Part shown: one piece after another, positions 1-35,958 of the stretch
Numbering within the stretch: the first letter of the stretch is position 1
How the letters are laid out: the number at the start of each line of letters is the position of its first letter
The notes under the pieces: generated by a model
Told to the model about the DNA's origin: nothing
The model's input: the letters and a program-made list of their open reading frames with translations, nothing else
The model's database searches: none
Source of the DNA: Flavobacteriaceae bacterium
Lineage (GTDB): Bacteria; Bacteroidota; Bacteroidia; Flavobacteriales; Flavobacteriaceae
DNA length: 35,958 nt
Direction of reading: 5' to 3'
Assembly (NCBI GenBank): GCA_022424955.1
Contig: JAKMGK010000005.1
Location: 1-35,958, forward strand
Program-made: the position numbers and the translations under genes

Positions 1-2228
1 CCTTCTTTAAACCACTCAATCTGTTGTGCATTATAGGTATGATTCGCCATAATAGTATCCTTAGAGCCATCGGCGCGAACCACTTCAACAGTGATTTGCT
101 TTCCAGGTGCAAAGTCTTTTAAATCAACGAAGTTAAAGGTATCGTCTTCTTGAATAAGGTCATACTCTGCCTCATTCGCAAAGGTGATTCCTAGCATTCC
201 TTGCTTCTTAAGATTTGTTTCGTGAATACGCGCAAAGGATTTTACTATTACTACCTTAACGCCTAAAAAACGAGGTTCCATAGCAGCATGCTCACGAGAA
301 GATCCTTCGCCATAGTTGTGATCTCCCACAACAACTGTTTCAATACCAGCCGCTTTGTATTCGCGTTGTACATCTGGCACGCCACCATACTCCCCTGTCA
401 TTTGATTTTTGACAAAATTCGTTTTTTGGTTAAATGCATTGACTGCACCAATCAAACAGTTGTTAGAAATATTGTCTAAATGCCCACGGAAACGCAACCA
501 TGGACCTGCCATTGAGATATGGTCTGTGGTACACTTGCCGTGTGCTTTGATTAATAATTTAGCTCCAGTAAGATTACCTCCGTCCCATGGTTTAAATGGG
601 GTTAATAGCTGTAATCGTTCTGAAGTTTCACTTACCACTACATTGACTCCGGATCCATCTTCAACAGGAGCAAGATAACCGTTGTCTTCTACATCAAAAC
701 CTCTGGGGGGTAATTCCATCCCGGTAGGGGGATCTAAACTTACTTCTTCTCCGTTTTGATTGATCAACTTATCTGTTAAAGGGTTGAAATCTAAACGACC
801 TGCAATGGCAACTGCAGCAACCATTTCTGGAGAAGCGACAAAGGCATGTGTATTAGGGTTTCCGTCTGCACGTTTAGAGAAGTTTCTGTTAAACGAGTGT
901 ACAATTGAATTTTTCTCTTGCTTATCTGCTCCTTCACGTGCCCATTGACCAATACAGGGTCCACAAGCATTGGTAAATATTTTAGCATTTAAGTCTTCAA
1001 AAACGGATAATAGACCGTCTCTTTCTGCTGTATATCGCACCTGCTCTGAACCAGGGTTGATTCCAAATTCTGCTTTAGTGACTAGCCCTTTATCAACAGC
1101 TTGTTTTGCTATAGAAGCAGCACGAGACAAATCTTCATAAGAAGAGTTAGTACAAGAACCTATTAATCCCCATTCCACTTGTAATGGCCAGTCGTTTTGT
1201 TTAGCTACTTGAGACATCTCTGCAATAGGGGTAGCTAAATCTGGTGTAAAAGGACCGTTTAAGTGAGGACTTAAAGTACTTAAATCAATTTCGATCACTT
1301 GATCAAAATACTGTTCTGGATCAGCATAAACTTCTGCATCAGCCGTTAAGTGCTCTTTTACAGCATTGGCTGCATCGGCAACATCGTCACGACCAGTAGA
1401 ACGCAAATAACGCTCCATAGACTTGTCATACCCAAAGGTAGAAGTGGTTGCTCCCACTTCTGCCCCCATATTACAAATGGTACCTTTTCCAGTGCAAGAC
1501 ATTGCCTCGGCACCTTCACCAAAATATTCTATAATTGCGCCAGTACCTCCTTTTACTGTAAGGATACCCGCTACTTTTAAAATAACATCTTTTGGAGCGG
1601 TCCAACCGTTTAATTTTCCAGTTAGTTTTACCCCAATTAGTTTTGGGAATTTTAATTCCCATGGCATATCTGCCATTACATCTACCGCATCTGCACCCCC
1701 TACACCAATGGCCAACATTCCGAGTCCACCTGCATTAACAGTATGCGAGTCAGTTCCAATCATCATTCCTCCAGGGAAAGCATAATTTTCCAACACCACT
1801 TGGTGGATAATTCCTGCGCCAGGTTTCCAAAAACCAATGCCGTATTTATTCGAAACAGATTCTAAGAAATCAAAAACCTCAGCAGAGGTAGAATTAGCTG
1901 ATTTTAAATCTACTTCAGCACCAGATTTAGCTTGAATTAAGTGATCACAGTGAACCGTAGTAGGGACAGCAACCTTTTGTTTCCCAGCTTGCATAAATTG
2001 TAACAAAGCCATTTGTGCCGTGGCATCCTGGCAAGCAATTCTGTCTGGTGCAAAATCAACATAGTCTGCTCCTCTTGAATAAGGACGATCAGATTTTACA
2101 TCCCACAAGTGAGAATACAAAATCTTTTCAGACGCAGTTAAAGGTTTTCCGGTTAATTTTCTTGCTTCAGTGACACGATCTTCTAATCGTGCATAGACAG
2201 CTTTGATCATTTCAATATCAAATGCCAT
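1..2228 (-). CDS. acn: Aconitate hydratase, mitochondrial-type (3' partial)
   Basis: Isomerises citrate to isocitrate in the TCA cycle, in the cytoplasm, using a [4Fe-4S] cluster. The frame is open from the ATG at 2228 to the window edge, about 742 codons, so only the last dozen or so residues of a roughly 755-residue enzyme are missing. The three cluster cysteines are visible: C359 in GSCTNS and C422/C425 in NACGPCIG. Their spacing (63 and 66 residues) equals that of mitochondrial aconitase (385/448/451), which places it in that clade rather than AcnA or AcnB. The swivel-domain motif [13 protein letters not shown] is also present. A TAATTTTG box lies about 30 bases upstream of the start. It appears monocistronic and is divergent from the small ORF at 2475. 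Confidence 0.97.
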
Positions 2229-2258
2229 AATCCTATTAATTTAATTTGGATAAAATTA

Positions 2259-2266
2259 CAAAATTA
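2259..2266 (-). promoter_or_regulatory. Putative -7 promoter box for aconitase
   Basis: Read on the minus strand this is TAATTTTG, a full match to the Bacteroidota TAnnTTTG element, 30 bases upstream of the aconitase ATG. I see no convincing TTG -33 element at the usual spacing, so it is tentative. Confidence 0.35.
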
Positions 2267-2444
2267 AGCGTTTAGAATTCTTCTGTATGATAGATTTAAT
2301 TGATGCTTTAAAAAATGCTACAAATCCCACAAAATATGTTTAAAATCATGGCAAATATTGGTGCAGATTTATGGATTATACATTTTATTTTCTTTTAAGC
2401 AAAAATAGACTGTTTCCTTTTTTGAAGATTTCTTAGAAATAAAG

Positions 2445-2452
2445 TACCTTTT
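2445..2452 (+). promoter_or_regulatory. Possible -7 box for the small two-TM ORF
   Basis: TACCTTTT matches TAnnTTTG at seven of eight positions. A TTG lies 20 bases upstream, at 2422-2424, as a possible -33 element. The GTG start at 2475 is 22 bases downstream. The rest of the 2229-2474 gap is AT-rich and I see no gene in it. Confidence 0.3.
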
Positions 2453-2474
2453 ACTAATCAAAATAAAAAATCTC

Positions 2475-2678
2475 GTGGGTAGACTATTTCAAAAATACAA
2501 AGGTCTTGTCTTAGCACTTTTTCTGGGCCTCTTTATCAGCTTTATAGACGGTTATGTACTTAGCGGTCAATTTAAAGGCGTAGAGGAATACAAACATTTT
2601 ATTTATATCGGTGCGCTATTAATAGGCCTTGGCGTTGTTTTAAGCATTTTACTCAAGGAAGGTCCAGCCGAGGAATAA
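2475..2678 (+). CDS. Small two-TM hypothetical protein
   Basis: A 67-residue protein starting at GTG. It has two hydrophobic stretches, roughly residues 9-28 and 42-61, separated by a short polar loop, and ends in an acidic tail. This is the layout of a small inner-membrane protein. I do not recognise the family. It is probably real: its end lies 22 bases before a co-oriented flavin reductase-like gene and no other frame competes. The next gene has its own TATCTTTG box, so co-transcription is not certain. The GTG start is weakly supported because no ribosome-binding site is visible, as is normal in this phylum. Confidence 0.55.
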   Translation: MGRLFQKYKGLVLALFLGLFISFIDGYVLSGQFKGVEEYKHFIYIGALLIGLGVVLSILLKEGPAEE

Positions 2679-2682
2679 GCCT

Positions 2683-2690
2683 TATCTTTG
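2683..2690 (+). promoter_or_regulatory. -7 promoter box (TATCTTTG)
   Basis: An exact TAnnTTTG match, ten bases upstream of the ATG at 2701. This predicts a very short 5' leader. No clear -33 TTG is present at 17-20 bases. Confidence 0.5.
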
Positions 2691-2700
2691 CCCAAAAAAG

Positions 2701-3318
2701 ATGCAGCATTTTTCAAAAGAAAACATTGATGCTTTAGCCAGACGCTATAAGAACAATTTAATCAATAGTATTTCTGGTTATAAATCGGCTAATTTAATTG
2801 GCACTAAGAATAAGGCGGGAAATACCAATCTAGCGGTTTTTAACTCTGTAGTTCATTTAGGGAGTAATCCAGCACTTTTAGGTTTTATTTTGCGGCCTAC
2901 AACGGTCCCTAGACACAGCTACCAAAACATGAAAGAAACAGGGGTTTTTACCATCAATCACATTAGTAAAGACCAAATAGAAGACGCCCATCACAGCTCG
3001 GCAAAGTATGCTGAAGATATTTCTGAATTCGATCAAACTAATCTTGAGGCAGAATACAAGGCAAACTGCCTTGCCCCATTTGTCAAAGGAGCTCCAGTAC
3101 AAATTGCTTGTCGCTATGTCAACGATTACCTTATCAAGGAAAACGACACGCTTTTAGTGGTAGGTGCCATAGAACATTTATTTGTTCAAGAAGAAATGCT
3201 GCTCGAAGATGGCTATGTTCAATTAGACAAAGGAGAAGTTGTAACGGTCAATGGTATAGATGGCTATGCCTTACCCCAACTACTCGCGCGTTTTCCTTAT
3301 GCCCGACCAAAAGAATAG
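2701..3318 (+). CDS. Flavin reductase-like, FMN-binding split-barrel protein
   Basis: A 205-residue cytoplasmic protein of the flavin reductase/flavoredoxin type (DIM6/NTAB group). The N-terminal half carries the split-barrel pattern: LIGTKN at about 33-38, then NLAVFNSVVHLGSNPALLGF, followed by RP and an HSYQNMKETG segment that fits flavin phosphate binding, and FTINHIS. Family members bind FMN and act as NAD(P)H:flavin oxidoreductases or flavoproteins. The physiological substrate cannot be told from sequence. The following O-methyltransferase starts two bases after the stop codon, so the two are almost certainly co-transcribed. A TATCTTTG promoter box lies just upstream. Confidence 0.85.
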   Translation: MQHFSKENIDALARRYKNNLINSISGYKSANLIGTKNKAGNTNLAVFNSVVHLGSNPALLGFILRPTTVPRHSYQNMKETGVFTINHISKDQIEDAHHSSAKYAEDISEFDQTNLEAEYKANCLAPFVKGAPVQIACRYVNDYLIKENDTLLVVGAIEHLFVQEEMLLEDGYVQLDKGEVVTVNGIDGYALPQLLARFPYARPKE

Positions 3319-3320
3319 TC

Positions 3321-3962
3321 ATGGAATTTATTTCAAACACACTTTATGATTATGTTGTGGCCCACTCACAAGAAGAGCCACCATTACTGGCCGATCTTTC
3401 TAGGCAAACGCATCTAAAAGTCCTGCAACCCCGCATGCTTAGCGGACCTTTACAAGGAAGGTTTTTAAGTGTTTTAGCGAAACTACTCCAACCCAAAAGA
3501 ATATTAGAAGTGGGGACATTTACAGGTTATGCCACCCTTTGTTTGGCCGAGGGTCTTGCTAAAGATGGACAGATTGACACCCTTGATAAAAACGAAGAGC
3601 TTGTCGATTTTCAACGCTCCTTTTTTGATCGTTCCCCCTGGGGAAAGCAAATCCACCAACATTGTGGAGATGCGATAGAAATTATCCCAACGCTTGAAGG
3701 ACAATACGATCTAGTTTTCTTAGACGCAGATAAAAAAAATTACCTCAATTATTTGGAGCTGTTACTCCCCAAAATAAAAAAAGGCGGATTATTATTGTCT
3801 GACAATGTGTTGTGGAGTGGGAAAGTCTTTGAAGAAACACAAAAAAATGATCGAGACACCGCTGTTTTAAAAGAATACAATCAAAAGTTAGCTAAACATC
3901 TCCAGTTGGAGACTGTTTTACTCCCCTTAAGGGATGGACTTACTTTAAGTCGAAAAAATTAA
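3321..3962 (+). CDS. SAM-dependent O-methyltransferase (family 3)
   Basis: A 213-residue class I methyltransferase of the catechol/caffeoyl-CoA O-methyltransferase type. It has the SAM motif EVGTFTGYATLCLA at about 63-76, the acidic end of strand beta2 (DTLDKN, 87-91) and the metal-ligand pattern D135-A-D137-K138-K with D161-N162 (LSDNVLWSG), as in Mg-dependent enzymes. I use the ATG at 3321, directly after the flavin reductase stop. The open frame extends further upstream, but only as a shadow of that gene. The acceptor substrate is unknown. The gene converges on tatA, and the two stop codons share the TTAA at 3959-3962. Confidence 0.88.
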   Translation: MEFISNTLYDYVVAHSQEEPPLLADLSRQTHLKVLQPRMLSGPLQGRFLSVLAKLLQPKRILEVGTFTGYATLCLAEGLAKDGQIDTLDKNEELVDFQRSFFDRSPWGKQIHQHCGDAIEIIPTLEGQYDLVFLDADKKNYLNYLELLLPKIKKGGLLLSDNVLWSGKVFEETQKNDRDTAVLKEYNQKLAKHLQLETVLLPLRDGLTLSRKN

Positions 3963-4231
3963 CCTTTACGTTTAATTGAGGTAGTCAATTGATCAAAACC
4001 CTCTTTTACCTGATCAATTTCTTTTTTGAGGTCTGTCCCAATTTCTTTAGTGGGGTCAATTTCTGCCGATTTTTGAATCTCAGATTTAATTTCGTTTGTC
4101 GCTTGTTTTACCTGGGTCATCCCTTTGGCCAAACCTCTAGCAATAGATGGTATTTTGTCGGCTCCAAAAACAAGGAGGACAATAAAAAAGATAAAGACGA
4201 TCTCTGCACCACTAATGAATAACATGGACAT
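3959..4231 (-). CDS. tatA: Sec-independent translocase subunit TatA/TatE-like
   Basis: A roughly 90-residue protein with the TatA/Hcf106 layout. A short periplasmic N-terminus precedes one TM helix (SGAEIVFIFFIVLLVFGADK, about residues 6-25). Next come the hinge (ADKIPSIARGLAKG), an amphipathic helix and a charged K/E-rich tail. It would form the pore component of the twin-arginine translocase in the inner membrane. The open frame extends to 4339, but those extra residues are implausible and overlap the terminator of the upstream gene. I chose the ATG at 4231; the ATG at 4225 is equally possible. A TATCTTTG promoter box at 4241-4248 and a terminator just beyond it suggest an independent transcription unit with a very short leader. 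Confidence 0.88.
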   Translation of the reverse strand: MSMLFISGAEIVFIFFIVLLVFGADKIPSIARGLAKGMTQVKQATNEIKSEIQKSAEIDPTKEIGTDLKKEIDQVKEGFDQLTTSIKRKG

Positions 4232-4240
4232 TGTTTTTGT

Positions 4241-4248
4241 CAAAGATA
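4241..4248 (-). promoter_or_regulatory. -7 promoter box (TATCTTTG) for tatA
   Basis: CAAAGATA on the + strand reads TATCTTTG on the minus strand, a full TAnnTTTG match. It lies nine bases upstream of the ATG at 4231 and immediately after a terminator for the upstream M1 gene. Confidence 0.5.
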
Positions 4249-4252
4249 AACC

Positions 4253-4286
4253 AAAAAAAAACAGTGAAAAAATATCACTGCTTTTT
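4253..4286 (-). terminator. Intrinsic terminator after the M1 peptidase operon
   Basis: On the minus strand a six-base-pair stem CAGTGA/TCACTG (4275-4280 with 4262-4267) has a seven-base loop, is preceded by an A-run and is followed by nine T residues (4261-4253). It sits 22 bases after the stop codon of the M1 peptidase. Confidence 0.75.
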
Positions 4287-4307
4287 AGTTCATCACAACA
4301 ATAAATT

Positions 4308-6545
4308 TTAGCCTTTAACTTTGCTTTTAAACTGATCAAAATCAGAGTCAGCCTCTTTTTTAGGCCATGCGTTGTTATTTAAATTAACATCTGCAGTAGC
4401 AGCATCTGGATCGATCGTTACGCTAATTAACTCTTTATTTGAAGTAAGTAGTTTACGAACAGATGCATCGTTTTTACGCCATACTTGAACTGGGTAGGTG
4501 ACGCGTTTTGTTGAGCCATCTGCATAAGTGTACTCTGCGATAATGGGCATAACAATTCCGCCAGGTTTTTCAAATTCGATTTCATAAAAATATTTGGGAA
4601 GCGTTTTTCCTTCCTCAAGATTTTCTGCTAAAACAGTAGAGTGGTCTTTAAATTCGCCTTTGGCCAAAGAAGGGTCAAATTCTTCGCTATCGTCTGCCAC
4701 CATAAAGATAGAAGGACTTAAATCGTCTGCCGTCATCCCATAGTTCGCTAACATATCTGTTACCCCTTTACTTGGGGTAGGTGAAACAAAATAACGCTTT
4801 ACTTCTTTTACACCTATATCCACCACATCTGTAGAATAGAACCATCCTCTCCAGAACCAATCTAGATCAACCGCAGAGGCATCTTCCATTGTACGGAAAA
4901 AATCTTCAGGAGTAGGGTGCTTAAACATCCAGCGCTGGGAATAGGTCTTAAAGGCAAAGTCAAACAATTCTTTGCCCATAATAGTCTCACGAAGAATATT
5001 GAGTGCTGTTGCTGGTTTTCCATAAGCATTAGGCCCTAGCTGGAAAACATTTTCTGGGTTAGACATAATTGGGCTAATAAAGTCTTGATCCCCAGACATA
5101 TATCGAACAATTTTTGAGGGTGCACCTCTTCTAGAAGGATAATTCTCTTGGAATTCTTGCTCGGTTAAATACTGCATAAAGGTGTCTAGACCTTCATCCA
5201 TCCATCCCCACTGACGCTCGTCTGAGTTAACAATCATTGGGAAGTAGTTGTGCCCTACCTCGTGAATAATCACACTAATCATTCCGTATTTTGTACGGTC
5301 TGAATAAGTCCCATCTTCGTTAGGGCGACCATAGTTCCAGCAAATCATAGGGTATTCCATTCCTTGATTCTTGGCATGAACAGAAACAGCCTTGGGGTAA
5401 GGATAATCAAAGGTGTACTTAGAATACACTTCTAAAGTATGTGCAACCACACGGGTAGAATATTCTTCCCATAATGGGTTTCCTTCTTTAGGATATAGAG
5501 AAGAAGCAATTTTATTTTCTCCTCCAATATTAACCACCATCATATCCCAGATAAATCTTCTTGAAGTGGCAAAACCAAAGTCACGTACGTTTTCTGCAAC
5601 AAAACGCCATGTTTTCTTCTTGGTCGCTTTTACTTTTTCTTTTTCAATTACCTCATCCTGGGTAACGATCATTACTGGGTCATCAAAAGTTTCTAGGGCT
5701 TTTTTATAGCGCTGGTACTCTGTTCTTGACAATACCTCTTTAGGGTTTTGAAGTGTCCCAGTAGCTTCCATAATGTGATCTTCTGGCACGGTGATATTTA
5801 CTTCATAGTTCCCAAAGTTTAAGGCGAATTCTCCATTCCCCCAAAACTGATAGTTTTGCCAACCCTCTACATCATTATAAACAGCTAAACGAGGAAAAAA
5901 CTGTGCAATTACATAGGCACGGTTATCGTCTTCGGGAAAATATTCATAACCAGATCGGTCACGATCGGGCACGTGATTGTTAATTTTATACCACCATTTA
6001 ATCGAGAAGGTGTATTGTGCACCACTTGCTAAGGGTGTGGGTAAATCAACGCGCATCATCGTTTGATTAATGGTATGACGCAGTGGACGACCATTGGAAT
6101 CTTTAACTGCTTCTATATTGAAACCGCCTACAAATTTCTCAGAAGTAAATTCATCAACAAATGATTCTACTCTTCTAAAACTAGGTGCACCAGAAGGATT
6201 TTTTGCTCCCTCCATATCGTTTTCATTGCGAATATTTTGATCAAGCTGCACCCATAAATAAGGTAAGGCATCTGGTGAATTATTGGTGTAAGTGATGGTT
6301 TCGTTTCCATACAACTTAGTGTTTTCATCATCTAACTCGATATTCATCTTGTAATCTACCTGTTGCTGATAGTAATCTACCCCAGGGGCACCAGAAGCTG
6401 TTCTAAAGCGATTAGGCGTAGCAAATTCTTCGTACAACTGCTTGAATTTATTGTTGTTTTTATGCCCTTGAATCTCGGTAGAGTCTTGTGAAAGAACCAC
6501 AGTTGAAAATAGCATAAAGATTGAGGCAAATAGGTACTTTTTCAT
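4308..6545 (-). CDS. M1 family zinc metallopeptidase, exported
   Basis: A 745-residue gluzincin aminopeptidase-like protein. The first 20 residues form a signal peptide (hydrophobic core, cleavage near LSQ/D), so it acts in the periplasm or outside the cell. The zinc site is clear: HEVGH at 428-432 followed by E451 (HExxH-x18-E, in WMDEG). The family's GAMEN exopeptidase motif appears as QGMEYP just before residue 400. An N-terminal beta-saddle region and a C-terminal beta-rich part complete the chain. It is the last gene of an operon with DUF6702 and two CarboxypepD-reg-like proteins and is followed by an intrinsic terminator. The exact substrate is unknown, though uptake or processing of extracellular peptides is likely. 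Confidence 0.93.
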   Translation of the reverse strand: MKKYLFASIFMLFSTVVLSQDSTEIQGHKNNNKFKQLYEEFATPNRFRTASGAPGVDYYQQQVDYKMNIELDDENTKLYGNETITYTNNSPDALPYLWVQLDQNIRNENDMEGAKNPSGAPSFRRVESFVDEFTSEKFVGGFNIEAVKDSNGRPLRHTINQTMMRVDLPTPLASGAQYTFSIKWWYKINNHVPDRDRSGYEYFPEDDNRAYVIAQFFPRLAVYNDVEGWQNYQFWGNGEFALNFGNYEVNITVPEDHIMEATGTLQNPKEVLSRTEYQRYKKALETFDDPVMIVTQDEVIEKEKVKATKKKTWRFVAENVRDFGFATSRRFIWDMMVVNIGGENKIASSLYPKEGNPLWEEYSTRVVAHTLEVYSKYTFDYPYPKAVSVHAKNQGMEYPMICWNYGRPNEDGTYSDRTKYGMISVIIHEVGHNYFPMIVNSDERQWGWMDEGLDTFMQYLTEQEFQENYPSRRGAPSKIVRYMSGDQDFISPIMSNPENVFQLGPNAYGKPATALNILRETIMGKELFDFAFKTYSQRWMFKHPTPEDFFRTMEDASAVDLDWFWRGWFYSTDVVDIGVKEVKRYFVSPTPSKGVTDMLANYGMTADDLSPSIFMVADDSEEFDPSLAKGEFKDHSTVLAENLEEGKTLPKYFYEIEFEKPGGIVMPIIAEYTYADGSTKRVTYPVQVWRKNDASVRKLLTSNKELISVTIDPDAATADVNLNNNAWPKKEADSDFDQFKSKVKG

Positions 6546-6589
6546 TTTCTCAAAAATTAAAATTGGATTTAAATATACTTTAATTTTAC

Positions 6590-7093
6590 TTATTGAAGTG
6601 TAAAATCAAAAGTGGTTTTTTTATGGGTCAAAAGAAGACTTTTCTTTCGGCCAGGCAAACTTAAATGAATTATATTTTGTTGCCCTGAAAGAAAGTCAGT
6701 TAAGAAAGTAGCCTTTACTTCAAAACGTTTTAATTTGTTAGAAGACAAAATAATTTCAGCATAAATAATAAGCAGGTCGTCTTGATATTCTCTGCCTAAA
6801 TAATCCAATTTATATTGATTCCCATCTATTGCTATGTCGAGATTGTTTAAATAAAACGCTTTGACAAAAGCATCGATTTCTGCTGGATTAGAATCAGGTA
6901 AAAAAACAATCTTTTGATCTGTTTTTTCTTGCATTAAAGCCTCAATATCATCTAATAAAAAACGACTGGTTATTTGTAATTGTTGTTTTGCAGGAACCCA
7001 TTTAAGTGATGTTGTACTTAGATAATATTCATGAACCACATGAAAGGAAGTGAGCAGAACTAACAGAAACAAGAATACTTTAATTTTTTTCAT
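6590..7093 (-). CDS. DUF6702-like small exported protein
   Basis: A 167-residue protein with an N-terminal signal peptide or anchor (KKIKVFLFLLVLLTS). The conserved start of the mature part, HEYYLSTTSLKW followed by LQITSRFLLDDIEALM, is what I associate with DUF6702 proteins, which in Flavobacteriia sit beside M1 metallopeptidases. I chose the ATG at 7093 because it begins with MKKIK directly before the signal sequence. It overlaps the end of the preceding gene by 14 bases. An in-frame start at 7117 is less likely. The function is unknown. Genetic linkage suggests a periplasmic accessory role to the peptidase downstream. Confidence 0.75.
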   Translation of the reverse strand: MKKIKVFLFLLVLLTSFHVVHEYYLSTTSLKWVPAKQQLQITSRFLLDDIEALMQEKTDQKIVFLPDSNPAEIDAFVKAFYLNNLDIAIDGNQYKLDYLGREYQDDLLIIYAEIILSSNKLKRFEVKATFLTDFLSGQQNIIHLSLPGRKKSLLLTHKKTTFDFTLQ

Positions 7094-7853
7094 ATTGCTT
7101 TGTACTGTATTCTTCAAAGGCGTGAATTACTTGCTCATGCATATCTTTCTTGTAATAATCAATTAGCTGGCTATTTTCTGAACATCCCAGAACAAAATTA
7201 TAAATCTCCTCCTGTTCAAGGCCATAGTTTTCTTCAAAAAAGTAGACTCCATAAAATTTAATGATGCTAAAAACCATTTCAAATTGCGCATCAAGCTTTC
7301 TTCTTTTCTTGAGTTTTTTGTAATAACCCGATAGATGCTTATAAACTGCATCAATATTAATCCCGCCAGAGATAGGCAATAAAAGGGTGGAGAGTATAAG
7401 GCTTTTTCCAGAGACTATTTTTTCTTTTCGCACTCCCTTATAGCCAGGAATCCCAACGTCATCAAAATTAATCTGACCTTTAACATTACTTAAATCACTA
7501 CTAAGACTTCCACTTAAATTGTGGGGTTTTACTACTACTTCATCTAACTCGTTGATAAAGGCCTCTAGATAAACAGTAACTTCATCAAGCGCAAAAATTT
7601 CTGGAGAAATTATCAAGGCTCTTTTTTTGTATTGCACCCCTGAAAAAATCAACTCCTCTCCTATTGCTACCGAGATTTCAAAATTTCCGTCTATATCTGT
7701 TATCTCTGCTAAACCACGATCTGCGTTAATTACATGAATGCCAGCCACAACTAAATTTGGATGAAAAATTCTACCCTTAAGTAACTTGTAGTTCTGTGCA
7801 TTTAGAATTCCACAAAACATAATGAAAAGCGATATAGAAACGCTTTTTGGCAT
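7080..7853 (-). CDS. CarboxypepD-reg-like domain protein (second of pair)
   Basis: A 257-residue exported protein. The signal peptide ends near LNAQ (about residue 20). An Ig-like CarboxypepD-reg domain follows: LLKGRIFHPN, then AEITDIDGNFEISVAIGEELIFS and a VTVYLEAFINELDEVVV strand, the pattern also seen at the N-terminus of SusC/TonB-dependent receptors. The C-terminal 130 residues are helical and charged, with no motif I know. It starts in a TGATG overlap with the upstream paralogue, and its stop lies inside the DUF6702 start region, so the three genes are translationally coupled. Its role is unknown. Confidence 0.8.
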   Translation of the reverse strand: MPKSVSISLFIMFCGILNAQNYKLLKGRIFHPNLVVAGIHVINADRGLAEITDIDGNFEISVAIGEELIFSGVQYKKRALIISPEIFALDEVTVYLEAFINELDEVVVKPHNLSGSLSSDLSNVKGQINFDDVGIPGYKGVRKEKIVSGKSLILSTLLLPISGGINIDAVYKHLSGYYKKLKKRRKLDAQFEMVFSIIKFYGVYFFEENYGLEQEEIYNFVLGCSENSQLIDYYKKDMHEQVIHAFEEYSTKQYEKN

Positions 7854-8581
7854 CAGCGAATTTGCTTTTTATATTGCTCACTTTCTAGGTATAGGAACTC
7901 AATTAGCTGAAACTCTTTGTCTTTTTTCAACAAACGGTCTGAAGGTAGTTTTTTATCCATCAATTCTAAAAATCCAATGACTTCATCTTCTATCAATCCT
8001 AAATCTTTGGTGAAAAATACATTGTCAAAAATAAGGGGCAATACCTTTGAAGGGACTAGGGTTCTTGGCTCAGTTTTATCTCTTCCTTGAACTACCTTGG
8101 CCAACAATTTTGCGATATTGACAATATTTAATCCATTGACTAATTGCCCTTGTCGAAGAATCGTGTTGTCAATTTTTGTCGATTTATCTTGAGTATAATC
8201 TACTTTAGAAAATTCTTCTTTCTTAAGGTCAAGAAACTTTTGTGTGTTTTCTGGTCCTACCACAATTTCGTCTAAAACAGTTATACGCTCGTTAACCTCT
8301 ACCACTAAACGATTCTTTTGAATGATCTCAGGAGTGATGGTCAATGCTTTAATTCTAAATTCTACCGAAGAGAAAATTATCTCATCCCCTGCTTTGGCTA
8401 GAATTTCAAAGGTACCTTCTCCATCTGTAATGGTATTCGTTTGGGCTGTATTATTCACCACATTAGCGGCAATAACGTTAGCATTTCTATATAAAAGCCT
8501 ACCCTTAAGCAATTGTCGCTTTTCTTGCGCAGTAACCAATATAAAACTTAATACAAAAAGGGAAGTTAACCAGTATTTCAT
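7853..8581 (-). CDS. CarboxypepD-reg-like domain protein (first of pair)
   Basis: A 242-residue exported protein and first gene of the M1 peptidase operon. The signal peptide ends near VTAQ (about residue 19). The domain repeats the plan of its neighbour: LLKGRLLYRNANV, DGEGTFEILAKAGDEIIFSS, then ITVLDEIVV, followed by a helical charged C-terminal half. The two genes look like an old tandem duplication that has diverged strongly. The ATG at 8581 is only four bases downstream of TATTTTTA, a near match to the TAnnTTTG box, which suggests a leaderless or almost leaderless mRNA. The function is unknown; it is exported and may act at the cell surface with the M1 peptidase. Confidence 0.8.
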   Translation of the reverse strand: MKYWLTSLFVLSFILVTAQEKRQLLKGRLLYRNANVIAANVVNNTAQTNTITDGEGTFEILAKAGDEIIFSSVEFRIKALTITPEIIQKNRLVVEVNERITVLDEIVVGPENTQKFLDLKKEEFSKVDYTQDKSTKIDNTILRQGQLVNGLNIVNIAKLLAKVVQGRDKTEPRTLVPSKVLPLIFDNVFFTKDLGLIEDEVIGFLELMDKKLPSDRLLKKDKEFQLIEFLYLESEQYKKQIR

Positions 8582-8661
8582 GGGTTAAAAATAACAATAA
8601 TCACCACAAAAATAGAGGGTAAAGACGTTAATTGTTTGATAAATCTAAAGGAGATAAATTG

Positions 8662-8734
8662 AGCGGGAGACCGGGTTCGAACCGGCGACATTCAGCTTGG
8701 AAGGCTGACGCTCTACCAACTGAGCTACTCCCGC
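8662..8734 (-). tRNA. tRNA-Gly (anticodon TCC)
   Basis: A complete 73-base cloverleaf. The acceptor arms are GCGGGAG and CTCCCGC, followed by a U discriminator. The D-arm region has AGCTCAGTTGGTAGAGC and the T arm has GGTTCGAACC. The anticodon stem TCAGC/GCTGA holds the loop CTTCCAA, giving anticodon TCC, which reads GGA glycine codons. The CCA end is not encoded. A TATATTTG promoter box lies seven bases upstream. Confidence 0.97.
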
Positions 8735-8741
8735 ATTAAAA

Positions 8742-8749
8742 CAAATATA
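8742..8749 (-). promoter_or_regulatory. -7 promoter box (TATATTTG) for tRNA-Gly
   Basis: An exact TAnnTTTG match on the minus strand, seven bases before the tRNA 5' end. That is the expected distance to a start site at or just before the mature end. No clear -33 TTG is present. Confidence 0.5.
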
Positions 8750-8758
8750 GTATTTCTA

Positions 8759-9184
8759 TTAAAAATATTTAGCGAAATGAAAACCTATAATGTTAAAACC
8801 TGCATTGTAATAAAATTTATGTGAGGGGGCATTTTGAACATAAGTGTTCAATTCTACTGCTTCACAGCCTTTCGCTTTAGTGTGTTTTTCTATAAATGCG
8901 AATAATTGTTTCCCAATCCCTTTAGAGCGATATGATGGATCAATATAGACGTGATCTGTTTCACAACTTTTCCCAGCATAATGTCTAGTTTGATACCATA
9001 AGCCAGTAATTCCAATAAGTTGCGCCCCGTCATAAACCCCAATACATTCATGATTTTGGGTAAACATTTCTCCAAAACGTTGCTCAAGTATTTGATCTGA
9101 AAATTTGTTTGAAGTAAAATCTTGAATTAATGGAATAATTTCAAGAATATTAGTAGCATCTAACAGCAAAAAATGAATGTTCAT
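8759..9184 (-). CDS. GNAT family N-acetyltransferase
   Basis: A 141-residue acetyltransferase of the GNAT fold. The acetyl-CoA-binding motif A is visible as VYIDPSYRSKGIGKQLF (the RxxGIG/A pyrophosphate loop). Motif B follows with AVELNTYVQNAPSHKFYYNAGF, the typical FY-x-x-x-GF end. The ATG at 9184 is preferred over an upstream TTG at 9190. Substrate unknown. It is divergent from another GNAT gene at 9259, from which it differs clearly in sequence, and it ends 25 bases before the tRNA 5' end. Confidence 0.88.
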   Translation of the reverse strand: MNIHFLLLDATNILEIIPLIQDFTSNKFSDQILEQRFGEMFTQNHECIGVYDGAQLIGITGLWYQTRHYAGKSCETDHVYIDPSYRSKGIGKQLFAFIEKHTKAKGCEAVELNTYVQNAPSHKFYYNAGFNIIGFHFAKYF

Positions 9185-9258
9185 ATGCAATGATACAAAA
9201 AAAATGAACTTTTAATTCAGGCCATTATCTGGATTAATCTTTACCTTGAAGCGTGAAA

Positions 9259-9702
9259 ATGCAATGTGATATAAAAAAAATTTCAGCAGAAAAAACACAC
9301 GCCATAAGGCATCCAATGCTTAGACAAGGTCGCCCGATTGAAGACTGTGTTTTTGATGGAGATAAAGATCCCCAAACGATCCACTTGGGTGCCTTCATCG
9401 AAAACAAACTTGTTGGAATACTCTCTGCCTATCAAAAAAACACTTCTGCTTTTAATGTAAAAGAAAGCTATCAAATAAGAGGTGTTGCGGTTCTTACAAC
9501 AGCTCATCGAAAAGGGATAGGTCGAGCATTAATGGCGCATATAGAGCAGATTTTACAACAAAGAAAAATTGATTTAATTTGGCTCAATGCAAGAATAACA
9601 GCAGTCGATTTTTATACTGCCCTAGCGTACCAACAAAAAGGAAACGCATTCGAAATAGAAGGCATAGGAACACATTACTGTTTTTATAAAATATTAAAAT
9701 GA
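9259..9702 (+). CDS. GNAT family N-acetyltransferase
   Basis: A 147-residue GNAT protein. Motif A is RGVAVLTTAHRKGIGRALM, with the HRKGIGR acetyl-CoA loop, and motif B contains LIWLNARITAVDFYTALAY. The N-terminal part includes IRHPMLRQGRP, a pattern seen in a small GNAT subfamily. The ATG at 9259 is preferred to the in-frame GTG two codons upstream. The stop codon overlaps the start of the M15 peptidase in an ATGA junction (9699-9702), so the two are translationally coupled. Substrate unknown. Confidence 0.88.
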   Translation: MQCDIKKISAEKTHAIRHPMLRQGRPIEDCVFDGDKDPQTIHLGAFIENKLVGILSAYQKNTSAFNVKESYQIRGVAVLTTAHRKGIGRALMAHIEQILQQRKIDLIWLNARITAVDFYTALAYQQKGNAFEIEGIGTHYCFYKILK

Positions 9703-10415
9703 AAAAAAACTTTGCGTTTTATCTTGGTTTATTGGTAGTGCAAAAATTGATAGGTCAAGTCACACTCACTGTTGATTCAGACTTACTCTTGGGGAAAAAA
9801 GAAATCACTACCACCACAAAAGAGTTTACCTTACTTCCACAAGCTGCACTTGCATTCAAAGAAATGCAAACTGCAGCAAAAAAAGATAGCATAGATCTAA
9901 AAGTTGTCTCTAGTTTTAGAAGTTATGCTGCGCAAAAGAGCATATGGAATAGAAAGTTCGAGCGTTTTACAAGAGGAGGTTTAACTGGCCCAGTGGCGAT
10001 TAAAAAAATTATTGAATATTCCACCCTACCGGGTACATCACGTCATCATTGGGGAACAGAGGTTGATCTAATTGATGGAAACAAAAAAGTAGAAGGAGAT
10101 GTCTTACTGGAAGAACATTTTCATCAAGGACTATATCAAAAACTTCATCGATGGTTACAAAAAAATGCTAATCGGTATGGCTTTGAGATAGTATATACTA
10201 AAGACAGTTTACGCAAGGGGTTTTTTTATGAACCCTGGCACTACAGTTATGCGCCACTTTCAAAAGAATTCTTAAAAGGATATCGAGAGAAAGAATTGAT
10301 TTATCGCATAAAACTAGACAGCACCTTACTTGGAAAAGAATTTATTTCACCAGAATTTATCGAGTCCTATTACCGTGAAAATATACTGGGAATCAATCCG
10401 CTATTAAAACAATAG
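9699..10415 (+). CDS. M15 family D-alanyl-D-alanine carboxypeptidase-like (VanY type)
   Basis: A 238-residue exported peptidase acting on peptidoglycan stem peptides. The N-terminal hydrophobic stretch (residues 5-19, ending LIGQ) is a signal peptide. The zinc site follows the family pattern SxHxxGxxxD as S114-R-H116-HWG-TEV-D123, with the second motif E178-P-W-H181. H116, D123 and H181 would bind zinc and E178 act as base. VSSFRSYAAQ at about 70-79 is the conserved substrate-binding segment. It starts in an ATGA overlap with the GNAT gene. Whether it cleaves D,D- or L,D-bonds cannot be decided from sequence. Confidence 0.9.
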   Translation: MKKNFAFYLGLLVVQKLIGQVTLTVDSDLLLGKKEITTTTKEFTLLPQAALAFKEMQTAAKKDSIDLKVVSSFRSYAAQKSIWNRKFERFTRGGLTGPVAIKKIIEYSTLPGTSRHHWGTEVDLIDGNKKVEGDVLLEEHFHQGLYQKLHRWLQKNANRYGFEIVYTKDSLRKGFFYEPWHYSYAPLSKEFLKGYREKELIYRIKLDSTLLGKEFISPEFIESYYRENILGINPLLKQ

Positions 10416-10496
10416 ATTATTTTAATCGCATTAATTTAATTAGACCTTCAAAACTCCTATACTTGTAAGATATTGAGCTGTAAATATTAAAACGAA

Positions 10497-10832
10497 ATGA
10501 AAAAGACATATTACAATCCTGAGGATTTAAAAAAATTTAGCGCTATCACAGAATGGAATGAAGCGCTAGGCGAAAAATTTTTTGAGTATTATGCTAGCGT
10601 ATTCAAAGAAGGACATTTAACTGCTAGAGAAAAATCTTTAATTGCCTTAGCAGTCTCCCATGTAGTTCACTGCCCATATTGTATTGATGCTTACACTAAA
10701 GACGGTTTAGAAAAAGGCATTGAAAAAGAAGAAATGATGGAAGCGGTCCATGTGGGAGCTGCCATAAAAAGTGGTGCGGTTCTTGTGCATGGAGTTCAAA
10801 TGATGAATCGTCACGATCAATTGAGCATGTAA
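10497..10832 (+). CDS. Arsenosugar-associated AhpD/carboxymuconolactone decarboxylase-like protein
   Basis: A 111-residue helical protein of the carboxymuconolactone decarboxylase/AhpD superfamily and first gene of the arsenosugar operon. It keeps the redox motif C59-P-Y-C62 after the helix AREKSLIALAVSHVVH. The histidine that normally follows CxxC in AhpD is Tyr66 here. The ArsS gene starts three bases after its stop. Members found next to ArsS are named arsenosugar biosynthesis-associated peroxidase-like proteins. A thiol-redox role, such as keeping arsenic trivalent or detoxifying peroxide, is my inference and not shown. The upstream gap holds a weak -7-like TATACTTG at 10458-10465. Confidence 0.82.
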   Translation: MKKTYYNPEDLKKFSAITEWNEALGEKFFEYYASVFKEGHLTAREKSLIALAVSHVVHCPYCIDAYTKDGLEKGIEKEEMMEAVHVGAAIKSGAVLVHGVQMMNRHDQLSM

Positions 10833-10835
10833 TCT

Positions 10836-11894
10836 ATGGCTACCAAATCTCTTAAAGCACGTCAAAACGCCTTGTCGAATACTCAGCGGCAATTAGATAT
10901 ATTATCTAGTGGCTTATTTCAAGATGGAACTCTTCCCACTTTTGAAGAAAAAATAAAAGCACATCAACTTGACGCAATTCTACCTAAAACCTTGCAGATA
11001 TTACAAATCAATCTAGGGTATATGTGCAATCAAGTCTGCGCCCATTGCCATGTTGATGCTGGTCCAGACCGAAAAGAAATGATGCTAGACCAAACCCTGG
11101 AAGACTGCCTTAGTGTAATGCGAAACAATTCCATTGAAACAGTGGATCTTACAGGAGGTGCTCCAGAAATGCATCCGAAATTTAGATGGTTTGTTGAACA
11201 AATTCGTGCTCAAACAACCGTAAAAGAAATCATTGTACGGTCAAACCTTACCATTATCATGGCCAATAAAAAATACCATGATTTACCAATATTTTTTGCT
11301 AAGCACAAGGTTCATGTTGTTTCCTCACTACCCTTTTACAAACGTAATAAAACAGACAGACAACGGGGTTCAGGAGTGTTTGATCAATCGATTAAAGCCC
11401 TACTGAAATTAAATGAAGTGGGGTATGGAAAAGTGCATTCTTCTTTAGAATTAGACCTTGTTTACAACCCGGCTGGCGCTTTTTTACCAGGAGATCAGCA
11501 ATCCCTAGAAAACGATTTTAAAATAGCACTTAAAGAAGATTTTGACATCGACTTTAATCAATTATTCACCATTACAAATTTACCCATTAGTAGGTTTTTA
11601 GATTACCTCATCGTATCAGAGAACTATGAAGAATACATGCATACGCTAGTAGACGCCTTTAATCCATTAGCTGCAGAAAATGTCATGTGTACTAACACCC
11701 TTTCTGTTAGTTGGGAAGGTTATTTGTATGACTGCGACTTTAATCAAATGCTTGAATTAAAGGTGGACAGTGATCATCAACACATTCGTGACTTCAATCT
11801 CAATGCACTTGAAAAAAGAAAAATCCATCTTTCTCAACATTGCTATGGCTGTACTGCAGGAGCAGGAAGTAGCTGTCAAGGAAGCATCGCATAA
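10836..11894 (+). CDS. arsS: Arsenosugar biosynthesis radical SAM protein ArsS
   Basis: A 352-residue radical SAM enzyme. The cluster motif is C64-NQV-C68-AH-C71 (CxxxCxxC), followed by HVDAGPDRKEMM and the SAM-contact region TVDLTGGAPEMHPKFRW. The C-terminus has the ArsS signature C336-YG-C339-TAGAGSS-C347-QGS. In many relatives the last cysteine is selenocysteine; here it is an ordinary TGT. ArsS is assigned to 5'-deoxyadenosylation of dimethylated arsenic, the carbon-arsenic step of arsenosugar synthesis, in the cytoplasm. Three bases separate it from the AhpD-like gene and five from the following transferase. Identity is strong because signature and neighbourhood agree. Confidence 0.95.
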   Translation: MATKSLKARQNALSNTQRQLDILSSGLFQDGTLPTFEEKIKAHQLDAILPKTLQILQINLGYMCNQVCAHCHVDAGPDRKEMMLDQTLEDCLSVMRNNSIETVDLTGGAPEMHPKFRWFVEQIRAQTTVKEIIVRSNLTIIMANKKYHDLPIFFAKHKVHVVSSLPFYKRNKTDRQRGSGVFDQSIKALLKLNEVGYGKVHSSLELDLVYNPAGAFLPGDQQSLENDFKIALKEDFDIDFNQLFTITNLPISRFLDYLIVSENYEEYMHTLVDAFNPLAAENVMCTNTLSVSWEGYLYDCDFNQMLELKVDSDHQHIRDFNLNALEKRKIHLSQHCYGCTAGAGSSCQGSIA

Positions 11895-11899
11895 TCTCC

Positions 11900-12505
11900 A
11901 TGATGGGAAATAAATCATTACTCCTTGTTTTTGCTAAAAACCCCACATTAGGGAAGGTAAAAACACGCTTAGCAAAGTCAATTGGAAAAGAAAAAGCCCT
12001 TGAGATTTATAAGGTACTTTTGAAAAAAACAGCTAGCGTACTTAAAACGCTAGAAGTAGATATTCATTTATATTATTCTAACTATATCGAAAAAGACGAC
12101 TTCTTTTCAACAGTTGCGACACAAAAGAAAACACAAATTGGAAAACAACTGGGCGAACGCATGTCTAATGCCTTCCGTGAAAGCCTTATCTCTTATGACA
12201 AAGTAGTCATTATTGGTACAGATTTATGGACCCTCGAAATCCAAGACATTAAAAACGCCTTTAAGGCATTAGAAAATCATGCTGCGGTTATAGGTCCCTC
12301 TGCAGATGGAGGCTATTATCTTCTGGGGTTGACAGAAGTTATGCCACAAATTTTCCTAAATAAACAATGGGGTACCTCTAGCGTTTTACCCAATACACTA
12401 AGTGATTTAAAGTCTGTAAAGCTCCATTTACTCCCAGAGAAAAACGATATTGATACTTTTTCAGACCTTGAAGAACACCCCACCCTAAAAGCATGCATAC
12501 AATGA
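11900..12505 (+). CDS. TIGR04282-type arsenosugar biosynthesis glycosyltransferase (DUF2064)
   Basis: A 201-residue GT-A-like transferase of the rSAM/selenodomain-associated transferase 1 group. The N-terminal motif LLVFAKNPTLGKVKTRLAK is the nucleotide-binding start of the family. VVIIGTDLW is the metal-binding strand, IGPSADGGYYLLGL the family's middle motif, and NDIDTFSDLE its C-terminal signature. Family members sit beside ArsS and are thought to handle a sugar or sugar phosphate in arsenosugar assembly; the reaction is not established. Its TGA stop overlaps the phosphorylase start in an ATGA junction (12502-12505). Confidence 0.9.
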   Translation: MMGNKSLLLVFAKNPTLGKVKTRLAKSIGKEKALEIYKVLLKKTASVLKTLEVDIHLYYSNYIEKDDFFSTVATQKKTQIGKQLGERMSNAFRESLISYDKVVIIGTDLWTLEIQDIKNAFKALENHAAVIGPSADGGYYLLGLTEVMPQIFLNKQWGTSSVLPNTLSDLKSVKLHLLPEKNDIDTFSDLEEHPTLKACIQ

Positions 12506-13314
12506 TCGAACAAATCAATGAAAGTTTGGCTTTTTTAAAAGCCAAAGGAATTAAAGACAATGCCTCAGGAATTATTTTAGGCACTGGATTAGGCGACCTA
12601 GTAGAACACCTCTCCATTGAACTAGAAATTCCTTATGAAGACATCCCTCATTTTCCAAAATCCACTATGGAATTCCATAAAGCTCGCTTGTTATATGGCA
12701 CAATTGAAGGCAAAAAAGTTCTTGTTTTTGAGGGTCGCTTTCACGCCTATGAAGGCTTTAGCTATTTTGAAATCACCTACTCCATTCGATTAATGCATGC
12801 CCTTGCAGTAAAACAACTTATTATTAGTAATGCTGCAGGTGCCATTAACCTGGATTTCAAAAAAGGGGAAGTGATGTTAATTGAAGATCACATCAACTTG
12901 CAAGGAGGCTCCCCTTTAGCAGAAAAAGGAATCGATCAACTAGGGGAACGCTTTGTAGATATGAGTGCACCCTATTCGAAAAATCTAATTGAACGTAGCA
13001 AAAATATTGCACAGGAAAATCAAATTTCATTGCATACAGGAGTCTATGCTTCTGTTATGGGACCCCAACTTGAAACTAGAGCAGAATATCGCTACTTAAA
13101 AATCATAGGGGCAGATGCAGTAGGCATGTCCACCGTTCCAGAAGTCATCGTGGCAAATCAACTACAAATAGAATGTATCGCCTTTTCTGTTTTAACAGAC
13201 GAATGTGACCCAGATAATCTCAAACCCATCGATATCCCAGATATTATGGCTGCAGCCAAAAAAGCGGAACAATATTTGATTATATTGGTCAAACAACTAA
13301 TTTCAACCCTCTAA
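12502..13314 (+). CDS. Purine-nucleoside phosphorylase (PNP/MTAP trimeric family)
   Basis: A 270-residue class I purine nucleoside phosphorylase. It shows the phosphate-binding ILGTGLGDL near the N-terminus, the catalytic region around GRFHAYEG, ISNAAGAINLDFKKGE, MGPQLETRAEYRYL and AVGMSTVPEVIVA. A possible start at 12493 exists, but the ATG at 12502 makes a perfect ATGA overlap with the preceding gene. In this operon a likely job is to remove the adenine from the deoxyadenosyl-arsenic product of ArsS, giving a ribose 1-phosphate with arsenic at C5. That is inference from context; a general purine salvage role is also possible. Confidence 0.93.
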   Translation: MIEQINESLAFLKAKGIKDNASGIILGTGLGDLVEHLSIELEIPYEDIPHFPKSTMEFHKARLLYGTIEGKKVLVFEGRFHAYEGFSYFEITYSIRLMHALAVKQLIISNAAGAINLDFKKGEVMLIEDHINLQGGSPLAEKGIDQLGERFVDMSAPYSKNLIERSKNIAQENQISLHTGVYASVMGPQLETRAEYRYLKIIGADAVGMSTVPEVIVANQLQIECIAFSVLTDECDPDNLKPIDIPDIMAAAKKAEQYLIILVKQLISTL

Positions 13315-13324
13315 TCTAATTTCA

Positions 13325-14293
13325 ATGAGTTATCTCGACGTAACAAAAGATGTATATAAAGAAGCGGCCTTAACCCCAGACGTAGGTTTGTGTTGTACCA
13401 CAACCCCTATATGGCAATTCCCTGGACTATCCATTCCCACCATTATGCAAGAAATGAATTATGGTTGTGGATCAACCGTTCACCCGAGGGATTTAGTCAA
13501 TAATCCAAAAATCCTCTATGTAGGTGTTGGCGGTGGGATGGAGCTTCTTCAATTCGCATACTTTTCAAGACAAAAAGAAGGTGTTATTGGAATCGATGTA
13601 GTAGATGAAATGTTAGACGCTTCGCGGAAGAATTTTGTTTTGGCCGAAGCACAAAACGACTGGTTTCAATCTGATTTTGTTACCCTTAAAAAGGGAGATG
13701 CTCTTCAACTACCCGTCGAAGACGAATCCATTGATGTCGCTGCACAAAACTGCCTTTTCAATATCTTTAAGGTAGAAGAACTAAAAAAAGCACTCGAAGA
13801 AATGTACCGGGTTTTAAAACCCCACGGAAGACTCGTTATGAGTGATCCCATTTGTGAACAACCCATGAATCAAACCCTGAGAGACGACGAACGTCTTCGC
13901 GCTTTATGTCTTTCTGGATCTATTACTTTAAAAGACTATATCAAAATGCTAACCGATGTTGGTTTTGGAACCATTGAAATTAGAGCAAAACGTCCCTATC
14001 GCATCCTTGACAAAAAGCACTACCCCACAGAAGAAACCATCTTTATCGAAAGTGTAGAAGTATGTGCCATTAAAGACCCTATGCCTGAAGATGGCCCTTG
14101 TGTCTTTACAGGGAAAGCAGCGATTTATTTTGGAGACGAAGACTTTTTTGACGATAAAAAAGGCCATGTCCTTTTACAAAATCAGCCTTTAGCGGTATGC
14201 GATAAAACTGCTGGAGCACTAGCAAAAATTAATCGAAATGACCTCTACATCAGTGAATCTACTTTCCATTATGATGGGGGCGGTTGTTGCTAA
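13325..14293 (+). CDS. arsM: Arsenite methyltransferase ArsM (arsenosugar type)
   Basis: A 322-residue SAM-dependent methyltransferase. SAM motif I is YVGVGGGMELLQFA at 65-78, with the acidic GID ending at D91. Cysteines C48 (NYGCGS), C143 (QNCLFN) and C195 (LCLSGS) sit where arsenite-binding cysteines occur in ArsM enzymes. The N-terminal CC (23-24) and the C-terminal DGGGCC are further thiols typical of the arsenosugar-operon form. It would methylate arsenite stepwise to dimethylated arsenic, the substrate for ArsS. It lies ten bases after the phosphorylase and 11 bases before the DUF547 start. The assignment of each cysteine to an alignment column is by eye. Confidence 0.92.
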   Translation: MSYLDVTKDVYKEAALTPDVGLCCTTTPIWQFPGLSIPTIMQEMNYGCGSTVHPRDLVNNPKILYVGVGGGMELLQFAYFSRQKEGVIGIDVVDEMLDASRKNFVLAEAQNDWFQSDFVTLKKGDALQLPVEDESIDVAAQNCLFNIFKVEELKKALEEMYRVLKPHGRLVMSDPICEQPMNQTLRDDERLRALCLSGSITLKDYIKMLTDVGFGTIEIRAKRPYRILDKKHYPTEETIFIESVEVCAIKDPMPEDGPCVFTGKAAIYFGDEDFFDDKKGHVLLQNQPLAVCDKTAGALAKINRNDLYISESTFHYDGGGCC

Positions 14294-14304
14294 ATTATAC
14301 TAAT

Positions 14305-15003
14305 ATGCGCCAAATCTTAACTTCCTTATTTCTCTTGCTATCATTTGTCTTGCTAGGGCAAAAAAACATTCATGAACAATGGACTTCTACCCTTAAAATC
14401 TATCTCGATAGTGAAGGTAATGTAAACTATGTCAAATGGAAAAACGACACGACCGCACTAGATAATTACATTAGTAGTCTCGAAGATAATCCTCCAGCAG
14501 AATATTGGTCAAAAAACGATTCATTGGCCTATTTTATCAATGCATATAACGCAGTAACGGTAAAACTAATCTTAGACAATTATCCCTTAAAAAGCATTAG
14601 AAAGCTTATCACACCATGGCGCTTTAAACGCTTTAATCTCAATGGAAAAAAAGTTTCGCTCAACCACATTGAACATGATGTTTTAAGAAAAATGGGAGAG
14701 CCAAGGATTCATTTTGCCATTAATTGCGCCTCTACCTCTTGTCCTAAATTACTCAACAAAGCTTTCTATTCCCACACCATGGAAAAACAGCTCGAAGCTG
14801 TAACAAAAGATTTTATCAACGATAAAAAAAGAAATCTCATAGGAGAAAAAGAAATGAGTGTCTCGCGCATATTTCAATGGTTTGCAGGAGATTTTGGAAC
14901 AAAGAAAGAGCGACATGCTTTTATACGCCGCTATGCTCAAGAGCCCGTTGATAAAAATGCAAAACTGCGCTTTTTAAATTATGACTGGAGTCTCAACGAA
15001 TAA
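14305..15003 (+). CDS. DUF547 domain protein, exported
   Basis: A 232-residue protein with a signal peptide (RQILTSLFLLLSFVLLGQ), so it is predicted outside the cytoplasm. DUF547 hallmarks are YFINAYNAVTVKLIL at about 81-95 and FAINCASTSCPKL with two cysteines. The ATG at 14305 is chosen because it begins the signal peptide; an in-frame TTG at 14284 overlaps arsM. The function of DUF547 is unknown. It recurs near arsenosugar genes in Bacteroidota, which suggests a role in a late or exported step, but no activity can be assigned. The last 23 bases overlap the following transferase gene. Confidence 0.85.
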   Translation: MRQILTSLFLLLSFVLLGQKNIHEQWTSTLKIYLDSEGNVNYVKWKNDTTALDNYISSLEDNPPAEYWSKNDSLAYFINAYNAVTVKLILDNYPLKSIRKLITPWRFKRFNLNGKKVSLNHIEHDVLRKMGEPRIHFAINCASTSCPKLLNKAFYSHTMEKQLEAVTKDFINDKKRNLIGEKEMSVSRIFQWFAGDFGTKKERHAFIRRYAQEPVDKNAKLRFLNYDWSLNE

Positions 15004-15691
15004 AGAAGGGATCTCTATCATTATCCCAATTTATAACGAGGCCCAACGATTACCAGCGTTTATCACTCTACTTTTCGATACTTTAGAAAGCAATCATTAC
15101 CAAATCATTTTTGTCGATGGAGGCAGTAAAGATGATAGCTGCAAAATTATTGAAGCTAATCCAAATTGCTCTTTAATTCATTCACAAAAAGGCAGAGCCA
15201 TACAAATGAATAAGGGCGCAAAAAAAGCACACTATCCCTTATTGTACTTTATTCATGTGGACTCCATTCCTCCTAAAGGATTTGATCAAATTTTACTTCA
15301 TCAATTTAAGCAAGGTCGAAAAGCGGGATGCTTTCAAATGCAATTCGATCACGATCATGTAGCATTAAATTGGGCTGCTTTTGCTACCAAATATAATACT
15401 AGGTTTTGTCGCAGTGGAGATCAATCGCTTTTTATTGAAAAAAACCTTTTTGAACATCTCAAAGGATTTGATGAACGTTATCATGTTTGTGAAGATGTTG
15501 AATTTATCGATCGCTTATATCAACTCAATCAGTTTACAGTACTAGAGCAAAAGATTACCACTTCTGCAAGAAGGTTTAAAGAAAATGGTATTTGGCGTTT
15601 GCACTTTCATCATGGGTTGATTCATTTAATGCGCTATTTTGGTATTGGCCCAAAGAGACTTTATCAATACTATTCGCGTTTTGTGAAATAA
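14981..15691 (+). CDS. TIGR04283-type arsenosugar biosynthesis glycosyltransferase (GT2)
   Basis: A 236-residue GT-A family 2 transferase, the rSAM/selenodomain-associated transferase 2 type. Motifs in order: SIIIPIYNEAQRLP, FVDGGSKDDS (nucleotide binding), KGRAIQMNKG, FIHVDSIPP (DxD-like metal site), then SGDQSLFI, GFDERYHVCEDVEFIDRL (catalytic acid region) and TSARRFKENG. It is the last gene of the arsenosugar operon and its ATG lies inside the end of DUF547. Expected to add a sugar or polyol unit to the arsenoriboside; the donor is unknown. Its 3' end overlaps the convergent GH113 gene by 22 bases. Confidence 0.92.
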   Translation: MTGVSTNKEGISIIIPIYNEAQRLPAFITLLFDTLESNHYQIIFVDGGSKDDSCKIIEANPNCSLIHSQKGRAIQMNKGAKKAHYPLLYFIHVDSIPPKGFDQILLHQFKQGRKAGCFQMQFDHDHVALNWAAFATKYNTRFCRSGDQSLFIEKNLFEHLKGFDERYHVCEDVEFIDRLYQLNQFTVLEQKITTSARRFKENGIWRLHFHHGLIHLMRYFGIGPKRLYQYYSRFVK

Positions 15692-16671
15692 GTGCGAAGT
15701 ACTTCTTCGGCTAATTTATTTTGTGGCGTAAATCCCATATGATTTTCTCCTCCAGCTGTTGCATGATTTGGAAACCATTTCCAAACAAATCCGCCCTTCC
15801 ACCAAGGTTGAGGCATAAACTCAAGTAGTAGAGCCTCAAGGGCCATCGCCTGCATTTTTGGATTATATTTTTGTGCTTTATCGCTATAATCCCATGGGCG
15901 ACTCAAGGGGTCGTCAATACTGCGGTATCCCATTTCTGTAAAAATAACTGGGCGATTTAATTTTTTAGTCATTTGAGCAATTCCTTTTTTTGTTTGTGTC
16001 CATCTTGTTCGGATATCCTCAAGGGTAACAGGCCTTTTCCCATTTAAGGGGAAATAAGCATTAATACCAATATAATCTAGGGCATCCCAAAATGGTACCA
16101 TTTGATATTGATCCCAATTTTCTGCATAAACTAACTTCCCTTTGTAAACAGTTCTTATCTCAAGAATTAATTCTCGCCAAAACTTTTCCTCTTGCTTAAT
16201 CATAGAGGGTAACTCTGTCCCTATACAAAACAAGGGGAGGTTATGTTGCGCAGCAACACCCGCAAAATGCAGAATAAATTTGCGATAAGAAGTCTTGAAT
16301 GCTTTCCGGGCCTGTTGTGTTTTTGGATTAATCTTCCCAGTATACACCCCTTTGCTAATCCAAATTTGCGGCTTAAGCATGACCTTAATCCCTTTGGCTT
16401 TAAAAAGCAGAATCGTTGCATGGAGTCCTTTTGTCTTTTCTCCCTCCCACTGCCAGGAAGTGTCATAACGCAACATACTATCTACAGCAGATTGCATGTA
16501 TCCAAAGGGCATCAATGTCACCCAATTTGCGCCAACTTCTTGTACAGGAATAATTTGTTCTGCTAGAACCTTTTCTTTTGTACCAACAAAACTTAACCCC
16601 ATGATCTTTTGGCCAAAGGCAAAAGAAGATAAAGCCATCAAAAAGAAGCCAAAAAGAAACTTAATTTTCAT
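15670..16671 (-). CDS. GH113-like glycoside hydrolase, exported
   Basis: A 333-residue TIM-barrel protein with a signal peptide (residues 1-20, ending FAFG/Q), so it works outside the cytoplasm. The likely acid/base is E153 in CIGTELPS and the nucleophile E246 in VIFTEMGYRS, the positions expected for clan GH-A. MPFGYMQ near 54 and FVWKWFPN near 295 fit GH113, whose characterised members are beta-mannanases. It is antiparallel to the arsenosugar operon, so it is not part of that transcript. The substrate is uncertain: mannan is a family-level guess. No sugar-uptake genes lie nearby. Confidence 0.82.
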   Translation of the reverse strand: MKIKFLFGFFLMALSSFAFGQKIMGLSFVGTKEKVLAEQIIPVQEVGANWVTLMPFGYMQSAVDSMLRYDTSWQWEGEKTKGLHATILLFKAKGIKVMLKPQIWISKGVYTGKINPKTQQARKAFKTSYRKFILHFAGVAAQHNLPLFCIGTELPSMIKQEEKFWRELILEIRTVYKGKLVYAENWDQYQMVPFWDALDYIGINAYFPLNGKRPVTLEDIRTRWTQTKKGIAQMTKKLNRPVIFTEMGYRSIDDPLSRPWDYSDKAQKYNPKMQAMALEALLLEFMPQPWWKGGFVWKWFPNHATAGGENHMGFTPQNKLAEEVLRTYFTKRE

Positions 16672-16706
16672 CTCTTTAAGATAGAAAACCTGTTGTATTT
16701 ATTCAA

Positions 16707-16895
16707 TTACTCGATAAATAAATAATAAGGTGTGAAAACCATCACAGCTATTAAGGCAGTAATTACTACATAAACAAACATAAATCCTGCTATCGAAAAC
16801 ATATCATCTGCCTCTTTAAAATAAGGGTACTAATGTTTTAAAAATAACAAAGAAAACAGGGCTGTAAGCCCAACAAATACCATAAACATAACCAT
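16707..16895 (-). pseudogene. Small two-TM protein gene interrupted by an in-frame TAG
   Basis: The frame from ATG 16895 encodes MVMFMVFVGLTALFSLLFLKH and then hits TAG at 16830-16832. The same frame continues with YPYFKEADD and a second hydrophobic segment beginning MFSIAGFMFVYVV, to a TAA at 16707. Read through, it makes a 62-residue protein with two TM helices split by a polar loop, a plausible whole small membrane protein. Reinitiation at the ATG at 16802, which has AGAGG nine bases upstream, could still give a 31-residue peptide. It starts 16 bases after the SRPBCC pseudogene, so the two were probably one operon. Confidence 0.5.
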
Positions 16896-16911
16896 CGATT
16901 TGGGTCAAAAA

Positions 16912-17354
16912 TTATTTTACAGAAAGACAGGTGGCTCTAAGCTTATCTAGAACATAGTTCCACCCGCTAACACGCTCAGCATATATTTCTTCGGCTTGTG
17001 GAAAAGTCGAAAAATCGCCTTGCTCTTCCGTTAGTAGTACTCCTTTTGAAGAAGGAGATAGTATAAATCGCAATTCAGACATTTGTCCATTGAGGCCCTC
17101 ATGATGATGATTTATATTAAATCGCAATAAAGAATAGGGTTGATTTTCTAATAAAGTTCAGCATACATTGGTGTGAAAAGAGCCGTCTTTTTGAACTTCT
17201 GGCCACAAGGCCTCACTGCCCAATCCCCACGAACAATGCAATTGACAATTGTACATGTATTTTTTTTCAATTCGGGTAAAGTTAATACTGACCAAATATT
17301 TTCTTTGGTCGTTTCTAAAGGAATTTCCATTCTAGCCCAAAGCGATTTCTTCAT
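16912..17354 (-). pseudogene. SRPBCC/AHSA1-like protein gene, frameshifted and with a nonsense codon
   Basis: The first part starts at 17354 (KKSLWARMEIPLETTKENIW) and runs in frame to a tract of eight A residues (17260-17267). Beyond it the natural continuation, YMYNCQLHCSWGLGSEALWP, needs one more A. The same new frame then meets TGA at 17158-17160 and goes on as TLLENQPYSLLRFNINHHH to the normal end with GWNYVLDKLRA. Together this is about 147 residues, the usual size of an SRPBCC ligand-binding-fold protein, with the family's C-terminal helix. Two independent lesions make it a pseudogene. The TGA most simply derives from GGA (glycine). Confidence 0.8.
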
Positions 17355-17491
17355 TTTAGTTAATTAAACCTAGTATCGCTCAAATACCCTTTTGGGCTAT
17401 TTTAAGTCGAAGTCAGATAAGATTAGGTGATTCTATGATACAAATTTTTGAAAAAGCAGAAAATAGCTTAACTTGAAATAAATACATCAAT
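17355..17491. other. Divergent intergenic region
   Basis: An AT-rich gap between the pseudogene start and the FAD oxidoreductase, expected to hold both promoters. I see one weak imperfect hairpin (AAATACCC and GGGCTATTT around TTTT, 17382-17402) and no convincing TAnnTTTG box for either side. Confidence 0.4.
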
Positions 17492-18781
17492 ATGACGTCC
17501 CAGTCTCCTATCATCATTATTGGCAACGGTATCGCAGGTACAACCCTGGCGAGAAATATTCGAAAAAATAGCAGACACCCCATTCTTGTTATTTCAAAAG
17601 AAAGTGACTATTTTTTTTCAAGAACTGCTTTGATGTATGTTTATATGGGACACCTTAAATGGGAAAATCTTGAACCCTATGAAAAAGGATTTTGGCAACA
17701 AAACAACATCGATCTTCTTAAGGCTGAAGTCACCCAAATTAAACCTCAAGAAAAAATCATTGTCCTAGCTAACGGTCAACACCTTTCATATAGTAGCCTT
17801 GTCTTAGCCACCGGGTCAACCCCCAATAAGTTCGGATGGAAAGGGCAAGATCTCGAGGGAGTACAAGGCCTCTACACTAAGCAAGATCTTGAAAAACTCA
17901 CTGCGAATGCCCCTAACATCAAACAAGCGGTAGTTGTAGGAGGAGGCCTAATAGGAATTGAACTCGCAGAGATGCTTCACAGTCGCGGAATTCGTGTGAC
18001 TTTTTTAGTCCGGGAAGATAGCTTTTGGAATAAAGTAATTTCCCCTCATGAAGGAGACATGATTGAAAAACATATCTTAGCCCATGGGATTGATTTAAAA
18101 ATGTCTACCAATCTAGTAGAAATTATAGCCAACGAAAAGGGGCAAGCCAATGCAGTAATTACCGATCAAGAAGAAAGTCTTCCTTGTCAAATGGTGGGGC
18201 TAACCGCCGGGGTGCGACCCAATATTGACTTTCTAAAAAATTCTGACCTAGAGATGAATCGAGGAATTTTAGTAGATCAACATCTAGCGACCAACCTACC
18301 CGATATATATGCCATAGGGGACTGTGCAGAATTGCGCGCTCCACTCCCTCATCGAAATGCGATTGAAGCGGTATGGTATGTAGGTAGGATGATGGGAGAA
18401 ACCCTTGCGCAAAGTTTAACAGGAAACCTTAGTCCCTATACTCCTGGTCACTGGTTTAACAGCGCCAAATTCTTTGATATTGAATATCAAACTTATGGAC
18501 AAATTTCTCCTCTTGCAACACAAAAAGAAAATCACTTTTGCTGGAAACACCCAGAAAAAAACTGCATGGTTAGACTTGCTTATCACCCTAAAAGCAGATT
18601 GTTTTTAGGGATCAACACCTTTGGTATTCGCATGCGACACGAAGTTTTTGATCAATGGTTAAATGACCAAACTTCCATAGAAACTGTCATGGAAAATTTA
18701 AGCCAAGTTAATTTCGATCCAGAATTTTACACCCAATACGAACCTCAAATAATCGCAGAATGGCAAAATCAATTCGTTTAA
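17492..18781 (+). CDS. NAD(P)/FAD-dependent oxidoreductase
   Basis: A 429-residue two-dinucleotide-binding-domain flavoprotein (Pyr_redox_2). FAD binding uses GNGIAG at 11-16 and AIGDCAEL near 274-281. NAD(P)H binding uses VVVGGGLIGIELAE at 147-160, with LATGSTP at 105-111. There is no redox-active CxxC, so it is not thioredoxin reductase. It resembles the N-terminal half of NirB, rubredoxin reductases and ferredoxin reductases. It overlaps by 22 bases the membrane ferredoxin downstream, so the pair probably passes electrons between NAD(P)H and the membrane. Possible links to arsenic chemistry are inference from the nearby arsenosugar operon only. Confidence 0.88.
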   Translation: MTSQSPIIIIGNGIAGTTLARNIRKNSRHPILVISKESDYFFSRTALMYVYMGHLKWENLEPYEKGFWQQNNIDLLKAEVTQIKPQEKIIVLANGQHLSYSSLVLATGSTPNKFGWKGQDLEGVQGLYTKQDLEKLTANAPNIKQAVVVGGGLIGIELAEMLHSRGIRVTFLVREDSFWNKVISPHEGDMIEKHILAHGIDLKMSTNLVEIIANEKGQANAVITDQEESLPCQMVGLTAGVRPNIDFLKNSDLEMNRGILVDQHLATNLPDIYAIGDCAELRAPLPHRNAIEAVWYVGRMMGETLAQSLTGNLSPYTPGHWFNSAKFFDIEYQTYGQISPLATQKENHFCWKHPEKNCMVRLAYHPKSRLFLGINTFGIRMRHEVFDQWLNDQTSIETVMENLSQVNFDPEFYTQYEPQIIAEWQNQFV

Positions 18782-20292
18782 ATATCGTTCAAGGGAAGAA
18801 CCTTGGCTTGCTGCTAGGGCTAGCAGGCTTATTGCTTCTACTTTATTCACTTTTTGATGAATCTTTTGCCCGCTCAACCAATGGGCTTATTAGCAGCTTA
18901 GTCTTGATTAGTGTAGGGACTATATTGTATAGCGAAAGACTGTATCACGGGACAATTCCTGGGATAAAAAACAATGGTGTCTGGTTAGATGGACTTTCTG
19001 CAAGAGGAGTTTTGGGATGGTTTGTGGGCATTGCATTAACCTGTTTTTATATCGCCCTTTATTTTTATCCAGAAACCCTGGGATTCAACAGCGAAGACAG
19101 TACTGGATTGGTTGCGTTTTTTGATCCTTTAAGCATTGCCTTAAATGGAAAGCCCGCCACACAATGGTTCGTTTATGGTTCGCTTTACACGCTTGCTATT
19201 TTAATTTTTGGCGTAAAATTTATTTTAAAATATCGCCATAATCGCTATCAAATTATCCGCACCCTTTCTGTCATGTTTTTTCAGTTAGGATTTGCATTTT
19301 TAATTCCAGAATTACTCGCATTTTTTCATCCAGATACCCCCTATTTTGCCAAAGATCTTAAAAATATGTGGCCGCTTAATTATTACTTTTTTGAATCATG
19401 GCACTTAAAAAATATGCTTAGTGGTGGGAACTTAGGATTATTTGTGCTCTTTTCTGGACTTGCTATGATTTTTATTGTCTCTCCCGTTTTAACTTATTTA
19501 TATGGAAAACGCTGGTATTGCTCTTGGGTGTGTGGTTGTGGTGCTTTAGCCGAGACAGCAGGAGATCCTTTTCGACAATTATCCAGTAAAAAAATAAGTG
19601 TGTGGAAATTAGAACGCTGGTTGATACATTTAGTATTGGTCTTTGTTTTTATAACCACCATTGCGGTAATCTGGTCATTTTTGGGAAGCAATCCATCATT
19701 GAGTAGTTTCTCCCGAGAAACCTTTGTTATTGGAATAGTTGTTTTCTTAGTTACAATCATGGGTGTCATCTATTTTTTTAAACGTAAAGAAATGGATAAA
19801 GATGCATTGTATAGCATGATTACCCTAGGGTGTATTATCGCTGGAACAATTGCGATCCAGGCCTTTTCTGGAGAAAAAAATATATTATTTATAAAAAGTT
19901 ACACCCTTACAAAATGGTATGGCTTTGGGATTGGAGCCGCTTTTTCTGGTGTTTTAGGCGTAGGGTTTTACCCCATTTTGGGGAGTCGTGTTTGGTGCCG
20001 CTTTGGTTGTCCCATGGCCGCTATTTTGGGATTACAGCAACGTTTACTTTCGCGTTTTCGCATTACTACTAATGGGGGACAATGTATCTCTTGCGGGAAT
20101 TGCTCTGCTTATTGCGAAATGGGAATTGATGTAAGGGCTTACGCCCAAAAGGGCCAAAACATAGTACGCTCTTCTTGTGTAGGCTGCGGAATTTGTTCTG
20201 CAGTCTGTCCGCGAGGAGTCCTCAAATTAGAAAATGGTCCTGTCGCTAATCGCACGAATCTTCCTAACTTTCCTTTAGGGAATAAGTTGTAA
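18760..20292 (+). CDS. NosR/NapH-like membrane protein with 4Fe-4S clusters
   Basis: A 510-residue polytopic inner-membrane protein. Hydrophobic segments lie near residues 15-31, 42-56, 85-103, 138-156, 170-188, 225-246, 288-307, 322-340, 352-368 and 388-406. Cysteine motifs are C254xxxC258xC260, then C413xxxC417P, then two ferredoxin clusters C442/445/448/452 and C473/476/479/483. Two CxxxC(P) sites followed by a 2x[4Fe-4S] tail is the NosR/NapH plan for moving electrons between quinol and a partner. The partner here is probably the FAD oxidoreductase overlapping its 5' end. No nitrate or nitrous oxide reductase is present in the window. Confidence 0.85.
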   Translation: MAKSIRLNIVQGKNLGLLLGLAGLLLLLYSLFDESFARSTNGLISSLVLISVGTILYSERLYHGTIPGIKNNGVWLDGLSARGVLGWFVGIALTCFYIALYFYPETLGFNSEDSTGLVAFFDPLSIALNGKPATQWFVYGSLYTLAILIFGVKFILKYRHNRYQIIRTLSVMFFQLGFAFLIPELLAFFHPDTPYFAKDLKNMWPLNYYFFESWHLKNMLSGGNLGLFVLFSGLAMIFIVSPVLTYLYGKRWYCSWVCGCGALAETAGDPFRQLSSKKISVWKLERWLIHLVLVFVFITTIAVIWSFLGSNPSLSSFSRETFVIGIVVFLVTIMGVIYFFKRKEMDKDALYSMITLGCIIAGTIAIQAFSGEKNILFIKSYTLTKWYGFGIGAAFSGVLGVGFYPILGSRVWCRFGCPMAAILGLQQRLLSRFRITTNGGQCISCGNCSAYCEMGIDVRAYAQKGQNIVRSSCVGCGICSAVCPRGVLKLENGPVANRTNLPNFPLGNKL

Positions 20293-20328
20293 AGAATTAA
20301 CTTGGCGAAATAATATTTAATCGCTTTC

Positions 20329-21027
20329 ATGCCCACAATAAAGGTCATTATTCCCGCTTTTAACGAAGAAAAATCGATTGCAAAAGTCATTGCAGAAATC
20401 CCTGACTTTGTCGAAGAAATCGTTGTGGTGAACAACAATTCAACCGATCAAACCGCCCAAGTCGCAACAAAAGCTGGAGCAAGTGTACTGACCGAAAAAA
20501 GCAAAGGCTATGGCTATGCCTGTCTAAAAGGCATTGATTATCTTTCCCAAAAGAATAAAAAGCCAGACATACTGGTCTTCCTCGATGGAGATTTTTCTGA
20601 TTTTCCGCAAGAACTCACTAAAGTTATCCAGCCCATAATTGATGGCAGGGTAGATTTTGTCGTTGGGGCACGTGTAAAGGAGTTAAGAGCGTCGGGATCT
20701 TTGACTCCGCAACAAGTTTTTGGTAATTGGCTGGCGTGTTTTCTAATGAAAATTCTGTATCAATCAAGCTTTACAGACCTAGGCCCCTTTAGAGCCATTA
20801 GATGGGAAGCCCTAGAAAATATCCAAATGAGCGACAAGACTTATGGCTGGACCATAGAGATGCAACTTAAAGTATTACGCCAGAAGATCTCCTATCAAGA
20901 GGTACCTGTTTCCTATAAGAAAAGAATTGGGGTCTCAAAAGTTTCAGGAACAGTAAAAGGAACTATATTTGCAGGAGTGAAAATTATTGGTTGGATTTTC
21001 AAACACTACTTATCGAAAAAATATTGA
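20329..21027 (+). CDS. Family 2 glycosyltransferase (polyprenyl-phosphate sugar synthase-like)
   Basis: A 232-residue soluble GT-A enzyme. Motifs: IKVIIPAFNEEKSI, VVVNNNSTDQT, KSKGYGYACLKG, the metal site FLDGDFSDFP (D86, D88) and FTDLGPFRAIRW. It lacks the C-terminal TM domain of long DPM1/GtrB enzymes. The fold matches dolichyl- or undecaprenyl-phosphate mannose/glucose synthases, which make lipid-linked sugar donors from NDP-sugars. It starts 36 bases after the ferredoxin gene. One base separates it from the next GT gene. A job as donor supplier for the GT-C protein two genes downstream would fit, but the sugar is unknown. Confidence 0.87.
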   Translation: MPTIKVIIPAFNEEKSIAKVIAEIPDFVEEIVVVNNNSTDQTAQVATKAGASVLTEKSKGYGYACLKGIDYLSQKNKKPDILVFLDGDFSDFPQELTKVIQPIIDGRVDFVVGARVKELRASGSLTPQQVFGNWLACFLMKILYQSSFTDLGPFRAIRWEALENIQMSDKTYGWTIEMQLKVLRQKISYQEVPVSYKKRIGVSKVSGTVKGTIFAGVKIIGWIFKHYLSKKY

Positions 21028-21028
21028 C

Positions 21029-22531
21029 ATGGAATACTTTTGGTTAAATGTATCCTTCATTGTGATGGGATTGTATTCCTTTTCTTTACTTCTTGTTTTC
21101 TTTTACAGTTTAGCTCAACTCAATCTATTGTTTAACTACAAAAGAGCACAAAAAAATAAACCCAAATTAACCCCCCTTGACACTAGTAACCTTGATAAAG
21201 TCCCATTTGTAACCATCCAACTTCCTGTTTTTAATGAGTTGTATGTGATGGAACGTTTACTCAAATGCATCAACGAGATTGAATATCCCAGAGAGCGATT
21301 AGAAATCCAAGTCCTTGACGACTCTACAGACGAATCTGTTGAGCTGACAAAAAGAATCGTAACTGACTTGCAAAAAGGTGGCCTTGATATCGTACAAATT
21401 CGACGTAAAGACCGCGTAGGGTTTAAAGCAGGGGCCCTAAAAGAGGGACTAAAATCTGCAAAAGGGGAATTAATTGCCATTTTTGATGCTGATTTTCTTC
21501 CTAGAAAAGACTGGTTGTTAAAAACAGTGCCACAATTTGATCAAAGCGATATTGGTGTTGTTCAAACTAAATGGGAACACATCAACCACGATTATTCTAT
21601 CTTGACAGAAGTTCAAGCTTTTGCCCTTGATGCGCACTTCACTCTTGAACAGGTAGGTAGAAATGCCGAAGGTCACTTTATTAACTTTAATGGGACTGCA
21701 GGAATCTGGCGTAAAGAAACCATTATTGATGCTGGAAACTGGGAAGGAGATACTTTAACCGAAGATTTAGATCTGAGTTATCGAGCCCAGTTAAAAAACT
21801 GGAAATTTAAATACCTTGAAGAGGTGGAAACCCCATCTGAACTTCCCGTGGTAATGAGTGCTATCCGTTCTCAACAATTTAGATGGAATAAAGGTGGAGC
21901 AGAGAATTATCAAAAAATGATCAAGAAGGTCATGAAAAAAAAGGAACTCCCTTTTGGCACAAAAGTGCATTCAATTTTACACCTTTTAAACAGTACCATG
22001 TTTTTAAATGTTTTGATTGTAGGGATTTTAAGTATTCCCATGCTCTACATTAAAAACGAGTGGGGACATTTAGCGTGGTTCTTTAAAATCTCTTCTTTAT
22101 TTATAGTTAGTACCGTTATTTTCTTTTATTGTTACTGGGAGTTATACCGAAAAAAGAAAGGAAGTGGATTACTTCAGTTTTTAGAATACAACAAAACCTT
22201 TTTTACTTTTTATACCGTTGCAATGGGCTTTTCTTTTCACAATGCACTAGCAGTATTAGAAGGGCATAGAGGAAAAAGAAGTGATTTTATCCGGACACCA
22301 AAATTTAATATTCAAGAGTTAAAAGATTCTTGGAAAAACAATAAATACATCCCTAAAAAGGTGCATAAAAACACCATAGCAGAAGGATTATTAGCCATAT
22401 ACTTCATGTTTGGAATGTACAGCGCTTTTACAGTAGGTGAGACAGGAGATTTTGGTCTCTTTCCTTTTCACTTATTGTTGTTTGTTGGCTTCGGCTTTAT
22501 CTTTGTCAATTCCTTTAGAACACAAGGATAA
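21029..22531 (+). CDS. Cellulose synthase-like processive GT2, membrane
   Basis: A 500-residue membrane glycosyltransferase. One N-terminal TM (about 8-29) precedes the catalytic domain VTIQLPVFNE. It contains all processive GT2 motifs: D97/D98 (VLDDSTD), D153-A-D155, T-E245-D246 and the Q282-Q-F-R-W motif. Three or four C-terminal TM segments follow. I chose the ATG at 21029, one base after the preceding stop; an in-frame ATG at 20987 lies inside that gene. Such proteins polymerise or transfer hexoses (glucosyl ceramide/glucomannan types) and translocate the product. It ends in a TAATG overlap with the next gene. No BcsB/BcsC partners are nearby. Confidence 0.88.
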   Translation: MEYFWLNVSFIVMGLYSFSLLLVFFYSLAQLNLLFNYKRAQKNKPKLTPLDTSNLDKVPFVTIQLPVFNELYVMERLLKCINEIEYPRERLEIQVLDDSTDESVELTKRIVTDLQKGGLDIVQIRRKDRVGFKAGALKEGLKSAKGELIAIFDADFLPRKDWLLKTVPQFDQSDIGVVQTKWEHINHDYSILTEVQAFALDAHFTLEQVGRNAEGHFINFNGTAGIWRKETIIDAGNWEGDTLTEDLDLSYRAQLKNWKFKYLEEVETPSELPVVMSAIRSQQFRWNKGGAENYQKMIKKVMKKKELPFGTKVHSILHLLNSTMFLNVLIVGILSIPMLYIKNEWGHLAWFFKISSLFIVSTVIFFYCYWELYRKKKGSGLLQFLEYNKTFFTFYTVAMGFSFHNALAVLEGHRGKRSDFIRTPKFNIQELKDSWKNNKYIPKKVHKNTIAEGLLAIYFMFGMYSAFTVGETGDFGLFPFHLLLFVGFGFIFVNSFRTQG

Positions 22532-23856
22532 TGCTTGGGGGGAACCCTTTTCGAACTGCGATTATCGCTTTATTTCTGCTCATTATTTATATCATTTTGG
22601 GCTACTTTGTACCGCGAGAGGAAAGTCTTTATTTTTTACTGCTTTATACGAGTAGCTGGGGATTAACCTATGCCTTAATTAAGAGTATCCCTACTGCATC
22701 TGTTTTTTGGCTAGGCTTACTATTTCGTCTTGCCTTTATTGTTGCTATACCATGGCTATCACAAGATTTTTATCGCTTTATATGGGATGGCTTGTTACTT
22801 CAAAACGACCTCAATCCATATGCCTTTTCACCTAATGAACTTATCAAGAGTGATGCGCTATTTGATTCCACTTTAAAAACCGATTTATATGAAGGTATGG
22901 GTGCATTAAGTGCACAACACTATTCAAACTATCCTCCTTTAAATCAATTGGGCTTTTTAACTGCGGTCAATGTGTTCCCACAAAGTGTATTAGGCACAGT
23001 CATTGTTATGCGATTGCTACTTATTCTCGCAGAAGTAGGCTTGTTTTTTATCATAAAAAAAATACTCCATCATCTCGATCTACCACAAAGACGATTAGGT
23101 TGGTATTTCCTCAATCCACTCATCATTCTTGAATTAAGCGGAAATCTACATTGGGAAGGGGTAATGCTTTTTTTCTTTGCCCTGGGCTGGTGGCTTCTCT
23201 TAAAAAAGCAAAATATTTGGGCGACAATCGCTTTTGCTTTTTCTATTGCGACTAAATTAATTCCATTACTGTTGTTACCGCTTTTTGTACGCTTTCAAGC
23301 GTGGAAAAAAACAGCTTGGATGGCTTTTTTAGGAAGCCTCTGTCTCTTGCTACTTTTCGTTCCTTTTTTTAAAGATATTGGAATGGAGAACTACTTTGCC
23401 ACAATACAGCTGTGGTTTAAAAACTTTGAATTTAACGGAAGCTTCTATTATCTAATTCGGTGGATTGGCTATCAAATTAAGGGCTATAACATTATAAGGC
23501 AATGGGGAGAAATTTCTCCATGGATCATTACAGGAATGGTTTTGGTTTTTGCTTTCTTAAGACCTAAGAAAAAAGCTCAGGAAGTTTTTTCTGCTATGCT
23601 TTTTTTATTAATCGCCTATTACCTTATCGCCTCGATTGTCCACCCCTGGTATGTCATCCCATTGGTTTTCTTAAGTTTATTCACACGCTACAGCTTTCCA
23701 TTAATATGGAGCATGCTTATCCCAATAAGCTATATCACTTATGCCCATCCTAATTTTCAAGAAGAATATAGATTGATTTTTTTAGAATATATCATAGTGA
23801 TCATTGCAATGATTTATGAAATAAGTAAAAAGAAAACCTTACTTAAGCATTTTTAA
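22531..23856 (+). CDS. GT-C mannosyltransferase-like polytopic membrane protein
   Basis: A 441-residue protein with about eleven hydrophobic segments. A large extracytoplasmic loop follows the early TM helices and carries the acidic motif QDFYRFIWDGLLLQNDLNPY, then YSNYPPLNQLGF. HPWYVIPLVF occurs late in the chain. This is the GT-C/GT87 arrangement of enzymes that use polyprenyl-phosphate sugars; Bacteroidota homologues are often called mannosyltransferases. Its start overlaps the stop of the cellulose synthase-like gene by one base. It converges on a pseudouridine synthase gene with an 18-base overlap. With the two upstream GT2 genes it suggests a membrane glycosylation pathway of unknown product. 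Confidence 0.78.
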   Translation: MLGGNPFRTAIIALFLLIIYIILGYFVPREESLYFLLLYTSSWGLTYALIKSIPTASVFWLGLLFRLAFIVAIPWLSQDFYRFIWDGLLLQNDLNPYAFSPNELIKSDALFDSTLKTDLYEGMGALSAQHYSNYPPLNQLGFLTAVNVFPQSVLGTVIVMRLLLILAEVGLFFIIKKILHHLDLPQRRLGWYFLNPLIILELSGNLHWEGVMLFFFALGWWLLLKKQNIWATIAFAFSIATKLIPLLLLPLFVRFQAWKKTAWMAFLGSLCLLLLFVPFFKDIGMENYFATIQLWFKNFEFNGSFYYLIRWIGYQIKGYNIIRQWGEISPWIITGMVLVFAFLRPKKKAQEVFSAMLFLLIAYYLIASIVHPWYVIPLVFLSLFTRYSFPLIWSMLIPISYITYAHPNFQEEYRLIFLEYIIVIIAMIYEISKKKTLLKHF

Positions 23857-24564
23857 TAAATTGATTTCGTGCTCCCCAAGATGTCTAAATCTACCTCGGG
23901 ACAGATCTTTTTTGGTTAAATGAGCATAGGTCACAAGATCTAATTGTTCAACAGTATAGCCTACTGCTTCAAAAATTTGATGTACTGCCTTATAGGTTTG
24001 ATCGTGAATTTCAATTCCTACCACTCGTTTAGGCTCTCCATGAATAAAGCTAATGTCTTCAACACTTAGCACTTTATTGCGATCGATGGCAATTCCTTTT
24101 TTGATTTTTTCAACAGCTTCCCCACTTAGATTTTTATCTAATACCACTTGATAGATTTTCTTCACCTTAGTGTTAAGACTGCGCAATTTTGTGGTTAGTT
24201 GCTGGTCGTTTGTGAACAATAACAAACCCGTAGTGGAACGATCCATCGCATGGATAGGATCTATTCTATAGGGCGCCGCTCTTGCAATTAACTCAAGCAC
24301 ATCTTTCTTATAAGTTCCTTTTTTAACCGCCGCTAAAAACCCTTTTGGTTTGTTCAATAAAACATAGGTAGGTTTATCTGCATTGATGCGTTGACCGTCA
24401 AATTTCACTTCGTCTCCTAGTTGAACTTGATAGCCCATTTCTGTAACGATTTTTCCATTGACCTTGACCGTTCCTAACCCTATATGCATGTCTGCTTCTC
24501 TTCGAGAGCAGAGGCCAGAGTTGGCTATGAATTTATTTAGTCTAATCGTGTTTTTTGTCGCCAT
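23839..24564 (-). CDS. Pseudouridine synthase, RsuA/RluB/E/F type
   Basis: A 241-residue RNA-modification enzyme. The N-terminal S4 domain is IRLNKFIANSGLCSRREAD. The catalytic domain begins VLLNKPKGFLAAV. The active-site aspartate is D108 in HAMDRSTTGLLLFTND, where most family members have GRLDRDTSGLL. The substitution of GRL by HAM around it is notable, but the aspartate and the following TTGLLL are intact. The target is probably an rRNA position, which cannot be fixed from sequence. It is the last gene of the mevalonate operon: its ATG follows the nitrilase stop after one base. In related flavobacteria it often follows the UbiA gene directly. Confidence 0.88.
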   Translation of the reverse strand: MATKNTIRLNKFIANSGLCSRREADMHIGLGTVKVNGKIVTEMGYQVQLGDEVKFDGQRINADKPTYVLLNKPKGFLAAVKKGTYKKDVLELIARAAPYRIDPIHAMDRSTTGLLLFTNDQQLTTKLRSLNTKVKKIYQVVLDKNLSGEAVEKIKKGIAIDRNKVLSVEDISFIHGEPKRVVGIEIHDQTYKAVHQIFEAVGYTVEQLDLVTYAHLTKKDLSRGRFRHLGEHEINLLKMLK

Positions 24565-24565
24565 T

Positions 24566-25525
24566 TTATTTATCGTTATCTTCTATTTTAAGGGTGGTTT
24601 GTCGTTCTCTATTAATGCTTAGCTGGGTGACATCTGGGCGAGCATAATGCCCTACTGGATCAAAGTTTTGACGTTCTTCATACACCCTATCTAGTTCAAG
24701 CGTATGGCAAAAAACCCCCTCTTTTTCTATTATAGGTGGAACCAGCCATTCCCCATTAGGACCTGCGATAGCAGAGCCACCATTCGCTAAAATATCTGGT
24801 GCGTTTCCGAGTAGTTCTTCAATATAAGGGGTGTCTGCAGAAAAATCTGTTTTACGCATTAAACTAGAAACAGAAACCATAAAAGAACGTGATTCTCTTG
24901 CCACAAAACGGGTAATATCTTTGGTATTGTGATCGCCCCCTGGCCAAACGGCTACATGTAAATTTTCGCCTTGTGCATAAAGTGCAGCCCGTGGTAAAGG
25001 CATCCAATTTTCCCAGCAATTTAATCCCCCCAGCGTAAAGCCATTCAATTCGTGTACCTTTAATCCGTGACCATCTCCTGGAGCCCAGGTTAGACGTTCA
25101 TCATAGGTGGGTTGCAGTTTTCGATGGACCGAATTTATTAGGCCTTTTTCATTGATGTATACTAAGGAACAATATAAACTGTGTCCTCCACGATTTTTTG
25201 CACGTTCAATTAACCCTAAATAAACGGCTAACTTCAACTCTTTGGCTAGGGCACATATTTCTTCTAGATCACCTGCTTCGATTTGCACCGATTGTTTTGT
25301 GTAATGTGCATGTAAGCTTTTATTGACCGGTAATTCCCATTTAGCCCCCTGGGTTAAGGCTAGCCAAAACGGATAACCGGGTAAAAATCCTTCTCCAAAA
25401 ACAATTAGTTGAGCCTGTTGATTAGCCGCTTCTATCATCGCATCTTTTGCTTTTTTAAGCGTTGCTGATTTGTTTAACCAAATTGGTGCTAACTGCGCCA
25501 TGGCAACGGTAATACTTTGACTCAT
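24566..25525 (-). CDS. Nitrilase-superfamily carbon-nitrogen hydrolase
   Basis: A 319-residue hydrolase with the Glu-Lys-Cys triad: E45 (VFGEGFLPGYPFW), K136 (HRKLQPTYDERLTW) and C170 (GLNCWENWMP). The FLPGYPFW and HRKLxPTxxER patterns and the length are those of true nitrilases (branch 1) rather than amidases or omega-amidases, so a nitrile or cyanide-like substrate is possible. It starts nine bases after the prenyltransferase stop and ends one base before the pseudouridine synthase. Its presence in a mevalonate-isoprenoid operon is not explained by any known pathway and may be simple insertion into the operon. Confidence 0.87.
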   Translation of the reverse strand: MSQSITVAMAQLAPIWLNKSATLKKAKDAMIEAANQQAQLIVFGEGFLPGYPFWLALTQGAKWELPVNKSLHAHYTKQSVQIEAGDLEEICALAKELKLAVYLGLIERAKNRGGHSLYCSLVYINEKGLINSVHRKLQPTYDERLTWAPGDGHGLKVHELNGFTLGGLNCWENWMPLPRAALYAQGENLHVAVWPGGDHNTKDITRFVARESRSFMVSVSSLMRKTDFSADTPYIEELLGNAPDILANGGSAIAGPNGEWLVPPIIEKEGVFCHTLELDRVYEERQNFDPVGHYARPDVTQLSINRERQTTLKIEDNDK

Positions 25526-25534
25526 AGTGTTGAT

Positions 25535-26434
25535 TTAAATTGGAAATCGCACTAACACGATGCTACCTACTCCTGCTAAAATTAAAAACTTTAACAAATT
25601 GTGGAGCCAAAGATACGCCTTTTGCTCCTCGGCCCACCATAAGAGAATCATTAATCCCAGTAAGAACGGTAAGGTCCCCAAAAAATAGTAAAACATCATC
25701 CCTAATTGTTCTTTCTCTGTCAACAATAAAAATATTGTCCCAGCTGCTAGAAGCATTAATACGGTCAAAATATATTTAGTGGTCTTGACTCCAAAAACTA
25801 CTGCCACCGTACTGTAACTCCTTACCCAGTCGCCTTTAAAATTCTGTAAATCTTTGACAAGATCTCTAATAAGAATAATGACAAAAAGGAAACTAGCATG
25901 GTAAAGAACCCAGGTAGATAAATTATTAAAATACAAGCTTATCGCAAAAAAAGGGGTTATCGCCAGTACTGCAGCAAAAATATTACTGGCCCAAAACATT
26001 CTTTTTAAAAAATGACTGTAAAACCAGATCGCAATCATATAAACAGAAAAGAAAAGAACAGCTCTATAACTCACTAAAAAAGCAAGACCCAAACAGCCAA
26101 GGTTAAAAAAGGCATAAAAAAACAACTGGCGATCTGGGGGGATAAGCTGATGTAATAAATACTGTTGTGGTCTATTGATACGATCTTTTTCAGCATCGTA
26201 AAAGTTATTGATTAAATAACCTCCAGCAATAGCAAAAGAAGACGCAAATACCAGTAAAAGTAAATTAAGGTCTGTTAAATGAGCTATCCATGTTTTTTGT
26301 GGGGCAAGGATATAACGAGCACTGAGATATTGTGCCGCTACTAAAACTAAAATGGTATACCCTCTTGTGGAAGCAAAAACGCCAAAGAAGGGCAATAAAA
26401 AAGAATTGTAGGATGATTTAGGGAAAAGCCGCAT
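25535..26434 (-). CDS. UbiA-family prenyltransferase (GGGP geranylgeranyltransferase-like)
   Basis: A 299-residue integral membrane prenyltransferase with eight to nine TM helices. The first aspartate-rich motif NxxxDxxxD is N76-N-F-Y-D80-AEKD84, the polyprenyl diphosphate/Mg site. The second lies in IRDLVKDLQNFKGD. I use the ATG at 26434; a TTG at 26443 would overlap the mevalonate kinase stop. Bacteroidota homologues are annotated as geranylgeranylglycerol-phosphate geranylgeranyltransferases. The aromatic or glycerol-phosphate acceptor cannot be decided from sequence. Its position directly after mvaD and mevalonate kinase links it to isoprenoid supply. Confidence 0.87.
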   Translation of the reverse strand: MRLFPKSSYNSFLLPFFGVFASTRGYTILVLVAAQYLSARYILAPQKTWIAHLTDLNLLLLVFASSFAIAGGYLINNFYDAEKDRINRPQQYLLHQLIPPDRQLFFYAFFNLGCLGLAFLVSYRAVLFFSVYMIAIWFYSHFLKRMFWASNIFAAVLAITPFFAISLYFNNLSTWVLYHASFLFVIILIRDLVKDLQNFKGDWVRSYSTVAVVFGVKTTKYILTVLMLLAAGTIFLLLTEKEQLGMMFYYFLGTLPFLLGLMILLWWAEEQKAYLWLHNLLKFLILAGVGSIVLVRFPI

Positions 26435-26439
26435 GCTTT

Positions 26440-27363
26440 TCAAAAATTATAAACCACTTCCAATTGGTAGTCTTTCAAGGCTACCTTTGCTTTATCTAGA
26501 TCTTCTGTAAAACCTAGAATATAGCCTCCTCCCCCAGAACCACACAACTTGAGATAATAATCGTTTGTCTCTAATCCCCTTTTCCATAAGGCATGGAATT
26601 TTTCTGGAATCATTGGCTTAAAGTTATTCAATACTAAATGAGATAACTTTTTGGTGTGGGTAAATAGTGATCTTAGATTTCCGTGTAAGAAATCTTCAAT
26701 GCACTGGTCTGTATATTTAATAAATTGGTCTTTCATCATTAAACGAAAAGACTCCTGTTCCATATTTTGCATAAAAATAGACACCATGGGTGCTGTTTCT
26801 CCAACTATACCACTGTCTAATAAAAACACAGCTCCTTTACCTTCAGGGTTTTGCGAAGGAATTCCCGTGGGTTCAATACTGTTTTTAGAATGGATTAATA
26901 AGGGCAAACTCAAGTAACTATTCAAGGGGTCTAAACCAGAAGATTTCCCGTGAAAAAAGGATTCCATGGCTGCAAAGACCGTTTTGAGTTGAACTAGCTT
27001 ATCCTTAGTTAAATTTTCTAAAACCGTAATTTTATTGAGTGCATATTGATCGTAGATGGCTGCCACTAAAGCCCCACTACTTCCCACACCATAGCCTTGC
27101 GGAATACTGCTGTCGAAATACATTTTTTGAGCAAGATCTGATTCTAAACGTTCCCAATTAAATAAAACGATATCTGTTGAAATTGTTTTTAAATGCGCAC
27201 AAAAACGCTTCAATTTCTCGTGTGAATCTTCAAAAGTTGCAGGGGCATTTAATTTCAATGCACCGCGATAAAAATTATAGGGAATAGATAAGCCTTTGGA
27301 ATCCTTAATAATTCCATACTCTCCAAAGAGTAAGATTTTAGCGTAAAATAATGGACCTTTCAT
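26440..27363 (-). CDS. mvk: Mevalonate kinase (GHMP family)
   Basis: A 307-residue GHMP kinase that phosphorylates mevalonate with ATP. Motif 1 is LLFGEYGIIKDSKG at 11-24 (the LFGEH position has Tyr in place of His). Motif 2, the ATP-phosphate loop, is GYGVGSSGALVAA at 90-102. Motif 3 is KLCGSGGGGYILGF near the C-terminus. YFDSSIPQG precedes motif 2 as in flavobacterial mevalonate kinases. It lies 12 bases downstream of mvaD and six bases upstream of the UbiA start. Identification rests on GHMP motifs plus operon partner; phosphomevalonate kinase is less likely. Confidence 0.87.
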   Translation of the reverse strand: MKGPLFYAKILLFGEYGIIKDSKGLSIPYNFYRGALKLNAPATFEDSHEKLKRFCAHLKTISTDIVLFNWERLESDLAQKMYFDSSIPQGYGVGSSGALVAAIYDQYALNKITVLENLTKDKLVQLKTVFAAMESFFHGKSSGLDPLNSYLSLPLLIHSKNSIEPTGIPSQNPEGKGAVFLLDSGIVGETAPMVSIFMQNMEQESFRLMMKDQFIKYTDQCIEDFLHGNLRSLFTHTKKLSHLVLNNFKPMIPEKFHALWKRGLETNDYYLKLCGSGGGGYILGFTEDLDKAKVALKDYQLEVVYNF

Positions 27364-27375
27364 AGCACAACAAAC

Positions 27376-28452
27376 TTACAACTTTTTAGCCCCAGTACCA
27401 ACTTGATCTTCAATGTATTGCCCTGCTTCGCAAAAAGGAGCAAGATCACTAGCGATAAAAGCACCTATGGAATTTTTATGTTCTTCAGGATAAAGTAAAT
27501 GTACATTTGCCCCCGCATCTAGGGTAAAACAGAGGGGCAATTGTGTTGCTTCTCTAAATGCCCAAATTTTATTAAGCACTGCTAAAGTATTGGGCTGCAT
27601 CAATACAAAATAAGGATTTGATGCCATCATTAATGCGTGAAGGGTCAATGCCTCGAGCTCTACCAATTGCATAAAATCTTCTACTTCCCCATTTGTTAAA
27701 ATGGCCATTAAACTCCCCATATGTAGATGCGCTTGTTCGAAACGCGATGTCGCATAAGGGTGATTTTCCATTAATTGGTGTCCCAAGGTGCTACTTACCT
27801 TTTTTTGTCCTTTATCAATAATTAATATGGTGTCTTGATAGTTTCGAAAAACAGGATGAATCTCTTGATCGATACAAGTGGCAAATTCTTGAGAACTCCC
27901 TTGAATGGCATTAGTCTCTCCCCAAGACATCATGGGACCTTGAATACTTCTGGAAGCACTTCCTGAACCTAATCTAGCTAAAAAGGAAGCCTTTTGATTA
28001 AAGCGTTCTTGTGATGGAAAACCAACTCCCTGCTCTTCTATACTTAGCAAGGAAAGTGCAAGCGCACTCATACTAGAGGCAGAAGAAGCAATCCCACTAC
28101 TATGCGGGAATGAATTAGACGATGAAATGGTTAATTCATGTTCTAATAAATAGGGACAAAAGGTTTTAATCCGCTCAAAAAAAGCTTGCATTTTTGGGTG
28201 GAAAGAAGGCTGCTCTTCTCCCTCAAATAGAAACGAAAAAGAGAATTGATCATTTCTTTCTTTTGGTTTAAAGCTTAGGTGTGTTGTGGTAGCACAATTC
28301 GTCAAAGTAAAACTGAATGAAGGGTTTTGCGGTAATTGATTCCCATATTTCCCCCAGTATTTAATTAAGGCAATATTAGAAGGAGAAGACCAACTCACTT
28401 TTCCATGCTGCGCAGGAAAAGAAGCAGCTAAAAATTCTTTTTCGATAGTCAT
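27376..28452 (-). CDS. mvaD: Diphosphomevalonate decarboxylase
   Basis: A 358-residue GHMP-family enzyme that makes isopentenyl diphosphate from mevalonate 5-diphosphate. The signature SPSNIALIKYWGK at 23-35 is diagnostic. The ATP loop is SSNSFPHSSGIASSASSMSA at 111-130, and the catalytic aspartate is D312 in FTLDAGANVHLL. It is the first gene of a five-gene operon (mvaD, mevalonate kinase, UbiA, nitrilase, pseudouridine synthase). The ATG at 28452 lies only four bases after TATCTTTA, a near match to the TAnnTTTG promoter box, suggesting a nearly leaderless message. It is divergent from tspO. Confidence 0.95.
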   Translation of the reverse strand: MTIEKEFLAASFPAQHGKVSWSSPSNIALIKYWGKYGNQLPQNPSFSFTLTNCATTTHLSFKPKERNDQFSFSFLFEGEEQPSFHPKMQAFFERIKTFCPYLLEHELTISSSNSFPHSSGIASSASSMSALALSLLSIEEQGVGFPSQERFNQKASFLARLGSGSASRSIQGPMMSWGETNAIQGSSQEFATCIDQEIHPVFRNYQDTILIIDKGQKKVSSTLGHQLMENHPYATSRFEQAHLHMGSLMAILTNGEVEDFMQLVELEALTLHALMMASNPYFVLMQPNTLAVLNKIWAFREATQLPLCFTLDAGANVHLLYPEEHKNSIGAFIASDLAPFCEAGQYIEDQVGTGAKKL

Positions 28453-28456
28453 GGGT

Positions 28457-28464
28457 TAAAGATA
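28457..28464 (-). promoter_or_regulatory. Possible -7 box (TATCTTTA) for the mevalonate operon
   Basis: TATCTTTA matches TAnnTTTG at seven of eight positions and ends four bases before the mvaD ATG. The same arrangement, TATTTTTA then GGGT then the start codon, occurs before the gene starting at 8581. No good -33 TTG is seen. Confidence 0.35.
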
Positions 28465-28525
28465 ACACATTCAATGGCATGATGCTTCAAATAATATTTT
28501 CTACCTTTCTTATATAAAAAAATAA

Positions 28526-29011
28526 ATGAAACGAAGGCTAAAAACACTTATTGGAATTAGTTTTTTTGTGATCTTGTGTCTAAGTATTGGCGGGCTTTCT
28601 GGCTTTATCACTCAGGCCGCTATTCCCACTTGGTATGCGGGTTTAGAGAAGCCTTTTTTTACTCCCCCAAATTGGCTATTTGCTCCAGTTTGGACCACAC
28701 TTTACTGCCTAATGGGGATAGCAGCTGGCTTGGTTTGGGCTAAAGGAAGCCATCATAAATGGGTAAAAACAGCACTCTATCACTTTGGAGCACAACTAAT
28801 CGTGAATGGCTTGTGGAGCATTGTGTTTTTTGGATTAAAAAGCCCGGGAATTGCTCTGCTTGTTATTGGGCTACTGCTTTATTTAATTATCAAAACCATC
28901 TATTGGTTTAAAATAGTGAACAAACCCTCGGCATACTTACTTTATCCTTATGTTGCATGGGTTAGTTTTGCCAGTTTTCTCAATCTTGGGATTTACTATT
29001 TAAACAACTAA
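28526..29011 (+). CDS. tspO: TspO/MBR family membrane protein
   Basis: A 161-residue five-TM protein. Family landmarks: GGLSGFIT near residue 22, PTWYAGLEKPFFTPPNWLFAPVWTTLY at about 34-60, NGLWSIVFFGLKSPG, and a final YVAWVSFASFLNLGIYYLN. TspO binds porphyrins and other tetrapyrroles and has been linked to redox and light regulation. Its physiological role in Bacteroidota is not settled. It is a single gene, divergent from mvaD, and followed by a candidate small RNA on the same strand. A TACCTTTC box-like sequence lies at 28502-28509. Confidence 0.93.
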   Translation: MKRRLKTLIGISFFVILCLSIGGLSGFITQAAIPTWYAGLEKPFFTPPNWLFAPVWTTLYCLMGIAAGLVWAKGSHHKWVKTALYHFGAQLIVNGLWSIVFFGLKSPGIALLVIGLLLYLIIKTIYWFKIVNKPSAYLLYPYVAWVSFASFLNLGIYYLNN

Positions 29012-29034
29012 AGCTGTTGGTTTAGTTTTTTTTG

Positions 29035-29042
29035 TATCTTTC
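29035..29042 (+). promoter_or_regulatory. Putative promoter of the candidate small RNA
   Basis: TATCTTTC (seven of eight to TAnnTTTG) with a TTG at 29017-29019, 15 bases upstream. The spacing is shorter than the usual 17-20, so support is moderate. Confidence 0.35.
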
Positions 29043-29047
29043 GTTAA

Positions 29048-29215
29048 AGTCCTCAATTAATTACCATGATATTCCATTCTCTTTTTTGAATATCACATGA
29101 CCCTGAGGCAATTACTATTAATAATATTATTGCTGGATTCAAGGTTGCTTGTAAACAAGCAAAAGTGGGGTATTCGAATCCAGTAAGAAACCCTCCTTAT
29201 TTCTTGGAGGGTTTC
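29048..29215 (+). ncRNA. Candidate structured small RNA
   Basis: A roughly 170-base intergenic stretch with no ORF, bounded by a promoter-like sequence and a strong terminator. It folds by eye into a closing stem CCTCA/TGAGG (29051-29055 with 29104-29108) around a long hairpin TGATATTC/GAATATCA (29067-29074 with 29088-29095). Next comes a stem CTGGATTC/GAATCCAG (29133-29140 with 29176-29183), enclosing the hairpin TTGCTTG/CAAGCAA (29145-29151 with 29156-29162). The terminator hairpin follows. Size and free-standing position would suit the 6S-Flavo class, but I cannot confirm this. A long 3' UTR of tspO is the main alternative. Confidence 0.45.
29188..29214 (+). terminator. Strong intrinsic terminator
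   Basis: A nine-base-pair perfect stem AAACCCTCC/GGAGGGTTT with a nine-base loop, followed by CATTTTTATT. It lies just past the stop of the convergent GDPD gene (29220) and could serve both directions, although the T-run is better on the + strand. Confidence 0.8.
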
Positions 29216-29219
29216 ATTT

Positions 29220-29972
29220 TTATTGTGGATAAACTCTTTCAGGGTAGTCTGTGATAATCGCATCCACCCCTAATACTTTCATTCGGGTGATGTCTTCTGG
29301 CTCGTTAATGGTCCATGGATAGATTTTTAAGCCAGCAGCATGAATTTTCTTTACATTCTTTTTGGTCAAGCTTTTATGGTTAGGATTAATGGCAAAAGCT
29401 TCTAAACTTAACGCAACTGGAATTGCATCTATTGGATCATCTTCTGTTAGAACAGCGATGGATACTTCTTTGGTTTCACGATAAAATAACGCTAATTCAT
29501 TCCAATCAAAACTTGAGATAAATACATCTGATGGGCTTAATTTTCCTTCATCAAAATATTTTTTAAGCAAGGCATAAGTGGGCTTTGCTGTTCTAGTTCC
29601 TTTTAATTCTATATTCAAAACTGCTTTAGCATTAATCGTCTCTAGCACTTCTTCTAAAGTAGGGATAGGCTCTCTACCAAGTACGGTTATTTTACGAATA
29701 GAATCTAAATCTATCGCTTCAATATAGCCTGTTGTATCGGTTAACTTATCAAGGGTTTTGTCGTGAAATACAACTAACTCGCCAGAAGCACAAACAAAGA
29801 CATCAATCTCAATCCCATCTACCCCTAATTCTAATGCTTTTTTTACAGAGGCGACGGTATTTTCTGCCACATGTCCCCTTGCCCCACGGTGCCCTACAAC
29901 CAGTGGTTGCGTGACCGAGGTACAAGAAAAAAGAGATAACAGCAGCATACTCAATAAGAATTGATGTTTCAT
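29220..29972 (-). CDS. Glycerophosphodiester phosphodiesterase, lipoprotein
   Basis: A 250-residue GDPD enzyme that hydrolyses glycerophosphodiesters to glycerol 3-phosphate and an alcohol. The N-terminus has a lipobox (SLFSC, lipidated C17), so it is anchored on the outer face of a membrane. Catalytic residues are visible: H28-R29 and E37 in GHRGARGHVAENT, E55 and D57 in DGIEIDV, H70 in VVFHDKTL. The C-terminal GVDAIITDYPE is the family's closing motif. It follows the GH13 lipoprotein gene by nine bases. Phospholipid headgroup salvage is a reasonable role. Confidence 0.93.
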   Translation of the reverse strand: MKHQFLLSMLLLSLFSCTSVTQPLVVGHRGARGHVAENTVASVKKALELGVDGIEIDVFVCASGELVVFHDKTLDKLTDTTGYIEAIDLDSIRKITVLGREPIPTLEEVLETINAKAVLNIELKGTRTAKPTYALLKKYFDEGKLSPSDVFISSFDWNELALFYRETKEVSIAVLTEDDPIDAIPVALSLEAFAINPNHKSLTKKNVKKIHAAGLKIYPWTINEPEDITRMKVLGVDAIITDYPERVYPQ

Positions 29973-29981
29973 AAGGGTAAT

Positions 29982-31364
29982 TTATTTTTTAAGAATCCAA
30001 AACTCCCACGGTTTCATGCGATATTCATATGAAAAGGATAAACGCTTCGCTTTATCATCTTGATAACGCATAAATTCTCCATTATAAGGTGAAGTAAATC
30101 CGATATGGTCTCTAGACATATTAGCAATAAAGACAATGGTATCTCCCTCTTTTGAACGTTCAAAAGCGAGTACCTTATCTTTTAAAGAGGTTTCTATCGC
30201 ACGGAATTTTCCTGCATCTTTTCCCGCGTGTAATGAAGGGTGATTTACTTTTAATTCTCCTAATTGTTTCAAGAGTTGATAGGTCTCTCCTGCTACACGA
30301 GGAAAACTGTCTTTTTCAAAGAACAATAAACGCTTATCTAAATCATATTCTACACCGCTATATAAGAAAGGTAGTCCAGGTGCAGTATAATTTAACGCCA
30401 TCATCGCATGAGCTGCATCTCCATATAACTCTTCTACTGTCCCAGCCCAAGCATTTTCATCGTGAGAACTCACAAAATTGAGTAACAAGTGCGCGGGATC
30501 GTGCTTTAAAATAAAGTTTTCACGATGCTTAGCATAGTCCATCACGGTTTTATGACCATGGACAATATCTTTTGTTAAATGATGCCCAGGAAAATCATAA
30601 GAAGCGTTAAAGTTTTTTAAGTGCTCCATTCCGCCAGGATGATTGGCATCTGTCTCTCCTAAAAGAAAAACAGGCTTGATCTCTTTCATTGCAGGAAAGA
30701 CATCTTCATAAAAACCCATAGGAACAGCATAAGCTTGATCGACACGGTAGCCATCAATATCCACCTCTTTTACCCAATATAGCATTGCCTCTTTCATGGC
30801 AGTTCGCATGGCTTGATTATCATAATCAAGATCAGCGACATCTGTCCAGCCAAAAGATTGCCCCGTTCTAGGATCGATAGGATCGATAATTTCGCCTGCT
30901 TCGTTCTTTAGATAAAACTCTGGATTACTTTCAATCCAAACGTGATCCCAACCAGTGTGACCTGGGACCCAGTCAAAAATCACATACATCCCTAGATCAT
31001 GCGCTTGATTAACCAGGGCTTTTAAATCTTCTAAAGTCCCATACTCTGGATTTACCCCTTTGTAATCTGATACTGCATAGTAACTCCCTAAAGGCCCTTT
31101 ACTCTTGATTGTCGAAATAGGATATGTAGGCATTAGCCATAAAATATTTACGCCTAGGGCTTTTATTTGTGGCAATTCTTTAGCAAAAGCGTTAAAAGTA
31201 CCTTCATTCGTAAATTGACGAATATTTGCTTCATATAAAATTCCTTTTGCCATATCTAATTCTGAAATAGGCATAAGGGGGGTTGACTGAACTTTGGAAA
31301 CAGTTTTAGGTTGCTGACAATTTAATAGCAACAAGCCACACAAAAAAAGGAGTGTTTTTTTCAT
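29982..31364 (-). CDS. GH13 alpha-amylase family lipoprotein
   Basis: A 460-residue glycoside hydrolase with a lipobox (LLLLNC, lipidated C16), placing it on the cell envelope surface. The conserved GH13 regions are present: region I DWVPGHTG (131-138), region II DGYRVDQ with nucleophile D209, region III LLGETD with acid/base E237, and region IV SSHDEN with D302. A small C-terminal beta domain follows. It should act on alpha-glucans. It is the first gene of a two-gene unit with GDPD. There are no SusC/SusD genes beside it, so it is not part of a local polysaccharide utilisation locus. Confidence 0.92.
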   Translation of the reverse strand: MKKTLLFLCGLLLLNCQQPKTVSKVQSTPLMPISELDMAKGILYEANIRQFTNEGTFNAFAKELPQIKALGVNILWLMPTYPISTIKSKGPLGSYYAVSDYKGVNPEYGTLEDLKALVNQAHDLGMYVIFDWVPGHTGWDHVWIESNPEFYLKNEAGEIIDPIDPRTGQSFGWTDVADLDYDNQAMRTAMKEAMLYWVKEVDIDGYRVDQAYAVPMGFYEDVFPAMKEIKPVFLLGETDANHPGGMEHLKNFNASYDFPGHHLTKDIVHGHKTVMDYAKHRENFILKHDPAHLLLNFVSSHDENAWAGTVEELYGDAAHAMMALNYTAPGLPFLYSGVEYDLDKRLLFFEKDSFPRVAGETYQLLKQLGELKVNHPSLHAGKDAGKFRAIETSLKDKVLAFERSKEGDTIVFIANMSRDHIGFTSPYNGEFMRYQDDKAKRLSFSYEYRMKPWEFWILKK

Positions 31365-31401
31365 TTTAATAATTCAATAGGTTTTTCAATATACGAAGAA
31401 G

Positions 31402-31725
31402 TTAGTCTTCTTCTGGAGCAAGTTCTACTTGAAGGCCTTCTAAATTTTCTGTAATAGGAATTTGACAGCCTAAACGGCTAGTTTCTCTAACGTTAAATGC
31501 TTCTGCTAGCATGGCTTCTTCGTCATCTGAACGTTCTCCTAAATCGTGATCAGATAGAATATAACATTGACAAGAGGCACATAGGGCCATGCCACCACAG
31601 GTTCCTTCTACCGGTAATTCATAGGCTTTACAAACTTCCATCAAATTCATCGCCATATCTGTGGGTGCATCTATTTGATGGGTTTCCCCTTCCCTATCGA
31701 TAATAGAAATGCTAATATCTGACAT
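31402..31725 (-). CDS. fdx: 2Fe-2S ferredoxin (adrenodoxin-type)
   Basis: A 107-residue cytoplasmic ferredoxin. Cluster ligands are C43, C49, C52 (GTCGGMALCASCQCY) and C87 (LGCQIP), the exact Cx5Cx2C...C pattern of the Adx/Isc-type ferredoxins, with the LSDHDLGERSDDEEAML loop typical of that group. It would deliver electrons for iron-sulfur cluster assembly or P450-like partners. It starts five bases after the Nfu stop, in an operon with Nfu and Mrp, which favours the cluster-assembly role. Confidence 0.93.
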   Translation of the reverse strand: MSDISISIIDREGETHQIDAPTDMAMNLMEVCKAYELPVEGTCGGMALCASCQCYILSDHDLGERSDDEEAMLAEAFNVRETSRLGCQIPITENLEGLQVELAPEED

Positions 31726-31730
31726 TCGTC

Positions 31731-31964
31731 TTATGCTTCTAAATTAATTACCTGTTCAATTTGTGGCGCATGCTTTTTGATGGTCATTTCAACGCCAGAC
31801 TTTAGCGTCATTTGATTAACAGAACATCCTGCGCAAGCGCCTTGTAGTTGCACTTTTACGATTTTATCTTCTATGATCTCAATCAAAGAAATATCTCCTC
31901 CATCAGCCGCTAAAAAGGGTCTGATTTCGTCAAGAGCAAGCATTACTTTATCTTTTAATTCCAT
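31731..31964 (-). CDS. NifU C-terminal-like iron-sulfur scaffold (Nfu)
   Basis: A 77-residue Nfu-domain protein with the cluster-binding pair C44-A-G-C47 in QGACAGCSVNQMTLK and the typical start LDEIRPFLAADGGDI. It would carry and hand on [4Fe-4S] or [2Fe-2S] clusters as a dimer. I chose the ATG at 31964. The frame runs upstream to 31997, but that part overlaps the Mrp gene and adds nothing conserved. Between Mrp and ferredoxin, it fits an iron-sulfur assembly operon. Confidence 0.9.
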   Translation of the reverse strand: MELKDKVMLALDEIRPFLAADGGDISLIEIIEDKIVKVQLQGACAGCSVNQMTLKSGVEMTIKKHAPQIEQVINLEA

Positions 31965-31975
31965 TTTAATTGGTT

Positions 31976-33106
31976 TTACTTTTTCACGGCCGAACATCCG
32001 GCCATTGTGGTTATTTTTACTGTCTGTGTTGGAGGTAGGTGATCGTTTCTCTTTATTAGTTCTGAAACAGTGTTTCGCGTTACTTCTTCAAAAGCGTCAC
32101 TAACTGCCGTCTTATTTTGCAAGGCCGCTGGACGACCTACATCACCTGCCTCGCGAATACTTTGCACTATAGGGACCTCTCCTAAGAATGGGACCTCTTT
32201 ATCTGCAGCGAGATTTTTTGCACCTTCTCTACCAAATAAGTAATACTTATTTTCTGGAAGTTCTTCTGGTGTAAAGTAAGCCATGTTTTCGACGATTCCT
32301 AAAACAGGCACATTGATATTGTCCTGCTGGAACATCGCAATGCCCTTTTTAGCATCTGCAAGTGCAATATTCTGTGGTGTTGAGACCACCACTGCACCAT
32401 TGATTGGTAAAGATTGAACAATACTCAAATGAATGTCTCCTGTACCAGGCGGTAGATCAAGTAATAAGAAATCTAAATTGCCCCATGCTGCATCAAAAAT
32501 CATTTGATTTAAAGCTTTTGCTGCCATGGGACCTCGCCAAATCACGGCTTGATCTGGTTGCGTGAAAAAGCCTATCGATAGCACCTTAACACCATAGTTC
32601 TCTATGGGTTCCATTTTTGAAGCACCATCCACATTGATTGATAATGGTCTTGCACCCTCCATATCAAGCATGGTAGGAATCGAAGGGCCATAAATATCTG
32701 CATCTAATACTCCCACTTTAAAGCCCATCTTTGCAAGGGTAACGGCTATATTGGCGGTTATAGTTGATTTTCCTACGCCTCCTTTTCCGGAAGAAATAGC
32801 GATAATATTGTCTATTCCAGGAATGGGCTTCCCTTTGATTGGTTCTGCCTTTGGTGGGGCTTCTACCGTAATATTTATTTTAATTTTAGCTTTAGGGTGA
32901 ACCTCTTCATGGATACATTTTAATATCTCAACTTCGAGCTTTTTACGGGCCTGAAGGCTGGGGTTTTGTACAGTTAGATCAATCACGACTTCTTCGCCAA
33001 AAACAAGAATGTTTTTAACGGCTCCACTTTCCATTAAATGTTTTCCATCTCCAGGAAGAGTAATTGTCGTTAATGCCTGTTGTACAGCCTTTTTGGTAAT
33101 ATCCAT
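31976..33106 (-). CDS. mrp: Mrp/NBP35-family P-loop iron-sulfur carrier ATPase
   Basis: A 376-residue ApbC/Mrp protein. An N-terminal MIP18/DUF59 domain (about 1-80) precedes a P-loop domain with the deviant Walker A SSGKGGVGKST and DADIYGPSIP, then LLDLPPGTGD. It distributes iron-sulfur clusters to apoproteins. The CPxC cluster motif of the classical enzyme is absent: the corresponding segment reads ENMAYFTPEELPENKYYLFG, as in Bacteroidota homologues. The remaining candidate cysteine is in the C-terminal AGCSAVKK. It heads the mrp-nfu-fdx operon, and a TATATTTG promoter box lies 29 bases upstream. Confidence 0.93.
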   Translation of the reverse strand: MDITKKAVQQALTTITLPGDGKHLMESGAVKNILVFGEEVVIDLTVQNPSLQARKKLEVEILKCIHEEVHPKAKIKINITVEAPPKAEPIKGKPIPGIDNIIAISSGKGGVGKSTITANIAVTLAKMGFKVGVLDADIYGPSIPTMLDMEGARPLSINVDGASKMEPIENYGVKVLSIGFFTQPDQAVIWRGPMAAKALNQMIFDAAWGNLDFLLLDLPPGTGDIHLSIVQSLPINGAVVVSTPQNIALADAKKGIAMFQQDNINVPVLGIVENMAYFTPEELPENKYYLFGREGAKNLAADKEVPFLGEVPIVQSIREAGDVGRPAALQNKTAVSDAFEEVTRNTVSELIKRNDHLPPTQTVKITTMAGCSAVKK

Positions 33107-33135
33107 TTGTGTTTTTTAAACTGATTCTAATATTA

Positions 33136-33143
33136 CAAATATA
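33136..33143 (-). promoter_or_regulatory. -7 promoter box (TATATTTG) for mrp-nfu-fdx
   Basis: An exact TAnnTTTG match on the minus strand, 29 bases before the mrp ATG. A minus-strand TTTTG lies about 15 bases further upstream as a possible -33 element. Confidence 0.45.
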
Positions 33144-33181
33144 CTGGGAAGAAGTGGACAAAAAAAGTTTCTCTCCTAGCT

Positions 33182-33517
33182 TTAAACTCCTTCTTGATTA
33201 GGATCCCAAAAAACCTCATCAAAGCCTTGAATTTGATTTTCAATTACCTCAATACCTTCGTTCTCTAATAATTGTTGCATTAAATTTGTTCCATCAAAGT
33301 GATGCTTTCCCGTTAAGAGCCCCATTCTATTCACCACTCTGTGGGCAGGGACATCTTCGACATTGTGAGAAGCATTCATCGCCCAGCCTACCATTCTTGC
33401 GCTTTGTGGAGATCCTATTGCTCGAGCAATTGCACCATAAGAACTCACTCTGCCTTCGGGAATTTGTCGAACCACCTGATATACCTTTTCAAAAAAGTTT
33501 ACATCTGCTTTAGCCAT
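33182..33517 (-). CDS. Alkyltransferase-like (ATL) DNA-repair protein
   Basis: A 111-residue protein of the MGMT/Ada C-terminal family. The helix-turn-helix region is GRVSSYGAIARAIGSPQSARMVGWAM. The active-site position reads VPAHRVVNRMG, with alanine 58 in place of the methyl-accepting cysteine of PCHRV. That makes it an ATL protein. Such proteins bind O6-alkylguanine and signal nucleotide excision repair rather than repair it directly. It overlaps the 3' end of trmB by eight bases and is probably co-transcribed with it. Confidence 0.9.
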   Translation of the reverse strand: MAKADVNFFEKVYQVVRQIPEGRVSSYGAIARAIGSPQSARMVGWAMNASHNVEDVPAHRVVNRMGLLTGKHHFDGTNLMQQLLENEGIEVIENQIQGFDEVFWDPNQEGV

Positions 33518-34190
33518 TTGGGAAACGAAAGCTTAAGTAGGTAATCAAACGTCCTTTTTCCATAAACAAACGCTCATAATGGGTTTGAATGGCGGTAACA
33601 TGTTTAGGTGAATAGGGATTGCCATAAACATTGTGATGTGCATAATCGACTTCCCAACCTTTCCCCTCGAGTAACCCTAGCGTATAGCCGTGTAAAAATT
33701 CACTATCTGTTTTTAGATGAATTTGCCCTTCGGGCTTAAGTATGGTATGATAGCGATCTAAAAATGCGGGGTTAGTTAAACGGTGTTTGGTTCGTTTAAA
33801 CTTAATTTGTGGATCGGGGAAAGTAATCCAGATTTCATCTACTTCATTTTCTTCAAAAATAGCATCAATCAATTCTATCTGGGTTCTTAAAAATCCCACA
33901 TTAGACAGCCCTAATTCAAGTGATTCTTTGGCGCCAGCCCAGAAGCGTGCCCCCTTGATATCTACCCCAACAAAGTTTTTCTCTGGATACTTCTGTGCTA
34001 AATAAACCGAATATTCTCCTTTTCCACAACCTAACTCGACCACTATGGGACGATCGTTTTTAAAAAAGTCTTGTCTCCATTTTCCTTTAAAACGAAATTC
34101 TCCTGAAGTAACTTCTTCTCTTTCAGGCTGAATAACATTAGAAAAGCTTAGATTTTGATTGAATCGCTTCAGTTTATTTTTACTTCCCAC
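33510..34190 (-). CDS. trmB: tRNA (guanine-N7)-methyltransferase
   Basis: A 226-residue SAM-dependent enzyme that methylates guanine 46 of tRNA. Motifs: VVELGCGKGEYSVYLA (SAM loop), NFVGVDIKGARFWAGA, EIWITFPDPQIKFKRTKHRL (the PDP catalytic region) and LKTDSEFL. The likely start is the GTG at 34190, giving the family start MGSKNKLKRF; an in-frame TTG at 34208 would add six residues and is less likely. It is upstream of the ATL gene and downstream of the histidine kinase by about 40 bases. Confidence 0.93.
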   Translation of the reverse strand: MGSKNKLKRFNQNLSFSNVIQPEREEVTSGEFRFKGKWRQDFFKNDRPIVVELGCGKGEYSVYLAQKYPEKNFVGVDIKGARFWAGAKESLELGLSNVGFLRTQIELIDAIFEENEVDEIWITFPDPQIKFKRTKHRLTNPAFLDRYHTILKPEGQIHLKTDSEFLHGYTLGLLEGKGWEVDYAHHNVYGNPYSPKHVTAIQTHYERLFMEKGRLITYLSFRFPNG

Positions 34191-34232
34191 GGTTGTATTT
34201 TGTAGCAAAATTAAATAAAAATAGGCAGCATT

Positions 34233-35282
34233 TTAGGCTTTCACCCGACTTAGGGTAAAAGAAAATTCTGAGCCCACCTTAGGGGTACTTTCAACAAAGA
34301 TCTTTTCGTTGTGGGCTTCAATAATATGCTTTACAATTGCCAGCCCCAAACCAGAGCCTCCTTCATTGCGATTTCTTGTTTTTTCTACCCGATAAAAGCG
34401 CTCGAATAAACGCGGAAGATGCTCTTCTGCAATTCCTTTTCCGTTATCAATAACACGAACAAGAATTTTAGTCTCGTTTAATTCGCCAATTTCAATTTCT
34501 GTGGTCCCGTTTTCTACTCCATATTTAAAAGAATTGATCACCAGATTAGTTAACACCTGGGTGAGTCGCTCCGTATCTCCCAAGACCATAATGGGGCTGT
34601 CTTGATTAGAGTTGAACTGTAGATTTACCCCACTTTTTTTGGCCTTTATTTCAAGCATTTCAACAATATCTTTAATCAAGTCTGCAATATCAAATTGCTC
34701 TACATTTAAAGTGGTTACCCCAGTCTCAAATTGAGTGATTAGATCTAAATCTTTAATGATAAAACCCAATCGATCAACTCCATTAGCGGCTTTTTTAAGG
34801 TATTTTTTTACCGTTTTTTCATCTGTTACGTCATTATCCAATAAAGTAAGAATAAAACCCTGGACGGTAAACATGGGAGTTTTCAATTCATGCGCTAGAT
34901 TCCCAATAAACTCTCTTCTATAATTCTCTTTATCCTTAAGTAGTTCAATTTCAAGTTTACTTTCTTTGGCAAATTTTTGTAAACTTTGAGTTATAGAAAT
35001 CACATCCTTTTGCAGTGAATCTTCATTTAAAGGAATCCCTGTGGGCAATAAATCTTGATATAAGGATTTCACTTTTGTGAGAATAAAGTTTTCAATAATC
35101 ATTTGAATCAATACAAAAGAGAGGATAAATAAGGCGAGTAGACAAATGACAACATAATTAGTGGCTTGAAATAAAGGATCCAGACTTCCTTCATAAAGAT
35201 AGAAAGTGATCCCTACAATCAAACTAAATACAATTACGATAAGAAGCGATAATTGTAATGCTGTACTGAAGCGTTGATTCAT
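34233..35282 (-). CDS. Sensor histidine kinase (PhoR-like)
   Basis: A 349-residue membrane kinase. Two TM segments lie at about 10-30 and 43-66 with a very short loop between them, so it has almost no periplasmic sensor. The phospho-acceptor is H131 in LAHELKTPMFTVQGF. The ATP-binding boxes are N (NLVINSFKYG), G1 (VIDNGKGI), F (LFERFYR) and G2 (GGSGLGLAIVKHI). It lies nine bases after the response regulator, forming a typical PhoBR-like pair. Phosphate sensing is a name-level inference only; the signal is unknown. Confidence 0.92.
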   Translation of the reverse strand: MNQRFSTALQLSLLIVIVFSLIVGITFYLYEGSLDPLFQATNYVVICLLALFILSFVLIQMIIENFILTKVKSLYQDLLPTGIPLNEDSLQKDVISITQSLQKFAKESKLEIELLKDKENYRREFIGNLAHELKTPMFTVQGFILTLLDNDVTDEKTVKKYLKKAANGVDRLGFIIKDLDLITQFETGVTTLNVEQFDIADLIKDIVEMLEIKAKKSGVNLQFNSNQDSPIMVLGDTERLTQVLTNLVINSFKYGVENGTTEIEIGELNETKILVRVIDNGKGIAEEHLPRLFERFYRVEKTRNRNEGGSGLGLAIVKHIIEAHNEKIFVESTPKVGSEFSFTLSRVKA

Positions 35283-35291
35283 GATTTAGTT

Positions 35292-35958
35292 TTACTCTTT
35301 GGCATTGACAAATTTATAGCCTACCCCTTTAACTGTTTTAAAGTAATCATCTCCTAGTTTCTCACGCAGCTTTCTAATATGAACATCAATGGTACGATCT
35401 CCTACTACCACATCACTCCCCCAAACAGATTCCATTATTTTTAAACGCTTGAAAACCTTTCCAGGCTTAGAGGCTAATAAATAAAGGAGTTCAAATTCTT
35501 TTCGTGGTAAGGTGATTTCGTCTCCTTTTTGAATAACTTTATATTCTTCTACATTGATTTCCATGTCTCCAAGAACTAGACTATCCCCTACATCGTCTTT
35601 TAAAAAGCGACGAAGCATGGCTTTTACTTTAGAATTAAAAATTCTGGGTTTTATGGGTTTAGTAACATAATCATCTGCACCAGATTCAAAAGCAGCTACT
35701 TGAGAATAATCTTCTCCTCTTGCCGATAAAAACAAGATCACTGTGTTTTCAAAACGTTTGTCCATTCGTAATCGCTCACAAGTTTCTATTCCATCCATAA
35801 CGGGCATCATTACATCAAGAATAATTAGATGTGGCAGGTGTTGAGCCGCTAATTCCAACCCCTCTTTACCATTTTCTGCAGTAAAAATCTGGTAGCCTTC
35901 GTTAGATAAATTAAATGACAATATTTCTAAAATATCGGGCTCATCATCTACTATAAGG
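35292..35958 (-). CDS. OmpR/PhoB-family response regulator (5' partial)
   Basis: The frame is open to the right edge of the window, so the first residues are missing. The visible start, LIVDDEPDILEIL, holds the acidic pocket. The phospho-acceptor is in LIILDVMMPVMDG, and the conserved lysine in DYVTKPIKP. The C-terminal winged-helix DNA-binding domain ends VKGVGYKFV. A TTG inside this frame at 35921 is not the real start because the DD motif lies upstream. It pairs with the kinase nine bases downstream. Confidence 0.93.
   Translation of the reverse strand, partial: LIVDDEPDILEILSFNLSNEGYQIFTAENGKEGLELAAQHLPHLIILDVMMPVMDGIETCERLRMDKRFENTVILFLSARGEDYSQVAAFESGADDYVTKPIKPRIFNSKVKAMLRRFLKDDVGDSLVLGDMEINVEEYKVIQKGDEITLPRKEFELLYLLASKPGKVFKRLKIMESVWGSDVVVGDRTIDVHIRKLREKLGDDYFKTVKGVGYKFVNAKE

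What the first reader, a model, noticed from the sequence alone, without database searches (positions are those of the whole stretch)
10497..15691. Complete seven-gene arsenosugar biosynthesis operon
Seven tightly packed, co-oriented genes (gaps of a few bases or ATGA overlaps) encode an AhpD-like protein, radical SAM ArsS, a TIGR04282-type transferase, a purine nucleoside phosphorylase, ArsM, exported DUF547 and a TIGR04283-type GT2. The identities rest on visible motifs (ArsS CxxxCxxC plus C-terminal TAGAGSS-Cys; ArsM YGCG and further cysteines). ArsM and ArsS are the established core of arsenosugar synthesis. The order of the other steps is inference. A flavobacterial organism making organoarsenicals would matter for marine arsenic cycling.
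Basis: partly seen in the sequence, partly recalled or inferred. Interest (0 to 1): 0.82.

Follow-up and report, generated by a model that had tools for sequence, protein, structure and literature searches.

The report
Flavobacterial arsenosugar operon with phosphorylase step
A flavobacterium carries a seven-gene cluster that probably turns toxic arsenic into arsenic-bearing sugars, and comparing it with distant bacteria suggests how the middle steps of that poorly known pathway work.

Summary
Six pass curated NCBIfam cut-offs (AhpD-like TIGR04169, ArsS, TIGR04282, a purine nucleoside phosphorylase (PNP), arsenosugar-type ArsM, TIGR04283); DUF547 passes in Pfam. The system is not rare: ArsS is in 111 of 149 genomes of the same family, and NCBIfam already names these families. 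I add a mechanism for the middle steps. PNPs like this one are in 111 of 111 ArsS-positive and 13 of 38 ArsS-negative genomes of the family. Their pocket has the Asp tied to adenine cleavage and an aliphatic residue in place of a 5'-OH-facing His. Three proteobacterial plasmid lineages with ArsS, TIGR04282 and TIGR04283 carry a methylthioadenosine phosphorylase there. TIGR04282 folds most like nucleotidyltransferases. Proposed route: ArsM, ArsS, phosphorolysis to 5-dimethylarsinoyl-ribose-1-phosphate, nucleotide activation, glycosyl transfer. Against: the pocket is not unique to the cluster; 25 of 111 ArsS-positive genomes lack this ArsM; five genomes keep the back half without ArsS or ArsM; a fourth plasmid lineage has no phosphorylase nearby. 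No product was shown, and 'complete' is unproven.

The parts
10497..10832 (+). AhpD/CMD-fold peroxidase-like protein (arsenosugar-associated TIGR04169); probably thiol redox
   Evidence: TIGR04169 185.8 bits, cut-off 120; just before ArsS (<400 bp, same strand) in 78 of 80 named loci and 53 of 60 fetched phylum loci
10836..11894 (+). ArsS, radical SAM enzyme that adenosylates dimethylarsenic
   Evidence: TIGR04167 439.9 bits, cut-off 300; C64xxxC68xxC71 and C285, C300, C336, C339, C347 invariant in 13 sequences
11900..12505 (+). TIGR04282 protein; predicted sugar-1-phosphate nucleotidyltransferase (CofC/FbiD-like fold)
   Evidence: TIGR04282 197.1 bits; AlphaFold2 mean pLDDT 95.2; best PDB matches 3cgx Z 26.0, 7p97 Z 19.1; invariant K21, R23, D108, D136, D183, D185 in 43 sequences
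12502..13314 (+). Purine nucleoside phosphorylase, predicted 5'-arseno-adenosine phosphorylase; ATGA overlap with the gene before (longest ORF starts at 12493)
   Evidence: NF006054 317.2 bits, cut-off 218; below TIGR01700 (inosine/guanosine PNP I) cut-off, 266.4 against 293.35; L193, E194, D236, I248 (numbering from 12493)
13325..14293 (+). ArsM, arsenosugar-type arsenite S-adenosylmethionine methyltransferase
   Evidence: NF038099 578.8 bits, cut-off 400; C48, C143, C195 align with residues 72, 174 and 224 of the arsenic methyltransferase 4kw7
14305..15003 (+). DUF547 protein, exported by the look of its N-terminus, role unknown
   Evidence: PF04784 89.1 bits; hydrophobic N-terminal segment by eye, no signal-peptide program run; invariant H136, C141, C146 in 28 sequences; AlphaFold2 pLDDT 93.9; no PDB match with Z of 4 or more
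14981..15691 (+). TIGR04283 GT2-type glycosyltransferase, predicted arsenoribosyl transferase
   Evidence: TIGR04283 226.4 bits, cut-off 182
17492..18781 (+). FAD/NAD(P) pyridine-nucleotide-disulphide-type oxidoreductase; candidate extra partner
   Evidence: PF07992 187 bits; recurs in loci of this kind
18760..20292 (+). Membrane 4Fe-4S NapH-like ferredoxin-type protein; candidate extra partner, overlaps the gene before
   Evidence: TIGR02163 50 bits, under its cut-off of 213; recurs with the oxidoreductase

Best explanation
An arsenosugar biosynthesis operon. ArsM methylates arsenite twice to dimethylarsenic; ArsS uses S-adenosylmethionine and a radical to join it to the 5' carbon of adenosine. 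The operon PNP then splits this nucleoside with phosphate into adenine and 5-deoxy-5-dimethylarsinoyl(arsino)-ribose-1-phosphate. TIGR04282 activates that sugar phosphate with an NTP, and the GT2 enzyme TIGR04283 moves the arsenoribosyl group to an acceptor (glycerol or a lipid head group). The AhpD-like protein and perhaps the downstream flavin/Fe-S pair handle redox; DUF547 acts outside the cytoplasm. Shown here: gene identities, conservation, co-occurrence, pocket residues, fold. From the literature: ArsM and ArsS steps in homologues. Inferred: PNP, TIGR04282 and TIGR04283 steps and their order.
For: Curated profiles. ArsS and ArsM of Synechocystis catalyse the first steps (cited in PMC8552651, passage); a radical SAM enzyme adenosylates arsenic (PMC12159101, passage). 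All 111 ArsS-positive genomes of 149 in the family carry a PNP at 55% identity or more to the window's, against 13 of 38 ArsS-negative ones, Fisher p 3.3e-19 (genomes share ancestry, so p is too small). TIGR04282 and PNP are adjacent in 42 of 80 named loci. Of nine loci read where ArsS lies elsewhere in the genome, eight keep TIGR04282, PNP, ArsM and TIGR04283 together (L206-L212, L224) and one lacks a detected TIGR04283 (L229). All 77 complete PNPs from ArsS-positive loci or genomes have D236 and an aliphatic residue at 248. In human PNP, Asn at the matching place (243) sets 6-oxopurine specificity and Asn-to-Asp raises adenosine kcat 5000-fold (PMC6128611, passage). In Cupriavidus, Burkholderia glumae and Acinetobacter portensis a methylthioadenosine phosphorylase lies beside or two genes from TIGR04282/TIGR04283; in B. 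glumae it is on the same strand, 17 nt from TIGR04283. TIGR04282 fold: 3-phosphoglycerate guanylyltransferase 7p97 Z 19.1. [quoted passage not shown]
Against: D236 is in all 29 other Bacteroidota PNPs compared, and 10 of those 29 also have the aliphatic residue (6 of the 10 from ArsS-negative genomes), so the pocket fits any 5'-modified adenosine. Contact of His257 with the 5'-OH was not persistent in one simulation study (PMC4308819, passage), so its loss is a weak sign. The engineered human enzyme that cleaves adenosine prodrugs also had Glu201 changed (PMC2799393, passage); the window PNP keeps that Glu. 25 of 111 ArsS-positive genomes of the family lack this ArsM; in the phylum sample ArsM is in 20 and ArsS in 121 of 296. 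50 of 60 fetched phylum ArsS loci have no PNP nearby. Five genomes without ArsS or ArsM keep TIGR04282-PNP-TIGR04283. In Acinetobacter the phosphorylase is on the opposite strand. No phosphorylase was found in the stretches read of three of six plasmid lineages; one of these, Thiodictyon, has TIGR04282 and a TIGR04283-like gene just under cut-off (162.4 against 182).
Confidence: 0.6

Rival explanations
1. The PNP only salvages purines. ArsM and ArsS use up SAM, and the PNP recycles methylthioadenosine, adenosine or other by-products, serving as the cell's general phosphorylase; the arsenosugar route uses a hydrolase elsewhere.
For: It is the only member of the phosphorylase superfamily found in this 91%-complete genome, so it may have a housekeeping duty. 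Eight ArsS-negative genomes keep a lone PNP of this type with none of the cluster genes detected beside it.
Against: Tight junction with TIGR04282 (ATGA here; adjacent in 42 of 80 named loci); a different phosphorylase subfamily lies near the same two genes in three proteobacterial lineages. The 13 ArsS-negative PNPs nest among ArsS-positive ones (quick tree, 48 of 116 forks weak), which fits loss of ArsS. In three phylum-sample genomes (G084, G218, G289) a second, F..H-type PNP also exists.
Confidence: 0.25
2. The back half (TIGR04282-PNP-DUF547-TIGR04283) makes an arsenic-free 5-deoxy- or 5-thio-ribose conjugate from 5'-deoxyadenosine or methylthioadenosine; arsenic chemistry was added on or is one of several inputs.
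For: Five genomes without ArsS or ArsM keep TIGR04282-PNP-TIGR04283 tightly packed; in three of them DUF547 follows the PNP directly where ArsM would lie.
Against: Those five PNPs nest among ArsS-positive ones, so they may be recent remnants. The two NCBIfam families are named for arsenosugars, though that naming is itself inference.
Confidence: 0.12
3. TIGR04282 is a true glycosyltransferase, as NCBIfam names it, and not a nucleotidyltransferase.
For: NCBIfam name; GT-A enzymes such as mannosylglycerate synthase 2bo7 also match the fold (Z 12.5).
Against: The best functionally assigned matches are guanylyl-, cytidylyl- and uridylyltransferases; 7p97 stands at Z 19.1, well above the GT rows; CofC also scores by sequence, below the NCBIfam cut-off but above the Pfam one.
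Confidence: 0.15

Closest known systems
Arsenosugar pathway of Synechocystis sp. PCC 6803 (SsArsM, SsArsS)
   Same: ArsM and ArsS families; expected product type (oxo-arsenosugars). Known here from passages in PMC8552651 and PMC12159101
   Different: Synechocystis itself was not examined. The cyanobacterial plasmid read here (Pseudanabaena) has ArsM, ArsS and TVP38 proteins, but no PNP, TIGR04282 or TIGR04283 was annotated or found by tblastn in the 15-kb stretch
ArsS-TIGR04283-TIGR04282-MTAP clusters of Cupriavidus, Burkholderia and Acinetobacter plasmids
   Same: Same proposed chemistry: ArsS, a nucleoside phosphorylase, TIGR04282, TIGR04283
   Different: Phosphorylase is of the MTAP subfamily. 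Cupriavidus and Acinetobacter also have a flavoprotein gene, a phosphate-transporter gene and an ArsM-like methyltransferase that is under the cut-off of every ArsM model listed
Fluorometabolite pathway of Streptomyces cattleya (FlB)
   Same: A 5'-modified 5'-deoxyadenosine is cleaved by phosphorolysis (PMC8694150, passage); that it is made from SAM is recalled
   Different: Fluorine, not arsenic; later steps differ (recalled)
CofC/FbiD guanylyltransferases (F420 biosynthesis)
   Same: Fold and sequence signature shared with TIGR04282
   Different: Substrates are phospho-acids such as 3-phosphoglycerate (title of 7p97); TIGR03552 cut-off not met (36.8 against 105)

Membership tests
ArsS (TIGR04167) | Score over curated cut-off | tested here: met
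   439.9 bits against 300
ArsS (TIGR04167) | CxxxCxxC cluster motif and conserved C-terminal cysteines | tested here: met
   C64, C68, C71 and C285, C300, C336, C339, C347 invariant in 13 aligned sequences
ArsS (TIGR04167) | Adenosylation of dimethylarsenic | not testable with these tools
   Needs enzyme assay
Arsenosugar-type ArsM (NF038099) | Score over curated cut-off | tested here: met
   578.8 bits against 400
Arsenosugar-type ArsM (NF038099) | Three As(III)-binding cysteines | tested here: met
   C48, C143, C195 align with C72, C174, C224 of 4kw7; Cys72, Cys174 and Cys224 of CmArsM bind As(III) (PMC12608789, passage); that 4kw7 is CmArsM is recalled
TIGR04282 | Score over curated cut-off | tested here: met
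   197.1 against 134
TIGR04282 | Glycosyltransferase activity, as the family is named | tested here: inconclusive
   Fold nearer to nucleotidyltransferases; GT-A folds also listed
TIGR04283 | Score over curated cut-off | tested here: met
   226.4 against 182
Purine-nucleoside phosphorylase (NF006054) | Score over curated cut-off | tested here: met
   317.2 against 218
Inosine/guanosine PNP I (TIGR01700) | Score over curated cut-off | tested here: not met
   266.4 against 293.35
MTAP (TIGR01694) | Score over curated cut-off | tested here: not met
   78.3 against 274.85
AhpD-like TIGR04169 | Score over curated cut-off | tested here: met
   185.8 against 120
Arsenosugar biosynthesis system | Dimethylarsinoyl riboside product | not testable with these tools
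   Needs culture or heterologous expression with LC-ICP-MS

The most novel reading that the evidence does not exclude
Bacteria of two phyla have built the same middle of the arsenosugar pathway with different phosphorylases: 5'-arseno-adenosine is phosphorolysed to arsenoribose-1-phosphate (a clade of PNP in Flavobacteriaceae, MTAP in Proteobacteria), activated by TIGR04282 to a nucleotide-linked arsenosugar, a type of metabolite I did not meet in the papers searched, and transferred by TIGR04283.
Probability: 0.48. Interest if true: 0.8.

Novelty: new variant of a known kind. Interest (0 to 1): 0.52.

Why it matters
Arsenosugars are widespread arsenic compounds of marine food webs, yet as far as I recall the steps after ArsS rest on proposals. 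One review passage proposes an adenosyl nucleosidase and direct transfer for a phytyl arsenoriboside (PMC10456119). The comparison here suggests phosphorolysis plus nucleotide activation instead and names one gene for each step, which makes the question testable with a few purified enzymes. It also shows that the genes are common in the window's family, so these bacteria, not only algae and cyanobacteria, may be sources of arsenosugars.

Tried and rejected
Idea that Asp at the human Asn243 place marks arsenosugar PNPs: rejected, it is in all 29 other Bacteroidota PNPs compared. Idea that the aliphatic residue at the His257 place is unique to the cluster: rejected, 10 of the 29 others have it. 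Idea that this PNP type is confined to ArsS-positive genomes: rejected, 13 of 38 ArsS-negative genomes have it.

DUF547: structure predicted well but no PDB chain reached Z 4, so nothing can be said about its fold family; my guess of a cysteine-peptidase-like role was neither supported nor excluded. The phrogs, padloc and Rfam libraries were not used. A search for Acr3 in the genome gave only a weak match below cut-off; two ArsC matches passed the Pfam cut-off and were not followed.

Literature: ten searches of the held library, several listings capped. In the listings and the passages read I saw no paper that links a PNP, an MTAP or nucleotide activation to arsenosugars. Subscription papers are mostly missing (Xue 2019 is not held), so this is no proof of absence.

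Mapping of window residues 193, 194, 236, 248 to human 200, 201, 243, 257 rests on the recalled human sequence; no call aligned human PNP residue by residue.

Full report
WHAT IS THERE. The seven genes lie at 10497-15691 on the + strand with junctions of 3 to 11 nt or overlaps. The PNP start is best placed at 12502, giving an ATGA overlap with TIGR04282, and the DUF547 start at ATG 14305. ArsS has CxxxCxxC and the C-terminal cysteines, invariant in 13 sequences. ArsM residues C48, C143 and C195 align with residues 72, 174 and 224 of 4kw7, the numbers given for the arsenite-binding cysteines of CmArsM (PMC12608789, passage). The window lies in a 1.80-Mb draft genome of 91% completeness. I call its family Flavobacteriaceae by inference from the named ArsS relatives.

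HOW COMMON. ArsS over cut-off is in 121 of 296 genomes sampled over the phylum. In the window's family it is in 111 of 149 (window ArsS, E 1e-60 or better), and arsenosugar-type ArsM in 86 of 149. I compared the lists by eye: all 86 are ArsS-positive, so 25 of 111 lack this ArsM. In the phylum sample ArsM is in 20 of 296, all 20 ArsS-positive. The system is therefore ordinary within this family, and NCBIfam already names its parts.

SYNTENY. Many loci are truncated, so these are lower bounds. In 60 loci fetched by hand choice from the 121 phylum genomes, PNP is near ArsS in 10, TIGR04282 in 32, ArsM in 10 and all seven in 5. Of nine loci read where ArsS lies on another contig or far away, eight hold TIGR04282, PNP, ArsM and TIGR04283 (L206-L212, L224); in L229 no TIGR04283 was detected.

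THE PHOSPHORYLASE. All 111 ArsS-positive genomes of the family carry a PNP at 55% identity or more to the window's. Of 38 ArsS-negative ones 13 do, 9 have only a more distant PNP (47% or less) and 16 none at E 1e-40 (Fisher p 3.3e-19, not corrected for shared ancestry). On a quick tree of 119 PNPs, 29 PNPs that I picked away from ArsS form one side of a branch (SH-aLRT 99), and the 13 ArsS-negative ones are scattered among ArsS-positive ones, as expected if ArsS was lost (48 of 116 inner branches are weak). Pocket (six truncated sequences set aside): 77 of 77 complete PNPs from ArsS-positive loci or genomes and 13 of 13 ArsS-negative ones have Leu193, Glu194, Asp236 and an aliphatic residue at 248. 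Of the 29 others, all have the Asp; 19 have Phe193 and His248; 10 have Leu193 and an aliphatic 248. Of those 10, four come from genomes that have ArsS elsewhere (G055, G105, G187, G282) and six do not. By recalled numbering the residues are human 200, 201, 243 and 257. Asn243 is described as the main determinant for 6-oxopurines, and Asn-to-Asp gives adenosine activity (PMC6128611, passage); a human enzyme engineered for adenosine prodrugs carried Asn243Asp together with Glu201Gln (PMC2799393, passages), and the window keeps the Glu. His257 can hydrogen-bond the 5'-OH, though not persistently in one simulation study (PMC4308819, passages). So the pocket suggests cleavage of adenine nucleosides without a 5'-OH. 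It is a general 5'-modified-adenosine pocket, not an arsenic signature. The protein also falls below the cut-off of the inosine/guanosine PNP I model.

CROSS-PHYLUM CHECK. Plasmid records gave six organism groups with ArsS (51 records, 46 of them Burkholderia, counted here as one lineage). Three lineages have TIGR04282 and TIGR04283 by annotation or over cut-off near ArsS, and all three have a methylthioadenosine phosphorylase there: Burkholderia glumae (MTAP-TIGR04283-TIGR04282, same strand, gaps 17 and 8 nt, about 6 kb from ArsS on the other strand), Cupriavidus (TIGR04283-TIGR04282-MTAP in the same run as ArsS and an ArsM-like gene) and Acinetobacter portensis (MTAP convergent, two genes from TIGR04282). 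A fourth, Thiodictyon, has TIGR04282 over cut-off and a TIGR04283-like gene just under it (162.4 against 182) but no phosphorylase in the stretch read; nor have Hymenobacter and Pseudanabaena. Two phosphorylase subfamilies near the same two genes is, to me, the strongest pointer to a phosphorolysis step, but it rests on three lineages.

TIGR04282. The model (pLDDT 95.2) matches an uncharacterised family member 3cgx (Z 26.0) and then 3-phosphoglycerate guanylyltransferase 7p97 (Z 19.1, 185 residues, rmsd 2.6), with IspD, TarI and GlmU at about 12 to 14 and the glycosyltransferase mannosylglycerate synthase at 12.5. Phosphorolysis gives a sugar-1-phosphate, the kind of substrate such an enzyme could activate, so the two predictions support each other.

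MECHANISM. As(III) is methylated twice by ArsM; ArsS adds the adenosyl group; PNP releases adenine and arsenoribose-1-phosphate; TIGR04282 makes the NDP-sugar; TIGR04283 transfers it. The first two steps are reported for homologues (PMC8552651 and PMC12159101, passages). The last three are inference. [quoted passage not shown] An earlier proposal used a nucleosidase and direct transfer (PMC10456119, passage).

WHAT DOES NOT FIT. Five genomes without ArsS or ArsM keep TIGR04282-PNP-TIGR04283 (L193, L195, L200, L204, L205). DUF547 directly follows the PNP in three of them (L193, L195, L204); in the other two TIGR04283 follows it within about 135 nt. Eight more keep the PNP with no cluster gene detected beside it. 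In the phylum sample 101 of 121 ArsS-positive genomes lack the dedicated ArsM, and 50 of 60 fetched loci have no PNP beside ArsS. The operon may thus be one part-list among several, and the back half may have a second use.

BEYOND THE SEVEN GENES. Downstream of a convergent GH113-like gene lie a flavin oxidoreductase, a NapH-like Fe-S membrane protein and a GT2 gene. One or both of the first two are in 27 of the 200 other loci in the script, of which 29 were single-gene stretches and many more are cut short; of seven loci with PNP, TIGR04283 and at least 4.5 kb beyond it, four have one within 5 kb. Three distant Bacteroidota loci have both after ArsS (L067, L074, L078). They may supply electrons for arsenic reduction or for ArsS; this was not tested.

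VERDICT. Observation confirmed; interpretation right in kind but 'complete' unproven; novelty lies in the predicted middle steps and their cross-phylum support.

Noticed in passing
window 17492-20292: Flavin oxidoreductase and NapH-like 4Fe-4S membrane protein with overlapping ends; one or both recur in 27 other fetched loci of this kind.
   Followed up: partly
L193, L195, L200, L204, L205: Five ArsS-negative, ArsM-negative genomes of the family keep TIGR04282-PNP-TIGR04283 (with DUF547 in three): a possible arsenic-free use of the back half.
   Followed up: partly
L194, L196-L199, L201-L203: Eight ArsS-negative genomes keep a PNP of this type with no cluster gene detected beside it.
   Followed up: no
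window 12493-13314: The operon PNP is the only phosphorylase-superfamily (PF01048) gene found in this draft genome, so it may also serve purine or methylthioadenosine salvage.
   Followed up: no
L235 and L237: In Acinetobacter and Cupriavidus a phosphate-transporter gene sits in the arsenosugar cluster; it could supply phosphate for phosphorolysis or take up arsenate.
   Followed up: no
window 15670-16671: A GH113-like gene lies convergent to the last operon gene and overlaps its 3' end; a similar gene is in 23 other fetched loci, often in the same place.
   Followed up: no
window 9253-10415: A GNAT gene and a VanY-type carboxypeptidase gene lie just before the operon on the same strand; both are also next to it in the same-genus genome (L222), and the VanY gene in L230.
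   Followed up: no
window 24566-25525: A Nit6803-like nitrilase (168 bits, under the 502.6 cut-off) had no match in the other loci searched.
   Followed up: no
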